This document shows positions 1-64,000 of a DNA stretch of 64,000 bases, piece after piece. Under the pieces are notes generated by a model that worked only from the letters and a program-made list of their open reading frames with translations, did not search any database and was not told where the DNA came from. The stretch is from Sulfurimonas sp. (GTDB lineage: Bacteria; Campylobacterota; Campylobacteria; Campylobacterales; Sulfurimonadaceae), in contig NZ_JBFHGL010000004.1 in NCBI RefSeq assembly GCF_041583195.1, positions 62,001-126,000 of the forward strand, read 5' to 3'. Numbering within the stretch: the stretch's first letter is position 1; every line of letters starts with the position of its first letter. A program made the translations under genes and the position numbers.

Positions 1-1
1 A

Positions 2-292
2 GGGGTTGGCATAGACAGTGACGGTAATATCTACGTTGCAGACGGTGCTTTTAACAATATTCAAATATTCGATGAAACTGGTACAAAATATCTCATGTAT
101 TTTGGTGGAGCAGGATATACAGAAACAAGGTTTCGTTTGATAGCAGGTATGTATATTGATGAAAATGACAAAATAGTAGTAGCAGACGGATTTAGCGGTA
201 GGGTGCAAACTTTTCAATATTTGAGTGAAAAATGGAAAAAAGAAAATCAACAGAAATACAAAGAGCTTAAAGAATTTAAGCCAGAGATGTAA
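2..292 (+). CDS. NHL-repeat protein, C-terminal part (5' end outside window)
   Basis: The frame is open from base 2 to the TAA at 290-292. An internal ATG at 95 is probably not the start, because repeat sequence continues upstream of it. Two NHL-type blades are visible, one with IYVADGAFNNIQIF and one with IVVADGFSGRVQTF, followed by a Lys/Glu-rich tail. NHL repeats form beta-propellers used for protein contacts. The gene lies 19 bases upstream of a secreted prolyl isomerase gene and is similar in type to the complete NHL gene at 3021-4034, so it probably belongs to the same cluster. The N-terminus and any signal peptide cannot be seen. Confidence 0.8.
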   Translation, partial: GVGIDSDGNIYVADGAFNNIQIFDETGTKYLMYFGGAGYTETRFRLIAGMYIDENDKIVVADGFSGRVQTFQYLSEKWKKENQQKYKELKEFKPEM

Positions 293-311
293 GAATAAGT
301 AAGGGTATAAA

Positions 312-1241
312 GTGAGAGTATTATTTTTGTTGTTCTTAGCGACAATATTATTATCAAAAGATGTATATTTACCGGAAAACACCGTAGCTATTGTTAATGG
401 AATAGCAATTTCTGAGGATGAATTAAACAGAGAAGTAACGAAACTAATACCTCGTTCATATGTACACACAACAGTAGATGAAAAAAAGAGAAACAGCTTA
501 AAAGAGAAGGCATTAGATACTTTAATAAAAAAAACGCTTATGTATGATCATGCAATTAAAAGCAATATAACAGCTAGTGACGAGGAAATTAAATCTCAAT
601 TATCTGTAATAGTAAATAGATACAGTTCGGCTGAACTTTTCAATAAAGCATTAATAGAATCAAACTTTACAGTTGACACGCTAAAAAGCTCAATAAAAAA
701 AGATGTAATACTTAATAAGTTGTATAAAAAAGAGATAGAGTTTATACTAAGTGATGAAGAACTTAAAAATAACTATGAAAAAAACAAGCACAAGTTTCTT
801 GAACCTGAGAAAATCAGAGTTAGCCTGATCTATATAAAAAATGATCCACAAGATCCAAAAGGAAAAGAAAAAGCGATAAAAAAGGCAAAAGAAGCAGAAA
901 AAATGTTAGCAGATGGTGAAAACTTTGAATATGTTGCACAAACTTATTCAGATGATCCCACGCGTGTTATGGGTGGAGACCTGGGCTTTATCCATAGGGG
1001 AAGATTGCATCCATCTATTGAAGATATAGCCTTTTCACTCGACATAAACAAAGTAAGTAATGTTATTGTAAACGATATAGGGTATTTTATTGTAAAGGTA
1101 AAAGAAAAAAAGAAGCAAAACCAACTAGCATTTGAAACTGTTAAAGATAGCTTGGGAAAAAAATTAAAAAACAAAGAAGAGGATCTGCGAAAGGACAAAT
1201 TACTTAAAAGGTTAATGCTTAAAGCGGTAATAATCAAGTAG
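312..1241 (+). CDS. Exported parvulin-type peptidyl-prolyl isomerase (SurA/PpiC-like)
   Basis: The protein has 309 residues and begins with GTG; the region AAGTAAGGG just upstream can serve as ribosome binding site. Residues 1-16 form a short hydrophobic signal sequence. Residues about 25-150 are a helical SurA-N-like chaperone segment starting VAIVNGIAISEDEL. Residues about 160-265 are a parvulin rotamase domain with the typical FEYVAQTYSDDP and GGDLGFIHRGRLHP motifs. Such proteins help fold periplasmic and outer-membrane proteins. A barrel gene begins 7 bases after the stop, so the isomerase may be dedicated to that barrel or to the neighbouring multiheme cytochrome; that link is inference. 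Confidence 0.85.
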   Translation: MRVLFLLFLATILLSKDVYLPENTVAIVNGIAISEDELNREVTKLIPRSYVHTTVDEKKRNSLKEKALDTLIKKTLMYDHAIKSNITASDEEIKSQLSVIVNRYSSAELFNKALIESNFTVDTLKSSIKKDVILNKLYKKEIEFILSDEELKNNYEKNKHKFLEPEKIRVSLIYIKNDPQDPKGKEKAIKKAKEAEKMLADGENFEYVAQTYSDDPTRVMGGDLGFIHRGRLHPSIEDIAFSLDINKVSNVIVNDIGYFIVKVKEKKKQNQLAFETVKDSLGKKLKNKEEDLRKDKLLKRLMLKAVIIK

Positions 1242-1248
1242 TAATTAA

Positions 1249-3009
1249 ATGATAAAAAAAAAACTTTGTTTAAATTTATATCTATTGTTAATAGTAACAT
1301 CAATCCTATCAGCGAAAACTTATTCTGATAAAGGTCTATACGGTAGTTTAGGTTTTTCATATTCGGAACAAGAACTTTCTTCAACATCATACTATTCTTC
1401 AAGAGAAAGTCTTGAACAAATATATATGCTTGGCTATCAGGGATTTGTTTATAGCCCTCTCTTTCTAGACTATACACTAGAAGGTTTATTCAGATTAGAT
1501 GATGAAAATGTTAACAGTGATGGATTAAAGACAAAAAGAACAAATGATAGTAAAGGGTATAAAGCGAATTTGGATTTTTTAAAAAAAACAAGATATCCTT
1601 TTTCGATATTCGCTAACACACAACAAAGCCCGATTTCTATCATTAGTTACAATAATAATATTTATCAGACGTATGATCTTGATAGAAAAGGTATTAACGG
1701 TTCTATTGATTTAGATTCACTAAAATTGACTTATGGGGCACTTAAGACTGAAGGTATTTCAGAAAGTAACACTGCATCCCGCTCTATAGAGACAGATATA
1801 TACAACAGTAGTCTTAAATATACCAATGATCAACACAATGTTCAACTAAATTATCAGCATCGTAAAGAAACAATAGCACAACAATATATAGAAAATAATG
1901 AAAGTTTAAATAATGATTCTAAGCAGATTCAGAACAAGTTTGATATTCGTTACCTATGGGATGTTTCAAAAGACTTTAAATTTAGTTCCAATGCATCTTA
2001 TTTGGAAGATAGTTTATATTCAACAAAAACGACATCAGCGAATGTGAACTTAAATTGGAATCCTAAAGAAAAGTATAACGCTTCTATGAGTATGGGAACC
2101 TCACAGTATAAGTACTTAGAAGATACTATGAATTCTTATGATGTAAATCAAAACTTTGGATATAAGTTTTCACCATCATTTTATATATCAGAAATTTTTA
2201 ACTACTACAAAAGTGAAAGTTCTAAGCTGAGTAGTGACTCTTTAAGTTTACTACTCATGGCTAACTATAGGTATGATAAAATAATTTTTAATGACATAAG
2301 ATTTAATTTTTTCTCTTCACTTAGTGCTCAGGAAAATGAAACTAACACAGTCTCAAAAGTAGATAATATAACTAATAATAATCAAAAAGAGACCTACAGG
2401 GTTAATCTTAATGCCAGAGCTTCAAAACAGCTGCCCTCAATAAATTCTAATTTTATGTTAAGCAGTACATATTCTAACTCTATAACATCAGAGGATGAGA
2501 AACTTAAAAATTACTCTTTAAATTCATTTTTATCATCAAAAATATTTAGTATATTTACTAACATATTGGATGCAAAATATATGCAATATGATCGTTCAGT
2601 AAATAGTGTTGATGGAAAAACCACTACTACAAAATCTACTAAAAGAAGTATCGAAGAATCAATAGGTTTTCCACTTAGATTTGGACTAAGAGGTGGAATG
2701 AGTTTTAGAGTCGGGGTTACAAATATAGTCTATACAAATAATGAAGAAACTCAAAGTAGCACTTCTCCTACTGCAGATATAAGTCTAAATTATCGTTTTT
2801 TTACAAAGCTAATGTTTAAGTCCGCTATGCGTATTTATAAAAATTTTGATACCACTTATCGTACTGGTAATGCAGATTTAACTTTTAGATCTGGAAAAAC
2901 TTATTTTGCAATGGGTTATCAGTATAATAAGAGCGAGACAACGGGCGAGCAATTATTGTATAATACTAAGCGCTCCAACTTTAAAGTAACATTGACAAGA
3001 AGGTTTTAA
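1249..3009 (+). CDS. Outer-membrane beta-barrel protein, conduit-porin candidate
   Basis: This is a 586-residue protein with a signal peptide ending near AKTYS (residues 22-24). The rest is a long run of alternating polar and hydrophobic strands rich in Ser, Asn, Thr and Tyr, with short turns. The last residues, VTLTRRF, end in Phe, the usual signature for BAM-dependent barrel insertion. No plug, TonB box or enzymatic motif is visible. The length suits a barrel of 20 or more strands. Position between a prolyl isomerase gene and an NHL/multiheme cytochrome pair resembles the porin partner of porin-cytochrome electron conduits. I cannot assign it to a named family from sequence alone. Confidence 0.75.
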   Translation: MIKKKLCLNLYLLLIVTSILSAKTYSDKGLYGSLGFSYSEQELSSTSYYSSRESLEQIYMLGYQGFVYSPLFLDYTLEGLFRLDDENVNSDGLKTKRTNDSKGYKANLDFLKKTRYPFSIFANTQQSPISIISYNNNIYQTYDLDRKGINGSIDLDSLKLTYGALKTEGISESNTASRSIETDIYNSSLKYTNDQHNVQLNYQHRKETIAQQYIENNESLNNDSKQIQNKFDIRYLWDVSKDFKFSSNASYLEDSLYSTKTTSANVNLNWNPKEKYNASMSMGTSQYKYLEDTMNSYDVNQNFGYKFSPSFYISEIFNYYKSESSKLSSDSLSLLLMANYRYDKIIFNDIRFNFFSSLSAQENETNTVSKVDNITNNNQKETYRVNLNARASKQLPSINSNFMLSSTYSNSITSEDEKLKNYSLNSFLSSKIFSIFTNILDAKYMQYDRSVNSVDGKTTTTKSTKRSIEESIGFPLRFGLRGGMSFRVGVTNIVYTNNEETQSSTSPTADISLNYRFFTKLMFKSAMRIYKNFDTTYRTGNADLTFRSGKTYFAMGYQYNKSETTGEQLLYNTKRSNFKVTLTRRF

Positions 3010-3020
3010 GGATTAAATAG

Positions 3021-4034
3021 ATGAGTAGATTTTTATATATATTGTTTTTTTTAATAAGTATTGATTCTTTAAATGCTAAAGAGGTTCAAAAGTTGGTATG
3101 GCCATCTCCTCCAGATGAAGCGAAAATAGAGTATTTGTCTTTTGTGAGAAGCCCAGAAGAGTTTGGAATAGAAAAAGGGTTCTTTTCTAGAGCTTTTGAC
3201 TTTTTATTTGATGTAAGTGAAGCTTCTATATCTGCTCCATTTGGTCTTCATAGTGATAAAGGTAGGCTATATATAACTGATATATCATCTAAATCTCTTT
3301 ACATTTTTGATAAAAAAGAAGATGAAACAATTACTATTGAAGGCTCCGATGATGAGAGTTTTCTTTATCCAATAGATGTTGTAACAGATGTTGATGGAAA
3401 TATTTTTGTTTCAGATTCTGTTCGAGCTAAAATATATGTTTTTGAAAAAGATGGTGACTTTAGTTACAGCATATCAAACAAAGTTATTCAAAGACCTATT
3501 GGCATAGCAATAAGCAATGATAATAAAAAACTTTATGTGGTAGACAGTGTAGCTAGTAAGATACATGTAATAACTCCAAAAGGAAAGTTTATAAAAAGTA
3601 TTGGTAAAAAGGGATTAAACGATGGAGAGTTTAATAGACCAACATTTATAGATATTGGTAAAGATGGAAAAATATATGTCACAGACTCTATGAATCACCG
3701 TGTTCAGATACTTAATCCAGACGGAAAATTTATTAATAAATTTGGTTATATCGGTCAAGAAATAGGAAGTTTTGGAAGTCCTAGGGGAATATCATTAGAC
3801 AGTTACGAAAATATCTATGTCAGTGACACCATGTATAATACTATACAGGTTTTTAACAATAGTGGCGAACTGCTATTGGTATTTGGTAACTACGGTAAAA
3901 ATAAAGGCGAGTTTGCATTAGCTGAGGATATATCAATAACAGATGATAATACTATATATATTTCAGATACAAACAATAGAAGAGTCCAGGTTTTTAAACT
4001 GCTAGACTCAACTGCTGTTAGGAGTGTAAAATGA
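3021..4034 (+). CDS. Exported six-blade NHL beta-propeller protein
   Basis: The protein has 337 residues and a signal peptide ending near LNAKE (residue 19). Six NHL-like blades can be read: LYITDISSKSLYIF, IFVSDSVRAKIYVF, LYVVDSVASKIHVI, IYVTDSMNHRVQIL, IYVSDTMYNTIQVF and IYISDTNNRRVQVF, enough for a closed six-bladed propeller. The stop overlaps the start of the multiheme cytochrome gene (4031-4034), suggesting translational coupling and joint assembly. NHL proteins are common in gene clusters for large multiheme cytochromes, where they are thought to scaffold or contact partners; a role as periplasmic adaptor here is inference. Confidence 0.85.
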   Translation: MSRFLYILFFLISIDSLNAKEVQKLVWPSPPDEAKIEYLSFVRSPEEFGIEKGFFSRAFDFLFDVSEASISAPFGLHSDKGRLYITDISSKSLYIFDKKEDETITIEGSDDESFLYPIDVVTDVDGNIFVSDSVRAKIYVFEKDGDFSYSISNKVIQRPIGIAISNDNKKLYVVDSVASKIHVITPKGKFIKSIGKKGLNDGEFNRPTFIDIGKDGKIYVTDSMNHRVQILNPDGKFINKFGYIGQEIGSFGSPRGISLDSYENIYVSDTMYNTIQVFNNSGELLLVFGNYGKNKGEFALAEDISITDDNTIYISDTNNRRVQVFKLLDSTAVRSVK

Positions 4035-6157
4035 GATTAGTGATTTTTACTTTTTTAGGATTGTTTATACTTTTAAGTACACAAAGCTTTGCTTCAATAG
4101 TTAATACTAGACATAACCTTTCTGTGAGTAATAATGTAGTTCCTGTTGATGCCAATGATACAATTATAAAGGCTCAAGTTGAGACTGAAGTTTGTGTTTT
4201 TTGTCATGTTCCACACTTCTCACAACCGGTTGGAAAACCTTTATGGAACAGAAGTATGCCTACATCCCAATATACTATGTACGATAGTGACTATTTACGA
4301 AGAATGAATTACCCTGCAGTAGCAACAGATCTTGGTTCTGCAAATAATACTCCTGGAGCACTCTCTCGTCAGTGCTTAAGTTGTCACGATGGAACTATCG
4401 CAGTGGGTGCTGTTTCTAAGTTAAGAGGCACAAGTGATGCACTAATAGCTATGGATGGCGTCGCCGCTGATGGGACAATTCCATCAACAGCAACATTTGG
4501 TTTTTTTGGAACAGATTTAACAAATCATCATCCTGTTGGAATTGAATATGATGCAACACCGACTGTGTCATTTGGAGATGGTGGAGTAAGAGGCATGGAG
4601 CTTAAAGCTATACCTGATGCTCCTATAAAACTTTACGAATACTCAGGCTACTCTGGAAAGTATGTTGAGTGTTCGTCATGTCACGATCCGCATGTAGAAG
4701 GCAGCACCACAGAAAGCAATAAGTTTTTACATGTAGATTCTGAAGCAACTCATGCTGGAAACTTTGTTGCAACTTGTACATCTTGCCATCAAAAAGATGG
4801 ATGGGATTTAGGTGTTCACAAAACACCTCCTGGTAGTCCTAATTATTCTGATCCAGCGGTACTTGCAAAATATGGAACTTCAAGTGTCGCTGAGATGGGG
4901 TGTGCGAACTGTCACACTCCTCACAATGCAGAGGGTGTTCCTTATATAAACAGAAAACAGTTAGGTAATACATGTTTTCAAGGTGCGGCATCAACTGTAG
5001 AGGGAGGTGCATGTCATGGTGTTGGTGGTGCAAAAGATATACAGTCAGTTTTAACAAGAACTTATGTCCATCCTGTTGTTGCTTCAAGTACTGGAGATAG
5101 TAATCATACTAACCTTGACTCGCTTTATGGTACAGGTGATGTCGATATGCAAGGTAAAGGTGGAATGTCATGGGATAACAACAAACATGCAGTTTGTATG
5201 GATTGTCATAACCCACACCAAGCACAACCTGGAACACATATAGTAGATGGAAGCTGGTATGGAGAACCTGGCGCATCAACAAATCTGGTTTCAAACGTAC
5301 TTAAAGGAGTACCTGGGGTTGAGCCAACATGGCCAACAGCATGGACACAACCAACAACTTTCACAACTAAGAAAGAAGCAGAAAAAGAGTACCAAATATG
5401 TTTTAAATGTCACTCTTACTGGGGAATTGGTAACGCTATTAACGGTGTAAATACAGGTGGACACTACTCCCCTAGTGAACCGACTCAACTTCTAACCGAT
5501 GTAGCATGGGAGATGAATATTAACAATAAATCAGGTCACCCAGTAGTAATAAATCAACTAGGAAGAACAGGTTCTTATGATCCAAAAGCATTGGACCCAG
5601 CACAATTGCTTTCACCATGGAAAGAGAACCCAGGTTTAAATACTATGTATTGTTCAGATTGTCACGGAGCAGATAATGAGCTAGGCGGTGATCCAAAAGG
5701 ACCTCACGGTTCAGATCTTAAGTTTATTTTAAAAGGTGAAAATCAGTCATGGCCGTGGAAGCCTGGTACTACTACACTATACACAATGGATGACTTGGTA
5801 AATGGAACTGATGCAGATCTTTTTTGTAAAAATTGTCACGATCCGCAAGTACCACATGTAGATTGGTGGAATAAAATGTCTAATAAAGGTTACCAGTGTG
5901 TTCAGTGTCATGTAATGGTACCTCATGGTTCTCCTGTTTCTAGACTTCTTGGTTATTATAGTTTTCCAGAACCATACAATCTAAATGGAAACACACTGCA
6001 GATGCAAGGTTATAGAAAAAACGTTGGTATTATAGATCCTCTAGATATGTGGGCCGATGGAAGCTTGTCAGGTTCAAATACTTGTGATGGTGCAACTTGT
6101 CACAGAACTAATGATAGTGCCAATGGTGCTTATGATGCAGATTTAATTACGCCATAA
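4031..6157 (+). CDS. Exported multiheme cytochrome c with 10 CXXCH plus CX4CH and CX12CH motifs
   Basis: The protein has 708 residues with a signal peptide ending near QSFAS (residue 22). Ten canonical heme motifs are present, in order: CVFCH (residue 55), CLSCH, CSSCH, CTSCH, CANCH, CMDCH, CFKCH, CSDCH, CKNCH and CVQCH. Two unusual ones follow the CXnCH pattern: Cys315...Cys328-His329 (CX12CH) and Cys685...Cys690-His691 (CX4CH), giving up to 12 hemes. Several motifs continue as CXXCHxPH, as in doubled-CXXCH cytochromes. There is no lipobox, so it is predicted to be periplasmic or secreted. It overlaps the NHL gene upstream and is followed by ccsBA, whose product attaches heme. An electron-transfer conduit is the favoured role; a periplasmic reductase is possible. 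Confidence 0.9.
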   Translation: MRLVIFTFLGLFILLSTQSFASIVNTRHNLSVSNNVVPVDANDTIIKAQVETEVCVFCHVPHFSQPVGKPLWNRSMPTSQYTMYDSDYLRRMNYPAVATDLGSANNTPGALSRQCLSCHDGTIAVGAVSKLRGTSDALIAMDGVAADGTIPSTATFGFFGTDLTNHHPVGIEYDATPTVSFGDGGVRGMELKAIPDAPIKLYEYSGYSGKYVECSSCHDPHVEGSTTESNKFLHVDSEATHAGNFVATCTSCHQKDGWDLGVHKTPPGSPNYSDPAVLAKYGTSSVAEMGCANCHTPHNAEGVPYINRKQLGNTCFQGAASTVEGGACHGVGGAKDIQSVLTRTYVHPVVASSTGDSNHTNLDSLYGTGDVDMQGKGGMSWDNNKHAVCMDCHNPHQAQPGTHIVDGSWYGEPGASTNLVSNVLKGVPGVEPTWPTAWTQPTTFTTKKEAEKEYQICFKCHSYWGIGNAINGVNTGGHYSPSEPTQLLTDVAWEMNINNKSGHPVVINQLGRTGSYDPKALDPAQLLSPWKENPGLNTMYCSDCHGADNELGGDPKGPHGSDLKFILKGENQSWPWKPGTTTLYTMDDLVNGTDADLFCKNCHDPQVPHVDWWNKMSNKGYQCVQCHVMVPHGSPVSRLLGYYSFPEPYNLNGNTLQMQGYRKNVGIIDPLDMWADGSLSGSNTCDGATCHRTNDSANGAYDADLITP

Positions 6158-6168
6158 GAAGAGTTTAT

Positions 6169-6714
6169 ATGAGGTTAATTAAAATAACAACTATGGTACT
6201 GCTACTGTTAACATCATCACTTTTTTCAAATAGTGATGACAAGTATATAAAAGATGCACTTTTAAAGTACAACTTTGGGATTATAAAGATGACTAAAAGT
6301 GGTGACAGCACTCTGCTCAAAGATATGTTATCTAAAGATGTGTTTTTAAAGTTAATGGTATGGGCTGACTCATGGAAGTTTAGTAACCTTGCCATGGTTG
6401 CTCGTATTAATGACTTAAGATTTTCTCCAATAGCATATAATGAGAACAATGCCACCATCAAAACTATGGAAAATTGGACATTTGCTTATGCAAATTTAAA
6501 TACAAGAGATTTTGCACTTAAACCTATAACAATATTTTATAAAATGCATTATACGTTACAAAAAGATGGTGATATTTGGAAGATAATTGCAATTAAGCAT
6601 CTGCAAGAGGAGATCTTTGAAGATCAAAATCTTCATAAACCAGAGCCTAAACAAAAAAATATAGAAAATGAAATTATAAAAGATGCACCACAAGCAAAAA
6701 TAGCTACACATTAA
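6169..6714 (+). CDS. Small exported protein of unknown function, possibly NTF2-like
   Basis: The protein has 181 residues and a signal peptide ending near LFSNSD (residue 20). The mature part alternates helices and strands and contains FYKMHYTLQKDGDIWKIIAI, which resembles the closing strands of NTF2/SnoaL-like folds. The C-terminus is Lys/Glu-rich and looks disordered. There are no cysteines for heme. It sits 11 bases after the multiheme cytochrome gene and 58 bases before ccsBA on the same strand, so it is probably part of the same transcription unit. Its function is unknown. Confidence 0.6.
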   Translation: MRLIKITTMVLLLLTSSLFSNSDDKYIKDALLKYNFGIIKMTKSGDSTLLKDMLSKDVFLKLMVWADSWKFSNLAMVARINDLRFSPIAYNENNATIKTMENWTFAYANLNTRDFALKPITIFYKMHYTLQKDGDIWKIIAIKHLQEEIFEDQNLHKPEPKQKNIENEIIKDAPQAKIATH

Positions 6715-6772
6715 CTGTGTATTAGAAAAAATAATATATAGTTCTCTAATATTACTAAATTTAAGGAAAAAT

Positions 6773-9700
6773 ATGACGTTAATTAAACAGGTATGGTCAT
6801 TTCTCATTTCTATGAAATTGATGGTGGCTTTGATTTTAATATTTGCAATTGCAAGTGCAGTAGGTACATTTGTTGAAAATGACTATGGAGTTAATACGTC
6901 ATGGGCACTAATATACAGCAGTAGATGGTTTGAAGCTGTACAGGTTTTACTAGGTATAAGTATAATTGGAAATATATTTAAGTATAAAATGTTTCAAAAA
7001 AAGAAAATACCTGTTCTTATTTTTCATATAAGTTTTTTAGTTATTTTACTTGGTTCAGGAATAACTCGTTATTATGGCTATGAAGGTGTTATGCATATTC
7101 GTGAAGGTGCTACAGTTAACGAGATGTTATCTTCTGATGCTTTATTGCAAGTAAAGGCTAAAAAAGGCTCTAAGGAGTTCAGTGCTGAAGAGATAGTCTA
7201 TATGTCAGAGCTTGGAGGAAGAGAGTTTGAAGAGAGTTTAAATATTGATGGCAAAGAACTGAGAGTAAAGTATAAAGATTATATGAAAAATGCTGTTAAA
7301 ACAGCTGTAGAAGATCCAAATGGTAGCCCTATAGCTGTGTTTGTAATACCTACACCACAGGGTCCGGAAAAATATGTCCTAAAAAGTGGTGAGTATATAG
7401 ATGTCGGACCATTGGCAGTTTTCTTCGATAAAGAACCTATAATGAACAATAAGCCAATTCTTCGTCTTATAACTGAGGGCGATAAGATATCATTTGTAGC
7501 TAATACAGATATAAACTGGATGAAGATGATTGATAGAACTAATGGTGTTTATAAACGAGGGCATAAGTACTTGTTTGACAACAGAAGAATGTACAATATA
7601 AACGGTGTTCAATTAGTTACAAAAGAGGTACTAACAAAAGGAAAAGTTCAAGTAGTTAAGCAAGAAGAATATAAAAAATCTATGAAGATGCAGATGAAGA
7701 TGCAGTCTCTTGATGCACTAATAGTAGATGTAGCTTACAATGGAGAACATCATGAAGTTGCACTAATGGGTAAAGGAAAACGATATCAAGGTTTTACAGA
7801 AAGAATAAAAATTGATGATCTTGACATTACATTAGAATGGGGTTCAAAAATTATAGAACTGCCTTTTTCATTAAGATTACGTGATTTTTTACTTCTAAAG
7901 TATCCTGGTTCGATGAGTCCATCATCTTATGAGAGTCATGTAACATTAATAGACCAGGAAAATCTAATTCAACGAGAACATAGAATATATATGAATCACA
8001 CACTTGATTATGGAGGGTATTTGTTTTTCCAATCTTCTTATGACAAAGATGAAAAAGGAACTATTCTTTCTGTAAATCACGATCCAGGAAAATGGCCTAC
8101 ATATTTAGGTTACACACTTTTAGCTATAGGGATGTTTCTGAACCTTTTTAATCCACATAGTTATTTTGGAAAACTCGCTCGTCAAAAGTATGAATACAAG
8201 GCTTCATTAGTAGCTACATTTGCACTTGTTGCATCGCTCTTTTATACGCAGCCTTTGGTAGCATCTCCTGTTGATAATCTTCCAAAGATAAATATAGACC
8301 ATGCTAACCATTATGCAACCATGTTAGTTCAAAGTCCAGATGGACGCATTAAGCCACTTGACTCTCATGCAATAGACTTAGTAAATAAGGTTGCGGGAAG
8401 AGACAGTATATTTGGTCTTAACCATAACCAGATTATTTTAGGTATGGTTGTAAATCAGAACGAGTGGAAGCAGATAGATATGATTAAGGTCACTCACCCA
8501 AAAGTTAAAGAGATTTTAGGTATAAGTAAAGATCAGAAAACTTTTGCATATGTTGATGCTTTTGATAAGTTTGGACAATACAAACTTGGGCCACTGGCAG
8601 AAGAGGCACTTAGAATGAGAGCTGCTGAGCGTGGTAAGTATGAAAAAGAACTGATTAAAGTAGATGAAAGACTAAATGTTGCATATGCTATTTATTCAGG
8701 TCGTTTTATGAATGTTTTTCCACTTGAAGGCGATCCAAACAATAAATGGCATTACCCAGGTTATGCACTGAAGAATTTTCCTCCGCAACTTTCACAAGAG
8801 ATTCTTACAATTTTAGAGAGTAATTCTAAGGGATTACAAACAGCTTTTAGTACTGGTAACTGGGATTCAGCAAACAAAGCTATTGATTCAATTAAAGAGT
8901 TTCAAAACAAGTATGGTGCTTCGGTTATTCCAGATAGTACTCTGGTTGAAGCAGAACTGTTATATAACAAGCTAAAGATATTTGACAGGCTCTTTCCTGT
9001 GTATTTAATAGCAGGATTTATACTTTTAATTTTGATATTTGTGCGTTTGGCAAAATCTAACTTAAATATAAAAACAGTTATGCGTCTAATATTTGTTGTT
9101 TTAGTTGTAGCTTTTGTTGCTCACACTATTAGTTTAGGACTAAGATGGTATATATCAGGTCACGCTCCTTGGAGTAATGGTTATGAGGCTATGCTTTATA
9201 TATCTTGGACAATAGTTCTAGCAGGTATCTCTTTTGCTAGAAGTTCAGACCTTGCAATGGCTACTACTTCTATCTTTGCCGGGGTAACACTCTTTGTAGC
9301 ACACCTTAGTTGGCTTGATCCACAGATAACTACTATGGTCCCAGTTTTAAAATCATACTGGTTAACTATACATGTATCTATTATTACAGCTAGTTACGGC
9401 TTTTTAGGTCTTAGTACACTACTTGGCTTTGTCTCTCTTATTTTTTATATTATGTTGAATAATGAAAGCAAAAGAGAGCAGTTAAGTGTAAATATATTAG
9501 AGTCAACTCGTATTAGTCAGATGTCAATGATATTAGGTTTATCTCTACTTACTGTTGGAAACTTCCTTGGTGGTGTTTGGGCCAATGAATCATGGGGTCG
9601 TTACTGGGGTTGGGATCCTAAAGAGACTTGGGCACTAGTAAGTATATTAGTTTATGTATTTGTAACTCATATGCGTTTTGTTCCAGGACTAAAGTCTAAC

Positions 9701-9922
9701 TTTACATTTAATGCAGTATCTGTAGTAGCTTATTCAGCTATAATAATGACATATTTTGGTGTAAACTATTATCTTTCAGGGTTACACTCATACGCGGCAG
9801 GTGATCCTGTTCCTATACCTGAATGGATTTACTATGTTATAAGTGTTATTGCAGTGGTTATAATAGCTGCGTGGTTTAATCGTAATAAGTTGATAGATGT
9901 AAAGCCAATAAAACAGAACTAA
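6773..9922 (+). CDS. ccsBA: Fused system II cytochrome c synthase CcsBA
   Basis: The 1049-residue integral membrane protein exports heme and joins it to CXXCH cysteines in the periplasm. The N-terminal half is ResB/CcsB-like, with membrane segments near residues 10-35, 60-75 and 85-100 and a His in LIFHISF (about residue 84). The C-terminal half is CcsA-like, with the WWD heme-handling segment SWGRYWGWDPKETW near residue 945. External histidines lie in SGHAPWSNGYEAM (about 797) and SGLHSYAAGDP (about 1003), and a membrane His in LTIHVSI (about 866). Fused CcsBA is usual in Campylobacterota. Wolinella has several, some specialised for unusual heme motifs. Its place after a cytochrome with CX12CH and CX4CH suggests similar specialisation. 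Confidence 0.95.
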   Translation: MTLIKQVWSFLISMKLMVALILIFAIASAVGTFVENDYGVNTSWALIYSSRWFEAVQVLLGISIIGNIFKYKMFQKKKIPVLIFHISFLVILLGSGITRYYGYEGVMHIREGATVNEMLSSDALLQVKAKKGSKEFSAEEIVYMSELGGREFEESLNIDGKELRVKYKDYMKNAVKTAVEDPNGSPIAVFVIPTPQGPEKYVLKSGEYIDVGPLAVFFDKEPIMNNKPILRLITEGDKISFVANTDINWMKMIDRTNGVYKRGHKYLFDNRRMYNINGVQLVTKEVLTKGKVQVVKQEEYKKSMKMQMKMQSLDALIVDVAYNGEHHEVALMGKGKRYQGFTERIKIDDLDITLEWGSKIIELPFSLRLRDFLLLKYPGSMSPSSYESHVTLIDQENLIQREHRIYMNHTLDYGGYLFFQSSYDKDEKGTILSVNHDPGKWPTYLGYTLLAIGMFLNLFNPHSYFGKLARQKYEYKASLVATFALVASLFYTQPLVASPVDNLPKINIDHANHYATMLVQSPDGRIKPLDSHAIDLVNKVAGRDSIFGLNHNQIILGMVVNQNEWKQIDMIKVTHPKVKEILGISKDQKTFAYVDAFDKFGQYKLGPLAEEALRMRAAERGKYEKELIKVDERLNVAYAIYSGRFMNVFPLEGDPNNKWHYPGYALKNFPPQLSQEILTILESNSKGLQTAFSTGNWDSANKAIDSIKEFQNKYGASVIPDSTLVEAELLYNKLKIFDRLFPVYLIAGFILLILIFVRLAKSNLNIKTVMRLIFVVLVVAFVAHTISLGLRWYISGHAPWSNGYEAMLYISWTIVLAGISFARSSDLAMATTSIFAGVTLFVAHLSWLDPQITTMVPVLKSYWLTIHVSIITASYGFLGLSTLLGFVSLIFYIMLNNESKREQLSVNILESTRISQMSMILGLSLLTVGNFLGGVWANESWGRYWGWDPKETWALVSILVYVFVTHMRFVPGLKSNFTFNAVSVVAYSAIIMTYFGVNYYLSGLHSYAAGDPVPIPEWIYYVISVIAVVIIAAWFNRNKLIDVKPIKQN

Positions 9923-9934
9923 AAAGGTGAAGAT

Positions 9935-10504
9935 ATGAAAAATTTGTTTTTAACACTGCTCCTGAGTATTTTTTTAGGAGGGTGTTCTACACTTCATGTA
10001 GAGGTTGATTATAACCCAGATTACAATTTTTCAACTATTTCAACTTTTGCAGTGGTATATACAAAAAAAGGTGATGGCAAAGATTTTACAAGAAGTAGAA
10101 TAAGCAATCTTTTAACTAAATATATGCAAAAAAAAGGTTATGCTAGCGTAGATAAAAGCAAAGCAGATTTTTATATAACAATTAATCTTGATATACAAAA
10201 GAGGAGTCAAATAGAGACTAACTATGAGACTTTCGGAATTAAACCTTCGGTATACCCATTTGTTGGGTTTCGTACTGGATTAGGTGCTATGCCTGTATAT
10301 GAGTATGATGTAAGAGTTACTAAAAGTACCAAGGAGTATCAAGAGAGGATGTTGGTTTTAGAAGTTTTTGATGTTAAAGATAATGCTGTAGTTTGGCAAG
10401 GTATAGCAAAAGATGAAAATTATGCAGGATCAACACAAGAAGATAAGAGCGCTTATTTGAATGAGGTGATAGAAAAACTTTTTAAAGATTTTCCATCTAA
10501 ATAG
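9935..10504 (+). CDS. DUF4136-family lipoprotein
   Basis: The protein has 189 residues with a lipobox LGGCS (Cys17), so it is predicted to be a lipid-anchored envelope protein. After the lipobox come VDYNPDYNFSTISTFAVVY and later the MLVLEVFDVKDNAVVWQGIA segment, both typical of DUF4136, a family of unknown function. It starts 12 bases after ccsBA and is the last plus-strand gene before a convergent hairpin at 10517-10541, so it closes the cytochrome cluster. Any link to cytochrome assembly is only positional. Confidence 0.8.
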   Translation: MKNLFLTLLLSIFLGGCSTLHVEVDYNPDYNFSTISTFAVVYTKKGDGKDFTRSRISNLLTKYMQKKGYASVDKSKADFYITINLDIQKRSQIETNYETFGIKPSVYPFVGFRTGLGAMPVYEYDVRVTKSTKEYQERMLVLEVFDVKDNAVVWQGIAKDENYAGSTQEDKSAYLNEVIEKLFKDFPSK

Positions 10505-10516
10505 AGTTAAAAAGTT

Positions 10517-10541
10517 GGAGCATCTATAATTAAGATGCTCT
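10517..10541. terminator. Convergent-gene hairpin
   Basis: An 8-bp perfect stem GAGCATCT / AGATGCTC encloses a 7-base loop. It lies in the 46-base gap between the stops of the DUF4136 gene (plus) and the NrfJ-like gene (minus). AT-rich flanks on both sides suit a bidirectional terminator, though the T-tracts are weak. Confidence 0.55.
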
Positions 10542-10550
10542 AATTAAATA

Positions 10551-11450
10551 TTACATAGCAGTTAATTTTGCTTCTTCGATTATAACAGAAAATTTATATC
10601 CATAACCAAGATCAACATTTGTTTTAATAGTTCCCTCTGCAGTAACAATATCACCAACTTTTACAGTTGAATTTTTTGATGTAGCGATTATGTCATTTGT
10701 TCCAGCTGAGCCTGTACCGTCTTGCAGGTGAATCCAGTCTTTACCCATAATGTTTTTAGATACTTTAACAACTTTAGCATTAACTTTTATGTTTTTTGAG
10801 TCTAAGTCTGCTTTTTTTGTATGTAACTCTTCTACGCTATATCCGTTTTTATTTTTACTAACATTTATAGCTTCTGCAGTTGTGGAAGTTTTAGAGCCAT
10901 ACGCACTTTGAGCGTGTGGATTTGAAGCAGTTTTGCTTTCATCACTACAATCACAATTTTTGTGAGCATCACTTAGTGTTTTTGTATTTGCCGCAGCAGT
11001 TTTTTTACCTGATCCATCAGTAGAGATGATAGCACTTACAAATACAAGTTGATCAAATGTTTTGTTTAAAGACTTACTTGTAAAGTCTTTCATAACCATT
11101 TGTTCAAGAAAAGATATATTTGAACCAACTGATATATTAGACTGTGGACCCGCAATCCAGTAGATATTACCTTTTTCATCTACTTTAGCATATGTATAGC
11201 CGCCACCGTTAATAGTTTCTAATACATTTGCAATATGAGGAGTGTTCAGTTGAACATCTGTATCTGACGGTACTTTTGCTTGAGCAGGTTGTTCTGTTGA
11301 AGTACCATATATTGAGTTAGATACTTCACTCGCCATTGATTTGTCAGTACTTTGAGTTTTTTCAGTTTTGCTGTTTTCATTTTGTTCTTTATCACCGCAA
11401 CCACACATTAATAGTGCAGCTAAACTAATAGCAATAGAAATTTTATTCAT
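10551..11450 (-). CDS. NrfJ-like exported lipoprotein with C-terminal OB-fold-like domain
   Basis: The protein has 299 residues. Its N-terminus is hydrophobic and followed by LMCGCGDKEQ, a plausible but imperfect lipobox at Cys19. After a low-complexity linker, residues about 75-140 contain GGGYTYAKVDEKGNIYWIAGP, as in NrfJ-type proteins linked to nitrite-reductase and cytochrome loci. A second linker carries DCDCSDE-like acidic/Cys sequence, and residues about 205-299 resemble an OB-fold with NIMGKDWIHLQDGTG and DLGYGYKFSVIIEEA. The start overlaps the end of the cytochrome gene upstream by 8 bases, so the two are translationally coupled. Function is unclear; metal or redox-ligand handling is speculative. 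Confidence 0.7.
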   Translation of the reverse strand: MNKISIAISLAALLMCGCGDKEQNENSKTEKTQSTDKSMASEVSNSIYGTSTEQPAQAKVPSDTDVQLNTPHIANVLETINGGGYTYAKVDEKGNIYWIAGPQSNISVGSNISFLEQMVMKDFTSKSLNKTFDQLVFVSAIISTDGSGKKTAAANTKTLSDAHKNCDCSDESKTASNPHAQSAYGSKTSTTAEAINVSKNKNGYSVEELHTKKADLDSKNIKVNAKVVKVSKNIMGKDWIHLQDGTGSAGTNDIIATSKNSTVKVGDIVTAEGTIKTNVDLGYGYKFSVIIEEAKLTAM

Positions 11451-12198
11451 TTTTTTCCTTTAATTTTTTTTGTTCTTCTTGATATCTTTTTTTCGCTTCT
11501 TCTAGAGTTTCATTTGGATTTTTACTTTTTCTAAAGTACTCTTCCATAAACTTATTATAATCAGCTTCTTCTTTAGTGATCTTTTTCTTCGGTTTAGTTG
11601 TCTTTTCTTGTATTGCATCTTCTTCAACCGGAGTTAGAGATTCAATATATTCAGCAACATCATCCATCTGTTTATCTGTAAGTTTTGTAGCTTGACCTTG
11701 CATCATACTTCCATAGTTATAAGTATTTCTTTCGCCGGCTCTGTATTGTTTTAATATTTTAATAACTTCTTCTGCCTTCATTCCAGCGATATGCTTACTA
11801 ACACCAAGTGATTTCTTCTGTCCTGCATCCCCGTGACATATTGCACACTTTTTAAAAACTTCTTCAGGAGTGAGTTCTTTTTTATCTTGTGCTAGTTCTT
11901 TAGGTTCTACTTTAGGAAGAGATTCGATATATTTAGACAGTGTCTCAATCTCATCTTCAGATAGATTTTTTGCTTGCCCATTCATAATAGTTCCAAGACC
12001 GTAAATATTTCTTGTACCATTTTTGTATTCATATAGTATTTTAGCTACATCGTTTGCTTGCATACCAGCAATACTTTTTGTTAAACCTAAAGAATGTTTT
12101 TCTCCTTTTACTCCATGACAAATTCCACATTTATCAAATAGTTGAGTCGCAAATGATATAGAAACAACAGATAGCATTAGAAATATAATTTTCACCAT
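11443..12198 (-). CDS. Exported two-domain (diheme) class I cytochrome c with charged tail
   Basis: The protein has 251 residues and a signal peptide ending near SFATQ (residue 18). Two homologous c553-like domains follow, with CGICH (about residue 24) and CAICH (about 117). Each has a downstream Met axial-ligand candidate, in GTIMNGQA and GSMMQGQA. The two domains clearly arose by duplication. The last 60 residues are a Lys/Glu-rich helix-forming tail, unusual for a small periplasmic cytochrome. It lies 3 bases after the Sel1 gene and overlaps the NrfJ-like gene by 8 bases. It probably shuttles electrons in the periplasm; the partner is unknown. Confidence 0.88.
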   Translation of the reverse strand: MVKIIFLMLSVVSISFATQLFDKCGICHGVKGEKHSLGLTKSIAGMQANDVAKILYEYKNGTRNIYGLGTIMNGQAKNLSEDEIETLSKYIESLPKVEPKELAQDKKELTPEEVFKKCAICHGDAGQKKSLGVSKHIAGMKAEEVIKILKQYRAGERNTYNYGSMMQGQATKLTDKQMDDVAEYIESLTPVEEDAIQEKTTKPKKKITKEEADYNKFMEEYFRKSKNPNETLEEAKKRYQEEQKKLKEKNE

Positions 12199-12201
12199 TC
12201 T

Positions 12202-12945
12202 TTACTCCTCTGGCAAGGTTACACCTTTTGGTGTAGCTTTCCAGTTTTCTTGATCTAATATAACTTTTGCTTCAGCTTTACCATTTAAGTAAGCTTCTTT
12301 TATAAGAGCTTCAGCCTCTTTTTTATCTATTTTAACCCCATCACCTGTAAGATACATATTACCTAACATATATTGAGATTCAGCACAGCTTTGTAGCGAT
12401 GCTTTTTTTAAATAGTATTTAGCTTTTTTTACATTTTTCTCTACGCCTTTTCCACTCTTATACATTGTTGCAACTTTATATTGCGCAAATGGATAACCAG
12501 CATCGGCAACTTTTTTATAAAGTGAAAAAGCTTTGCTGTAGTCTTGTTTTACACCGTCACCTTTATAGTATAAATCCGCTAGGTGAAGAGCTGATTTTTT
12601 GTCACCACTATTTGCCGCTTTAGTGAAAAGATTAATAGCTTCTTGATCACTTTTAGTTACACCATCGCCTTTGTGATACATAATTGCAAGGTTATACATA
12701 GCTTTTGTATGTCCTTGATCGGATGCTTTTTTATATAATGAAGCTGCTTTAGCATGATCTTTATCTGTTACAATCCCTTGAAAGTACATGCCTCCTAGTG
12801 CAAACTGACTATTTGCATCACCTTTGTTTGCTTTTAACTCAACTGCTTTAAAAGCTTGTTTTTTCATATCCATGCTCTGCGCGGCAGATGCTGTGCTGCT
12901 GATTAGTAAAAATTGTACAGCTACAATTAGTAATGATTTTTTCAA
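12202..12945 (-). CDS. Exported Sel1-repeat protein
   Basis: The protein has 247 residues and a signal peptide ending near ASAAQS (residue 22). Five to six Sel1 (TPR-like) repeats of about 36 residues follow, with phrases such as AQYKVATMYKSGKGVEKN and AMYNLAIMYHKGDGVTKS. Sel1 repeats build solenoids for protein binding. In Campylobacterota such secreted repeat proteins are often Cys-rich, but this one has only one Cys in the mature part. It is the first gene of a three-gene minus-strand operon with the diheme cytochrome and NrfJ-like genes, suggesting a scaffold role. An ACGGAG element lies 10-15 bases before the ATG. Confidence 0.85.
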   Translation of the reverse strand: MKKSLLIVAVQFLLISSTASAAQSMDMKKQAFKAVELKANKGDANSQFALGGMYFQGIVTDKDHAKAASLYKKASDQGHTKAMYNLAIMYHKGDGVTKSDQEAINLFTKAANSGDKKSALHLADLYYKGDGVKQDYSKAFSLYKKVADAGYPFAQYKVATMYKSGKGVEKNVKKAKYYLKKASLQSCAESQYMLGNMYLTGDGVKIDKKEAEALIKEAYLNGKAEAKVILDQENWKATPKGVTLPEE

Positions 12946-13019
12946 AATAAAACTCCGTATTTCCTTAAGATATTTAATAACATTTTATGATTAAAGTAAC
13001 CATGCAAGTATAAGGATGA

Positions 13020-13025
13020 ATTATA
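13020..13025 (-). promoter_or_regulatory. Candidate -10 box for the Sel1-cytochrome-NrfJ-like operon
   Basis: A perfect TATAAT on the minus strand sits about 75 bases upstream of the Sel1 start codon. No convincing -35 box was seen, as is common for sigma-70 promoters in Campylobacterota. Confidence 0.4.
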
Positions 13026-13067
13026 TCAGTAGTTATTAAATTTATTTCTTAAAAATCGTAAAAGGTA

Positions 13068-13301
13068 TTAAGAAACATATTCTAAACGTTGTAAGTTTAC
13101 ATACCAATCATCACGATAATATGTACGAGAATTTGATAAATATACTGTAAAACAGTCATCTTTACAACGTATTTTACTTATATATTCTTCGGGAATTTCA
13201 AGATGGTTTTCACATATGCTATGAGCACAGTCATGATCTAAATATTCATATACTTCAAGTTCTTCGTTTTGCGCATCTATTGTAAATACTCTTTCTAACA
13301 T
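13068..13301 (-). CDS. Small hypothetical protein
   Basis: I place the start at the ATG at 13301 (MLERVFTID), because AAAGGAAA precedes it by about 10 bases; the frame also opens further upstream at 13355 without a good ribosome binding site. The resulting 77-residue protein is acidic, with DHDCAHSICENHLEIP, a second Cys pair in IRCKDDC, and aromatic residues near the end (RTYYRDDWYVNLQ). The Cys/His set (DCAHSICENH, CKDDC) could bind a metal, but no family is recognised. It stands alone, divergent from alaS. Confidence 0.6.
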   Translation of the reverse strand: MLERVFTIDAQNEELEVYEYLDHDCAHSICENHLEIPEEYISKIRCKDDCFTVYLSNSRTYYRDDWYVNLQRLEYVS

Positions 13302-13425
13302 TGTAAATATATTTCCTTTTTTGAGTTTTGAAATTTTAAAAATAAAAAGTCTCAAAAAGATTACATTATTTATTCAATTTGGTTACCAATTAGAAAATAT
13401 AATACGTTATACAGTCTTTTTTAGA

Positions 13426-13431
13426 TATAAT
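13426..13431 (+). promoter_or_regulatory. Candidate -10 box for alaS
   Basis: TATAAT lies 43 bases upstream of the alaS ATG. A GAGGGA ribosome binding site follows at about 13455-13460. Confidence 0.5.
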
Positions 13432-13473
13432 CGCGCCAATTTTATAAAGCGATAAGAGGGAACATATATTATT

Positions 13474-16026
13474 ATGGATATTAGAGAAGAGTTTTTAAAG
13501 TTTTTTGAAGCAAAAAAACATGAAAGAATAGCATCTGCACCACTTGTTCCAGATGATGCATCACTTCTTTTTAACAATGCCGGTATGGTACCGTTTAAGA
13601 CAATATTTACAGGGGAAGTTCCAACACCTGCAAACCCTCGTGCTACATCTTGTCAAACTTGTTTAAGAGCAGGTGGAAAGCATAACGACCTTGAAAATGT
13701 AGGTCATACTGCACGTCACCACACATTTTTTGAGATGTTGGGTAACTTTAGTTTTGGAGATTATTTCAAAGAGGAAGTAATTGACTATTCTTGGGAATTT
13801 ATAACAGAGGTTTTAGAGCTTCCTATAGAGAAGTTATGGGTTACAGTACATGAGAGTGACGATGAAGCAGAACAATTGTGGCAAAAACATGTAAGCAAAG
13901 ACCGTATCATGCGTCTTGGTGATGAAGATAACTTCTGGTCTATGGGTGATACAGGACCGTGTGGACCATGTTCTGAGATCTTTTACGATCAGGGTGCTGA
14001 GCACTTCAGTGGCCCTGAAGATTATATGGGCGGTGAAGGTGACAGATTTTTAGAGATCTGGAACCTTGTATTTATGCAATACGAAGTAAAAGTTGCAGGT
14101 GGAGAGAGAATTCCTCTTGCTAAACCTTCAATCGATACGGGAATGGGACTGGAGCGTGTAGTAGCTATTAAAGAGGGTGCACTTTCAAACTACGGCTCAT
14201 CTCTTTTCATGCCGATCATTCGCAAAGTTGAAGAACTTATTAACAAAGAGTATGTGTATGAGAGCGGTGCAAGTTACCGTGTTATAGCTGATCATATCCG
14301 TACAGCCGTATTTTTACTATCTCAAGGTATTAACTTCTCAAACGAGGGTCGTGGTTACGTTCTTCGCCGTATATTACGTCGTGCTGTTCGTCATGGTTAC
14401 CTGTTAGGTTTCCGTGAACCATTCATGTTTAAGCTTGTAGACACTCTTATCTCTATTATGGGTAAAGAGTATTCATATTTGAGTGAAAAAGCTGATGCCG
14501 TAAAAGAGCAGATTCAATTAGAAGAAGCAAGATTTTTCAAAACAATCGCAAGTGGAATTGAGCTTTTTGAAGCAGAGCTGGAAAACACAAAAGATGTATT
14601 CAGCGGCGAGGTTGCATTTAAACTTTATGATACTTTTGGATTCCCTCTTGATCTGACTGAAGATATGTTAAAAAGCCATAATTTAAAACTTGATGCAGAT
14701 AAGTTTGATGAGCTGATGAATGAACAACGCTCTCGTGCAAAAGCTGCTTGGAAGGGGAGTGGTGATGCTGATACTCACGGTGATTTTAAAGAGCTTTTAG
14801 AGAAATTCGGTGAGAATACATTTGTAGGATATGATTTTACAAGCCATTCTGGTGAAGTTCAAGCACTTTTAGATGAAGAGTATAAACTGACTGATTCACT
14901 ATCTAGTGGATCAAAAGGCTGGGTTCTTTTAGATATTACACCTTTTTATGCTGAGAGCGGTGGACAAGTAGGTGATAGCGGTCAGTTAGAAGGTTTTGCG
15001 AAAGTAGTTGATACTAAAAAATTCTTCGGACTTAACCTCTCACAAATCGAAGCTACTAAAGATTTAAAAGTTGGAACTATTGTAGATAGCCATGTAGATA
15101 TTTCACGTCAAGAGATCACAAAACACCACTCTGCAACTCACTTACTTCATGCAGTACTGTTTGATGTACTTGGTGATCATATATCTCAAGCTGGTTCATT
15201 AAATGAAGCAAACCGTTTACGTTTTGACTTCTCACACCCTAAAGCGTTAGAACATTCAGAACTTGCAGAGATTGAGCAAAGAGTTAATGCTATTATCGCT
15301 CGCGGTATTGATGCAAAAACTGAAGTTATGGATATAGACTCGGCTCGTGAAAGTGGTGCTAAAGCTCAGTTTGGTGAAAAGTACGGTGATGATGTTCGTG
15401 TTGTAAGTTTTGAAGATGCTTCAATTGAGCTTTGTGGTGGTGTACATGTTAGCAACACTGCTTCAATCGGTTCATTCATAATTACTAAAGAAAGCGGTGT
15501 AAGTGCTGGTGTTAGACGTATAGAAGCTGTGGTAGGTCGCGCTGCATATGATTACTTCTGTGAGCAGAGAATGCTTCTTAAACAAGTAGAAGCTGAAGTT
15601 AAAAACCTAGATGTAATAGCAGGTATAAACAGACTTAAATCAACTATTGAAGAATTAAAAGTTGAAGTTAAAGAGGCTCAAGAGAGTGCAAAAGTTGAGA
15701 TCACAGCAGATGAGATTAACGGTGTAACTGTTGTTGTTGAAGAGTACCCAAGCGGTGATATCAAAGAGAAGATTGATGAGCTTAAAAACCAAAATGACAA
15801 ACTTTGTGCAATGCTTTTCCAAGTTAAAGGTGACAAAGTTCTAATAGCAGCGGGTGTCAAAGATGCCAATGCAAAAGCTGGTGATTGGATTAAGCAGATT
15901 GCACCGATTTTAGGCGGTGGCGGCGGTGGTCGTCCTGACTTTGCACAAGCAGGCGGAAAAGACACTACAAAAGTAGCTGAAGCAAAAGAAGCTTCATTAA
16001 AATTCATTACTGAGGCACTTAGCTAA
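13474..16026 (+). CDS. alaS: Alanyl-tRNA synthetase
   Basis: This 850-residue cytoplasmic class II synthetase charges tRNA-Ala. The N-terminal catalytic domain shows [32 protein letters not shown] and the DTGMGLERV class II motif 3. The editing domain carries zinc ligands in [11 protein letters not shown] (about residue 552) and CGGVHVSNT (about 654), which clear mischarged Ser and Gly. The C-terminal part has a coiled-coil stretch and the glycine-rich [15 protein letters not shown] typical of the C-Ala/DHHA1 domain. Length is near the bacterial norm of about 850-880. The stop shares one base with the next start (TAATG). Confidence 0.98.
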
Positions 16027-16508
16027 TGAGTGAGATATTCACTGAATATAAAGCTTATATAGTTTTTATTCATGTAATCAGTGCTGTTGTATGGGTAGGT
16101 GGTATGATAGCTATGCGTTACGCTGCTCATCCTTCTTTTATGAAAATCGAATCGTCTGAGCAAAGATTAGAACATATATCTATAGCTCTAAAGAGATTAT
16201 TTTTAATTGTTTTACCTTTTGTAGTATTACTTTTTATAACGGCATTTATAATGATAAAAGCATATTCTCTATCAGGTAGTGAATATGCAGGTTTTGCACA
16301 TGCCAAAGAGGCTATATGGTCTGTTATGTTTATAAATCTTATTGTTATGATAAAAAGAAGAAATCGTGCTGAGAAAGCTATAGTGGATGGAGATATTGCC
16401 TTAGCAAAATCTCAACTTGGATTAATCGGAAAGTATCAGGTTCCTGCAAATATTGTATTGGGTGTAATAGCTATATTTATAGGTTCATATCTATCAAGTA
16501 TTTTTTAA
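16026..16508 (+). CDS. CopD-like four-helix membrane protein
   Basis: The protein has 160 residues and four hydrophobic helices at about 10-30, 55-78, 92-108 and 135-157. The first helix begins YIVFIHVISAVVWVGGM with a membrane His, as in CopD/YkoY-like and related heme- or copper-associated membrane proteins. No soluble domain is present. Its start codon overlaps the alaS stop by one base, so it is translated from the alaS message. No specific substrate can be assigned. Confidence 0.65.
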   Translation: MSEIFTEYKAYIVFIHVISAVVWVGGMIAMRYAAHPSFMKIESSEQRLEHISIALKRLFLIVLPFVVLLFITAFIMIKAYSLSGSEYAGFAHAKEAIWSVMFINLIVMIKRRNRAEKAIVDGDIALAKSQLGLIGKYQVPANIVLGVIAIFIGSYLSSIF

Positions 16509-16510
16509 TT

Positions 16511-16858
16511 TTATTGTGGATCTTTAATAGCATTTTCTAAAGAGATAAAAAAACTTTTTATCTCTTCAAGGTCTTTTTCACAGTTTCTATATTTATTAGC
16601 CTTAGCGTCATTTTCAATCTCAATGCATAGATTGTATATATAATCAAGTCTAATTGATCCGCTGGCACCTTTTAGTTTATGTGCTGCATTTTCTATTAGT
16701 TTATAGTCATAGTTTTTAACTCCAAGTTCTATATCTTGGACTACTTTGGATGAGAGTTCTATTGTAGAGCGATAGAGTTTAAAAACAACATCCTCCTCTA
16801 AATCAAAGCTCTCTTTAGTAGCTGTAAGTATTTCATTAAAATTAAATTTTTTATTCAT
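16511..16858 (-). CDS. Stand-alone HPt (histidine phosphotransfer) domain protein
   Basis: This 115-residue helical protein consists of a single HPt domain. The phospho-accepting His is in ENAAHKLKGASGSIRLDY (about residue 60), and the surrounding helices fit the four-helix bundle. HPt proteins pass phosphoryl groups between hybrid kinases and response regulators. No kinase or regulator adjoins it; the nearest neighbours are a membrane protein gene (convergent) and a YchJ-like gene (divergent). Its partners must be encoded elsewhere. Confidence 0.85.
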   Translation of the reverse strand: MNKKFNFNEILTATKESFDLEEDVVFKLYRSTIELSSKVVQDIELGVKNYDYKLIENAAHKLKGASGSIRLDYIYNLCIEIENDAKANKYRNCEKDLEEIKSFFISLENAIKDPQ

Positions 16859-16967
16859 TTGATAAACTTTAAAACATATTTTGCGTTAATATATATTATT
16901 CTAACATCTATTTTATTATTTAATCCTTTATATAGTATGATTATATGATTAGTATTTAGGAAATTTA

Positions 16968-17324
16968 ATGAAAAAGATAGAGACACCGGAAGATTTAATG
17001 AGAAGCCGTTATGAGGCTTTTGTTAGAATGGACGGTGAGTATTTAGCTAAAACAACAACTCAAAACATTCCAACAGATATGAGTTCATACAAAGACATAG
17101 AATGGTTAAAACTTGATGTGTTAGATACAAAAGACGATGAAGTTGAGTTTAAGGCATACTATAAAGAAAACGGAATAATTCAAGTGTTACACGAAAGAAG
17201 TAAGTTTATAAAAAAAGATGGGCAGTGGCTATACGATAGCGGAGTGCTTTTTAATACAAAAATTGAGAGAAATGAGACTTGTCCTTGTGGCAGCGGAAGG
17301 AAGTATAAGAAATGTTGCGCCTAG
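16968..17324 (+). CDS. YchJ-like protein with C-terminal SEC-C zinc motif
   Basis: The protein has 118 residues. Residues 1-95 resemble the YchJ/UPF0225 core, an NTF2-like fold: TPEDLMRSRYEAFVRMDGEYL, and HERSKFIKKDGQWLYDSG. Residues 103-117 are a SEC-C zinc motif, CPCGSGRKYKKCC. In the usual YchJ layout a SEC-C motif leads the protein; here only the C-terminal copy is present. The last 13 bases overlap the maf gene in another frame. Function is unknown; SEC-C motifs in SecA bind zinc and SecB or ribosomes. Confidence 0.8.
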   Translation: MKKIETPEDLMRSRYEAFVRMDGEYLAKTTTQNIPTDMSSYKDIEWLKLDVLDTKDDEVEFKAYYKENGIIQVLHERSKFIKKDGQWLYDSGVLFNTKIERNETCPCGSGRKYKKCCA

Positions 17325-17857
17325 CATCAGGATCAATTACTCGTGCAGAACTTTTAAAAAATGCCGGCATTGAATTTATACAAGAGAGTGTAGATTTCGA
17401 TGAAGATTCAATTATAACTGACTGTCCAAAAAACTTTGTTTATCAGGCAACTCACGGAAAGTACGAAATAAATAGAAGAACTTTTGGAATAGATGATTAT
17501 CCGCTTTTGGTTGCTGATACGGTAGTTACAAGTAAAGGGCATATTTTACGTAAAGCCAGATGCGCGGATGAGGCAAGAAATATTTTAATGACTCAAAGTG
17601 GCAATATTACTTCCATAATAACTTGTATGATATATGAAGACAAAAGTAAAAAAATAATAGATATCTCATCAACCGATTATCTGTTTGCAGAGTTTGAAGA
17701 CAAAGAACTGGATAAATATTTAAGCTCTGGAGATTGGAGAGGTAAAGCAGGTGCTTGTATGGTAGAGGGTTTTTGTAAAAACTATATAAAAGAGGTCAAG
17801 GGTTACGAGAGTACTGCAATGGGGCTTAACACTGATCTGTTAAAGGCTTTTTTATGA
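17312..17857 (+). CDS. maf: Maf-family nucleotide pyrophosphatase
   Basis: The protein has 181 residues and starts MLRLASGSITRAELLKNAG, the conserved Maf phosphate-binding opening. The catalytic Asp lies in LLVADTVV (about residue 68), and GKAGACMVEGF matches the family GKAGxYxIQG motif. Maf enzymes hydrolyse noncanonical or modified nucleoside triphosphates and are linked to septation control. Length is slightly short of the typical 190-200. The start lies inside the upstream SEC-C gene, and its end overlaps the next gene by 4 bases, so the three are probably cotranslated. Confidence 0.9.
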   Translation: MLRLASGSITRAELLKNAGIEFIQESVDFDEDSIITDCPKNFVYQATHGKYEINRRTFGIDDYPLLVADTVVTSKGHILRKARCADEARNILMTQSGNITSIITCMIYEDKSKKIIDISSTDYLFAEFEDKELDKYLSSGDWRGKAGACMVEGFCKNYIKEVKGYESTAMGLNTDLLKAFL

Positions 17858-18957
17858 ACTATTATGAAAAAGAGCTGAACGCTTTAAAAAAGTCTGGTCG
17901 TTTTAGAGAAAGGTTTGTAGTAGATGAGTCTTTAAAGGACTTTGGATCTAATGATTATCTTGGACTTGCACATAATAAAGAACTTCATAAAAAAACTTGC
18001 CAAGAGTTAGAAAAATTACCAAGCCACTCCGCTAAAGCATCACTTTTAGTAAATGGATATCATCAGATTCACAAAGATTTTGAAGAAGCACTGTGTGAGG
18101 CAAATAATTTTGAAGACGCAGTCGTGGTTGGAAGCGGGTTTAATGCAAATATAGCAATGATAGAGGCACTTTGTAGAAAAGGCGATATGCTTTTTATGGA
18201 TGAGCTTTACCACGCTTCAGGGGTTCTTGCAACTCAGCTTGAACATGTAAATGTTGTGTTTTTTAAACATAATAATATGGAAGATTTAAGAGAACTTCTA
18301 AATAAGCATAGCGGTGCAAAAAGAAAAATAATAGCAGTTGAAGGCATTTACTCTATGGATGGAGATCTGTGTAATCATGAGGTGTTTAGTATAGCTGATC
18401 AAGAGGATGCTATTTTAATAGTTGATGAAGCACATAGCAGTGGTGTAGTTGGAGAGAATCTTATGGGTGTGTTTGATCTGTATAAAATAACTCCAAAACA
18501 AAATCATATAAAGATGGGTACACTTGGTAAAGCATATGGTGGATTTGGAGCATACATACTCTCTTCAAAACATATAATAGAATATTTGATAAACCGTGCA
18601 AAACCAATTATATATGCTACTGCACTCTCTTTATACGACACACTTTTAGCACATAGATCGTTAGAGTATATAATAGAACATAAAGAAGAGTTGCTGGGTC
18701 AGATAAACCTTAGAAAGATGATAGTCCAGCGTGAACTTGGTATAAGTATAGACGGACTTATAGTACCTATAGTTATAGGTGATAATAAAAAAGTTTTAGA
18801 GATAAAAGATGATATCCAAAAAAATGGCTACTTTATTGGAGCTATACGTCAACCTACAGTTGAAAGAGCTATTTTAAGGGTTATTGCCAGACTTGGAGAG
18901 AGTGAAATCGAACTTATATCTTTATGTAAAAAATTATCACAATATAGTGTTACGTAG
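17854..18957 (+). CDS. bioF: 8-amino-7-oxononanoate synthase or related alpha-oxoamine synthase
   Basis: This 367-residue PLP enzyme belongs to the alpha-oxoamine synthase family. In biotin synthesis it condenses pimeloyl-ACP/CoA with alanine. Visible motifs are GSNDYLGLAHNKEL, VVGSGFNANIAMIEAL, the Asp/His pair IVDEAHSSGVVG, and the PLP-binding Lys in MGTLGKAYGGFGAYI (about residue 227). Length fits BioF. Gly-to-substrate variants (Kbl, SPT) share the fold, so the exact substrate is inferred from length and similarity. No other bio genes adjoin it. It overlaps maf by ATGA. Confidence 0.85.
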   Translation: MNYYEKELNALKKSGRFRERFVVDESLKDFGSNDYLGLAHNKELHKKTCQELEKLPSHSAKASLLVNGYHQIHKDFEEALCEANNFEDAVVVGSGFNANIAMIEALCRKGDMLFMDELYHASGVLATQLEHVNVVFFKHNNMEDLRELLNKHSGAKRKIIAVEGIYSMDGDLCNHEVFSIADQEDAILIVDEAHSSGVVGENLMGVFDLYKITPKQNHIKMGTLGKAYGGFGAYILSSKHIIEYLINRAKPIIYATALSLYDTLLAHRSLEYIIEHKEELLGQINLRKMIVQRELGISIDGLIVPIVIGDNKKVLEIKDDIQKNGYFIGAIRQPTVERAILRVIARLGESEIELISLCKKLSQYSVT

Positions 18958-19050
18958 CATATTCTATACAACTAACCTATTTATTTAAAAAAAAGCTAAG
19001 TTTAAGAGATAATAGAATATTATTTTTTATCATATAAGGAGTGTGTAGAT

Positions 19051-19980
19051 ATGTTATTAAATGTTTTGAAAAAGAGTTATATCGGTACTTTAGTAGTAAG
19101 TGCTTTGTTATTAACTGGATGTGGGAAAAGTCAACTTTTGTTAAACACTTATATTCCGCCAAATAAGCCAAAAGAAGTCGCACAAATGTTAGAGAGTGAC
19201 GATGCAACATCTGGATTTTTAGAGATTGAAATTGTAGATAATATTCTTGCGGGGGAAGGGATTAGATCTGACAGATCTTTTAATAGTAAGCTTTTATCAA
19301 GTCTTAAAAAGTTTGTGACTCAAACTAACTTTATATCTATTAGTGAAGTAAAAGATGTAAGTAATCTGTCTTTAGACATGAAGGTACTTATTTTTGATTA
19401 TGTAGAAACTCCAAATACTACAAACGGGCTTATCAGTGTTGAATTTAATATTCGTAAAGAGGGTACTACATTTTATACTCAAAACTATAAATTCCCGATC
19501 AAGCGTTATTCAAAAGCCGGTCGTCAAGCACTTCCGACAAAAACTCAACTTTTTGCAGAAGCATCAGATTATTTAGCTAAAAAGCTTATCAAAGATATTT
19601 CACCAATATCATCTTTGAAACTTGTAGAGTTAAAAGATCTACCAAGTGAATTAGCTTATACACAAAAATATGCAAAAGCAAAAAATTACGAGGGTGCTAT
19701 AAAAGGGATGAAAGCCTATAAAGGTGAAAAAAATGAAGCATATTTCTTCAATCTTGCAGTTTACTGTGAAGCATTAGCTGCAAAGAGTGATGATATGGCA
19801 CTGCTTTCAAAAGCTAATGAATACTATGAAAAAGCAATGCAACTTAGTGAAGGAGGGGATGAAGTTATTACAAAGGGTAAAGCAAAATTTGACAGATACT
19901 ATCAAATAATTAAAAAGGTTGCCGAGCAAAAGGCTAAAAACGCTGAGAAAAATAATAACAGCATGTTCGAAATTTTATAA
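19051..19980 (+). CDS. Hypothetical lipoprotein with helical C-terminal repeat
   Basis: The protein has 309 residues. A signal sequence ends with the lipobox LLTGCGKS (Cys25). Residues about 45-190 are an alpha/beta segment with strands such as FLEIEIVDNILAGEG and SLDMKVLIFDYVETP. Residues about 200-300 are helical and TPR-like (KYAKAKNYEGAIKGMKAY, SKANEYYEKAMQL). AAGGAG precedes the ATG. It opens a four-gene envelope cluster with an exported helical protein, an LPP20 lipoprotein and a DUF4105 protein. The family is not recognised; an outer-membrane-anchored assembly factor is plausible. Confidence 0.7.
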   Translation: MLLNVLKKSYIGTLVVSALLLTGCGKSQLLLNTYIPPNKPKEVAQMLESDDATSGFLEIEIVDNILAGEGIRSDRSFNSKLLSSLKKFVTQTNFISISEVKDVSNLSLDMKVLIFDYVETPNTTNGLISVEFNIRKEGTTFYTQNYKFPIKRYSKAGRQALPTKTQLFAEASDYLAKKLIKDISPISSLKLVELKDLPSELAYTQKYAKAKNYEGAIKGMKAYKGEKNEAYFFNLAVYCEALAAKSDDMALLSKANEYYEKAMQLSEGGDEVITKGKAKFDRYYQIIKKVAEQKAKNAEKNNNSMFEIL

Positions 19981-20002
19981 AAAAAAAGGTTAGGAAAAAT
20001 AT

Positions 20003-21220
20003 ATGTTAAAAAGTTTAAAAAATAGTTCAAAAGTTTTATTATTAGCAGGTTCACTTGCTTTATCGCCAATTGCACTTAGTGCTAATTTTATAGAGGGTTT
20101 ATCTGAATCTTCAAGTGCAGCGCTTGAGGACCCAGGATTTGAAAAGCAGTTAGTTCGTATAAATACAGGTATCAACTTAATTCGTATAAATACGGATATC
20201 ATCCAAAATATGCCTGTATCTGCTGATAGTGAATGGGTAGATAAAGTGATTGCTCCGATTGATTTTAATTATGTAAACAATTTAGATGCGGTTAAAAATG
20301 ATGCATACTATTCAACTGTTAATATAACAAATGTTATTCTTGGTAAAGCTGCACTTCGTATGAGTCCATTAGAAGCTAGACTTTTTTGGCAAGCTGCTGC
20401 AATTTACAAAAATTCAAGTAACGGTAATAAAGGGTATAAAATTCCTGATATGAATGTATTCCCAGATGTAACTGATACTAAAACATATACATCTTTTAAA
20501 GCGGCTGAAAATGATGATAAAGTAGCATTAATAGATGTTGAAGCTAAAAGCGGAAATATTTTTCCAAGTGTTGAAGAAGCAGTTATCTCTTTACTTCCTG
20601 AAGATATGATTGAAAATGTAAAAATGGCAAAAAATGAATACAGAGAAGCAATTAGTGTTGTAGGTGAGCAAAAGTCTGCAATAGCTGAAATTGAAGCTTG
20701 GTTAGATGATGATGCAAACTCTGAAAGTGAAGACAGAGCTGCTAAAGAGGAAGAGTTAAAAACTGCTGAAGCAGAATTAGTTGAAAAAGAAGCTGCTGAA
20801 GATTCAAGTGAAGAGAAGTACTTTACTTTATTATCAAGTGGTGCAGAAGCTGTAGAAGCTAATTTTGATCCTGCAAAAATTCCATTGGCTAAAAAACTTG
20901 ATGCTTTATTAGATGCAGTTGATAATAATGCTTTTGGTGCTACCAGTATGTTCGTATCTGCAACAGCTGGTATCGTAAGAGGACGTGGTATGATCGATAA
21001 AGAGATAAGAGCTATGCAATATGCACAAGCCCTTACAACATTAGTTGGAAACCAAAAACAGTTTATCGGTGAGCGTTTAGCAAGAATGACAAAAGGAACA
21101 TTATTAGCAGTTCCAAATATCGGTATCGGTACATACTATGCTTTTTCTCAATCATCAAGCATTGGAAAATATCAAGATATCGTAGCAGCAGTTTTAGCTG
21201 GTGAAGAAGCGAGTAAGTAA
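20003..21220 (+). CDS. Exported helical protein of unknown function
   Basis: The protein has 405 residues and a signal peptide ending near ALSANF (residue 27). The mature part is mainly helical. Residues about 215-275 form a strongly charged coiled coil (AIAEIEAWLDDDANSESEDRAA..., then EEELKTAEAELVEKEAAE). Near the C-terminus is a hydrophobic, glycine-rich patch, TKGTLLAVPNIGIGTYYAFS. There are no cysteines or known catalytic motifs. The stop overlaps the start of the LPP20 gene by one base, indicating tight coupling. The family is not recognised. Confidence 0.65.
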   Translation: MLKSLKNSSKVLLLAGSLALSPIALSANFIEGLSESSSAALEDPGFEKQLVRINTGINLIRINTDIIQNMPVSADSEWVDKVIAPIDFNYVNNLDAVKNDAYYSTVNITNVILGKAALRMSPLEARLFWQAAAIYKNSSNGNKGYKIPDMNVFPDVTDTKTYTSFKAAENDDKVALIDVEAKSGNIFPSVEEAVISLLPEDMIENVKMAKNEYREAISVVGEQKSAIAEIEAWLDDDANSESEDRAAKEEELKTAEAELVEKEAAEDSSEEKYFTLLSSGAEAVEANFDPAKIPLAKKLDALLDAVDNNAFGATSMFVSATAGIVRGRGMIDKEIRAMQYAQALTTLVGNQKQFIGERLARMTKGTLLAVPNIGIGTYYAFSQSSSIGKYQDIVAAVLAGEEASK

Positions 21221-22242
21221 TGTTTAAATCAGCTCTTAATACATTAGTTTTATCTTTTGTATTTTTTATGAGTGGGTGTGGAGGGGCAAGTGGTCCTTCT
21301 ACATCAGAGTTACCAAAATGGTTTTTAAATCCTCCTGCTTCAAATCCTGTATTTTATTATGGTGTAGGTGAGGGTGATAGTGTAGATGCTGCAAAAGCAA
21401 ATGCATTGGCTCAAATCGGTGGTACAATCAGTACTAGCGTTTCATCAGACCTTGAGATAAATACAAATGTAACAAATGACGTGATAAATGAAAATATAAA
21501 ATCTCAAACTAAATCTTCTATAGAGAAGATCAAGTTTACCGGTGCTGAAGTAGTTGAAAATGCTCAAAGTGGCGGTAAGATTTATACTTTAGTAAAAGTA
21601 GATCGCGGTGTTTTATTTTCTGCACAAAAGTCTGAAATGGACATTAGTTATAACAAGATGAACTCGTTATATGAGAGCTCTAAAAATGGTAATGTTTTAG
21701 ACCTTATGAAAAACACTACAAGTATTCATCAATTAGCTAATAACGTTAGTGTTAAACTTCCGATTTTAAAAGCAATCAGCTCAGATTTTAATAAAGCTAA
21801 GTATGAAAAAGAGATCTTAGATATTTTTAGTACAACAAGAGATGCTAAAAGAAAAGCTATGGTTTATGTATCTTATGATAAAAATGCAAAAGGTGAAGCT
21901 GCAGTTGTTAAAAACCATATTTCAAGTTACGGTATGACACTTGTAAGTAATCCAAGTAGTGTTAAAACTAAAAAGAATCTTTTAAAACTGCATGTTTCAA
22001 AAACTGCAAAAAAAGAAAACGTTAAAACAAATGACCCTCGCCTAAAGGGTGCTAGTTTTGCAAGAGTTGTTGTAACTTTAGATACAAAAGATTATGCTAA
22101 TAAAACATTGGCAAATAACCGTATTGAAGTTATAAACATATCTAAAGACGGATACAATGCTGCAGTTGCTAAAACTAAAAAGTTTGAAAGAGAAATAGAT
22201 AGAAGAGGGATATTGAAAATTCTTCTTGACAGTGCTAAATAA
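21220..22242 (+). CDS. LPP20-family lipoprotein
   Basis: The protein has 340 residues with lipobox MSGCGG (Cys19). PKWFLNPPASNPVFYYGVGEG followed by a helix (AAKANALAQIGGTISTSV) and GGKIYTLVKVDR is the LPP20 domain, residues about 30-130. The Helicobacter LPP20 antigen and Campylobacter FlgP belong to this broader family, and FlgP forms a disk around the flagellar motor. The C-terminal 200 residues have alternating secondary structure and no recognised domain. The next gene begins directly after the stop. No flagellar genes lie nearby, so a flagellar role is not supported by context. Confidence 0.8.
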   Translation: MFKSALNTLVLSFVFFMSGCGGASGPSTSELPKWFLNPPASNPVFYYGVGEGDSVDAAKANALAQIGGTISTSVSSDLEINTNVTNDVINENIKSQTKSSIEKIKFTGAEVVENAQSGGKIYTLVKVDRGVLFSAQKSEMDISYNKMNSLYESSKNGNVLDLMKNTTSIHQLANNVSVKLPILKAISSDFNKAKYEKEILDIFSTTRDAKRKAMVYVSYDKNAKGEAAVVKNHISSYGMTLVSNPSSVKTKKNLLKLHVSKTAKKENVKTNDPRLKGASFARVVVTLDTKDYANKTLANNRIEVINISKDGYNAAVAKTKKFEREIDRRGILKILLDSAK

Positions 22243-24045
22243 TTGAAAAGTTTTGAGTTAAATTTTAGTCTTAAGAGACTGTTTTTAGCTCTTATACTTT
22301 TTACTTCCGTGCATCTTCTAGCACAAGATTCCCATAAAAATATAATTAAAATAACAGCGAGTAAAACATATTGGAGTAAACTGCTTCATTATGAAGGTTC
22401 AAAAAGTATTATAGAAACAGGTGAGTTCTTTTTATCGCCTAATGGTAAGACAAGTTTAGAAGCGGAGTTAGAAGCTACTCTAAGCGCATTTAAAAACGAT
22501 CCTTACACGAAATGTAAATATCCTGCTAGATATAAGTGGCTTAATTCATTGGGTATTGTTGAGAGAATTGATGCAGAGTGTAAGGAACTAGATAGATTTT
22601 TAGCACCAAATTTTAATAAAATAAGTATAGTTTTCTCTACTGAGAGATATAGTGCGGCAGCTTCACTGTTTGGGCATGTTTTATTAAAAGTTGATTCTAA
22701 AACTAGAAGTAATGTTATAGAATATACAGCAGATGTATCTAAAAGCACATCTGCTATATCTTATGCTTTTAAAGGTGTTTTTGGAGGTTTTGTCAGTAAG
22801 TATAATTTCTTTTCGTTTAATGCAAAAGATTATGAAGCAAGAGAGCAGGAGTTTAGGGATTTAGTAGTATATGAATTGAATTTTTCACAAAATGAGATAG
22901 ATAATATTTTACTCCATCTATACGAAGTAAAAGATACTACGCAAAAATACTATTTCTTAACAAGAAACTGTAGTTCAGAACTTATAACGCTTTTAGATAT
23001 ATACAATTACGACGCAAAAGAAAGAAGTAGCTCAAAGCTATTTGTACTTCCGGTTGAAGTAGTGAATTCTGTATATCAGAGTGGTAAAGTTAAAAATATA
23101 AAACTTTTACACTCTAAACTCAAACAGTTCCAAATGCATTATGAAGTGCTGGATGAAGATGAAAAAAACATATTAAGAGATGTGGTCTTTTCTAAAAGAA
23201 GTGTACATAGTCTGATCAAAGATACAAATATCTCTAAAAGTTCAAAAGATAAAATTGTATTAAGTGCATTACTCTATTATGAAATAGTTGTACAAGATAA
23301 ACAAATATCCCAAAAAGAGCTTTCAAAAATACTGACTTTATCAACATACAAAAATAATAATTTTTTGTCATATGGGCATGAATATAAAGATATAGATAAA
23401 AATCCGATATCACCGTATATGTACAGAACATCTTTTGGATTTCTTTATAAAAAAGACCCGTATGCTACAATTGGTTTTAGAAACCTGTACAAAAACCGTT
23501 TTGATCTTCTGGATGGTTTAGTTAAAAATGGTAGTGTTGAGTTGTTTGACCTTGAGTTACGGGCAAACGATAAGCTGTCTATAGAACATTTTACATTAAT
23601 GCATCTCTCATCCATGCCTTTATCTAGTGAGTTTTTTTCAGAACCTACAAAAGAGATGAGCATAGGTTTAAAAAGGCTATTCTATGATGATAAACTTTAT
23701 AGTTATGGGGAATATGGAATAGGCAAAAGAATGAAAGCTACTAATAATATTTCATATGGTTTTACTGTCTACGGTGGGGCATATGACTCTGGAGATAGCC
23801 TGTTTTGTTTAGGTTTAAAAACAGAGATTGAATATAAATTAGTTTCAAAATATCTTTTTAGATTCGGTACGGGTATAGCAAGATATGAAAATGATAACTT
23901 TGATGAATCATTCAATGATGCTAATGTATTTATACAGATGAATTTTAAAACTTCTGAACATTCTTTGCTTGGCACAAAGATAGAATACTACGATAATCAA
24001 GATGAGTATTTTACAACTTCAGTTTATTATAACTATAGTTTTTAG
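22243..24045 (+). CDS. DUF4105 (Lnb N-terminal domain-like) envelope protein with C-terminal barrel-like region
   Basis: The protein has 600 residues and starts with TTG immediately after the preceding stop; a signal peptide (SLKRLFLALILFTSVHLLAQ) supports this start. Residues about 100-260 match DUF4105, with candidate catalytic His in AASLFGHVLLKV and Cys in FLTRNCSSELITLL. In Bacteroides Lnb this domain takes part in lipoprotein N-acylation. From about residue 370, strand-rich sequence ends in YYNYSF, a terminal Phe typical of outer-membrane barrels. Together these suggest an outer-membrane enzyme that modifies lipids or lipoproteins. The neighbouring lipoproteins could be partners or substrates. 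Confidence 0.75.
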   Translation: MKSFELNFSLKRLFLALILFTSVHLLAQDSHKNIIKITASKTYWSKLLHYEGSKSIIETGEFFLSPNGKTSLEAELEATLSAFKNDPYTKCKYPARYKWLNSLGIVERIDAECKELDRFLAPNFNKISIVFSTERYSAAASLFGHVLLKVDSKTRSNVIEYTADVSKSTSAISYAFKGVFGGFVSKYNFFSFNAKDYEAREQEFRDLVVYELNFSQNEIDNILLHLYEVKDTTQKYYFLTRNCSSELITLLDIYNYDAKERSSSKLFVLPVEVVNSVYQSGKVKNIKLLHSKLKQFQMHYEVLDEDEKNILRDVVFSKRSVHSLIKDTNISKSSKDKIVLSALLYYEIVVQDKQISQKELSKILTLSTYKNNNFLSYGHEYKDIDKNPISPYMYRTSFGFLYKKDPYATIGFRNLYKNRFDLLDGLVKNGSVELFDLELRANDKLSIEHFTLMHLSSMPLSSEFFSEPTKEMSIGLKRLFYDDKLYSYGEYGIGKRMKATNNISYGFTVYGGAYDSGDSLFCLGLKTEIEYKLVSKYLFRFGTGIARYENDNFDESFNDANVFIQMNFKTSEHSLLGTKIEYYDNQDEYFTTSVYYNYSF

Positions 24046-24078
24046 TTATTGTAAATAATTTTAGATAAAATATATTAA

Positions 24079-24768
24079 ATGAAAATCAATAAACTAAAAA
24101 TAGATTATAAAGAAAAAACACTTGTAGATATTGCATTTGATATTAATTCATCACTTGCACTTGTAGGTCAAAGCGGTAGTGGTAAATCTCTAAGCATAAA
24201 AGCACTTTTAAATATGCTTCCAAACACAATGAGCAGAGAGTTAAATATAGATGCTGATTTTGAACTTAAGGCTGGTGATACAATTGGTTTTGTTCCTCAA
24301 AACCCGTTCACGGCACTATCTCCGCTTACAAAAATCAAAAAGCAGTTTTTTAAATCAGACGAGAGAATAGATGAATTGTTTGAACATGTTGGACTAGACA
24401 AATCTCTTCAAGAGAGATTTCCTCCTGAACTCTCAGGCGGGCAGTTGCAACGTGTAGTAATAGCAATGGCTCTAGAGGGTAATCCAAAAATTTTAATGCT
24501 TGATGAACCGACAACTGCACTAGATCCTGAAACAAGGGTTTTAATACTTGAACTTTTAAAAAGACTTCAAAGTGAGTATAAGTTTAAAATACTTTTCGTA
24601 ACGCACGATATGAATTCTGCAAAAAATTTATGTGAAGATATATGTGTTATAAAAGAAGGTCATTTGGTTGAATATGGTAAAATGCACGACATATTACAAT
24701 CTCCAAAAGAAAAATATACGCAAACTTTAATTGAAGCAAATTTTGCAAACAGGGACTTTAGGCAATGA
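24079..24768 (+). CDS. ABC transporter ATPase, DppD/NikD-like, without partner permease
   Basis: The protein has 229 residues: a complete nucleotide-binding domain with Walker A GQSGSGKS (about residue 33), Q-loop FVPQNPF, signature LSGGQLQR, Walker B ILMLDEPTTALD and switch His in FVTHDMNS. The sequence most resembles oligopeptide/nickel uptake ATPases but is shorter than the usual 260-330, lacking the C-terminal oligopeptide-binding extension. No permease or binding protein gene is nearby. It overlaps the PBP1A gene by 4 bases. Either its permease is elsewhere or it serves another envelope task. Confidence 0.85.
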   Translation: MKINKLKIDYKEKTLVDIAFDINSSLALVGQSGSGKSLSIKALLNMLPNTMSRELNIDADFELKAGDTIGFVPQNPFTALSPLTKIKKQFFKSDERIDELFEHVGLDKSLQERFPPELSGGQLQRVVIAMALEGNPKILMLDEPTTALDPETRVLILELLKRLQSEYKFKILFVTHDMNSAKNLCEDICVIKEGHLVEYGKMHDILQSPKEKYTQTLIEANFANRDFRQ

Positions 24769-26771
24769 GAAAACTCAGTGTTAAAAACATACTATTTATA
24801 ATTTTGATACTTGGGTTTTTATCTCCATTTTTAGTACTTGGATATTTCTTACAAATATATACTTATGATATATCATCATTAGTTGATTATAACCCAAGTC
24901 AGACTACTAGAATCTATGATAAAGACGGAAATAAGATTGCAAATCTGTTTGATAAAAAGCATAGATATTACGCTCCTTTTGAAGAGATACCTCCACATGT
25001 TATTGAAGCCCTTGTAGCAATAGAAGATACGTCGTTTTTTGAACATCCTGGTATAAATGTAGATGCAATATTTCGTGCGGCAATAAAAGTTATAAAAGCT
25101 GGACGTGCTGTAGAGGGTGCAAGTACAATCACACAACAGCTTGTAAAAAACGTACTTCTAACAAGGGAGAAAAAGCTATCTCGTAAGATAAAAGAAGCGA
25201 TATATGCTCTAAAGCTTGAACGCCACATTACAAAAGAGCAGATTTTAGAGAGATATCTTAATGAGATATATTTCGGTCACGGTTACTATGGAATAAAGAC
25301 AGCGGCTGATGGTTACTTTCATAAGCGTTTAGATGAGCTTACTTTAAAAGAAGTAGCTATACTAGTAGGTCTTCCAAAAGCTCCAAGTACATATGCCCCT
25401 ACAAAAAACTATGAGATCTCTATGGGAAGAGCTAACCGTGTATTAAAACGTATGAAGGTTCTTGGTTGGATTGATGAGGTAACTTATCAAGAAGAGATAG
25501 CTAGCAATCCAAAAGTTTATGATGATACATTAACTCAAAATCAGGCACCTTTTATTGTTGATGAAGTTGTTCGTAGAATGTCGAAAAAAGGTATGGATGA
25601 CATTAAAACAGGTGGTTACAACGTATATACTACAGTTGATCTAAGTCTTCAAGAAGCAGCACGTGAAGCTGTAAAAAAAGCGTATGAACTCTCACTAGAG
25701 AGAATAGAAGAATATAAAATAAAAGATCAACAGATCTTGGAAAAAGATCCAACTTGGGAAATTGCACCTGATGTAAATACATCACTTTTAAATGGTGCTC
25801 TAGTATCTCTAGAGGCAAAAACAGGAAACGTTTTGGCTATGGTAGGAAGTACAGACTATGAAAAAAGTTCATATAATCGTGCTACGCAAGGAAGACGTCA
25901 ACCTGGATCAGCATTTAAGCCATTTATTTATCAAGTAGGTATTGATTTGGGATATTCAGGGGCTACAAAACTTGTGGATGTATCTCGTACATATAAGTAT
26001 GAAAAAGACGGCGAAGAGTTGAAATGGCAGCCTAAAAATTATGAGAAAAACTATAAGGGCTTAATCTCTCTTCGTGAAGCACTTGTGCACTCAAGAAACC
26101 TTGCTACGATCAACCTTGTAAATGAGATAGGATTAAATCAGCTTTTAAAACAACTTGATAAGTTTGGAATAGAGAATTTACCTCGTGATCTTTCCGTATC
26201 ATTAGGTACTATATCACTCTCGCCATTACAGTTAGCTAAGTATTATTCATCATTTGCAAATGACGGAATTCAAGTTGAACCTAGTCTTATTTTAAGTATA
26301 GAGAAAAATGATGAAGTGGTATATGAGAAAGAAGAAGTTACACACTTTATTACTGAACCTACACAAGCATTTATAATGACTAGTATATTACGTGACGTAG
26401 TTAATCGCGGTACAGGTCGTCGCGCAAAAGCTTGGGGTATAGAGTTAGCCGGAAAAACAGGTACTACAAATAATAATGTAGATGGTTGGTTCGCAGGATA
26501 TTCACCTACTATTCAAACAATAGTATGGTTTGGAAACGATGATAATTCCCCAATGCACAGATGGGAAACAGGTGGTAAAATAGCAGGACCTGCTTTTAAA
26601 ATGTACTATGACAGTGTTTTAAAACTATATCCACAGATCAAAAGAAAGTTTGATGTACCAGAAGGCATAGTTGAAGTAAAAGTTGGAAAAAGAAAAGAGT
26701 ATTTTAGTAATATTTCAAAACCACCAAGAGTGGAGAAAGAACTAAAAGCTACAGAAGAGCTTTTGTTCTAA
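24765..26771 (+). CDS. mrcA: Penicillin-binding protein 1A (bifunctional peptidoglycan synthase)
   Basis: This 668-residue class A PBP polymerises and crosslinks peptidoglycan. One N-terminal membrane anchor spans about residues 9-30. The GT51 glycosyltransferase domain shows VALVAIEDTSFFEHPG-like sequence with the catalytic Glu and GASTITQQLVKNVLL. The transpeptidase domain carries the SxxK motif in PGSAFKPFIY, SxN in HSRNLATI and KTG in AGKTGTTNNN. The C-terminus is short, as in Campylobacterota homologues. It is cotranslated with the ABC ATPase upstream and converges with an outer-membrane protein gene, 3 bases apart. Confidence 0.95.
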   Translation: MRKLSVKNILFIILILGFLSPFLVLGYFLQIYTYDISSLVDYNPSQTTRIYDKDGNKIANLFDKKHRYYAPFEEIPPHVIEALVAIEDTSFFEHPGINVDAIFRAAIKVIKAGRAVEGASTITQQLVKNVLLTREKKLSRKIKEAIYALKLERHITKEQILERYLNEIYFGHGYYGIKTAADGYFHKRLDELTLKEVAILVGLPKAPSTYAPTKNYEISMGRANRVLKRMKVLGWIDEVTYQEEIASNPKVYDDTLTQNQAPFIVDEVVRRMSKKGMDDIKTGGYNVYTTVDLSLQEAAREAVKKAYELSLERIEEYKIKDQQILEKDPTWEIAPDVNTSLLNGALVSLEAKTGNVLAMVGSTDYEKSSYNRATQGRRQPGSAFKPFIYQVGIDLGYSGATKLVDVSRTYKYEKDGEELKWQPKNYEKNYKGLISLREALVHSRNLATINLVNEIGLNQLLKQLDKFGIENLPRDLSVSLGTISLSPLQLAKYYSSFANDGIQVEPSLILSIEKNDEVVYEKEEVTHFITEPTQAFIMTSILRDVVNRGTGRRAKAWGIELAGKTGTTNNNVDGWFAGYSPTIQTIVWFGNDDNSPMHRWETGGKIAGPAFKMYYDSVLKLYPQIKRKFDVPEGIVEVKVGKRKEYFSNISKPPRVEKELKATEELLF

Positions 26772-26774
26772 CTT

Positions 26775-27590
26775 TTAAAATCTATATCCAAGTCTAAGCG
26801 ATAAATAATTATCGTTTGCACTATCACTTAAACCGTTAGCATAACTAAATGTTGTAAACCATTTAGAGTCTATAGTGTAAAAAGCGTAAGCAGAGATAGT
26901 TTTAATTGTTTCATCTGTTTTATAAACACTGTCACTAATAAAATATGAACCACTTACATAAAGCCTTTGTGTAGGATAAAAACCAACTCCTATACTGTAA
27001 GCATTTGTATCTTGATAGTTAACTATAATATCAGTATTGTTAATATCGTCATCGTTTACTTTTGTGTATATGTAACCTGCAAATATATTAATATTTTCCA
27101 GTGCATAACTAGCACTTAATGAAGCTGTATAGTCCGTGTTATTATTGTTTAAATTTGAATCATACGTCGGAATAATAACTCCAACTCCTGTTGATATTTT
27201 TAAATTTTTTATAGGCAGGAATTGATAATATGCTCCAACAAAAGAATCATCAATTCCATTCTCGTTGTAAGATGTACTTTTAGAACTCATATATGATGTA
27301 CTTAACTCTAATGAGAAATCTTTGTAGTAATAATCGAATTGGAAGCTATGAGAAGTTGTTTTTGTATTTTCACCTGAATAGTCAGAATCTGTAAAACTAA
27401 TTCCATATATAAAATCAAAGTTATGTAAAGACGTTGTACTTGATATTGTACAACCATTTGCATCTACTAGTTCACTAAATGGAGTATTTGGACATCTGTC
27501 GTTTGTATCTTCAACACCGTCTAGGTCATAATCATTGTAAGCAAAAAGTGTAAGTTGTAATGTAAATAATAGTAATAAAAATCTAATCAT
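26775..27590 (-). CDS. Outer-membrane barrel protein with thrombospondin-type-3 calcium motif
   Basis: The protein has 271 residues and a signal peptide ending near LTLFAY (residue 17). Mature residues 19-50 contain DYDLDGVEDTNDRCPNTP, an Asp-rich calcium-binding TSP3/OmpA-linker-like motif with a Cys pair (CPNTPFSELVDANGC). The remaining 220 residues are strand-rich and end in LSLRLGYRF, a barrel signature. In many proteins TSP3 repeats link a barrel to an OmpA domain; here the motif precedes the barrel. It is downstream of a small Met-rich protein and a two-component pair on the same strand. Confidence 0.75.
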   Translation of the reverse strand: MIRFLLLLFTLQLTLFAYNDYDLDGVEDTNDRCPNTPFSELVDANGCTISSTTSLHNFDFIYGISFTDSDYSGENTKTTSHSFQFDYYYKDFSLELSTSYMSSKSTSYNENGIDDSFVGAYYQFLPIKNLKISTGVGVIIPTYDSNLNNNNTDYTASLSASYALENINIFAGYIYTKVNDDDINNTDIIVNYQDTNAYSIGVGFYPTQRLYVSGSYFISDSVYKTDETIKTISAYAFYTIDSKWFTTFSYANGLSDSANDNYLSLRLGYRF

Positions 27591-27610
27591 AGATCTCCTT
27601 TGTTAATTTT

Positions 27611-27633
27611 AAATGCCACATAATGTGGCATAT
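27611..27633. terminator. Hairpin between the Met/Gln-rich protein gene and barrel gene
   Basis: An 8-bp perfect stem ATGCCACA / TGTGGCAT has a TAA loop. A run of seven T follows on the plus strand, but the genes lie on the minus strand, where the tail is TTTAAAATT. It could attenuate read-through from the Met/Gln-rich gene into the barrel gene or act as a processing site. Confidence 0.45.
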
Positions 27634-27644
27634 TTTTTTAAGCT

Positions 27645-28052
27645 CTAAGGTCTGTTTTTACCGTATTGACCTTGTCCAATTGCAGTAGTGCCGCCACCAC
27701 CCATTTGAGACTGGTGCATACCTTTTGAACCAGCTTGATTTTGGTTCATTCTTTGATTTCTAATTAACTCACCTGTTTGATCGCCCTCTTGAACACGAGT
27801 TCTTTCTCTGATCTGCATTTTAAGCTCAGCTCCACTACCTTGCATACTCTCACGTAGTTTAGCAGTTGCTTCTTGGCGCTCCTCTCTAGTTAAAGTAGAT
27901 AAATTAGTTTTAAACTCATTTACAAGTTCAACTCTTTCTTCTTGCGTTGTTGCATTTTGTATAGCAGTGATCTGCTCATCTATTGTTGCTGCCGCACCTA
28001 ATGTTAAAGACCCTAGCAAAAGTATTGTTGCTGTTATATTTAAAGTTTTCAT
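27645..28052 (-). CDS. Small exported Met/Gln/Gly-rich protein
   Basis: The protein has 135 residues and a signal peptide ending near LGAAAT (residue 21). A charged helical part (TQEERVELVNEFKTNLSTL, then REERQEATAKLRESM) is followed by a Met/Gln/Gly-rich tail (NQNQAGSKGMHQSQMGGGG). Charged helical exported proteins beside two-component systems recall Spy/CpxP or metal-binding chaperones, and Met-rich tails can bind copper or silver. The LTxxQ signature is not clear, so this is only an analogy. It lies 45 bases downstream of the histidine kinase gene. Confidence 0.6.
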   Translation of the reverse strand: MKTLNITATILLLGSLTLGAAATIDEQITAIQNATTQEERVELVNEFKTNLSTLTREERQEATAKLRESMQGSGAELKMQIRERTRVQEGDQTGELIRNQRMNQNQAGSKGMHQSQMGGGGTTAIGQGQYGKNRP

Positions 28053-28097
28053 CTCGTATCCTTTAGTTTTAGATTGTAAAAGTATGACATAGAAGTG

Positions 28098-29150
28098 TTA
28101 GCTCTTTGTAAGCTGTGAAAGATCTAATGAAAAGATAGTCCCTTTAGATATTTCACTCTCTATTTTAATTTCAATCTTTAGTTCATCGCATAGTTTTTTA
28201 ACTATATGAAGACCGATCCCTATACCACGGTCTTGCTCTTTATAAAATCTGTTAAATACTTTTTTAGGGTTTTGAATACCTTTTCCCGTATCAATAATTT
28301 TTAAATTATTTTTTTCATATATGACCTTAACAGAACCGTCTCTTTTATTGTATTTTGCTGCATTGGTTAATATGTTGTCGATTATTCTTACAAAAGCCTC
28401 TTTGTTTGTAAAGATATTTATATTTTCAACATCTATTGAGAAGTTTATATTCGGGTAGTTTTTTTCTATAAAATCTATTCTTTGTTTTAAAAGAGTTTTT
28501 AGCTCAAGCTTTTCTTTTTGCAATGAGCTGTTTTGAAGATATGAGCGCAAATGATCTTGCAGATCAAGTATATTACTTACACTTAACTCTATCCTTTTAA
28601 GCTTTTCATTTTCACCTAGCTCTTTTTTGAGCATTGAGGAATTAAGTCTTAGAGATGCAAGAGGTGTATTAAAATCATGAAGTATATCTTTTATAAATTC
28701 TTGTGTTAAAAGCAAGGCGTTTCTAAGTGGATAAAGTGCATAGATTGAAAATAATATAGATAAAATAAATGTTATAGCCAGTACTCCAGATAGTTCTAAA
28801 TAAAGTTCCTCTTTTATAGTTTGTATCTCTTTTTGGTAATCTTTTTTAGATAGATTAAATGATAGTAAAAACTTTTCCGAATCGATTATAGGGTAGAAAC
28901 TTGTTAAACCTTTGTCATCTTTATATAAAGTAGATAGTTTTTTCTTTTCTTCTATATCTATAAAGTCCAGTTTAAACTGTTCACATTTTAAATCGTAACT
29001 GCACAGTCTCATTTGAGATAATATATTTTCATCTAAGGTTTGTACGTTTTTTGCAAAACTTATATAATAAAGTATGCTTATTAATATACTTAATGAGCCA
29101 AAAAAAAGAAAAAAGCTTTTTAAGAACGACTCTATTTCTACTTTATTCAA
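28098..29150 (-). CDS. Sensor histidine kinase
   Basis: The protein has 350 residues. Membrane helices at about 14-32 and 122-142 enclose a periplasmic sensor loop of about 90 residues with Cys47 and Cys55 (CSYDLKCEQF). No HAMP domain is evident. The phospho-accepting His is in ILHDFNTPLASLRLN (about residue 157). The ATPase domain shows ILTNAAKYNKRDG, IIDTGKGI and GIGIGLHIVKKL. The start overlaps the upstream response regulator gene by 8 bases. The Cys pair in the sensor loop could sense redox or metal, which fits the Met-rich neighbour but is not proven. Confidence 0.9.
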   Translation of the reverse strand: MNKVEIESFLKSFFLFFGSLSILISILYYISFAKNVQTLDENILSQMRLCSYDLKCEQFKLDFIDIEEKKKLSTLYKDDKGLTSFYPIIDSEKFLLSFNLSKKDYQKEIQTIKEELYLELSGVLAITFILSILFSIYALYPLRNALLLTQEFIKDILHDFNTPLASLRLNSSMLKKELGENEKLKRIELSVSNILDLQDHLRSYLQNSSLQKEKLELKTLLKQRIDFIEKNYPNINFSIDVENINIFTNKEAFVRIIDNILTNAAKYNKRDGSVKVIYEKNNLKIIDTGKGIQNPKKVFNRFYKEQDRGIGIGLHIVKKLCDELKIEIKIESEISKGTIFSLDLSQLTKS

Positions 29151-29775
29151 GTGAATATCCTACACCACGCACATTGATTATATTTAATCCGGTAGTTTGT
29201 TTTAGTTTAGTAATGGCAACTCTTAATGCAGTTGGAGATGGTTTATCTAGACACTCTAAAAGTATATCTTTATCTAATACCTGATTTAAATTATTCAAAA
29301 ACAGTTCAAGCAGTCTCTCTTGAACCTCACCGATTGATTTTATATGACCATCTATTTTTAACAGCTTTGTATTTGAATTATACTCTATATTTTTATAAAT
29401 TATATTTGTTTGTTTAGGTAAAAGTTTTGCATTAATACGTATTAATAACTCTTCTGGGAAAAACGGTTTTTTAATATAGTCCTCTGCGCCTACTTTAAAA
29501 GCTTTTGAAATTGACTGAATATCTACAAGTGCGCTTATAAATATAGTAGGAGTATTGTCATTTGCATCTCTTAGTGATTCTAAAAGCTCTAAACCAGTGA
29601 TGTCAGGTACATTTATATCAAACACATAAAGGTCAAATTTTTCATCATAAGTTTTGTCTATTGCTTCATTACCTGTTGTTACTAAAGATACGTCATAGTT
29701 TTCAGATATAAGCAGATCTTCTAAAGTTTGTGCTAAAAGTATATCATCTTCTAAAAGTAGTATTTTTTTCTTCAT
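29143..29775 (-). CDS. OmpR-family response regulator
   Basis: The protein has 210 residues. The receiver domain has acidic residues near ILLLEDD and the phospho-accepting Asp in LYVFDINVPD (about residue 54), with the conserved Lys in YIKKPF. The C-terminal winged helix ends with TALRVAITKLKQTTGLNIINVRGVGYSLE-type sequence and is compact for the family. It is transcribed before, and overlaps, its cognate histidine kinase gene, and probably controls the Met-rich and barrel protein genes downstream; this target assignment is inference. Confidence 0.92.
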   Translation of the reverse strand: MKKKILLLEDDILLAQTLEDLLISENYDVSLVTTGNEAIDKTYDEKFDLYVFDINVPDITGLELLESLRDANDNTPTIFISALVDIQSISKAFKVGAEDYIKKPFFPEELLIRINAKLLPKQTNIIYKNIEYNSNTKLLKIDGHIKSIGEVQERLLELFLNNLNQVLDKDILLECLDKPSPTALRVAITKLKQTTGLNIINVRGVGYSLE

Positions 29776-29810
29776 AATGTATTTTAATATGAAAGTGTTA
29801 GCAGTTTGTT

Positions 29811-29840
29811 AAAAGGGTTGAATTTAAGTTCAACCCTTTG
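29811..29840 (-). terminator. leuA terminator
   Basis: An 11-bp perfect stem, AAAGGGTTGAA / TTCAACCCTTT, with a 6-base loop lies 10 bases past the leuA stop. On the minus strand it is followed by TTAAC, a short T-tract. Confidence 0.65.
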
Positions 29841-29848
29841 GAAGATTT

Positions 29849-31507
29849 TTATTTGAACGCTCTATTTACTGCACAAAAAAGTGCTTTTATAGATGCTGTA
29901 GCTATATCGTTGTCTGCACCCATTCCAAAACATGAAAGCGTGTCCTCACTTTGGATCTCTATATATGCGATAGCTTTGGCTGTGCTTTTATCTCCGCATG
30001 AATGTTCAGAGTAAGACTTTATACTAAACTCGTTTGGATACTCTTTCATCAAAGCATTTTTTGCAGCATCTATAGGACCATTCCCTTCACCTACAGATGT
30101 TATCTCTTTGCCGTTCATTTTATAAACTAATTCGCAAGTAGATGCAGAGCTTTTAGAACTAAGTGAACAATCTACAAAAGAGATATGCTCTTCATTTTTA
30201 AAGTAGTTGTTTTGCAACACTTCAAAAATTTCATCATTGCTTAACTCACGTCCCTCTTGATCACTAAGGGCTTGAACTAACTTACCAATTTCAGGGTGCA
30301 TAGCTTTTGGAAGTTGATATCCAAAGCTCTTTTCTAAGATATATGCAACCCCGCCTTTACCAGACTGTGAGTTGATACGTATAATATCTTCGTATGTACG
30401 TCCTACATCAGTCGGATCTATCGGTAAGTACGGTACTTCCCAAAAACTGTCTTCACGAGATTGCTGATAAGCCATACCTTTGTTAATAGCATCTTGGTGT
30501 GAACCTGAAAATGCAGTATAAACAAGTTCCCCAACATAAGGATGACGTGGATGTGTAGGCATCTCAGTTGCACGCTCAACTACATCTAGAATCTCATTAA
30601 CATCACTCAGATCAAGTTTTGGATCAAGTCCTTGAGTTGTCATATTAAGTGCTATTGTAATGATATCAACATTACCTGTACGCTCACCGTTACTCAAAAG
30701 TGTACCTTCAACTCTGTCTGCACCTGCAAGTAATGCCAACTCAGTTGCAGCGATAGAAGTCCCTCTATCGTTATGAGTGTGAGTAGATATAACAACATTT
30801 TCTCTATTGTTTAGATGTCTTCCCATCCACTCAATCTGATCTGCATACACGTTTGGCGTAGACATCTCTACAGTTGCAGGTAAGTTAATGATCACTTTAC
30901 GATCAGCACTTATACCCCATCTCTCAGTTACGGCATTACATATCTCGGCTGCAAACTCTAACTCAGTTCCTGTAAAACTCTCAGGTGAATACTCTAAAAA
31001 GATCTCACCGTCGTGTTGTTGTTCATATTTTTTTACTAGATCAACACCTTCAAGAGCTAGTTTAATAATCTCTTCTTTTTCTTTTTTGAAAACTATTTTT
31101 CTTTGCGCTATTGATGTTGAATTATAAAGGTGAACAGTTGCTTTTTTTACACCTTTTAAAGCTTCAAAAGTTTTAGCGATCAAGTGTTCACGTGCCTGAA
31201 CAAGTACTTGAACAGTAACATCATCAGGTATTAGATTGTCATCAACCAAACGGCGTAAAAAATCAAATTCAACTTTAGACGCAGATGGAAAACCTACTTC
31301 TATTTCTTTAAAACCAAGCTTTAGTAAGAGTGCATATAATTCAAGTTTTTTCTCCATGTTCATTGGATTGATAAGTGCCTGATTACCGTCACGTAAATCT
31401 ACACTACACCAACGTGGAGCTTTATCAATAGTATTGTCCGGCCAAGTACGATTTGGCAAATCTATTTGTGGATATGGGCGATATTTACCCTTTGTAACAT
31501 GTTGCAT
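29849..31507 (-). CDS. leuA: 2-isopropylmalate synthase
   Basis: This 552-residue enzyme condenses acetyl-CoA with 2-oxoisovalerate in the first committed step of leucine synthesis. The catalytic barrel opens with PRWCSVDLRDGNQALINPMN, the DRDGxQ motif region as in the longer yeast-like LeuA class. The metal-binding HxH is in VVISTHTHNDRGTS. A C-terminal allosteric region (about 430-552) follows, with ELVYKMNGKEITSVGEGNGPIDAA. A TATAAT lies at 31570-31575 and a strong hairpin follows the stop. No other leu genes adjoin it. Confidence 0.97.
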   Translation of the reverse strand: MQHVTKGKYRPYPQIDLPNRTWPDNTIDKAPRWCSVDLRDGNQALINPMNMEKKLELYALLLKLGFKEIEVGFPSASKVEFDFLRRLVDDNLIPDDVTVQVLVQAREHLIAKTFEALKGVKKATVHLYNSTSIAQRKIVFKKEKEEIIKLALEGVDLVKKYEQQHDGEIFLEYSPESFTGTELEFAAEICNAVTERWGISADRKVIINLPATVEMSTPNVYADQIEWMGRHLNNRENVVISTHTHNDRGTSIAATELALLAGADRVEGTLLSNGERTGNVDIITIALNMTTQGLDPKLDLSDVNEILDVVERATEMPTHPRHPYVGELVYTAFSGSHQDAINKGMAYQQSREDSFWEVPYLPIDPTDVGRTYEDIIRINSQSGKGGVAYILEKSFGYQLPKAMHPEIGKLVQALSDQEGRELSNDEIFEVLQNNYFKNEEHISFVDCSLSSKSSASTCELVYKMNGKEITSVGEGNGPIDAAKNALMKEYPNEFSIKSYSEHSCGDKSTAKAIAYIEIQSEDTLSCFGMGADNDIATASIKALFCAVNRAFK

Positions 31508-31569
31508 TACAAAACCTTTTTTTCTTGAATTTTTGATAATACACTCTTACATTTATTATCAAGTTTGGA

Positions 31570-31575
31570 ATTATA
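31570..31575 (-). promoter_or_regulatory. Candidate -10 box for leuA
   Basis: A minus-strand TATAAT is 63 bases upstream of the leuA ATG. The leader shows no obvious leader peptide with Leu codons or attenuator hairpin. Confidence 0.4.
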
Positions 31576-31626
31576 TCAAATTTATGGTTATCCCACTTAA
31601 CTCATGGCGTTTTAGATATATTTTGA

Positions 31627-31632
31627 TATGAT
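31627..31632 (+). promoter_or_regulatory. Candidate -10 box for the CZB chemoreceptor gene
   Basis: TATGAT lies 29 bases upstream of the ATG at 31662, in the divergent gap with leuA. GGGGAT serves as ribosome binding site. Confidence 0.35.
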
Positions 31633-31661
31633 TTCACATTAAAATTTATTGGGGATTAGTA

Positions 31662-33098
31662 ATGAATGAATCAACATTGAGAAATGTTGCCACATCAAAC
31701 ATAGCTCAGATAGTATTGTTTGTATTGGCTTTTGCGGCTGAAAGCTTTGTATTTGGTTTTTCAGTAGTATTGTTAGTTGCAACTATTTTGCATATTGGAT
31801 TGGCAGTGTATCTACGTTCACAACTGCTTATAGTGAAGAGTTCTGTTGAAGGTGTTACAGATGCAGTTTCAAAAGTATCAAACGGTGATTTTGATGCAGT
31901 AGCACCTGTGATCGGTAAGGGTGAGATAAACCTAATGGCTAAAGAGTTTAACTCTATGCAGGTTCAAATAAAACATTATTTAAAAGAGACTATAAAAGCA
32001 ATAAATATTGCAGAAGATACTGATAGATCATATTATGCTTCTTCAGATGGGCTAAATCAAGCATTGAAAGAAGCAACAGATAAGATTAATAAATCTGTTA
32101 AAGCTATAGAAGCTGGTTATGGAGCTCAAATACGTGGTGCATTTACTGAAAAACTGCATGACTTAGGCGGTGGTATTTCACACGGTCTTAAAGTTATTCA
32201 AAATAACCTTCTGAATAATTCAAAAGAGGTTGATAAGATATCTAAAATGTCTAATCAAACTTCAAACGAAGCAGATAACTCTCTAAAATCAATGGAGGGT
32301 ATACTTGAGCTTTTCAATAATTTAAGTGAAAAGATCGAATCAACTAATCATAATATTAACGGATTATCTGAAAGATCACAGGAAATATCTACAATAGCTG
32401 ATATTATTAAAGATATAGCTGAACAGACAAACTTATTAGCATTAAATGCTGCTATTGAAGCTGCACGTGCAGGTGAACATGGACGTGGTTTCGCAGTTGT
32501 TGCAGATGAGGTAAGACAACTTGCTGAGAGAACTCAACGTTCAACTCAAGAGATATCTGTAACCATCCAAACGCTTCAACAAGAAGCTACTGAGATGCAA
32601 GCCCATTCTGAGGATATGACAAAAATATCTGAATCAGCAACACACACTATAGATGAGTTTGCAGAAACTCTTAGAGGATTCCAACACAATGCACAAGAAT
32701 CAGCTAATTATTCAAGTTTTATTAGAGACTCTTTATTTATGGTATTAGTAAAAATTGATCATATCTTATTTAAATCTAATGCTTATACATCAGTGATATC
32801 GCAAAAAAGTGTAGCCGAATTTGGTGATCATAGAGCATGTAGACTTGGTAAATGGTATCTTGGTGAAGGAAAAGAGCGTTATGGACACACTCGTAACTAT
32901 TCTTCAATAGATGATCCTCATTCCAAAGTACACTCAAATGTTATTAAAAATGTTAAATTTGTAGAAGATGGAAGTGTATACAATTCTAAAAATGAAGCTA
33001 TTATTATTGATAACTTTAAAAATATGGAAGATGAAAGCGAAAAATTATTTAATATTTTAGACAGAATAATTGAAGAACTTGACCCTACTAAAAAGTAA
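31662..33098 (+). CDS. Methyl-accepting chemotaxis protein with C-terminal CZB zinc domain
   Basis: The protein has 478 residues. Two closely spaced N-terminal membrane helices (about 12-50) leave almost no periplasmic domain. A HAMP-like segment ([20 protein letters not shown]) precedes the signalling region, whose hairpin is the conserved [20 protein letters not shown]-type core followed by [18 protein letters not shown]. The C-terminal CZB domain (about 365-430) keeps its zinc ligands: His in VKIDHILFK, Cys in RACRLGKWY, and PHSKVH (Hx3H). CZB receptors respond to zinc-dependent or oxidant (such as HOCl) signals, so the stimulus is probably sensed in the cytoplasm. Confidence 0.93.
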
Positions 33099-33109
33099 GT
33101 TTGAATGAA

Positions 33110-33140
33110 CATCCCCATTAAAAGGTTTAAGATGGGGATG
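33110..33140. terminator. Convergent terminator between two chemoreceptor genes
   Basis: A 9-bp perfect stem CATCCCCAT / ATGGGGATG encloses a 13-base loop. It lies in the 59-base gap between the stops of the two converging genes. Confidence 0.6.
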
Positions 33141-33157
33141 AGCCAAAGAACTGCAAG

Positions 33158-35026
33158 TTAAGTTCTAAATGTTTCAAGTTTTGTATGTAGATCCCCCGTC
33201 ATGGAATTAAGGTGATTAGCTGCTGATGCGATCTCCTCCACATTTCTAGCATTTTCTGATGAAAACTTATTTATATCGGATACTTGAGAAACTATGTATT
33301 CAATATTATTTCCAGTTTCTTCAAAATCTGTTACAGTTTTATCACTTGCTGATACAGCAGATTCTACAATATTTACACTTTCATTAATTTTTTCTTCTAC
33401 ATCTATAGAAACATTTGCAAGTTGTTGAACTTTGTTTGAGTTAAAGTTCATCTGTTCACTAACATCACTTATGGATTGAACTATCACATTGATTGTTGCA
33501 TTTATCTCAGAGAGTGACTTTTGTGTTCTTTCTGCTAATTGACGAACTTCATCGGCAACAACTGCAAAACCACGACCGTGTTCACCTGCCCGTGCTGCTT
33601 CTATTGCAGCATTAAGAGCAAGAAGGTTTGTCTGGTCTGCTATATCTGAAATAACTTCAAGTATAGTTTTCACAGCACTCGCATCATTTGATAGGGTATT
33701 CATCCTTTGAGCTAATTCAACTTCAATCTCAGCACTTTGCTGCACTTTTGCAGTTAGATCTACAATATCGTTACGAGCTGCTCTAAGATTTTCATTTGCT
33801 TGTATAATATTCTTTTTACTCTCTTGAGCATCTTTGACTGCTGAAATAATCTCATTTTTTATCTCATTGGCTTTAAGTGTCGCTTGATCTATTACTCCAA
33901 CAGATCTTTCAACATTCTCTCCGACACCTAGTGCAGTGGTAGAAAGCTCGTGTGCGATGGAAGTATTTTCGTGTGAACTTTGCTTTGCGTCATTTATTAT
34001 ATTTCTAAGCTCATCAAGCATGATATTTAAATCTTTTGAAAGTGTGCTTAGTTCATCTTCTCCGTCAATTACAATAGAATATGACAAATCTTTTGTTGAC
34101 GTAATATTGTTTACATTATCGGTTATGTTCTGTATTTTTGAATTTATCTTTTTAATAACCAAATACGCATATAAAGACATAATAAAAAGTAAGAAAATAA
34201 ATACGAATATTGTAGAATTAATAGTATCTGTTTCTTTGTCATTAATAGCACTATTTATAATTTTATAAAATTGTTCAAATACTTCATCTACTTTGTGAAC
34301 AGTTTCTCTCATCTCTCCTAAAGCACCGTCTTTACTCGTCAAGCCTATTTGTTTATAACCTTCAACCAAATTATAAAAATCTGTTTTATAATTATTTAAA
34401 AGCTTTATTACATGATCATTATCAGATAGTTCTACATCTTTAGCATGTGATAAAAACAATTTAAAAGATTTATCAAATTTTTCAAGATATTTAAGATCAC
34501 TGCGTAGCATAAAATCTTTTTCTGCACGGCGTAGCATAAGCATATCTACCTGCAGTTTGTAGTTTGCATATTTTTTGAGTAAAGTCTCTAAATCGTGAAC
34601 GCTATTTCTTAATGATCCATATAAACCATCTTTTGGATTAAGTCCTACTTTCTGCTTGATAGCAACAATATTATAAAAATCTTTATAATATAATTTGAAA
34701 ATATTATTCAAACTTTTATATATATCTTGTTTGAAAGCATATTTTTTAGATTTAACAGATAAATTTTGAAGTTGTAACATTAGATTTTTGTGATTCTTTT
34801 GAAATTTATCTACATATTTTAAGTCATTTCTTGCTAAAAAATCTTTCTCATTACGGCGTAGCATTAGCATAGTTGATTCAAGATTTTTTATTTCATAGTT
34901 TATTTTTGATAGTTCACTAATCTGCTTTGAAGAGTTAGAAAAGAAAAATCCTAATGACAGGAATAACACAATTGATACTGCAGCCATAGATATAAGCATA
35001 GCTTTAAACGTTTTAAAGATAAACAT
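33158..35026 (-). CDS. Methyl-accepting chemotaxis protein with helical bimodular-type sensor
   Basis: The protein has 622 residues. Membrane helices at about 10-30 and 268-288 flank a large periplasmic domain. That domain contains two similar modules, [20 protein letters not shown] (about residue 57) and [20 protein letters not shown] (about 168), as expected for the duplicated four-helix HBM sensor, which binds small organic ligands such as TCA intermediates. A HAMP region and a conserved signalling tip ([20 protein letters not shown]) follow. No C-terminal pentapeptide tether is seen. It converges with the CZB receptor gene. Confidence 0.93.
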
Positions 35027-35235
35027 TTTAACCTCCAGAGTTTATACAAAATAATCTCAGAAAAAATATATCTGAACAGTTAGACATATGACTAAATAAG
35101 GGATATTTTTACTTAAGATTGTTTTCTGGAAGATATTATACATATATTAAGGTCTTTAGTCGGTCACGTAAAATATTTTTAACTGTTTTATTATGTGAAA
35201 GTTGTAGTTGTTGGTTGAATTTTTGATAGATTAAA

Positions 35236-35259
35236 TTTATTCCCTATGAAGGGAATAAA
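35236..35259 (-). terminator. glnA terminator
   Basis: A 10-bp perfect stem TTTATTCCCT / AGGGAATAAA with a 4-base loop is 5 bases past the glnA stop. The rest of the 238-base gap at 35027-35264 shows no ORF or RNA gene. Confidence 0.6.
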
Positions 35260-35264
35260 TATTA

Positions 35265-36695
35265 CTAACACTGGTAAGTTGTTTTAAACTCGTATGCAGT
35301 CGGACGACCTTCATCAGGCCAAACTTGACGCTCGAATTGATAGTGTTGATAAGTTTGGATAAATAGATCAGTAAATACTGGTTTTAAGAAATCATTGTCA
35401 CGGATAAGCGCTTCTAGTGATCCTCTTAAAGTGTGTGGCATTTGTGGTATTTTTCTCTCACGAATCTCATCTAAAGATAATTCGAATAGATCTTCATCCA
35501 TAGGCCCTATTGGGATATCTTTGTTTTTGATACCGTCTAATCCAGCCATCATCATACAAGCGAATGCTAAGTATGGACATGCAGTAGAATCCGGGAATCT
35601 CATCTCAACACGTGTAGCTTTCTCACCAGCACCGTAAGGGATACGGCAAGATGCAGAACGGTTTTGAGAAGAGTAAGTTAAAATACTTGGAGCCTCGAAA
35701 CCTGGAATTAAACGCTTGTATGAGTTAGTAGAAGGGTTTGTAAACGCAGCTACTGCACGAGCGTGTTTAAAGATACCACCGATATAGTGTAAAGCTGTCT
35801 CAGAAAGGTTAGCGTACTCACCCTCTTTATAGAAAAGGTTTTTACCGTCTTTCCATAATGATTGGTGTACGTGCATACCGTTACCGTTGTCACCGTAAAG
35901 TGGTTTTGGCATAAATGTAGCAGTTTTACCGTTTAGGTGTGCAATCATTTTTACAACATATTTATATTTTTGAACATTATCAGCAGCACCGATGATATCG
36001 CTGAATACTACACCGATTTCACCTTGACCTTGAGCAACTTCGTGGTGACCAAGAACAACTTCTAGTCCTACTTGCTCTAGTACTTGCATCATCTCAGCAC
36101 GCATATCAACCATAGAGTCAGTTGGAGCAACTGGGAAGTAACCGCCTTTAGTACCAGGACGGTGTGCAGTGTTGTACATATCTTCGTAGTGAGTATTTGA
36201 ATTCCACTCACCCTCTTCAGTATCAACTTTGTAACCAGATTCGTTAATGTTATCTACGAATTTTACGTCATCAAAGATAAAGAATTCATTTTCAGGTCCG
36301 AAGTAAGCAGCATCAGCGATACCTAATTCATCAGCGTGAGCAAGTGCTTTTTTAGCGATTGAACGAGGACATTTCTCATATGCTTGACCTTTGTAGATGT
36401 CATATACATCACAAAATATAATGATCGTTGGATCAGCTGTAAAAGGATCTAAAAATGCTGTTGGAACATCAGGCTTTAAAAGCATATCTGATCTATTGAT
36501 CGGCTGCCAAGCGTCTACAGATGAACCATCAAAAGGAAGACCAGCTTCTAGTTGCTCAGCTGATACAGCACTCATTCTGTAAGTTAAGTGGTGCCATGCA
36601 CCTTTAATATCCGTAAATCTAAAATCAACGAATTGTACATCATTATCTTTACAAAATGTAAAGAATTCATCTATATTGTTAACAAATTTTCCCAT
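35265..36695 (-). CDS. glnA: Glutamine synthetase, type I
   Basis: This 476-residue enzyme makes glutamine from glutamate, ammonia and ATP. It shows the beta-grasp opening [31 protein letters not shown], the metal-binding [23 protein letters not shown] and the flap RSASCRIPY. The adenylylation segment reads [13 protein letters not shown], where GSI-beta enzymes have NLYDLP, so the target Tyr is Phe. The same loss is known in Helicobacter pylori and implies no GlnE control. GGGAG precedes the ATG, and TATACT at 36725-36730 is a candidate -10. Confidence 0.97.
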
Positions 36696-36724
36696 TCGTA
36701 TTCTCCCAAAAAAAAATTGCTATA

Positions 36725-36730
36725 AGTATA
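36725..36730 (-). promoter_or_regulatory. Candidate -10 box for glnA
   Basis: A minus-strand TATACT is 30 bases upstream of the glnA ATG. No sigma-54 GG-N10-GC element was found in the 155-base divergent gap. Confidence 0.4.
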
Positions 36731-36813
36731 TCTGAATTTAAATTTATTAAAGATTAGAGATGTGATTAAAAAATCATCATTTTTATTTGAAATCATATTA
36801 TCTAAGATTGAGA

Positions 36814-36819
36814 TATAAT
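36814..36819 (+). promoter_or_regulatory. Candidate -10 box for the nucleotidyltransferase-like gene
   Basis: TATAAT lies 32 bases upstream of the ATG at 36851, which has the ribosome binding site AAGGGAG. Confidence 0.45.
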
Positions 36820-36850
36820 TTAACTATATTTAAATGAAGGGAGAAAGATT

Positions 36851-37591
36851 ATGGTTTATGATTTTTGGAAAGATTATGAAGAGTTGATCTCCTATGACCA
36901 AGTGTCTATGTTGGATTATAGATTGGATAATATCTCTATAAAATTAAATGAGTTTTTTCAAAGACTTATTATAATGCATATAAAAAAGAGATATATTAAA
37001 TTTTATCTTGCAGGTTCTTGTATAAAAGCAGACAGATTTAGAGACTTGGATATGTTTTTCCCATCTAATGAAGATCGAGAACTTTTGAACAATGCGATGA
37101 ATCAAGATTATTTTGAATATGAAAACAATTCACACACGTATAAATATAAAAATGATATTTATCAGCTTGTATATCGTGAAAGATTTAAAAACGCCACTTT
37201 AAAAGAGTTGGTTGACGGTTTTGATTTTGACTCTACAAAGATAGCTTTTGAGTGTCAGTATGATACAAAAAAAAGACTTTTTAGTATAGTTAAATGTGAT
37301 ATTAGAGAAGAGTTTATAAACTATATAAATACAAGAGTTAACCACTTAACAAGAGTAAGTGTAAATCCGTTTGTGTCACTTCAACGTGCTATATATTTTT
37401 TAAAACGCGGTGATGATGTACCATACGAAGTTTTTTTACAAGTATGTTCAAAAATTGCAGATTTAAAAGTAGAAGAGGATAAAGATGTATCTAAGCACTT
37501 TGAAAACCTGCAGGGGAATCCAAATAAGCTTAGTAATATAAAAGATGCAATCTCACACTATATCGATGAGCAAAAAGAGCACACCGATTAA
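36851..37591 (+). CDS. Nucleotidyltransferase-like protein of unknown function
   Basis: The protein has 246 residues. Residues about 55-80 read FYLAGSCIKADRFRDLDMFF, matching the nucleotidyltransferase-fold core GS...DLD with two candidate metal-binding Asp residues. DGFDFDSTKIAFECQY (about 122-137) may give a further acidic residue. Helical sequence with a basic patch (LQRAIYFLKRGDD) follows. This resembles the minimal head of CCA-adding or poly(A) polymerase-type proteins, but length and tail differ. It lies between glnA (divergent) and phoU (convergent). Substrate unknown. Confidence 0.6.
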   Translation: MVYDFWKDYEELISYDQVSMLDYRLDNISIKLNEFFQRLIIMHIKKRYIKFYLAGSCIKADRFRDLDMFFPSNEDRELLNNAMNQDYFEYENNSHTYKYKNDIYQLVYRERFKNATLKELVDGFDFDSTKIAFECQYDTKKRLFSIVKCDIREEFINYINTRVNHLTRVSVNPFVSLQRAIYFLKRGDDVPYEVFLQVCSKIADLKVEEDKDVSKHFENLQGNPNKLSNIKDAISHYIDEQKEHTD

Positions 37592-37598
37592 GTAGAAC

Positions 37599-38270
37599 TT
37601 ATTGATGTAAGTGAATCTCTCCACCATTTTTTGCATACATCATAAGGTTTGCAATATTTACAGTTCTATCACAAGAACGCTCTAGTTTTCTAAGACTTCC
37701 AAGAACTTTTACATATTCAATTGCAAGCTCTTTTTCGTCTATAATATGTGTCATGATATCTTTTTCAAGTACTGAAAAGAAGTCGTCATTTTTACTCTCT
37801 TCAACCATAACTTTTCTATAGTTATCATCGATATTACATTCATTAAAGTTGTCAAAACACTCCCAGATTAACTCTAAAGAGGTAATAGTACTTTTATGTA
37901 AAGGTAATATAGTCGGGTTTAGTGGTTCTAAGTCACAGTCACTATCTATATGCTCTCTCATTCTTTGTGCATATTTCTTTATACCAATACCGATTCTAAC
38001 TATTTCATTTGTCATTTTTAAATAAGCTATTAGCGAGCGAAGCTCAATAGCCTCAGGACCAAATAATGCAAATGCTTTAATAATTTCATTATCTATAATA
38101 TCTGCATTAACACCTATATTGCTAAGTCTATCTTGAACCTCTTGAAACTTTGCCTTGTCATTTTCTTTATATGCTTCATAAGATATCTTATTTGCCTCAG
38201 TAATATTTTTAAGAAGAGTTGAGATTTTCCCTCTTATATCATTTACTTTTTCATCATATTTACTATTCAT
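37599..38270 (-). CDS. phoU: PhoU-like phosphate signalling/transport regulator
   Basis: The protein has 223 residues forming two PhoU-type three-helix bundles. The second contains YVKVLGSLRKLERSCDRTVNIANLMMY, matching the family E/DxxxD metal-binding helix. PhoU links PstSCAB transport to the phosphate-sensing kinase. It lies 14 bases after pstB on the same strand, the usual pst-phoU order. No PhoR/PhoB pair adjoins it. Confidence 0.88.
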   Translation of the reverse strand: MNSKYDEKVNDIRGKISTLLKNITEANKISYEAYKENDKAKFQEVQDRLSNIGVNADIIDNEIIKAFALFGPEAIELRSLIAYLKMTNEIVRIGIGIKKYAQRMREHIDSDCDLEPLNPTILPLHKSTITSLELIWECFDNFNECNIDDNYRKVMVEESKNDDFFSVLEKDIMTHIIDEKELAIEYVKVLGSLRKLERSCDRTVNIANLMMYAKNGGEIHLHQ

Positions 38271-38284
38271 TTTTTAATTTCCTA

Positions 38285-39070
38285 TTAACCAAATTTACCT
38301 GTAATATAGTCTTGCGTTAACTTTTCGTTCGGTGTAACAAAAAGCTCCTCTGTACGACCAAGCTCTATTAGCTCGCCTAGATACATAAACCCTGTATAGT
38401 CACTAACACGCGCTGCTTGTTGCATGTTGTGTGTAACGATCACTATGCTCACTCTGTCTTTTAAACTTACTACCAGCTCTTCAATCCCTGCTGTTGAGAT
38501 TGGGTCAAGTGCAGATGTAGGTTCGTCAAAAAGTAATACTTCAGGCTCAACTGCAATAGCACGAGCGATACAAAGACGTTGCTGCTGACCGCCAGATAAT
38601 CCGTTTGCATCATGCTTTAGTCTGTCTTTAACCTCTTTAAATATAGCTGCATCTTTTAGAGCTTTTTCAACTCTGTCTTGTAGCTCGGTTTTATTTTTAA
38701 TACCTTGTAATCTCATACCGTATGCTACATTATCAAAAATGCTCATTGGGAAAGCTGTAGGTTTTTGAAAAATCATACCAATTTGGATACGTAAGTTGAT
38801 AAGATCTTCTTTAGCATCTAGTATGTTTCTACCCTTAAACATAACCTCACCATCATACTTGTTCCCAGGATACAGATCATGCATACGGTTAAAACTTCTA
38901 AGAAGTGTAGTTTTACCGCAACCTGATGGTCCAATAAGTGCAGTTATGCTATTTTTAGCTATAGGCATACTTACTTTTTTTATACTTGGGTCATCTGCAC
39001 CTGCATATGTAAAATCAAAGTTTTTTACATCTAGTGCAATTTCGCCGTTAATATCAACAATACTTGCCAT
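38285..39070 (-). CDS. pstB: Phosphate ABC transporter ATPase PstB
   Basis: The 261-residue ATPase carries Walker [10 protein letters not shown], signature [16 protein letters not shown], Walker [14 protein letters not shown] and switch His in [13 protein letters not shown]. The sequence [19 protein letters not shown] is typical of PstB. It overlaps pstA by one base. It powers high-affinity phosphate uptake through PstC and PstA. Confidence 0.97.
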
Positions 39071-39912
39071 TATCTTCCTTTTTTCTTCATAATAAATAGT
39101 CTTCCAATAATATTAAGACCTAATATAAACATACTTAAAATAAATGCTGCAGCCCAACCTAGACGCTGCCAATCTTCATATGGAGAAGTTGCATAGTTGT
39201 ACATTGTAACGGTAAGTGAAGCCATTGGTTCCATCATATCCGTATTTAAAAAATTATCGTTAAACGATGTAAACAGAAGTGGTGCAGTTTCACCTGCAAC
39301 ACGTGCAACACCTAATAATATACCAGTTAATATACCTGCTTTAGCACCGCGATAAACTACTTGCATAATAACTTTGTATTTTGGAGCACCCAAAGCAAAT
39401 GCCGCTTCACGCAAAGTTGATGGTACAAGTTGAAGCATATCATCCGTCGTACGAAGTATGATCGGAAGCATTATAATAGTAAGTGCAATAGAACCAGCCC
39501 ATCCACTGAAATGTCCCATAGGTGCAACTACAATTGCATAAACGAATGCTCCGATTACAATACTAGGAGCACTCATCATAATATCTGATATGTCACGGAT
39601 GATCTCAGCCAGTTTCGCACGACCGCCGTATTCACTAAGGTATGTACCTGCTAAGATTCCAAGTGGTACTCCAAAAAGCGTGGCATAACCAACAATGTAA
39701 AGTTGACCTATAAGTGCATGCTTCAGTCCGCTTACCTCATATCCGGGAGGTGCACCTTCTTCTGTAAATATAGTTGCACTTAGTGCATCTAAACCATTTG
39801 CTACAAGTACATAAAGGATCCAAAACAGAAATCCAATACCCACTATTGCAGATAGTGTAGATAGTGCCATAATGATTCTGTTTATAATTATTCTTTTATT
39901 AGTATGAGTCAT
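39070..39912 (-). CDS. pstA: Phosphate ABC transporter permease PstA
   Basis: The protein has 280 residues and six membrane helices. [25 protein letters not shown] is the EAA loop that contacts PstB, and [20 protein letters not shown] is family-typical. A periplasmic segment [21 protein letters not shown] follows the first helix, as in other PstA. Its start abuts the pstC stop with no gap, and its stop overlaps the pstB start by one base. Confidence 0.95.
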
Positions 39913-40770
39913 TTACGCCACCTTCTTACGTCTTAAGAAATAAAACTTAGCAACGGAAATAATAGTAAAACTAATAACCAGTAGTAATAACGATAACTCA
40001 AAAAGTGATGAGTAGTAAAGTTCTGTATCTGCTTCTGTAAACTCATTAGCCAATGTTACCGGAATAGAAGTAGCAGGTTGAGTAAGATCTGCTGATATTT
40101 TATGAACATTACCCATAACAAATGTAACAGCCATAGTCTCACCAATCGCACGACCAAGTGCCAATATAAATGAGCCGATGATACCTGCTTTAGCGTAAGG
40201 AATAACTATATCTTTTATAACATCCCATTTAGTTCCACCTAGTGCATAAGCTGATTCTTTTAAGATATCAGGTGTAGTATTCATAGCATCACGAGTAACG
40301 GCTGCCATAAAAGGTAAGATCATAATACTAAGTACAATTCCGGCACTAAGCATAGATATCCCAATACCACCTACCGCATCACGAATAATAGGTACAAAAT
40401 AAAACAGTCCCCACATACCGTATATTACAGATGGTATTGCAGCTAAAAGTTCTATAGATACGCCAACGGGAGATTTAAGACGAGCAGGTGCCAGTTCACT
40501 TAAAAAGATAGCTACACCTATTGCAACCGGTACTGCCAAAACCATTGCAAGAAAAGTTGATACAACAGAACCGTATATAGCAGGCAGTGCACCGAATTTT
40601 TCCAAGTTTGGCGCCCATTTAGTCTCAGTTACAAAATCTAAACCGAAAGCTTCTATAGAACTTAGAGAGTGTTCAAAGAGTACAGTAAATATCCATGCAA
40701 CTAAGAGCAAAATACCAATAGCGATAATCTTTGTAATATTTGAAAAAAGTTTATCTATAATAAAACCCAA
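39913..40770 (-). CDS. pstC: Phosphate ABC transporter permease PstC
   Basis: The protein has 285 residues and six membrane helices. The EAA-loop equivalent is KESAYALGGTKWDVIKDIVIPYAKAG, and LLAAIPSVIYGMWGLFYFVP and ALGRAIGETMAVTFVMGN are conserved in PstC. FVTETKWAPNLEKFGALPAIYGS is the usual periplasmic entry to the core. It leads the minus-strand operon pstC-pstA-pstB-phoU, divergent from pstS. Confidence 0.96.
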   Translation of the reverse strand: MGFIIDKLFSNITKIIAIGILLLVAWIFTVLFEHSLSSIEAFGLDFVTETKWAPNLEKFGALPAIYGSVVSTFLAMVLAVPVAIGVAIFLSELAPARLKSPVGVSIELLAAIPSVIYGMWGLFYFVPIIRDAVGGIGISMLSAGIVLSIMILPFMAAVTRDAMNTTPDILKESAYALGGTKWDVIKDIVIPYAKAGIIGSFILALGRAIGETMAVTFVMGNVHKISADLTQPATSIPVTLANEFTEADTELYYSSLFELSLLLLVISFTIISVAKFYFLRRKKVA

Positions 40771-40801
40771 AAAAAGAGCCCTCCGATTAATAAAGTTTGG
40801 A

Positions 40802-40833
40802 ATTTTAAGACTTTTTTATTACAAAATGATTAC
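40802..40833 (-). promoter_or_regulatory. pstC promoter with 11-bp spaced Pho-box-like repeats
   Basis: On the minus strand GTAATC (40833-40828) and GTAATA (40822-40817) are 11 bases apart. TAAAAT (40807-40802) follows after 9 bases and fits a -10 box. The pair thus covers the -35 position, the geometry expected for a PhoB/OmpR-family activator. Confidence 0.6.
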
Positions 40834-40850
40834 AAATAAATCATTCTCTT

Positions 40851-40882
40851 GTAACCAAACGGTAATAACCTAAATTTATAAT
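40851..40882 (+). promoter_or_regulatory. pstS promoter with 11-bp spaced Pho-box-like repeats
   Basis: GTAACC at 40851 and GTAATA at 40862 are 11 bases apart. A perfect TATAAT at 40877-40882 follows after 9 bases. The layout matches the pstC and porin promoters. It lies 31 bases before the pstS ATG. Confidence 0.65.
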
Positions 40883-40913
40883 TCGCCAACAAAATTTCAA
40901 AAGGACATGAAAA

Positions 40914-41918
40914 ATGTTAAAAAAAATAGTTTCAACATTAGTAGTAGCTGCAGTTGCTGTAACTCCACTATTAGCAGCAGATAAAATAAACGGTGCCGGC
41001 GCATCATTTCCTGCTCCATTATATTATGGATGGGCATTTGATTATAAAAAAGATACAAAAAACCGCGTTAACTATCAGTCGATAGGTTCTGGTGGTGGAA
41101 TCAAGCAGATAACTAAGCGTGTAGTAGATTTCGGTGCATCTGACAAACCTTTAAATGCAAAAAAATTATCAGACGGTAAACTTCTTCAGTTTCCTGCTGT
41201 TATCGGTTCAATTGTAATTGCTTTTAATGTGGATGGAATTAGCGATGCTACATTAAAACTTAAAAATGAAATTGTTGCAGATATCTTTGCAGGTAAGATT
41301 ACTAAATGGAATGATTCAGCTATTAAAGCTGACAATCCAAGTGTTAAACTTCCAAATGAAAAAATAATCGTTGTTCATAGATCTGATGGATCAGGTACTA
41401 CATATAACTTTACTTACTACCTAAGTGGAAGCAGTAAAAACTGGAAAGAAAACTTCGGAACTGGTAAAGCAATTGACTGGGCTACAGGTATCGGTGGTAA
41501 AGGTAACGAGGGTGTTGCAAACTTAATTAAACAAACTCCATACTCTATAGGTTATATTGAAAACGCTTACAAAGAGAAAAACAACTTAAGTGCAGCTGTA
41601 CTTAAAACTGCAAGCGGTAAATGGGTTGAAGCTACAGAAAATAACTTTAAAGCTGCTGCTAAATATGCATCTTGGACTAAAAAAGAACACTTCTATGCAA
41701 TGTTAGCTCTTCAACCTGGTGATACTTCTTACCCGATCGTTGCAGCTACTTTTATTTTACTTCCGGTAGAAAAGCCAGCAATGAATAAAAAAGTTATAAA
41801 ATTTTATGACTATGCATTCAAAAACGGTGATGCTCAAGCTAAAAAGTTAGGTTATATCCCACTTCCTGAAGCAACTAAAAATATGATTCGTGAGTACTGG
41901 GCTGAGAATATCAAGTAG
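40914..41918 (+). CDS. pstS: Periplasmic phosphate-binding protein PstS
   Basis: The protein has 334 residues and a signal peptide ending near PLLAAD (residue 21). It delivers phosphate to PstCA. Ligand-loop motifs are present: GAGASFPAPLYYGWAF, FGASDKPLNAKKL and VVHRSDGSGTTYNFTYYL. It is transcribed alone, divergent from pstCAB-phoU, and ends at a strong terminator at 41959-41998. Separation of pstS from the permeases allows the higher expression usual for binding proteins. Confidence 0.97.
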   Translation: MLKKIVSTLVVAAVAVTPLLAADKINGAGASFPAPLYYGWAFDYKKDTKNRVNYQSIGSGGGIKQITKRVVDFGASDKPLNAKKLSDGKLLQFPAVIGSIVIAFNVDGISDATLKLKNEIVADIFAGKITKWNDSAIKADNPSVKLPNEKIIVVHRSDGSGTTYNFTYYLSGSSKNWKENFGTGKAIDWATGIGGKGNEGVANLIKQTPYSIGYIENAYKEKNNLSAAVLKTASGKWVEATENNFKAAAKYASWTKKEHFYAMLALQPGDTSYPIVAATFILLPVEKPAMNKKVIKFYDYAFKNGDAQAKKLGYIPLPEATKNMIREYWAENIK

Positions 41919-41958
41919 TCACAATCTATATAATTTCATTTCATAAATTTCTTCATTT

Positions 41959-41998
41959 GAGCTTCCGTATCTTTAGAGGTGCGGAAGCTTTTTTTTTG
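41959..41998 (+). terminator. pstS intrinsic terminator
   Basis: An 8-bp stem AGCTTCCG / CGGAAGCT with a 14-base loop runs into nine consecutive T. It is the clearest rho-independent terminator in the window. Confidence 0.85.
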
Positions 41999-42009
41999 GT
42001 TACACTACT

Positions 42010-42052
42010 GTAATTTAATGTAACCATTTCGTAACCGTTGTATTGATATACT
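42010..42052 (+). promoter_or_regulatory. Porin promoter with Pho-box-like repeats
   Basis: GTAACC at 42020 and GTAACC at 42031 are 11 bases apart; a weaker GTAATT starts at 42010. TATACT at 42047-42052, preceded by TG one base upstream, follows after 10 bases. The arrangement repeats that of pstS and pstC, placing the porin gene in the same predicted regulon. Confidence 0.65.
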
Positions 42053-42083
42053 TTCGGAAATTAAAAACACAAGGGTATAAAAG

Positions 42084-43298
42084 ATGAAAAAAATCGTTCT
42101 TTCAACTATCGCTGTATTAAGCATAGCTGCTTCATCTGTTAGCGCAGAAGATACAAAGTTTTATGTAGATGACAATGGTCAAGTATTTACTAAATCTGCA
42201 TCAGATCGTAAACCATTGGAGATGGGGCATAAATCTACACCTGTTTTCTCTCATACTGATAAACTAAAATTTAGTGGTTTAACATATATTGGTTTAACTC
42301 ACAATCGTTATGCAGATAGAGTTGCAAATCCAAATGAAACAAACTTTGAGCTTAGACGTGCTTATTTTCAATTAAAAGCATACCTATTAGATGATCCAAA
42401 ATCTTACTACCGTGTAACTTTAGATATGCACCAAAATGCTGAGAGTGATATGGTTGTTCGTGCTAAATATGCATACCTTTACTTAAACAATGTGTTACCA
42501 AATACTGGTGTTGAAGTTGGTTTGGCACACAGACCTTGGCATGACTATGAAGAGCACAATGCTTGGTACTACCGTGATATTTCTAAAGTATTAATCGAAG
42601 CTAAAAACGGTGGAGACTTATCTAACTCAGCTGACTTTGGTATTATGACTAAAACTAAAACAGAATATTTCGATGCTGATATCGGTATTTTCAACGGTGA
42701 AGGTTACCACTCAGACTTCAATGATGATGAAGCTAGTGATAAAGCTGGAAACGGTATGAGTTTAGAGTGGAGACTTACTGCTCACTTAATGGGTGTAAAC
42801 GGTAAAGACAAGCAAACTAAGAAAACTTACGCGGATGCTTCTTTCTTTGGTCAATACAACAAAGAGCATAAAGCAAGTGCAAGTGGTTTCGCTGATGATT
42901 ATGATGATCTAGTATTCTACGGTGTACACGGTGTATATAATATGCCTTCATTCTTAGTATCTGCTCAGTATGTAAAATCTGAAGATACAGCTGAGAACAA
43001 TACTTTCGTATCTGCTCAAGCTGGTTCTGGTTACTCAGTGAACGGTGAGTTCCGTTTAGGAGATAACTATGAGTATAGAGTATTAGCTCGTTACGATTCA
43101 TGGACAGATAAAGAGCAAGTAAGTTCAGATGAAAGAGAACAAACTTCATTAATTGCCGGTGTCGCTTGGCAACAAAACCACAATGTTCAGTGGGTAGCTA
43201 ACATGATCGTTAAAGATAATGAAAAAGATGCATTCAATGCTAAAGCTGATACAGCTGACAGCAAAGCATATATGTTAACTGCTCAAATAGAATTCTAA
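42084..43298 (+). CDS. Phosphate-selective (OprO/OprP-like) outer-membrane porin
   Basis: The protein has 404 residues and a signal peptide ending near SVSAED (residue 21). Strand-rich sequence with ETNFELRRAYFQLKAYLLDDPKSYYRVTLDMHQ fits the Porin_O_P family, whose members form trimeric anion-selective pores. It ends MLTAQIEF, with the terminal Phe of barrel proteins. Its location after pstS and its promoter with the same repeats as pstS/pstC support phosphate uptake across the outer membrane. Selectivity itself cannot be read from the sequence. Confidence 0.85.
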   Translation: MKKIVLSTIAVLSIAASSVSAEDTKFYVDDNGQVFTKSASDRKPLEMGHKSTPVFSHTDKLKFSGLTYIGLTHNRYADRVANPNETNFELRRAYFQLKAYLLDDPKSYYRVTLDMHQNAESDMVVRAKYAYLYLNNVLPNTGVEVGLAHRPWHDYEEHNAWYYRDISKVLIEAKNGGDLSNSADFGIMTKTKTEYFDADIGIFNGEGYHSDFNDDEASDKAGNGMSLEWRLTAHLMGVNGKDKQTKKTYADASFFGQYNKEHKASASGFADDYDDLVFYGVHGVYNMPSFLVSAQYVKSEDTAENNTFVSAQAGSGYSVNGEFRLGDNYEYRVLARYDSWTDKEQVSSDEREQTSLIAGVAWQQNHNVQWVANMIVKDNEKDAFNAKADTADSKAYMLTAQIEF

Positions 43299-43307
43299 AA
43301 AACTTTA

Positions 43308-43324
43308 CGCCGTCATTGACGGCG
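43308..43324 (+). terminator. Porin gene terminator hairpin
   Basis: A 7-bp GC-rich stem CGCCGTC / GACGGCG with an ATT loop lies 9 bases past the porin stop. The following T content is modest. Confidence 0.55.
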
Positions 43325-43343
43325 ATTTCATTCAATTCCTTAA

Positions 43344-43366
43344 TGCAAAGCTTTTAAAGCTTTGCA
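43344..43366. repeat. Near-perfect 23-base palindrome
   Basis: TGCAAAGCTTT and AAAGCTTTGCA flank a single T. It lies between the porin terminator and the antiporter gene, 51 bases before that ATG. It could be a second terminator or an operator for the antiporter gene. Confidence 0.55.
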
Positions 43367-43417
43367 CTCTTTTACTTTCTAACTGTATAATTAATCAATA
43401 TTTTTTAAGGTATATAT

Positions 43418-45022
43418 ATGTTAGAGATAATAATTTTTTCAATTTTAATTGCAACAATATTAAATATCTTTATTAAAAGATTCTCAATACCTACAATTAT
43501 AGGTTATATAGCAACCGGTACTATAATAGCTTATAGTTTCGAACTTCACGATGCTATACACAGTAAAGAGTTAAAAGAGATAGCAGAATTTGGTGTAGTA
43601 TTTTTGATGTTTACAATAGGACTTGAATTTTCAGTCAGAAATTTAATGAAGATGAAAAAAGAGGTGTTTTTATATGGGGCACTTCAAGTTATAATAACGG
43701 TAGTCTTTTTTGCATCACTAGCGCATCTTCTATTTTCTATTGACCTCAAATCTTCTATAATTATAGGTTCTGCATTAGCTTTATCATCCACTGCCATTGT
43801 TCTTAAACTACTTAATGAAAATGGAGATATTAGCAAGGTTTATGGACGTAAAGTTCTGGGTATTTTACTCTTTCAAGATATTGCAGTAATACCAATACTT
43901 CTTATGATCACTATCTTCAGTGTTACGGATAAGTCAGTTTCTTCATTACTGTTAGAGACTTTGTTTAATGCTGCTATTTTACTTTTAGGATTGTTTTTAA
44001 CAGGCAAGTATCTGCTTGAACCGTTTTTTCATCAGGTTAGTAAAACAAAATCAAATGAGATTTTTGTTGGTTCGGTTTTACTTGTAGTTATGGGTGCATC
44101 GTATTTAGCACATAGTTTTGGTTTTTCTTATTCTCTAGGAGCTTTTATAGCAGGTATGATGATAGCCGAGACTCATTACAAACACCAAGTTGAAGCGGAT
44201 CTTGTACCTTTTAGAGACTTGCTTCTTGGCGTGTTTTTTGTAACTGTAGGTATGCAGCTTGACTTTGGAATCATTTATCAAAACATATCTACTATTTTAT
44301 TGGTATTACCGGCAGTTATTTTGATTAAAATAGCTATTATATTTACATTGCTTAAATTTGCAACTGACTCAAGAATAGCATTAAAAAGTGCAGTTAGTCT
44401 TTTTCAGTTAGGAGAGTTTGGATTAGTTGTTTTTGAGCTCTCTTTTGCAAAAAATTTAATTGATCCGGTACTTGGTCAAGTACTTATAGTTATGGTCGTG
44501 ATATCTATGATATTGACTCCTTTTGTATTGAAAAATATATCTAAAATAGTAGATGTTTTTGACTATACTACTGAAGAATCTGAGCAATACTCATCTTTAG
44601 AAAATGAAGAAAAATTAACGGATCATATTGTACTAATCGGTTATGGAAGACTTGGAAAAAATATATCTAAACTTTTGCGAAAAAATAATATGAAATATGT
44701 AGCTATAGAAAACGATATTGAAAGTGTAAAAAAAGCAAGAAAACAAAATCGTCCAGTCATTTTTGGAAATGCCTCTCAAAAGAGTGTACTAGAATCGGTA
44801 AATATAAAAAAAGCTCACGCTGTGATTATATCTGTAGGAAACTCTAAAAAACTTCATTATATTTGTAAAAGTGTGAATGATCTTAGAGAAAATGCTAAAA
44901 CAATTGTTAAAGTAAATAAGTATGAAGAACAGGAGTCTTTAAAAGAGTTAAATTTAAGTCATATCGTAGTTGAGATGGAAAAAACTGCTAATGCTATGTA
45001 TGAGGAAGCTGTTAAGCTTTAA
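43418..45022 (+). CDS. KefB/KefC-type monovalent cation:proton antiporter with TrkA-N domain
   Basis: The protein has 534 residues. About twelve membrane helices form a CPA2 transporter core, with LKLLNENGDISKVYGRKVLGILLFQDIAVIPIL typical of the family (read in part) and GAFIAGMMIAET. Residues about 405-520 are a TrkA-N/RCK nucleotide-binding domain, HIVLIGYGRLGKNISKLL, with GNASQKSVLESVNI. Such proteins export K+ or Na+ in exchange for protons and are gated by NAD(H) or glutathione adducts. It stands alone. A C-terminal TrkA-C domain is absent. Confidence 0.92.
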   Translation: MLEIIIFSILIATILNIFIKRFSIPTIIGYIATGTIIAYSFELHDAIHSKELKEIAEFGVVFLMFTIGLEFSVRNLMKMKKEVFLYGALQVIITVVFFASLAHLLFSIDLKSSIIIGSALALSSTAIVLKLLNENGDISKVYGRKVLGILLFQDIAVIPILLMITIFSVTDKSVSSLLLETLFNAAILLLGLFLTGKYLLEPFFHQVSKTKSNEIFVGSVLLVVMGASYLAHSFGFSYSLGAFIAGMMIAETHYKHQVEADLVPFRDLLLGVFFVTVGMQLDFGIIYQNISTILLVLPAVILIKIAIIFTLLKFATDSRIALKSAVSLFQLGEFGLVVFELSFAKNLIDPVLGQVLIVMVVISMILTPFVLKNISKIVDVFDYTTEESEQYSSLENEEKLTDHIVLIGYGRLGKNISKLLRKNNMKYVAIENDIESVKKARKQNRPVIFGNASQKSVLESVNIKKAHAVIISVGNSKKLHYICKSVNDLRENAKTIVKVNKYEEQESLKELNLSHIVVEMEKTANAMYEEAVKL

Positions 45023-45075
45023 TAGTATGACAGTAAAACTACTGCCACTTTGGAGTAAGTATATACTATTAAATT
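45021..45075. terminator. Candidate convergent terminator
   Basis: An outer 8-bp stem AATAGTAT / ATACTATT encloses a small CAGTA / TACTG hairpin, and AAATTTTT follows on the plus side. It lies between the convergent antiporter and omptin genes. Confidence 0.35.
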
Positions 45076-45076
45076 T

Positions 45077-45976
45077 TTAAAAAAGGTAGTTGTAGTTAAA
45101 TGTCAGTAAATTATTTTTACTTTCTATACCAAGAGAATTAGCTAACGGCTCTATAAAGTCAGTTCTCAAATAAGGTCCTCTTTCTTGCTCATACTTTGTA
45201 TATTCATAATCTAAAGAAAATATATTATTGTCATTTAGCTTATATGATGTACCAACATTATATGTAACCATTTTAGCATTATCAAAATCAGTTGAGATCG
45301 TAAAAGGTGGTATTCTTTGATGATGTGTATCAGAAAACTCTGGCTTAATCCATGCACTATATCGAATCCCAGCATTTAAGTTAAAATTTTTAACGGTTTT
45401 ACTAATTGATGCTCCTAAATATGGACCTTTATATTGTTGTTTATAGGTGATCATCAGCTTACTATCAGGCTCAGTCCACTTAACTCCAAAATAATCAAAA
45501 CTCCCACCATAAGCTTTAAAATCTTGTTTCTCTTGTTTATATCCTAATGTAAAATCTACATCAAGCGTATTTTCAGAAAATTTTAAAATGTATTTTAAGC
45601 CAATATCAATAAGTTCGACTTTTGTTACGTCAGTACTATCATGATGTGACCAATGTGTTCTTACAGTAGGATCGACTGCTAACCAATCATAATCATCCAT
45701 AGTGCCATCAGTATCAGATAAATTATGCTTGTAATTAGCAAACAAAGCAAAATTATTAAAAAAAGAATATTTTAATCCAAGACCTAAGAGTGAAACATTT
45801 TTTGCTTCCCATACAAGTTCACTAATCTTTCTTCCATCAAATGAATACGTACCATCATACACGTACTCGTGAGATTTTGCGTTGAAATTTGAAACTGATA
45901 CTTCAATATCTGCTCCAGCAAAAGTATTTGATACTATTGTTCCTATAGCTATGGTTGAAAATAATAATTTATTCAT
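45077..45976 (-). CDS. Omptin-family outer-membrane protease
   Basis: The protein has 299 residues and a signal peptide ending near NTFAGA (residue 20). The mature length and strand pattern fit the ten-stranded omptin barrel of OmpT, Pla and PgtE. Catalytic equivalents are present: Asp95 and Asp97 in MDDYDWL (OmpT Asp83/Asp85) and Asp216-Thr-His218 in FSDTHHQ (OmpT Asp210/His212). Further matches are YKQQYKGPYLGASIS and GIRYSAWI (OmpT has YKQRFKMPYIG and KYSGWV). It ends NYNYLF. The gene stands alone. Substrate is unknown; other omptins cleave at basic residues and need LPS. Confidence 0.88.
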   Translation of the reverse strand: MNKLLFSTIAIGTIVSNTFAGADIEVSVSNFNAKSHEYVYDGTYSFDGRKISELVWEAKNVSLLGLGLKYSFFNNFALFANYKHNLSDTDGTMDDYDWLAVDPTVRTHWSHHDSTDVTKVELIDIGLKYILKFSENTLDVDFTLGYKQEKQDFKAYGGSFDYFGVKWTEPDSKLMITYKQQYKGPYLGASISKTVKNFNLNAGIRYSAWIKPEFSDTHHQRIPPFTISTDFDNAKMVTYNVGTSYKLNDNNIFSLDYEYTKYEQERGPYLRTDFIEPLANSLGIESKNNLLTFNYNYLF

Positions 45977-46116
45977 TTTAACTCCCTAATAGATTATTAT
46001 ATAAAAAATAATATTATTTATTAATTATAGTGTTAATTAAGTAGTCAAAAAAACAATATTTTATAAATTGTATATCTTGTAAATTATAAGGTTTTGATGG
46101 TAGTAGTGAAAGGTTT

Positions 46117-46134
46117 AACTCCCAAAAGGGAGTT
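46117..46134 (-). terminator. sorAB terminator hairpin
   Basis: A 7-bp stem AACTCCC / GGGAGTT with a 4-base loop starts 6 bases past the cytochrome stop on the minus strand. The remaining 120 bases up to the omptin start show no gene. Confidence 0.5.
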
Positions 46135-46140
46135 TGAAGA

Positions 46141-46464
46141 TTATTTTTGTTTACCGTTTCCGTAGTGTTCAAATAGATAGTCGTTTACAGCTTTAGCATC
46201 CTCATCAGCAATAGGTGCTTTAAAGTGAGTAATCATTTTTTGTGTTTTTTTAGCCCAAAATTCATAAGACTGAGGACCTTGGTTTATGATGTAACCAAAA
46301 GAGTGACACATTAGACAGTTTGCTTGAACTGCATCAAAACCTTTACCCATTTTAATTTCATATGGGATATAAGGTACTGCTACATCACCCTTAACTTGAG
46401 CTAGAAGTGGAGCTGCACTTAATGTTGCTGCTATTAAAGTTTTTGTTAAAATATTTTTCATCAT
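46141..46464 (-). CDS. sorB: Monoheme cytochrome c subunit of sulfite dehydrogenase
   Basis: The 107-residue protein has a signal peptide ending near LLAQVKG (residue 22) and a single heme site CLMCH (about residue 50) with a downstream His/Met-containing segment. It follows sorA after 7 bases. In Starkeya SorAB, SorB takes electrons from the molybdenum subunit and passes them to the respiratory chain. The subunit assignment rests on the gene pairing. Confidence 0.85.
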   Translation of the reverse strand: MMKNILTKTLIAATLSAAPLLAQVKGDVAVPYIPYEIKMGKGFDAVQANCLMCHSFGYIINQGPQSYEFWAKKTQKMITHFKAPIADEDAKAVNDYLFEHYGNGKQK

Positions 46465-46471
46465 ATACTCC

Positions 46472-47665
46472 CTATATCACTTCTACTGTAACTTCATCGA
46501 TACCGTTATATTTGTATCCACCGTGGTTCCATAGTACGTTTTTAGCTAATGGCTGCTCATTACCTAAGTTGTCAATAGCTTTAGCCATAATTTTTACTTT
46601 ACCGTATTTAGTTGGTTTAAAAGCAAATCTAAATGCTTGGTAAGCATAACGTCCAGCTTTTTTGATTAAAGCATCTTCCCAAGTTTCACCACCATCAGTA
46701 GAAACTTTAACAGTTTTAATACCGTGACCATCATCCCATGCCACACCACGAACAACTACGTGTGAGTTATGGTAGATTTTATCACCGTTTTCAGGATAAC
46801 CTATAACAGATTTTACATTCATGTTTGTAATAGGTTTAGTAGGTTTGAATTTGTTTTCTGGAGTTTCACTCTCAGTTTCATTATCAGGTACACGGTAAGC
46901 TACATCCATAAAGAATAAAGATTTATACTTATCAGTAACTGTAATGTTAGAGATCATTTTAACCCAACTGTCTGAATAGTATCCAGGAATAACTAAACGT
47001 AAAGGAAATCCGTTTAAGTATGGAAGATCTTCACCATTCATCTCATATGCTAAGATAACGTGATCATCTAGTTCATGAAGTTCCATTTCACGAACAAAGT
47101 TTGGAGTTTCATAGTAAGCTGCATTGTCTCTACCGTTAAAACCAATAAATTTTGCTTCTCTTTTTAGTCCTGCACGAGCTAAGATGTCTGAAAGTCTTAC
47201 ACCTTTCCATCTAGCACAACCCATAGCACCGCTACCCCACTGGATACCACCAGCGATCGGTTTGAATGCACTTCTTGAGTTACCACCACATTGTAGTACT
47301 GCATCAACTTCAACTTGTTCGAAGTTTGTTTTTAGATCATTTAAAGAGATATGTAACTCTTGATTAACTAGACCGTTAATGTGGATTGTATACTTATCCG
47401 GGTCAATATGTGTTGGAATATCCGGAAGGTGCCATCTAACAAAGAACTCATCATTTGGAGTTAAAGCTTGAGTAAATGTACTTCTAGGAGACTCTAAAAG
47501 AGGTGGTCTGTCAGAATAAGTAATAAGTGGTTTTTTTTCAGGAAAAGCCATTGTCGATACTTTTCTTGAATCAATAGGTTGTGTTGTAACACCAGCATTT
47601 AGAGATGTCCCCATTATCGCTGCTGAGGCTACAAGAGATGATTTGAAAAAATCTCTTCTATCCAT
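46472..47665 (-). CDS. sorA: Sulfite dehydrogenase molybdopterin subunit (SorA/SoxC family)
   Basis: This 397-residue periplasmic enzyme of the sulfite oxidase family oxidises sulfite to sulfate. It has a twin-arginine signal, DRRDFFKSSLVASAA. The molybdenum-ligating Cys is in VLQCGGNSRSAF (about residue 135). RWKGVRLSDILARAG, YLNGFPLRLVIPGYYSDSWVK and a C-terminal dimerisation domain (VVRGVAWDDGHGIKTVKVSTDGG-type sequence) are conserved. SoxC proteins share this fold but are usually next to soxD; pairing with a small monoheme cytochrome favours SorAB. No other sox genes are visible. Confidence 0.9.
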   Translation of the reverse strand: MDRRDFFKSSLVASAAIMGTSLNAGVTTQPIDSRKVSTMAFPEKKPLITYSDRPPLLESPRSTFTQALTPNDEFFVRWHLPDIPTHIDPDKYTIHINGLVNQELHISLNDLKTNFEQVEVDAVLQCGGNSRSAFKPIAGGIQWGSGAMGCARWKGVRLSDILARAGLKREAKFIGFNGRDNAAYYETPNFVREMELHELDDHVILAYEMNGEDLPYLNGFPLRLVIPGYYSDSWVKMISNITVTDKYKSLFFMDVAYRVPDNETESETPENKFKPTKPITNMNVKSVIGYPENGDKIYHNSHVVVRGVAWDDGHGIKTVKVSTDGGETWEDALIKKAGRYAYQAFRFAFKPTKYGKVKIMAKAIDNLGNEQPLAKNVLWNHGGYKYNGIDEVTVEVI

Positions 47666-47799
47666 GTGATAATCCTTGGTAATATTTAAATTGTTAGAAT
47701 ATTATCCAATTAAAATTAAAACTTATTAAAAATATAAGATTATTTTGATGTTAAAGAATATTTGTAATATTTATAAACACTTAGTTGATTATTTTTATG

Positions 47800-47827
47800 A
47801 CTATATGTTTTAAATTAAACATATAGT
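47800..47827 (-). terminator. Hairpin downstream of the OlsF-like gene
   Basis: An 11-bp perfect stem ACTATATGTTT / AAACATATAGT with a 6-base loop lies 7 bases past the stop at 47834. It is AT-rich and has no T-tract on the minus strand, so termination is uncertain. The 168-base gap otherwise holds the sorA upstream region. Confidence 0.4.
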
Positions 47828-47833
47828 TCAATT

Positions 47834-49552
47834 TTAACTCCTTTTGGTTATGTACCTTTTTCTTTGTGCATCTTTTATTTTAGATATATCTACAACAATA
47901 AAGCTGTCAACACATGAAGCAAAATCTTCATCTATATTATATGCACAAAATTTTATACCGCCTTCCTCACAAAGTTCAGCGTACTGTTTATATAAAACAG
48001 GAACTGAACAGTCGAAGTTTCTAAGAAGTTTTTTTACCGTTTTAAAATCCTCTTTATAGTTGTTAAATACAAGTTCTTTATCGAGTATGTTTAGCAAATC
48101 TTCATCTGTTTTAAAACTGTATGGAGACTTTGATCTTACAAGAGCATCTTGATCTGCAAAGTAATTGTCAAAAAAGTTAAATATTATATCTTTACACATT
48201 GGTGAATATGATGCACTTAAACTTACAGGACCAAACATATATTTTATTTGCGGATTTTTAGCAAGATAAGCGCCGATCCCGTACCAAAGGTAATCAAGTG
48301 CGCGAGTCCCCCAGTATTTAGGCTGGACGAAACTACGACCAAGCTCTATAGAATCGGGAAGCATTTTTTCAAACTTATTTGAGAAGTTAAAAAGTGTTGA
48401 GTTGTAAAGTCCTTCTATTCCGTGAGATTCAATAATCTCTTTACACTCACCTATACGGTAAGAACCTACTATTTCCAAATCGTTATCATCCCATAAAACA
48501 ATATGTTTGTAGTATTTATCATATTTGTCTAAGTCACGTCTTTGATTAGCACCTTCACCGACTTTTCTAAAAGCTACTTCACGAAGTCTGCCGATCTCTT
48601 TTAGTATTATAGACTCTTCGGTATTTGAATATAGATATATACTTTTACCATCATTCGTGCTACCAAGAAGTTCAGCTTCTTTGAGCTCTTTTTTTATTAG
48701 TTTTGTGCTCTCAGGATGAGCTATTGCTTTTTGAGTTTTAAATAACGGTCTGCCTTTTTTTAACTGATATACATGTTGTTTAAAAAGTTCTACAACACCA
48801 TTTGTTTCTAATGAAGGCGGATGTATATTTTCACTAGGAATCAACTCTCCTACATTTATATTTATATGTTTGTTTTGCTGTTTAAACATCTCATGCGATA
48901 AAAGTAGTGTAGATATTTTTTTGTTTAGCGTACTGACTGAATAAAATGTTTTAGAGTTTTTGGCTCCAACATAGATCGGTAGAATAGGGCTGTCAGTTTT
49001 AGTAGCAAACTTTAAAAAACCTTTTTGCCATTTTGTATCTCTAACACCTTTGGGCGTCATACGGCTTACTTCTCCAGCTGGAAATATAATAAGCGCACCG
49101 TCATTTTGCAAGTGCGAATATATCTTAGAGATAGACTCTTTTGTCTGTTTGTCTTTAAAGTTATTTATAGTAATAAGTAGAGACTCAATCGATTTAAACT
49201 GTGCTAAAAAGTCATTAGCGACTATTTTCACATCAGGTCTGATTTTACCGATTAGCTTTAAAAGAACAAAAGCATCAAGTGAACCTAGAGGGTGGTTTGA
49301 AATTATGACAACACGGCCTGTTGTAGGGATGTTTTCTAATTCTTTTTCAGATAATGAAAAACTGAAGTTGAAGTATTCTAAAACAGCCTCTACAAATTCA
49401 AACCCTTTTAGATGATCATGAACTTTTAGAAATTCATTTATAGTATTTTCATGTATTACTGTTTTTGCAAACTTTGAGAGTGAAGAATTTAGAAGTTTAT
49501 TGTTTTTAAGATTTGGGTATTTATCATGTATCTCTTTTTGTATATCTATCAT
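47834..49552 (-). CDS. Two-domain acyltransferase, OlsF-like (PlsC + GNAT)
   Basis: The protein has 572 residues. The N-terminal PlsC/LPLAT domain (about 55-260) has the catalytic SNHPLGSLDAF motif (HxxxxD) and FPAGEVSRM. The C-terminal part (about 300-510) is an OlsB-like GNAT acyltransferase (IGRLREVAFRKVGEG, LWDDNDLEIVGSYRIGEC, ELGRSFVQPKYWGTRALDYLW). This order matches OlsF, which makes ornithine lipid with an N-acyltransferase C-terminal domain and an O-acyltransferase N-terminal domain. The product has not been shown; another acyl-amino-acid lipid or hemolysin-like function is possible. AAGGAG precedes the ATG. Confidence 0.82.
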   Translation of the reverse strand: MIDIQKEIHDKYPNLKNNKLLNSSLSKFAKTVIHENTINEFLKVHDHLKGFEFVEAVLEYFNFSFSLSEKELENIPTTGRVVIISNHPLGSLDAFVLLKLIGKIRPDVKIVANDFLAQFKSIESLLITINNFKDKQTKESISKIYSHLQNDGALIIFPAGEVSRMTPKGVRDTKWQKGFLKFATKTDSPILPIYVGAKNSKTFYSVSTLNKKISTLLLSHEMFKQQNKHININVGELIPSENIHPPSLETNGVVELFKQHVYQLKKGRPLFKTQKAIAHPESTKLIKKELKEAELLGSTNDGKSIYLYSNTEESIILKEIGRLREVAFRKVGEGANQRRDLDKYDKYYKHIVLWDDNDLEIVGSYRIGECKEIIESHGIEGLYNSTLFNFSNKFEKMLPDSIELGRSFVQPKYWGTRALDYLWYGIGAYLAKNPQIKYMFGPVSLSASYSPMCKDIIFNFFDNYFADQDALVRSKSPYSFKTDEDLLNILDKELVFNNYKEDFKTVKKLLRNFDCSVPVLYKQYAELCEEGGIKFCAYNIDEDFASCVDSFIVVDISKIKDAQRKRYITKRS

Positions 49553-49573
49553 TATATCTCCTTGGTTTAAAGC

Positions 49574-51397
49574 TTATAAAAGTGAACAAACAGAGAAATG
49601 TTTATCACTCTGTTTTGCAACTTTTTTTTGGGTACTAAGTACATAATCAAGCAGGCTTTTGTCTCTATTTGTTGAGCTTTTATTTATTTCAACTATAGAT
49701 GCGCTAACAGTTAATAGATCAAATTTTTTTTCATTTCCGTCCCTATCTTTAGATGTGATGTATCCGTTTTCTTTATCACCGGGTGTATAAAACTCTTTTA
49801 CATCGTTTTTGTATTTGTGTATAAGATTTTCAATATGATGTATTTTCCAGCAACTGCTTTGGTTAAGACATTTCTGTCCATTATGAGTACACTCTGAGCT
49901 ATATGCTTTTGAACATGTAATATTGTTGTTTGATTTAACACCTACAAAAAAATCATCACCGCCTATATGTGCTTTAAAAAAAGTACTGTCCAAGTTTTTA
50001 CGAAGAATATCTGCAAATAGCTGGATCACTCTGTCTCCATTTCTAAAACCGTATACATCGTTAAAGGCCTTAAAGTTATCCAGATCAAAGTAGCACATCA
50101 GATATGTCTCTTCTGAAGATATTGCCTCGTCTATAAATTTTTCAATTAGAGAATTTCCAGGCAGTTTTGTAAGTGGATTTTGCTCTCTTGCATGCAATAT
50201 ATTTTGTTCGTTCATTATATTAATAATAGACCTTGCAGATAAAAAACCATAGTACTTTGAGTTTTTTGTAATTATGATCCCATCAGAATCTGCATCATTT
50301 GAGAAAAGCTCAATTATGGTGGAAGTATCAGAATTTATATCTGTACTTCCGCATGGTCTGAGAAGATTTTTAAGTTTTGATTTTTTAGAACCGTTATTAA
50401 GCAACAATGAACGTCCAAATGGGGAATAGAGAAAATCTTTTACTTCATCTTCGTGTAGTATTCCAACTGGTTCTTGGTTGTTATTTACAACAGGAACAAT
50501 AGTTATACCTTGATGCATTTTAAAATAATCGAAGACTTCACTCATACATGTGTTTATCTTGAGTGGGTCTACTTTTAGCAGGTTAGATTTTATATGATCT
50601 TTTACATGGTTTGAGCGTGAATTTTTTTTGACATATTTAGTTATATGTTTATAATTTTTAGATATTTCGTCTGTATCTAAAGTTGGATGCTGAATAAAAT
50701 AACCTTGAATAAGATGACAGCCTATATCTCTACAAGTTAAAAGCTCCTCTTTAGTTTCAATACCCTCAGCTACAACTTTTATGCCTAGTTGAATAGCAAG
50801 GTGTGTTATGCTTCTGACCATAAGTTTTTTCTTTACGTCTTTTTCTATATTAGTGAGAAAAAATCTGTCTATCTTTATTAGATCAGGAGTGCTGTCGTAA
50901 AGTAGTTTATAGCCTGAATACCCTACACCAAAATCATCAACTGCTATACAAAAGTTTTCATTTTTGTAGTGTGATAGGGTTCTTTGAAGATAATCATCCC
51001 CTAAAATTTCATGTCTCTCCGAGATTTCAAAACAAATATTTTCTTTTAAAATGTCGTATTTTTTTATAATCTCAGCAGTATTTCCCGACTCAAAGTTTTT
51101 CATAGTAAAGAGGCGGTTGTCAAGATTGTAAAAGAGTTTTAAATTTTTGTAGTCTTGTATTTGGGTGAATTTTTTTATAGCTTTTTCTCTTAGTGCTATG
51201 TCTAGGCTATAGAGTATGTTATCTGCAAAGGCATCATCAAAAAGACTAAAAATAGTAGTGTAGCCTATATCTTCATAGTTTCTAAGAAGGGCTTCTACTC
51301 CATGAATGTCGCCAGTGTTTATATTTAAAATAGGTTGGAAGGCAAAATCAAGTTTTTCAAGATTGTATTGCCACACTTTTGGTAGTAAACTTTTCAT
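49574..51397 (-). CDS. EAL-CBS-GGDDF cyclic-di-GMP protein with Cys-rich insertion
   Basis: The protein has 607 residues. The N-terminal EAL domain (about 15-245) keeps VEALLR, CFEISERHE, AVDDFGVGYSG, IKIDRFF and VAEGIET, so phosphodiesterase activity is plausible. Two CBS motifs (about 285-395) follow. The GGDEF domain (about 410-607) has CYFDLDNFKAFND and HIGGDDFFVGV; GGDDF is a conservative variant. Just after it, residues about 493-517 carry four Cys spaced C-x7-C-x6-C-x5-C, outside the normal fold. The gene lies 59 bases downstream of a response regulator gene. Confidence 0.9.
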   Translation of the reverse strand: MKSLLPKVWQYNLEKLDFAFQPILNINTGDIHGVEALLRNYEDIGYTTIFSLFDDAFADNILYSLDIALREKAIKKFTQIQDYKNLKLFYNLDNRLFTMKNFESGNTAEIIKKYDILKENICFEISERHEILGDDYLQRTLSHYKNENFCIAVDDFGVGYSGYKLLYDSTPDLIKIDRFFLTNIEKDVKKKLMVRSITHLAIQLGIKVVAEGIETKEELLTCRDIGCHLIQGYFIQHPTLDTDEISKNYKHITKYVKKNSRSNHVKDHIKSNLLKVDPLKINTCMSEVFDYFKMHQGITIVPVVNNNQEPVGILHEDEVKDFLYSPFGRSLLLNNGSKKSKLKNLLRPCGSTDINSDTSTIIELFSNDADSDGIIITKNSKYYGFLSARSIINIMNEQNILHAREQNPLTKLPGNSLIEKFIDEAISSEETYLMCYFDLDNFKAFNDVYGFRNGDRVIQLFADILRKNLDSTFFKAHIGGDDFFVGVKSNNNITCSKAYSSECTHNGQKCLNQSSCWKIHHIENLIHKYKNDVKEFYTPGDKENGYITSKDRDGNEKKFDLLTVSASIVEINKSSTNRDKSLLDYVLSTQKKVAKQSDKHFSVCSLL

Positions 51398-51456
51398 AGT
51401 TAGAATATTATATATGTCAGATTACAGATATGTTGCTAAATGGTTACAAAATGGAA

Positions 51457-52137
51457 TTAATTTAAAAGGTAACCGACACCGCGAATAGTTTTTATATAGT
51501 TTTTATTTTTGAAAGGATCTATTTTTTCTTTAAGACGCTTCATGGCTACTGTGACCGTTTTTTTGTTCATAGTTTTTTTGTCTTTCCAGATGTTATTTAT
51601 TAAAAAATCTCTGTCTAGCACTTTGCCTTTGTTTATAATAAGTATATGCATAAGAGTGATTTCAAGTTTTGTGAGGTTTATCTCATATTCACCGATTCTT
51701 GCTTTGTGCAGATTAAGATCGAGTTTTATGTCTTTATATACTAACTCTTTTTGAGTCTCTTTAGTGTTGATCTTGTAACGTTTTAGTACAGCTTTTATAC
51801 GCAGTTGAAGTTCATCAATGTTAAAAGGTTTAGTTATATAGTCATCACCGCCTTTTAAAAAACCTTCATTAATATCTTCTTGGTTATCTTTAGCACTTAA
51901 AAATATAACTGGGATGTTTATATTTTTACTTCTTAACATCTCTATATATGTAGATCCCTCAATATCAGGAAGATTTCTATCCATTATGATTAGATCAATA
52001 TCTTCTTCTTGAAGTACACGTCTTACATTTTTAGTGTTTAAACAGCCTATGACATCGTAACCGGCATTGCTTAAGTTATATTCTAATAATTCTAATATAT
52101 CGCTATCATCATCAACAATTAATATATTTTCTTGCAC
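51457..52137 (-). CDS. OmpR-family response regulator
   Basis: The protein has 226 residues and starts with GTG after AAGGA. The receiver has ILIVDDDSD, the phospho-accepting Asp in LIIMDRNLPDIEG (about residue 52) and the Lys in YITKPFN. The winged-helix domain ends KNYIKTIRGVGYLLN. No kinase gene adjoins it; the next gene encodes a c-di-GMP protein. Its cognate kinase may be elsewhere, and control of the c-di-GMP gene is possible. A single GTAACC half-site lies upstream (52199-52194), too little to call it the phosphate regulator. Confidence 0.92.
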   Translation of the reverse strand: MQENILIVDDDSDILELLEYNLSNAGYDVIGCLNTKNVRRVLQEEDIDLIIMDRNLPDIEGSTYIEMLRSKNINIPVIFLSAKDNQEDINEGFLKGGDDYITKPFNIDELQLRIKAVLKRYKINTKETQKELVYKDIKLDLNLHKARIGEYEINLTKLEITLMHILIINKGKVLDRDFLINNIWKDKKTMNKKTVTVAMKRLKEKIDPFKNKNYIKTIRGVGYLLN

Positions 52138-52244
52138 TTATTTTCCTTATTAAACTATTGAAGTTTATAACTTATTTATTTCACTTTGGTTACAAAACAT
52201 TTTGTCTAACTGTTTATCTAATACATAATAAATAGTATTTTGGA

Positions 52245-52250
52245 TAAAAT
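52245..52250 (+). promoter_or_regulatory. Candidate -10 box for ilvE
   Basis: TAAAAT lies 37 bases upstream of the ilvE ATG. The 149-base gap holds no other clear element. Confidence 0.3.
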
Positions 52251-52286
52251 AGCATCAATTTTAATATATAGATATATGGAGACTAA

Positions 52287-53207
52287 ATGGACGCTGCCAA
52301 ATATATTTGGATGAATGGTGAATTTGTAGCATGGGATGATGCTAAAGTACATGTTTTATCACATACTATCCACTACGGTAATGGTGTAATTGAAGGAACA
52401 AAAGCTTATAAAACTGAAAAAGGTTATGCGATCTTTCGTTTAAATGAGCATACTAAGAGACTTAAAGAATCTGCTAAGATGACGCTTATTGATATTCCTT
52501 ATTCAGTAGAAGAGATGAATCAAGCACAAATTGATTTAATTAGGAAAAATGAGTTTACAGGTGATAATGTTTATATCCGTCCTTTTGCTTTTCTAGGCTA
52601 TGGTGTTATGGGTGTATATCATAAAAATGCGCCTGTTGAGACTGTAATGAGTGCATGGGAATGGGGAGCATACTTAGGTGAAGAAGGACTAAAAAAAGGT
52701 ATTAAACTAAAAATTGCTTCTATGACTCGTCCTGCTAATACTTCAAATATGGGTAAGGCAAAAGCTACTGCAAACTATCTTAACTCTCAAATGGCTAAGT
52801 ATGAGGCAATTGACTGTGGTTATGATGAAGCACTTCTTTTAGATGACCAAGGTTATGTAGCTGAAGCAAGTGGTGCAAGTTTCTTTATGGTTGTTGATGG
52901 TGTTATTGTAACTCCACCTAGTGATAACGCACTTGTGTCTATAACTCAAAAAACTGTTATTGAGATAGCTCAAGATATGGGTTATAAAGTTGAGCGTAGA
53001 CGTATATCTCGTGAAGAAGCATATATTGCTGATGAAGCATTCTTAACAGGAACAGCTGCTGAGATTACGCCTGTTCGTATAGTAGATGCTAGAGAGATCG
53101 GTTGTGGAAGTCGTGGTGAAATCACTGAGAAACTTCAAAGCACTTACTTTGATATAGTGTTTGGTCGCAATAAAAAATATGAGCACTACCTAACGTATAT
53201 TGACTAA
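52287..53207 (+). CDS. ilvE: Branched-chain amino acid aminotransferase
   Basis: The 306-residue fold-type IV PLP enzyme transaminates Leu, Ile and Val with 2-oxoglutarate. MDAAKYIWMNGEFVAWDDAKVHVLSHTIHYG-type N-terminus (read in part) with HYGNGVIEGTKAY is typical. The PLP Lys is in MGKAKATANYLNS (about residue 156), and EASGASFFMV and LTGTAAEITPV form the cofactor pocket. Length matches IlvE. It leads a run of four or five closely spaced plus-strand genes, including hisIE, so it sits in a mixed amino-acid operon. Confidence 0.96.
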   Translation: MDAAKYIWMNGEFVAWDDAKVHVLSHTIHYGNGVIEGTKAYKTEKGYAIFRLNEHTKRLKESAKMTLIDIPYSVEEMNQAQIDLIRKNEFTGDNVYIRPFAFLGYGVMGVYHKNAPVETVMSAWEWGAYLGEEGLKKGIKLKIASMTRPANTSNMGKAKATANYLNSQMAKYEAIDCGYDEALLLDDQGYVAEASGASFFMVVDGVIVTPPSDNALVSITQKTVIEIAQDMGYKVERRRISREEAYIADEAFLTGTAAEITPVRIVDAREIGCGSRGEITEKLQSTYFDIVFGRNKKYEHYLTYID

Positions 53208-53218
53208 AGGAAAAAATT

Positions 53219-54328
53219 ATGAATGAGAATATAAAAATGGCTTCAGATATGAACGACTACTTTAATAAGAAAAAATCACAAGGCGGTGGTTTTGGCGGCG
53301 GAGGAAACTCTGGCGGAGGTGGTTCAGGAAAAGGTCCTGAGATGCCTAAGATGGATCTTAATTTCGGCGGTGGAAAAGCCGGTATGATCTATTTCTTAAT
53401 AGCAGTGGTTTTACTATTAGTTTTATCTAAACCTTTTGCAATTATTGAAGAGGGTGAGCGCGGTATTTTAAGTACTAACGGTAAGTACTCTAACGATGCT
53501 TTACTTCCTGGTCTACATTTTGTAATACCTGTTATTCAAAAAGTGTATGTAGTTGATACTCGTGTACGTATTATTAACTATGCTTCAAAAATTGAAGCAA
53601 GCGGGGGTAGCAGTGCAGGTATCAATGCAAAACCGGCAGTTACAGTTTTAGATAAACGCGGTCTTCCTGTTTCAATTGAGCTTACTGTTCAGTACAGACT
53701 TAATTCACAGTTTGCCGCTCAGACAATTTCAAACTGGGGATTTAGCTGGGAAGACAAGATTATCAATCCTGTTGTTCGTGACATAGTAAGAACTGTTGTT
53801 GGTAAGTATGATGCAGAATCTCTACCACAGCTTCGTAACCAAATAGCTGCAGAGATCGACAAGGGTATTCGCGACAACATTGAAAGTTTAAAAAATTCAC
53901 CAGCTGATCTTCAGTCTATTCAACTTCGCGAGATCATTTTGCCTCCTAAAGTAAAAGAGCAGATCGAGCGTGTACAAGTTGCAAAACAAGAAGTTCAACG
54001 TGCAGAACAAGAGGTTCAACGTGCAAAACAAGAAGCGCTAAAACGTGCAGCTGAAGCTGAGGGTATTGCTCAGAAAAAACGTATTGAAGCTCAAGGTAAA
54101 GCAGATGCAGTAACTATTGAAGCAAAAGCTCAAGCAAAAGCAAATAAAATTATTGCAGAATCTTTAACATCTAAACTTTTACAATTAGAGCAGATCCAAG
54201 TTCAAGGTAAGTTTAACGAAGCACTTCAAGTAAATAAAGATGCTAAAATTTTCTTAACTCCTGGTGGATCAACTCCAAATATCTGGGTTGATATGAAAAA
54301 TAAACAACAAAGAACTACGGCTCAATAA
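53219..54328 (+). CDS. SPFH/HflK-like membrane protein
   Basis: The protein has 369 residues. The first 45 residues are Gly/Ser/Lys-rich (GGGFGGGGNSGGGGSGKG), as in HflK. One membrane helix (about 55-75) is followed by the SPFH domain (ERGILSTNGKYSNDALLPGLHFVIPVIQKVYVVDTRV-like, read in part) and a long Ala/Gln/Glu-rich coiled coil (about 245-330). HflK with HflC controls FtsH; prohibitins share the fold. No hflC lies next to it, so a single homomeric prohibitin-like ring is likely. Its stop overlaps the hisIE start by one base. Confidence 0.85.
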   Translation: MNENIKMASDMNDYFNKKKSQGGGFGGGGNSGGGGSGKGPEMPKMDLNFGGGKAGMIYFLIAVVLLLVLSKPFAIIEEGERGILSTNGKYSNDALLPGLHFVIPVIQKVYVVDTRVRIINYASKIEASGGSSAGINAKPAVTVLDKRGLPVSIELTVQYRLNSQFAAQTISNWGFSWEDKIINPVVRDIVRTVVGKYDAESLPQLRNQIAAEIDKGIRDNIESLKNSPADLQSIQLREIILPPKVKEQIERVQVAKQEVQRAEQEVQRAKQEALKRAAEAEGIAQKKRIEAQGKADAVTIEAKAQAKANKIIAESLTSKLLQLEQIQVQGKFNEALQVNKDAKIFLTPGGSTPNIWVDMKNKQQRTTAQ

Positions 54329-55008
54329 TGCAAGAGATCTTAAACAGAGTTGATTGGGAGAAGCAAGAGCTTCTTCCTGTTATTGTTCAAGATGTTGAAT
54401 CAAATGAAGTTTTGATGATGGCATATATGGACAAAGAAGCGCTAGAACTCTCACTTAAAACAAAAACTGCTCACTATTTTTCACGTTCAAAACAGCGTAT
54501 TTGGAAAAAAGGTGAGAGCAGTGGACATATTCAAACAATTCATTCATTTAATATAGACTGCGATAACGATACTCTTCTTATAAAGGTAACTCAAGAGGGT
54601 GTAGCTTGTCATACGGGAAGAAAATCTTGTTTCTTTACAGAACTAGAATCCGGTGAAGCTACTAGTGAATCAGAAGTAAGCTCTGAAGCTATTTATGGAG
54701 TTATAGACACACTTTACCATACGATTCAAGAGCGTAAAAATGCAGATCCAAGTGAGTCTTGGACAGCAAAACTTTTAAGTAAAGGGGATAACACTATACT
54801 TAAAAAAGTAGTTGAAGAAGCAGGTGAGTTCTCTTTTGCTTATAAAGACAACGATGAGCCAGAGATGATCTACGAAGCTGCTGATCTGACTTACCATATG
54901 TTAGTTGCCTTAGCAGCTAAAAATATCTCTCCTGATCGTATAAAACAAGAACTGGCACGCAGATTTAACATGAGTGGAATAGCAGAAAAAAATTCGAGAA
55001 AAGACTAG
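54328..55008 (+). CDS. hisIE: Bifunctional phosphoribosyl-AMP cyclohydrolase / phosphoribosyl-ATP pyrophosphatase
   Basis: The 226-residue protein carries steps two and three of histidine synthesis. Residues 1-115 are HisI, with VLMMAYMDKEAL, HYFSRSKQRIWKKGESSG, the Asp cluster IDCDNDTLL and CHTGRKSCFF, which hold metal ligands. Residues 125-226 are HisE, with WTAKLLSKGDNTILKKVVEEAGEFSFA and the EE...D ligands. Fusion is common in Campylobacterota. The start overlaps the SPFH gene by one base. Confidence 0.96.
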   Translation: MQEILNRVDWEKQELLPVIVQDVESNEVLMMAYMDKEALELSLKTKTAHYFSRSKQRIWKKGESSGHIQTIHSFNIDCDNDTLLIKVTQEGVACHTGRKSCFFTELESGEATSESEVSSEAIYGVIDTLYHTIQERKNADPSESWTAKLLSKGDNTILKKVVEEAGEFSFAYKDNDEPEMIYEAADLTYHMLVALAAKNISPDRIKQELARRFNMSGIAEKNSRKD

Positions 55009-55017
55009 AGCTTTAGA

Positions 55018-55530
55018 ATGAGAAAAAACATAGATGCAATTATAGATAATTTGATTGTTCAAGATTACATATTATTTGCAAGTGTGTTTATTCTTTTCAT
55101 AGTTTTAATGATCTTGGGGGTTATACTAAGAGCGAAAAAAAATGTATCTAGACTTATAGTCTCAATCGCTTTTTTGATCCTTTTATTGGGGCCGACACTT
55201 GGTTATATAGAGATGCACAAGTTTTTATTTAAAAATCATGTAGAACTCCTCAGAGAACAAAAACTTGAATTTACAAAAGCCATAGTAGTAGAAGGTAAGA
55301 TTACAAATGGTTCAGAAGTTGATTTTTATGCTTGTAAAATAATAGCTACAGCCTATAGAAAAACACCAAATGAATATAAAAATTACATATTAAGATTAAA
55401 ACCAATACAAATATCGTCGATTGTTATACAAGATATTCAAAAAAATCAGACAAAAGAGTTCAAAATGTTTATAGAACCGTTTAGCTATTCAAATGAATAC
55501 GAAGTTGGGCTGGAAGCGAGCTGCAAATAA
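55018..55530 (+). CDS. DUF2393-family membrane protein (first of a pair)
   Basis: The protein has 170 residues. Two membrane helices (about 18-38 and 46-65) are followed by a periplasmic domain of about 100 residues with KLEFTKAIVVEGKITNGSEVDFYAC. This pattern fits DUF2393, a family of unknown function that occurs as tandem pairs in Campylobacterota. The gene starts 9 bases after hisIE and its stop overlaps the next start by one base. Confidence 0.75.
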   Translation: MRKNIDAIIDNLIVQDYILFASVFILFIVLMILGVILRAKKNVSRLIVSIAFLILLLGPTLGYIEMHKFLFKNHVELLREQKLEFTKAIVVEGKITNGSEVDFYACKIIATAYRKTPNEYKNYILRLKPIQISSIVIQDIQKNQTKEFKMFIEPFSYSNEYEVGLEASCK

Positions 55531-56069
55531 TGACTTTGTTTAATTTTTGGCATTTTCTTACACTAGCTGTACTTCTTGTTATCTATATTGTCGGTGTAGT
55601 TGTTGCAAAAAAACAAGAGAAAAGAAAAATAAGAATAACATTCATAATTGCTTTAAGTATTATTATGATTTTATTTTCTATATTCTCTATATTAGCCGTA
55701 GATAAGTATACAAAGCATGTAGAACTTTACAAATTCGATAACAAACGACTACTCAGTATTGAAAAGATTGTGTATACAGGGATAGTTAGAAATGAGGGTA
55801 ATTATCCTATAGGTGAAGTTACACTTGAAGTAAAAATAGTAAATAAAGCACGCCAAATGGGCGCTAGGGCTAGCTTTTTTACACCTAGCGGATTTGCTGA
55901 GTTTTTCGGAGGAGGGGCAAATATACTTTACAGGCCTCAACATATTGTAAAAACTTTTGTTGTAGCTGAAAACTTACAACCGGGTCAGGCAAAATCGTTT
56001 AGAGTTCATTTTGATTACCCTGCTTATTTTAAAAACGTATCTCAGTTCGCAAAAGTATACGGTCACTAA
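55530..56069 (+). CDS. DUF2393-family membrane protein (second of a pair)
   Basis: The protein has 179 residues with the same layout as the upstream gene: two N-terminal helices (about 7-25 and 35-57), then a periplasmic domain with RLLSIEKIVYTGIVRNEGNYPIGEV. It also has a Gly/Phe-rich loop (FFTPSGFAEFFGGG) absent in the partner. The two proteins probably work together in the inner membrane. Function unknown. Confidence 0.75.
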   Translation: MTLFNFWHFLTLAVLLVIYIVGVVVAKKQEKRKIRITFIIALSIIMILFSIFSILAVDKYTKHVELYKFDNKRLLSIEKIVYTGIVRNEGNYPIGEVTLEVKIVNKARQMGARASFFTPSGFAEFFGGGANILYRPQHIVKTFVVAENLQPGQAKSFRVHFDYPAYFKNVSQFAKVYGH

Positions 56070-56130
56070 TTAACATTAAAGTTTATCTTTCTTCTCTCTT
56101 TTTAATTTTATAAAATTCCCAACTTTTAAA

Positions 56131-56170
56131 TGTCAAGAAACTGTCAAGTAAATATCCTTATAACTTGACA
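56131..56170 (+). promoter_or_regulatory. Promoter of the SHP/diheme cytochrome operon with TGTCAAG repeats
   Basis: TGTCAAG occurs at 56131 and 56142, 11 bases apart. TATAAC at 56159-56164 follows after 10 bases and fits a -10 box. An inverted copy CTTGACA lies at 56164-56170, overlapping it. The arrangement is that of an OmpR-family activator site, and such a regulator is encoded in the operon (58670). The inverted copy TTGACA could instead be a -35 box for a downstream start. Confidence 0.6.
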
Positions 56171-56212
56171 CTATAGTAATACTATATCAGTATCAAAATA
56201 TAAGGAGAGAAA

Positions 56213-56620
56213 ATGAAAAGCTTGATATTGATAATATCTTTAACATTGTCTATATATGCTAATAGTGATGAAGTAAATTCATACATAGAGACTTTGAAAT
56301 CAGAAGTTCAAAAAACAGATCCTGCTTTTAAAGGTTTTGATGCTAAACGTGGAGAGATTATCTTTACTTCTAAACATATAGGTAAAAAAGGAAAAGAGAT
56401 ATCTTGTGAGAGTTGTCATTCAAACAATTTGAGAAAAAAAGGTGAAAACTTTTTTACAGGAAAAACTATAGAACCTCTTTCACCAAATACAAATAAAGAG
56501 CGTTTAAGTAGTGTTAAAAGTATAAAAAAATGGTTACGCCGTAACTTTAAAGATGTTTATAACAGAGAAGGGACTGAAAAAGAGAAAGGTGATGTACTGA
56601 CATACATCTCAACAAAGTAA
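56213..56620 (+). CDS. SHP-type monoheme cytochrome c (DUF1924)
   Basis: The protein has 135 residues and a signal peptide ending near IYANSD (residue 18). One heme motif, CESCH (about residue 65), is preceded by AKRGEIIFTSKH and followed by SCHSNNLRKKGENFFTGKTIEPLSPN. This matches the DUF1924 family of the sphaeroides heme protein, a high-spin cytochrome that binds small ligands such as oxygen or NO through an open iron site. In purple bacteria and Shewanella, shp is clustered with a diheme cytochrome and a b-type cytochrome, as here. AAGGAG precedes the ATG. Confidence 0.88.
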   Translation: MKSLILIISLTLSIYANSDEVNSYIETLKSEVQKTDPAFKGFDAKRGEIIFTSKHIGKKGKEISCESCHSNNLRKKGENFFTGKTIEPLSPNTNKERLSSVKSIKKWLRRNFKDVYNREGTEKEKGDVLTYISTK

Positions 56621-56631
56621 AAGGATAAAAG

Positions 56632-57153
56632 ATGAAAACAATAATATTAACATTAGTAGTACTAAGTACAGGTTTGTTAGCAGATGATGATTATGGACAT
56701 AGAGGATATAAAGGTGTAGCACCTGTAACTAATCAACTCTATATTAAGGAGTGTGCAAGTTGTCACTTTGCATATCAGCCCGGTTTATTGCCTGAGCGTT
56801 CATGGGTAAAGCTGATGGATAATTTGGAAAACCATTTTGATACAGATGCAACCATTGAGCCTGAAGATAATCAAAAAATACTAAGATATCTAGTAAATAA
56901 TTCGGCAGATAAGTTTACAAATTATAAAAGAAGCAGAAAAATCAACAATAGTATAAGACCATGTGAAACACCTATCGCCGTATCTGATACACCGTATTTT
57001 AGAAAAGAACACAGAGGTATAAGAAAAGACCTGATTGAGCAAAAAGATGTTAAATCAATATCAAACTGTAAGGCTTGTCATACTAGTGCCGATAGGGGTA
57101 TATACGGTGAGAGATATATAGACATTCCAAACTACGGAAGATGGGATGATTAA
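56632..57153 (+). CDS. Diheme cytochrome c (DHC family)
   Basis: The protein has 173 residues and a signal peptide ending near LLADDD (residue 17). Heme motifs are CASCH (about residue 41) and CKACH (about 146). Between them lies LLPERSWVKLMDNLENHF and ILRYLVNNSAD, which recur almost unchanged in the C-terminal part of the next gene. DHC is the proposed electron donor to SHP. It is 11 bases after the SHP gene and 11 bases before the b561 gene. Confidence 0.9.
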   Translation: MKTIILTLVVLSTGLLADDDYGHRGYKGVAPVTNQLYIKECASCHFAYQPGLLPERSWVKLMDNLENHFDTDATIEPEDNQKILRYLVNNSADKFTNYKRSRKINNSIRPCETPIAVSDTPYFRKEHRGIRKDLIEQKDVKSISNCKACHTSADRGIYGERYIDIPNYGRWDD

Positions 57154-57164
57154 TTAGGAGGTAT

Positions 57165-58280
57165 ATGATGAAAACATATGTTTGGACTTTGCCGACACGT
57201 ATTTTTCATGCCTTGCTTGTTATATTTGTTATCAGTGCATTTATAAGTTCTGAATGGGATAAATACCTAACTCTGCACGTCGCTTTTGGCAGTGCTATTG
57301 GAGTATTGGTTATATATAGAGTTATATGGGGATTTATAGGTCCGAAATATTCAAAATTCAGCGATTTCAATCTTAGTATATACCCTTTAAAAGAGTATAT
57401 ATTTTCTATGTTTAATCCTAAAAAAGAATATGTAGGACATAACCCTGCAGCTGGATATACGATGGTTGCTATCTTAATTGTTCTGCTATTACTTATAATA
57501 ACAGGATTTTTAACATATGGTATACAGGAAAATCGTGGTGTATTTGCATTTTTGCACAGTTCGTATTTCAGAGAGATGGAACTTTTTGAGGAGATTCACG
57601 AGTTTTTAGGCGGGCTGTTATATCTGCTGATTGGTGCCCATATAGCAGGTGTGTTGTTTGATAAGTTATTACATTCAAAAAGAGGAACTTTAGAGTCCAT
57701 AGTTAAAGGGTATAAAAATATTGAAGGTGAAGATACTAAACTTTCATTTTTGCAAATATTGCTATCTATAATTGGTATAGGGTTAAGCATATATGTATTG
57801 ATATATATCTTAAGTGTAAAAGACAACCCCGTAACATTAGGATATAACGAGGTTATAGACTACAAAAAGGAGAACACTCTTTTTGTAGATGAATGTGCCT
57901 CATGTCATACCTTATATCCTCCCTCACTACTTCCAAAAAAATCATGGAATATTATGATGGCTGATCTTGAAAATCATTTTGGTGACGATGCATCATTAGA
58001 AAGTGAAGATGCCCAGAATATTTTGAGATACTTGCTTAATAATTCTGCAGAAGACTCAACAAGCGAAGCTTCGGTAAATATATTGAAAACTTTGGAAAAT
58101 AAAGATACTATAGCTATAACACAAACACCTTTTTGGAAAAGCAGACACAAAGATATAGATAAAAAATATTTTGAAAGTGAGAAAGTTAAAACTAAAGCAA
58201 ACTGCAAAAGTTGTCATATGGATGTAGAAAAAGGTCTGATTGAAGATGGTAATATTAAAATGCCTGAGTTAGGGAGTTGA
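57165..58280 (+). CDS. Cytochrome b561 fused to a C-terminal diheme cytochrome c domain
   Basis: The protein has 371 residues. Residues 1-180 form a four-helix b561-type cytochrome with heme-ligand His candidates in TRIFHALLVI, LHVAFGSAIG, EEIHEFLGG and IGAHIAGV. A fifth helix (about 195-220) leads to a periplasmic DHC domain with CASCHTLYPPSLLPKKSW (about residue 245) and CKSCH (about 346). The fused domain is a paralogue of the preceding DHC. The protein probably moves electrons from the quinone pool to DHC and SHP. The fusion is unusual compared with separate dhc and cyt b genes. Confidence 0.9.
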   Translation: MMKTYVWTLPTRIFHALLVIFVISAFISSEWDKYLTLHVAFGSAIGVLVIYRVIWGFIGPKYSKFSDFNLSIYPLKEYIFSMFNPKKEYVGHNPAAGYTMVAILIVLLLLIITGFLTYGIQENRGVFAFLHSSYFREMELFEEIHEFLGGLLYLLIGAHIAGVLFDKLLHSKRGTLESIVKGYKNIEGEDTKLSFLQILLSIIGIGLSIYVLIYILSVKDNPVTLGYNEVIDYKKENTLFVDECASCHTLYPPSLLPKKSWNIMMADLENHFGDDASLESEDAQNILRYLLNNSAEDSTSEASVNILKTLENKDTIAITQTPFWKSRHKDIDKKYFESEKVKTKANCKSCHMDVEKGLIEDGNIKMPELGS

Positions 58281-58281
58281 T

Positions 58282-58677
58282 ATGAGATTATTAATTGTTT
58301 TTTTGTTAGTTATATCACCTATTTTTGCAGATCATGATGAGTATGATGAATATGAACGTCAAGAGTATCATCTACCTTTGGATGTTAGCTATCTAAATCT
58401 AAATAATGATCAATACAAACAGATCAAACATATAGTGAAAAAATTTAAACATGAGCATAAAGAGTTTCATGAAGAGAGTGAAAAAATTAGAAAAAAAATC
58501 TCAAAGCTTTTCTTATCAGAGAAATTTGACAGAGATGAGTTTGTTAGGTTAAGTAACAATCTCAAAAATTTATCTGTCGAGATACAAGCTGATTTTTTTG
58601 TCAAAGTTCACAGATTACTTACTCCAAAACAAAAGAAGCGTTTTGTAAAGTATATGCAGGAGTGGGAAGTTGAGTAA
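58282..58677 (+). CDS. Exported Spy/CpxP-like protein
   Basis: The protein has 131 residues and a signal peptide ending near PIFADH (residue 17). The mature part opens with an Asp/His/Tyr-rich segment (DHDEYDEYERQEYH) and is otherwise all helical, with DQYKQIKHIVKKFKHEH and an LTPKQKKRF motif near the end, matching the LTxxQ repeat of Spy/CpxP. Such proteins are periplasmic chaperones or inhibitors of a sensor kinase. It overlaps the response regulator gene by 8 bases, so a role in damping the downstream kinase is likely. Confidence 0.75.
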   Translation: MRLLIVFLLVISPIFADHDEYDEYERQEYHLPLDVSYLNLNNDQYKQIKHIVKKFKHEHKEFHEESEKIRKKISKLFLSEKFDRDEFVRLSNNLKNLSVEIQADFFVKVHRLLTPKQKKRFVKYMQEWEVE

Positions 58678-59341
58678 AAAAGTATTACTAATTGAAGACG
58701 ATTTACAAATGCAAACTTTAATAAGTAACTATCTGAAAAACTATGATTTTGAAACTGTTGTATATACTAATCCTAAAGATGCAATTGAGTCCATCTTGGT
58801 TCAAAAAGAGCCTTTTGATATTGTAATTCTTGATTTGATGCTCCCTGAAATGGATGGCTTTGATGTAGCAAAAGCTATAAAAGAGAAACTCGATATACCC
58901 ATAATTATTTCTTCTGCAAGAGGTGATATTGGAAATAAAATATACGGCTATGAACTTGGTGTTGATGACTATTTGGAAAAGCCGTATGAACCAAGAGAAT
59001 TGGTACTTAGAATAGAAGCGGTACTTAGCCGTTATAACAAAAGCAGCAGTTTAAAAATTTCAGATTTTGTAGTAGATGAAAAAGCTTATAGTGTGTCGAT
59101 GGACGGTTATCCTATAGAATTTACTAAAATAGAATTTGAAATTTTTATTTTCTTGATTAAAAATAGAGGAAAAAATGTCTCAAGAGAGCAGATCATAAAT
59201 GCAACTACATTAGAGTACGATACAAAAGCAAGAACCATAGATACCCATATAAGTAATATTCGTCATAAAATAGGAGATGATGCGAAAGAGGCTCAGTATA
59301 TTAAGTCTGTCTGGGGTATTGGATATAAATTTATAGGATAA
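58670..59341 (+). CDS. OmpR-family response regulator of the SHP operon
   Basis: The protein has 223 residues and starts with TTG inside the preceding gene. The receiver has VLLIEDDLQ, the phospho-accepting Asp in IVILDLMLPEMDG (about residue 53) and YLEKPYEP. The winged helix ends EAQYIKSVWGIGYKFIG. It is followed after 3 bases by its kinase gene. It probably binds the TGTCAAG pair at 56131-56148 and controls the operon; this is inference from geometry and linkage. Confidence 0.93.
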   Translation: MSKKVLLIEDDLQMQTLISNYLKNYDFETVVYTNPKDAIESILVQKEPFDIVILDLMLPEMDGFDVAKAIKEKLDIPIIISSARGDIGNKIYGYELGVDDYLEKPYEPRELVLRIEAVLSRYNKSSSLKISDFVVDEKAYSVSMDGYPIEFTKIEFEIFIFLIKNRGKNVSREQIINATTLEYDTKARTIDTHISNIRHKIGDDAKEAQYIKSVWGIGYKFIG

Positions 59342-59344
59342 TAG

Positions 59345-60553
59345 ATGTCTATTTTCAAAAAAATCACCATTCTTTTTCTGATCAGCCTATCTCTTATGAT
59401 TGTAATCGGTTATAAAATGGATAGTATAAATACCACTAGGATTGAAGCTCTTATTACACAAAAGTATCTTCAAGATGCAAAGGAGATATTTGTACTTCTA
59501 GCAACTTCAAATCCGAATCAGATAGAGAATAAACTTAGAACTTTAAATCTAACCAAAGTAGATACTTCTTATAATAAAAAAACGGAACTGATCTTAAAGC
59601 AGATCCATTCATTCGGTAAACTTCAAATTTTAAAAACAACAGATAATAAGTACATTTTATTTATACAATATATGGACGATACCATTTTACTTATTGATTA
59701 TAAACTTCAAAAAAGTTTTCAAGAACAGTGGCTTCTTAATATACTAGTTGTATTTGACATAATAGTACTCATTGCTATTTTTTTAATTATTTTAAAAATA
59801 TTAGCACCTTTAAAAGAGTTGATCAGCAAAATGAAAAATTTTGCTAATGGAAACTATTTTGGCCAAATAGAGGTTAAAAGTAATGATGAGATCGGTAATG
59901 CAGCCGCTACATATAATATGATGGCACAAAATATACAAAATTTAATAACTTCAAGAGAAGAGTTTTTGAGAGATATAAGCCATGAGTTAAAAACACCTAT
60001 ATCAAAAGGTTTTTTCGCTACTGAAACTCTTGAAGATTCTGAATCAAAAACTATTATTCAAAAATCGTTTAGTGAATTAGAGCGTTTAAGTGCAGAGCTT
60101 TTAGAGATAGAAAAACTTCATGCGGTAGATGAGGTAAATCAAGAAAGATTTAAAGTTGAGACATTGATTTTAGAGGCACTTTCAAGACTTATTTTAGAAG
60201 ACGAATCAAAAATAAGTATAGATATTAAAGAGAATTTTTTTATAGATGGTGATTTAAATTATCTATCATTGGCACTAAAAAACCTTATCGATAATGCTAT
60301 AAAATATACTACAACATATCCGGTATATATAACTGCTGATGAAAGTAAGGTAACAGTTAAAAATAAAGGTGATAAGTTGGTAAATGATATATCGTACTAT
60401 CTTGAAGCTTTCACCCAGGAAGAAAACTCAAGGTCATCAAAAGGTTATGGTCTTGGGTTAAATATTGTAAAAAAGATTATAGATAAACACAAGATAAAAT
60501 TATCTTACATTTATAAAGATGGATCTCATCTGTTTTCACTGGATTTTAAATAG
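59345..60553 (+). CDS. Sensor histidine kinase of the SHP operon
   Basis: The protein has 402 residues. Membrane helices at about 5-23 and 131-150 enclose a periplasmic sensor of about 105 residues without Cys. A HAMP domain (about 150-200) is followed by the His box FLRDISHELKTPISKGF (His about 214). The ATPase domain shows LKNLIDNAIKYTT and GYGLGLNIVKKII; its G1 segment (VTVKNKGDKL) is degenerate, lacking the usual DxGxG. It ends 4 bases before the convergent radical SAM gene. Confidence 0.9.
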   Translation: MSIFKKITILFLISLSLMIVIGYKMDSINTTRIEALITQKYLQDAKEIFVLLATSNPNQIENKLRTLNLTKVDTSYNKKTELILKQIHSFGKLQILKTTDNKYILFIQYMDDTILLIDYKLQKSFQEQWLLNILVVFDIIVLIAIFLIILKILAPLKELISKMKNFANGNYFGQIEVKSNDEIGNAAATYNMMAQNIQNLITSREEFLRDISHELKTPISKGFFATETLEDSESKTIIQKSFSELERLSAELLEIEKLHAVDEVNQERFKVETLILEALSRLILEDESKISIDIKENFFIDGDLNYLSLALKNLIDNAIKYTTTYPVYITADESKVTVKNKGDKLVNDISYYLEAFTQEENSRSSKGYGLGLNIVKKIIDKHKIKLSYIYKDGSHLFSLDFK

Positions 60554-60557
60554 TACT

Positions 60558-61520
60558 TTAGTATTTTAACCCTATCATTTTTAGTGCTTTATTTATATTT
60601 TTTACTTGGTTGTTTTTATTACGGCACCACTCAGGTGCAAGTAGTGAATCATCGTCTATTCCGGCAGTTATTCTTTGAACACTTACATTTGAAGGTTTCA
60701 TTACAAGGGCTTGAACTAATACATCCAAATAATCTACTTCACTGATCGGTGTAAAGTCTCCTCGAGTGTATTCGTTTGCCAGAGCTGTTTTTTTTACAAC
60801 ATATAGAGGATGGTATTTTACGGAATCTATTCCCCATTCATACGCTTCTTTTGCCGTTTCAAGCATCATCTTTTTATCTTCACCAGGAAGTCCGAAAATC
60901 AGGTGACCACATACGTTAAGACCTGCATTTTTAGACTTTAAAATCCACTCTTTTACGTTTGCACTGCTGTGACCGCGGTTTATGCGATCTAGTGTCTCAT
61001 CATATATAGACTGGATTCCAAACTCTATCCAGATCTCTTTTGTTTTATTTAGTTCAGCTAAATACTCTAATGTCTCATCCGTAATTGAATCACTTCTGGT
61101 ACCTATGCTTAGACCTACAACATTCTCAAATGACAAGGCTTTATCATAAAGAGCTTTTAGAGTAGGAAATGGTGCATATGTGTTTGTAAATGATTGAAAA
61201 TATACTAAAAACTTTTCAGCTCCGTACTCTTTTTGTTGCCTTTTGCTAATAGCGTTAAATTGAGATTCAAGCTGAGCTAGTTGTTTTTCTAAATATGGAT
61301 TTTCTTTAGAGTCAAGATTAAGATGAAAACCTTTTAACTCTTTCGTCTCACCTGTAGATGCACTAAAAGAGTCATTCTCACAAAAGGTGCATCCACCTTT
61401 TGCAACGGTTCCGTCAATATTTGGGCAAGTGAAGCCGGAAATATTAATACCGACTTTATATACTTTGGTTGAAAACTTATCTTTTAGATAGTTTCCAAAT
61501 GTATAGATTTGTTGTTGCAT
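60558..61520 (-). CDS. TIGR01212-family (YhcC-like) radical SAM protein
   Basis: The protein has 320 residues. The three cluster cysteines are in GFTCPNIDGTVAKGGCTFCE (C-x11-C-x2-C), the spacing characteristic of the YhcC/TIGR01212 family. Downstream elements include FQSFTNTYAP, GLSIGTRSDSI, IEFGIQSI and HLIFGLPGED. Reaction unknown; related Elp3-like domains act on tRNA. It follows purF after 17 bases on the same strand. GTG/ATG choice: the ATG at 61520 opens directly with MQQQIYTFGNYLK, as in homologues. Confidence 0.9.
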   Translation of the reverse strand: MQQQIYTFGNYLKDKFSTKVYKVGINISGFTCPNIDGTVAKGGCTFCENDSFSASTGETKELKGFHLNLDSKENPYLEKQLAQLESQFNAISKRQQKEYGAEKFLVYFQSFTNTYAPFPTLKALYDKALSFENVVGLSIGTRSDSITDETLEYLAELNKTKEIWIEFGIQSIYDETLDRINRGHSSANVKEWILKSKNAGLNVCGHLIFGLPGEDKKMMLETAKEAYEWGIDSVKYHPLYVVKKTALANEYTRGDFTPISEVDYLDVLVQALVMKPSNVSVQRITAGIDDDSLLAPEWCRNKNNQVKNINKALKMIGLKY

Positions 61521-61537
61521 TAAACTATCTAGCTACT

Positions 61538-62899
61538 TTAAACAATATATTTGCCTGTAAAACAAGCTGTACAATAGTGCTCATCACCCTCTTTAGCACC
61601 AACACTTCTTAGTAGTGCAGCTTCATCTATATATGCTAAAGAGTCAGCTTGAATATATTCGCATATAGCATCTTCACTCATATTTGCAGCGATCAGGTTT
61701 TCTTTATCAGGTGTGTCAACACCGTAAAAACACGGATCAGTTGTTGGTGGAGAAGATACACGCATATGAACTTCACTTGCACCTGCTTCTTTTAACATTT
61801 TTACAATTCTAAGAGATGTAGTTCCGCGAACTATTGAGTCATCGATTACTATTACACGTTTTCCTTTGATCAAATCAACCATAGGTGATAGTTTCATTTT
61901 AACTTTTAGATCACGCATCTCTTGAGTTGGCTCAATAAATGTACGTCCCACATAGTGGTTACGCATAATACCCATTTCATAAGGGATGCCGCTCTCTTGA
62001 GCATATCCGATAGCAGCAGGTACACCACCATCAGGTACAGGAATAACAAGGTCAGCTTCAACAGGTTTAACGCGAGCTAACTCTTTACCCATCTCTTTTC
62101 TTGCGTTGTATACGCTTTTACCAAATACATTTGAATCAGGTCTTGCAAAATACACATACTCAAATATACAGTGCTTAGGAGTTGGCTCAAAAACTTTGAT
62201 GCTTTTTGGCTCTTTTCCCTCTGAGAATATAAGCAGTTCACCTGGTTCAACATCACGAATAAACTCTGCACCAACTAAATCAAATGCACAAGTTTCACTA
62301 GCTACTATGTAACCACCATTCTGTAAACGTCCAAGGCTTAGAGGACGAAAACCGTGACGATCACGCATTGCAAACATTTTAGTACGACTTAAAAATACTA
62401 AAGAAAATGCACCCTCTATTCTTTGAACAGCATCTATAATACGATCAAGAAGTTTCTCTTTTGAGCTTTTTGCGATCAGGTGAATAAGGTTTTCAGTATC
62501 CATATATGTCTGAAATATTGCACCTTGCTTGATCAGATCATCACGAACCTCTTTTGCATTTGTAAGGTTACCATTATGAACAATTGCCATTTCACCTAAA
62601 TCATATCTTGCAAAAACAGGTTGTGCATCTAAGATCGAGTCATCACCTGCAGTAGAGTAACGAGTATGTCCTATAGCAGAAGAACCACTTAAAGTTTTTA
62701 GTTTTTGCTCATCAAAAACACGTGTAACTAAACCTCTTTTTTTGATTGTATGTAGTTTTTTATCATCAGCTGAAGAGATTCCAGCGGCTTCCTGACCACG
62801 GTGTTGTAGTGAATGGAGTGAGAAGTAAGCAAGTTTTGAAGCTTCCTCATGACCAAATACACCTACAACAGCACACTTTTCGTTTACATTTTCAAGCAA
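61538..62899 (-). CDS. purF: Amidophosphoribosyltransferase (Fe-S type)
   Basis: This enzyme makes phosphoribosylamine from PRPP and glutamine, the first step of purine synthesis. I place the start at the TTG at 62899, because GAGG precedes it by 8 bases and it gives an 8-residue propeptide before the catalytic Cys of CAVVGVFGHEEAS; the frame also opens at a TTG at 62929. HRGQEAAGI and the PRPP loop VIVIDDSIVRGTTS are conserved. Four cysteines (KHCIFEY, DPCFYG, YCTACF) match the Fe-S ligands of the Bacillus-type enzyme, so oxygen sensitivity is expected. Confidence 0.96.
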   Translation of the reverse strand: MLENVNEKCAVVGVFGHEEASKLAYFSLHSLQHRGQEAAGISSADDKKLHTIKKRGLVTRVFDEQKLKTLSGSSAIGHTRYSTAGDDSILDAQPVFARYDLGEMAIVHNGNLTNAKEVRDDLIKQGAIFQTYMDTENLIHLIAKSSKEKLLDRIIDAVQRIEGAFSLVFLSRTKMFAMRDRHGFRPLSLGRLQNGGYIVASETCAFDLVGAEFIRDVEPGELLIFSEGKEPKSIKVFEPTPKHCIFEYVYFARPDSNVFGKSVYNARKEMGKELARVKPVEADLVIPVPDGGVPAAIGYAQESGIPYEMGIMRNHYVGRTFIEPTQEMRDLKVKMKLSPMVDLIKGKRVIVIDDSIVRGTTSLRIVKMLKEAGASEVHMRVSSPPTTDPCFYGVDTPDKENLIAANMSEDAICEYIQADSLAYIDEAALLRSVGAKEGDEHYCTACFTGKYIV

Positions 62900-63048
62900 T
62901 AGTAAGTCCTCGTTATAATATATTCGCAATTATACAAAAAAAATACTAGCTGAAGTTTAAACTTTTTTATTATTTTTAATATGATATTTTTATAAAAATG
63001 GAATAAAAAATGCTTTAAAATTAGGAAAAATCTATAAAAGGTAGGAAT

Positions 63049-63852
63049 ATGGATATAGTTTTACGTAATAACCTTATACTTATCACAACTGGATTTGAAA
63101 CATTAAATACATCTTGGATGAAAGAGTTTTTAAATTGTCATTCACGCGGAATGCTTTTTTTACCAAAGGCTGTTTTGGTATTTAGAAATGAAACTTTAAA
63201 AGATGTACGCGAAGATTTTCTGCGTGAACTTTCACGTCACCATGCAGAGGTTCATGATTATGAGCATGAATTTTTCTTACGATCTATGTTGAAGTACGGT
63301 ACTCAACCCATTAGAATTGAATTAGACAAGTTAGAAGAGCCGGAAGTTGTAAAAGTGAATCTTTATGCATACGATAAAAATACGGTTTTAATATCACTAG
63401 ATTATCCAAATGCTTGGGTTTTAGCATATTTACGTTCACAACTGGAAGTTTATGTTGAGAAAGGGACAGATGTCTCTTTAGTAATTGATGTGAGTGATCA
63501 TAAGGCAAAGGCTAGATTAGAGCGTGCTTTAAATAAAAGACACATACTACATTACCAAATTCAGTATACATACGATAATAAATTTATGAGTAAGTTATAC
63601 AGTGATTTTGCTTCGTATAGTTTTGGAGATCTGTGTAAAGATTTTGAAGATGATAAAAACAAAAAATTCTATACTATTTTAGAATGTCCTATTGGTGCAA
63701 GCCAAGATGCACTCAAGAAAAGCTATAAAAAGTTAGCAAAGGTTTATCACCCTGATAAGATAATACACGAAGCACCGCATATGGTTACACATTATAAGCA
63801 GAAGTTCCAGCTTCTGCAAGAAGCGTATGAGGCTTTAAGAATAGTATCTTAA
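63049..63852 (+). CDS. Protein with C-terminal J domain
   Basis: The protein has 267 residues. Residues 1-195 form an alpha/beta region without a recognised family (for instance NTSWMKEFLNCHSRGMLFL and YPNAWVLAYLRSQLEVYV). Residues about 203-267 are a J domain, FYTILECPIGASQDALKKSY followed by KVYHPDKII with the HPD tripeptide that stimulates DnaK. It lacks the Gly/Phe and zinc-finger regions of DnaJ, so it is a class C co-chaperone. AAGGTAGG precedes the ATG. Confidence 0.85.
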   Translation: MDIVLRNNLILITTGFETLNTSWMKEFLNCHSRGMLFLPKAVLVFRNETLKDVREDFLRELSRHHAEVHDYEHEFFLRSMLKYGTQPIRIELDKLEEPEVVKVNLYAYDKNTVLISLDYPNAWVLAYLRSQLEVYVEKGTDVSLVIDVSDHKAKARLERALNKRHILHYQIQYTYDNKFMSKLYSDFASYSFGDLCKDFEDDKNKKFYTILECPIGASQDALKKSYKKLAKVYHPDKIIHEAPHMVTHYKQKFQLLQEAYEALRIVS

Positions 63853-63854
63853 AG

Positions 63855-64000
63855 CTATCTACTTTTTAGTAACGCTTCAAAATCACTTGCTTTATAAAGT
63901 GCTAAATCTTTTCCTGCCATTCCAGCTAGTTCTTTGGAAAAACCGCGTTTAGAAAAAAGTATTATCTGAGTTGGGGCAATATCCAGTTTCTCACATTTGT
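63855..64000 (-). CDS. 3' end of a minus-strand gene (continues beyond window)
   Basis: An open frame on the minus strand runs from the window edge to the TAG at 63857-63855. It reads about 47 residues, including TQIILFSKRGFSKELAGMAG and ending ASDFEALLKSR. The phrase LFSKxGFSKEL recalls the nuclease-like C-terminus of DUF234-type ATPases, a weak hint. It converges with the J-domain gene, 2 bases apart. Confidence 0.5.
   Translation of the reverse strand, partial: KCEKLDIAPTQIILFSKRGFSKELAGMAGKDLALYKASDFEALLKSR

Follow-up and report, generated by a model that had tools for sequence, protein, structure and literature searches.

Heme attachment sites in which the two cysteines stand much farther apart than in CXXCH are known from multiheme cytochromes. 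According to excerpts of the papers concerned, heme 1 of Geobacter OmcZ has a CX14CH motif, in which a loop between the cysteines takes the place of CXXCH (PMC9473688), a subset of the Borg OmcZ proteins is without this loop (PMC11208441), and the CX15CH site of MccA in Wolinella requires a separate lyase, CcsA1 (PMC6976685). The SirA motif, written CX12NKGCH, is of the CX15CH type and is not a CX12CH motif. A preliminary description of the locus reported here had named MccA (CX15CH) and OmcZ (CX14CH) as precedents for a CX12CH site, and the excerpts of PMC6976685 and PMC9473688 do contain them. Long CXnCH sites are an accepted kind of heme site, and the CX12CH site described below differs from them in length and in protein family.

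The site lies in a 64,000 nucleotide stretch of a Sulfurimonas genome (contig NZ_JBFHGL010000004.1, positions 62,001 to 126,000; "the window"), within a gene for a 708 amino acid cytochrome (Table 1). Like OmcZ, an outer-surface multiheme cytochrome, this cytochrome has one looped heme site and relatives that are without the loop; OmcZ, however, is an octaheme filament protein that differs from it in loop length, protein family and gene neighbours, and did not appear when the family profile of the 708 amino acid cytochrome was searched against PDB sequences, which gave 19 matches at E 0.1. It also resembles MccA/SirA in being a multiheme protein with a long CXnCH heme site, but the MccA/SirA site belongs to a sulfite reductase, and the 708 amino acid cytochrome matched no such family. 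A literature search for "CX12CH" in that spelling together with heme and cytochrome gave no match, so spelled (an earlier description of the twelve-heme protein is possible), and a plasmid search by protein also gave none. The methods section of PMC12545173, as excerpted, counts hemes as CXnCH with n = 2 to 5. Counts made in that way, or from CXXCH only, would miss the putative heme 6 in members of this family that have CX12CH, and a missed heme 6 would appear as a broken heme chain in models of electron flow.

Table 1. Features of the cytochrome locus, in window coordinates
Feature	Position	Strand	Remark
SurA/PpiC-type peptidyl-prolyl isomerase	312..1241	+	
586-aa candidate outer-membrane barrel (porin) of conduit	1249..3009	+	28 long predicted strands
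NHL-repeat beta-propeller protein	3021..4034	+	overlaps cytochrome gene start
708-aa cytochrome, 12 heme motifs	4031..6157	+	N-terminal OmcE-like four-heme module, then C-terminal eight-motif part
CX12CH putative heme-6 site, C315...C328-H329, of 12-heme cytochrome	4973..5017	+	
12-residue stretch between C315 and C328	4976..5011	+	starts with conserved [FY]xG[A]
C-terminal CX4CH site, C685...C690-H691	6083..6103	+	variable or degenerate in many homologues
Conserved small protein between cytochrome and CcsBA	6169..6714	+	without Pfam match
CcsBA (System II cytochrome c synthase)	6773..9922	+	candidate lyase for the operon's cytochromes

Heme motifs and domain structure of the cytochrome

The translation of nucleotides 4031-6157 (+ strand) contains 24 cysteines, each of which lies in a heme motif, and by sequence count none is unpaired. 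Twenty of them make up ten CXXCH motifs (at C55, C115, C214, C249, C291, C389, C457, C541, C599 and C623), and the others belong to the CX12CH motif and the C-terminal CX4CH motif. Because no cysteine is left over, counting both unusual sites gives 12 motifs, leaving out CX12CH gives 11, and counting CXXCH alone gives 10. The preliminary description had placed the CX12CH motif at 4973-5017, in a protein where nearly every other cysteine belongs to CXXCH; both statements hold, and its coordinates and spacing are exact. The C315 codon is at 4973 and the C328-H329 codons are at 5012-5017, with exactly 12 residues between the two cysteines (FQGAASTVEGGA), a stretch that is ten residues longer than that in the CXXCH of the distant homologues discussed below. 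The C-terminal CX4CH, which is much less conserved, and the nearby CcsBA gene were absent from that description.

Residues 9-223 match PDB 7tfs_A with an E value of 1.7e-18 in a single-sequence search, and positions 5-236 of the family profile match the same chain with an E value of 5.5e-45; the title of entry 7tfs gives it as the OmcE nanowire of Geobacter sulfurreducens. The AlphaFold model of the cytochrome is middling (mean pLDDT 67.7, pTM 0.71), and OmcE is its only Foldseek match at E <= 0.001 (E 4e-05); VIA-align also found OmcE alone, with a Z of 5.4 over 126 residues, which possibly reflects just a common arrangement. By sequence homology the cytochrome begins with an OmcE-like four-heme module, and the eight-motif part after it carries the predicted heme 5 and the CX12CH heme 6. 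It thus shares a homologous N-terminal module with OmcE (7TFS) and, unlike that tetraheme protein, has 12 motifs, the additional eight including CX12CH; another gene of the cluster, located upstream, encodes a stand-alone OmcE-like tetraheme protein.

We consider it highly probable (roughly 0.9) that C315...C328-H329 is the ordinary heme 6 of a dodecaheme cytochrome, with a loop inserted between its cysteines, in an exported protein related to OmcE. We infer that C315 and C328 would both be thioether-linked to one heme and that H329 would serve as the proximal ligand of that heme, the arrangement known from CXXCH sites, while the approximately ten residues inserted between the cysteines would bulge from the heme site. 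Electrons would then pass along the heme chain through heme 6, attachment of the hemes would fall to System II synthase (CcsBA), with the product of the nearby gene probably taking part, and the loop may make contacts at the surface or with a partner, as has been reported for OmcZ.

Conservation and spacing of the probable heme-6 site among homologues

A search of 99 genomes, that of our Sulfurimonas included, found ten homologues that are 47-66% identical to the query, including one truncated at the end of its contig. C315, C328, H329 and an ungapped loop are kept in all ten; those that extend over the C-terminal site have CX4, CX5 or a degenerate motif there. A scan of genome contigs gave 76 loci; its seeds were peptides from the heme-2 and heme-5 regions, rather than from the CX12CH site. 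Part of the homologues were recruited with a profile that includes the CX12CH site. The resulting alignment of 74 sequences holds rows of at least 100 bits, without L114, L117, L125, one L100 open reading frame and seven exact duplicates, and with the tetraheme L091_2712, which was removed from later sets. Both cysteines and the histidine are kept in 54/54 close rows that cross the site (at least 43% identity, query counted), and the spacing is 12 in 53 of these and 13 in one (L077). The three close rows that fall short of the site are L101 and L104, which stop at a contig edge, and a fragment of L103 that begins past it. Because all 54 rows keep C315, C328 and H329, the CX12CH motif is not a chance occurrence. 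Among the 55 rows holding C315, residue 316 is F or Y and residue 318 is G in every one, and residue 319 is A in 53; the remaining loop varies, and only the first loop residues are strongly conserved in the close-family alignment.

The homologues come from records named as Sulfurimonas, other Campylobacterota, Persephonella, other Aquificota and Nitrospirota, with one contig binned as Bacteroidetes (L081); the cytochrome on the latter, at 49% identity, groups with those of Aquificota, and the contig is probably misbinned. We note that a Persephonella MAG (L103:8983-11053) has its cytochrome copy in two overlapping open reading frames, which is a frameshift or an assembly error.

More distant relatives (25-31% identity) come from Planctomycetota, Desulfobacula, Gammaproteobacteria and others. 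All 16 distant rows across the site have Cys, Cys and His in the corresponding columns; 15 have a plain CXXCH at the heme-6 columns, and the other, L126, has CX4CH and is so remote that its placement at heme 6 is uncertain. A total of 12 motifs, 11 CXXCH and then a final CX3CH, is present in 14 of these 16 proteins and equals that of the 708 amino acid cytochrome. To avoid dependence on one aligner, we also made one alignment of the close group and another of the far group and compared their profiles with hhalign (probability 100, E 2e-103), which pairs C315 and C328-H329 with CXXCH and leaves a ten-column gap between the two cysteines. The agreement of the distant CXXCH columns with this pairing indicates that the CX12CH motif is a homologue of a canonical heme site and not a look-alike. 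It also bears on the idea that C315 and C328, which as a cysteine pair 12 residues apart in an exported protein could form a disulfide, are joined in a structural bond in a protein with 11 hemes, H329 being only a spectator: this is very improbable, since a CXXCH occupies the corresponding position in 15 of the 16 distant rows and H329 is as invariant as both cysteines, in the close rows and in the larger set that follows.

Further homologue searches covered the phyla to which five genomes belong (397, 297, 245, 136 and 246 genomes). After 44 matches covering fewer than 380 profile positions were dropped and seven duplicates removed, the enlarged set had 147 distinct rows, of which 144 span the site (L101, L104 and the L103 fragment do not). 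With a motif counted if it lies at most 5 residues from the expected column, C...CH is present at heme 6 in 144/144 distinct spanning rows (query counted), with n = 12 in 69, n = 2 in 62, n = 7 in four, n = 13 in three, n = 3 and n = 4 in two each, and n = 16 and n = 17 in one each. By plain column reading, C/C/H stands in 149 of the 154 rows of the tree alignment, the five exceptions being L101, L104, the L103 fragment, and L209 (n = 4) and L243 (n = 2), whose motifs are just beside the column. The preliminary description had taken CX12CH for a heme-binding motif and had pointed to close homologues without C315 or C328 as the observation that would speak against it; no such loss was found, and the 144 rows with C...CH, together with the CXXCH of the 15 distant rows, support that assignment. 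Very probably, CX12CH is still a real heme site at this length. Attachment through C328-H329 by one thioether, as reportedly occurs at single cysteines in some c-type cytochromes, with C315 kept for some other reason, would be hard to reconcile with these data, and we give it very little credence: C315 is kept as strictly as C328 at every loop length found and pairs, in the hhalign comparison, with the first cysteine of the distant CXXCH.

An alignment of 41 rows (32 close rows and 9 of the 16 far ones) shows 13 fully conserved histidines that belong to no motif; C315, C328 and H329 are invariant in it as well. Such a number fits the 12 distal ligands of twelve bis-His hemes and cannot separate 11 hemes from 12. 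A counterweight to the twelve-heme reading is found at site 12, where the spacing ranges from n = 2 to n = 11 and some homologue rows have CXCH or CXXKH; 28 of the 147 distinct rows are unmatched there, so not every motif is essential. Every motif matched at sites 1-5 and 7-11 has n = 2, save for a single row with n = 5 at site 1; between 0 and 7 rows per site are unmatched.

Since n = 2 prevails at nearly all other sites, and at heme 6 in most of the outlying groups, we infer that the change at heme 6 was an insertion. A FastTree tree of the cytochromes (141 rows, heme-6 columns removed, with open forks) requires no fewer than 3 changes between long (n at least 7) and short spacing, and no fewer than 10 for exact n. 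We tentatively suggest, as a possibility somewhat short of even odds, that heme 6 is a tolerated insertion hot spot, where the spacing has changed repeatedly (2, 3, 4, 7, 12, 13, 16, 17) with the heme retained; that the loop, lying outside the heme chain, would serve for docking or for contact with an acceptor; and that in Campylobacterota and Aquificota it would be co-inherited with a CcsBA specialised to handle the long spacing. If so, these proteins would be a natural series for learning how cytochrome c synthases recognise their substrate. The eight spacings at one corresponding site form a set with which to ask what a synthase needs besides C...CH.

The gene cluster as a candidate electron conduit

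The genes of the cluster lie in the order single-heme cytochrome, 401 amino acid 12-motif cytochrome, 8-motif cytochrome, OmcE-like tetraheme cytochrome, NHL protein, peptidyl-prolyl isomerase, barrel, NHL protein, 708 amino acid cytochrome, small conserved protein and CcsBA, and much of this order is also found beside the cytochromes of relatives. The four cytochrome genes at the upstream end of the cluster are at L044:11560-15113, about 0.9-4.4 kb before the window start on the same contig. The 401 amino acid cytochrome among them has 11 CXXCH and a CX3CH, and the upstream tetraheme protein matches OmcE with an E value of 3.9e-23. After the cluster, genes for a lipoprotein and a diheme cytochrome c (window 10551-12198, minus strand) recur beside it in several relatives.

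Pfam gave no match for the 586 amino acid protein encoded at 1249-3009. Its model has 28 strands and a mean pLDDT of 91.7, and a Foldseek search with it finds outer-membrane barrels, MtrB (6r2q_B) being second, with TM-scores that are all low (0.35 for MtrB). A large predicted beta-barrel is thus encoded with multiheme cytochromes, the arrangement by which porin-cytochrome conduits are recognised. The OmcE match, the predicted 28-strand barrel and the CcsBA heme lyase in the operon together suggest an outer-surface electron conduit. Judged from homology and gene order, the 708 amino acid cytochrome with the barrel, the NHL propellers and the tetraheme protein would most likely make up such a conduit, or else the base on which an OmcE-type filament stands, and the cluster is a candidate outer-membrane electron conduit in Sulfurimonas and its relatives. 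Comparable loci are described in excerpts of earlier papers: one in Geoalkalibacter ferrihydriticus has multiheme cytochromes, an OmcE homologue and two NHL proteins (PMC12016550), and in Desulfovibrio ferrophilus NHL proteins are clustered with multiheme cytochromes (PMC9769857); the excerpts are silent on expanded heme sites and on linked CcsBAs at these loci. For one study's Sulfurimonas MAG, the excerpted text considers that an undetected porin is possibly used (PMC11748539).

The linked CcsBA heme lyase

The Sulfurimonas genome encodes two PF01578 proteins, one of which is the CcsBA of the window (6773-9922). The cytochrome query was matched in 13 of the 99 genomes, in G058 by its tetraheme part only and in G023 and G029 by C-terminal fragments only, at contig ends. 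Without G058, the 12 genomes with the cytochrome are the same 12 that have a CcsBA at least 55% identical to that of the window, C-terminal CcsBA fragments of about 205 residues or less in other genomes having been set aside in this match. A quick IQ-TREE tree, which has several long branches, places the linked CcsBAs apart from the additional CcsBAs that their own genomes encode.

We scored a locus for a nearby lyase if 3 kb or more of sequence follows the cytochrome; L062, L066, L095 and L098, which have a CcsBA piece, and several loci with none have less than 3 kb and were left out. The search model was built from near relatives, so remote lyases could escape the following counts. Among 42 scored CX12/13CH loci, 28 have CcsBA, 4 have a divergent CcsA piece only and 10 have none; the 22 scored loci with n = 2-4 have CcsBA in 2, a CcsA piece in 2 and none in 18; and 3/3 scored loci with n = 7 or 17 have none. 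A strict requirement of CX12CH for CcsBA, which we had entertained, was downgraded on account of the ten CX12/13CH loci that are without one.

The nearby CcsBA may be a dedicated heme lyase needed for CX12CH, as CcsA1 is for the Wolinella CX15CH (PMC6976685, in excerpt). The co-occurrence in the same 12 of 99 genomes, the separate grouping of the linked CcsBAs and the much higher frequency of CcsBA at CX12/13CH loci than at n = 2-4 loci favour this idea, but the association tracks clade and operon as much as motif, 14 of the CX12/13CH loci have either no lyase or only the divergent piece, the n = 7 or 17 loci have no CcsBA, and several second cytochrome gene copies are without a linked one; in addition, the title of a 2010 Wolinella paper states that unconventional motifs are insufficient for attachment by NrfI and CcsA1. 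We regard a dedicated lyase as possible but less likely than not. On our reading the lyase travels with the operon and possibly helps; the counts stop short of proof of a site-specific enzyme.

Cytochrome copies without a linked CcsBA include those of L065, L067, L071, L074, L076, L084 and L094, and several of these are second copies. Two loci (L050:5016-7959 and L051:4907-7850) have split CcsB and CcsA genes soon past the cytochrome and a fused CcsBA a few kb further on, and at L078:11453-17808 there are three consecutive CcsBA-type open reading frames.
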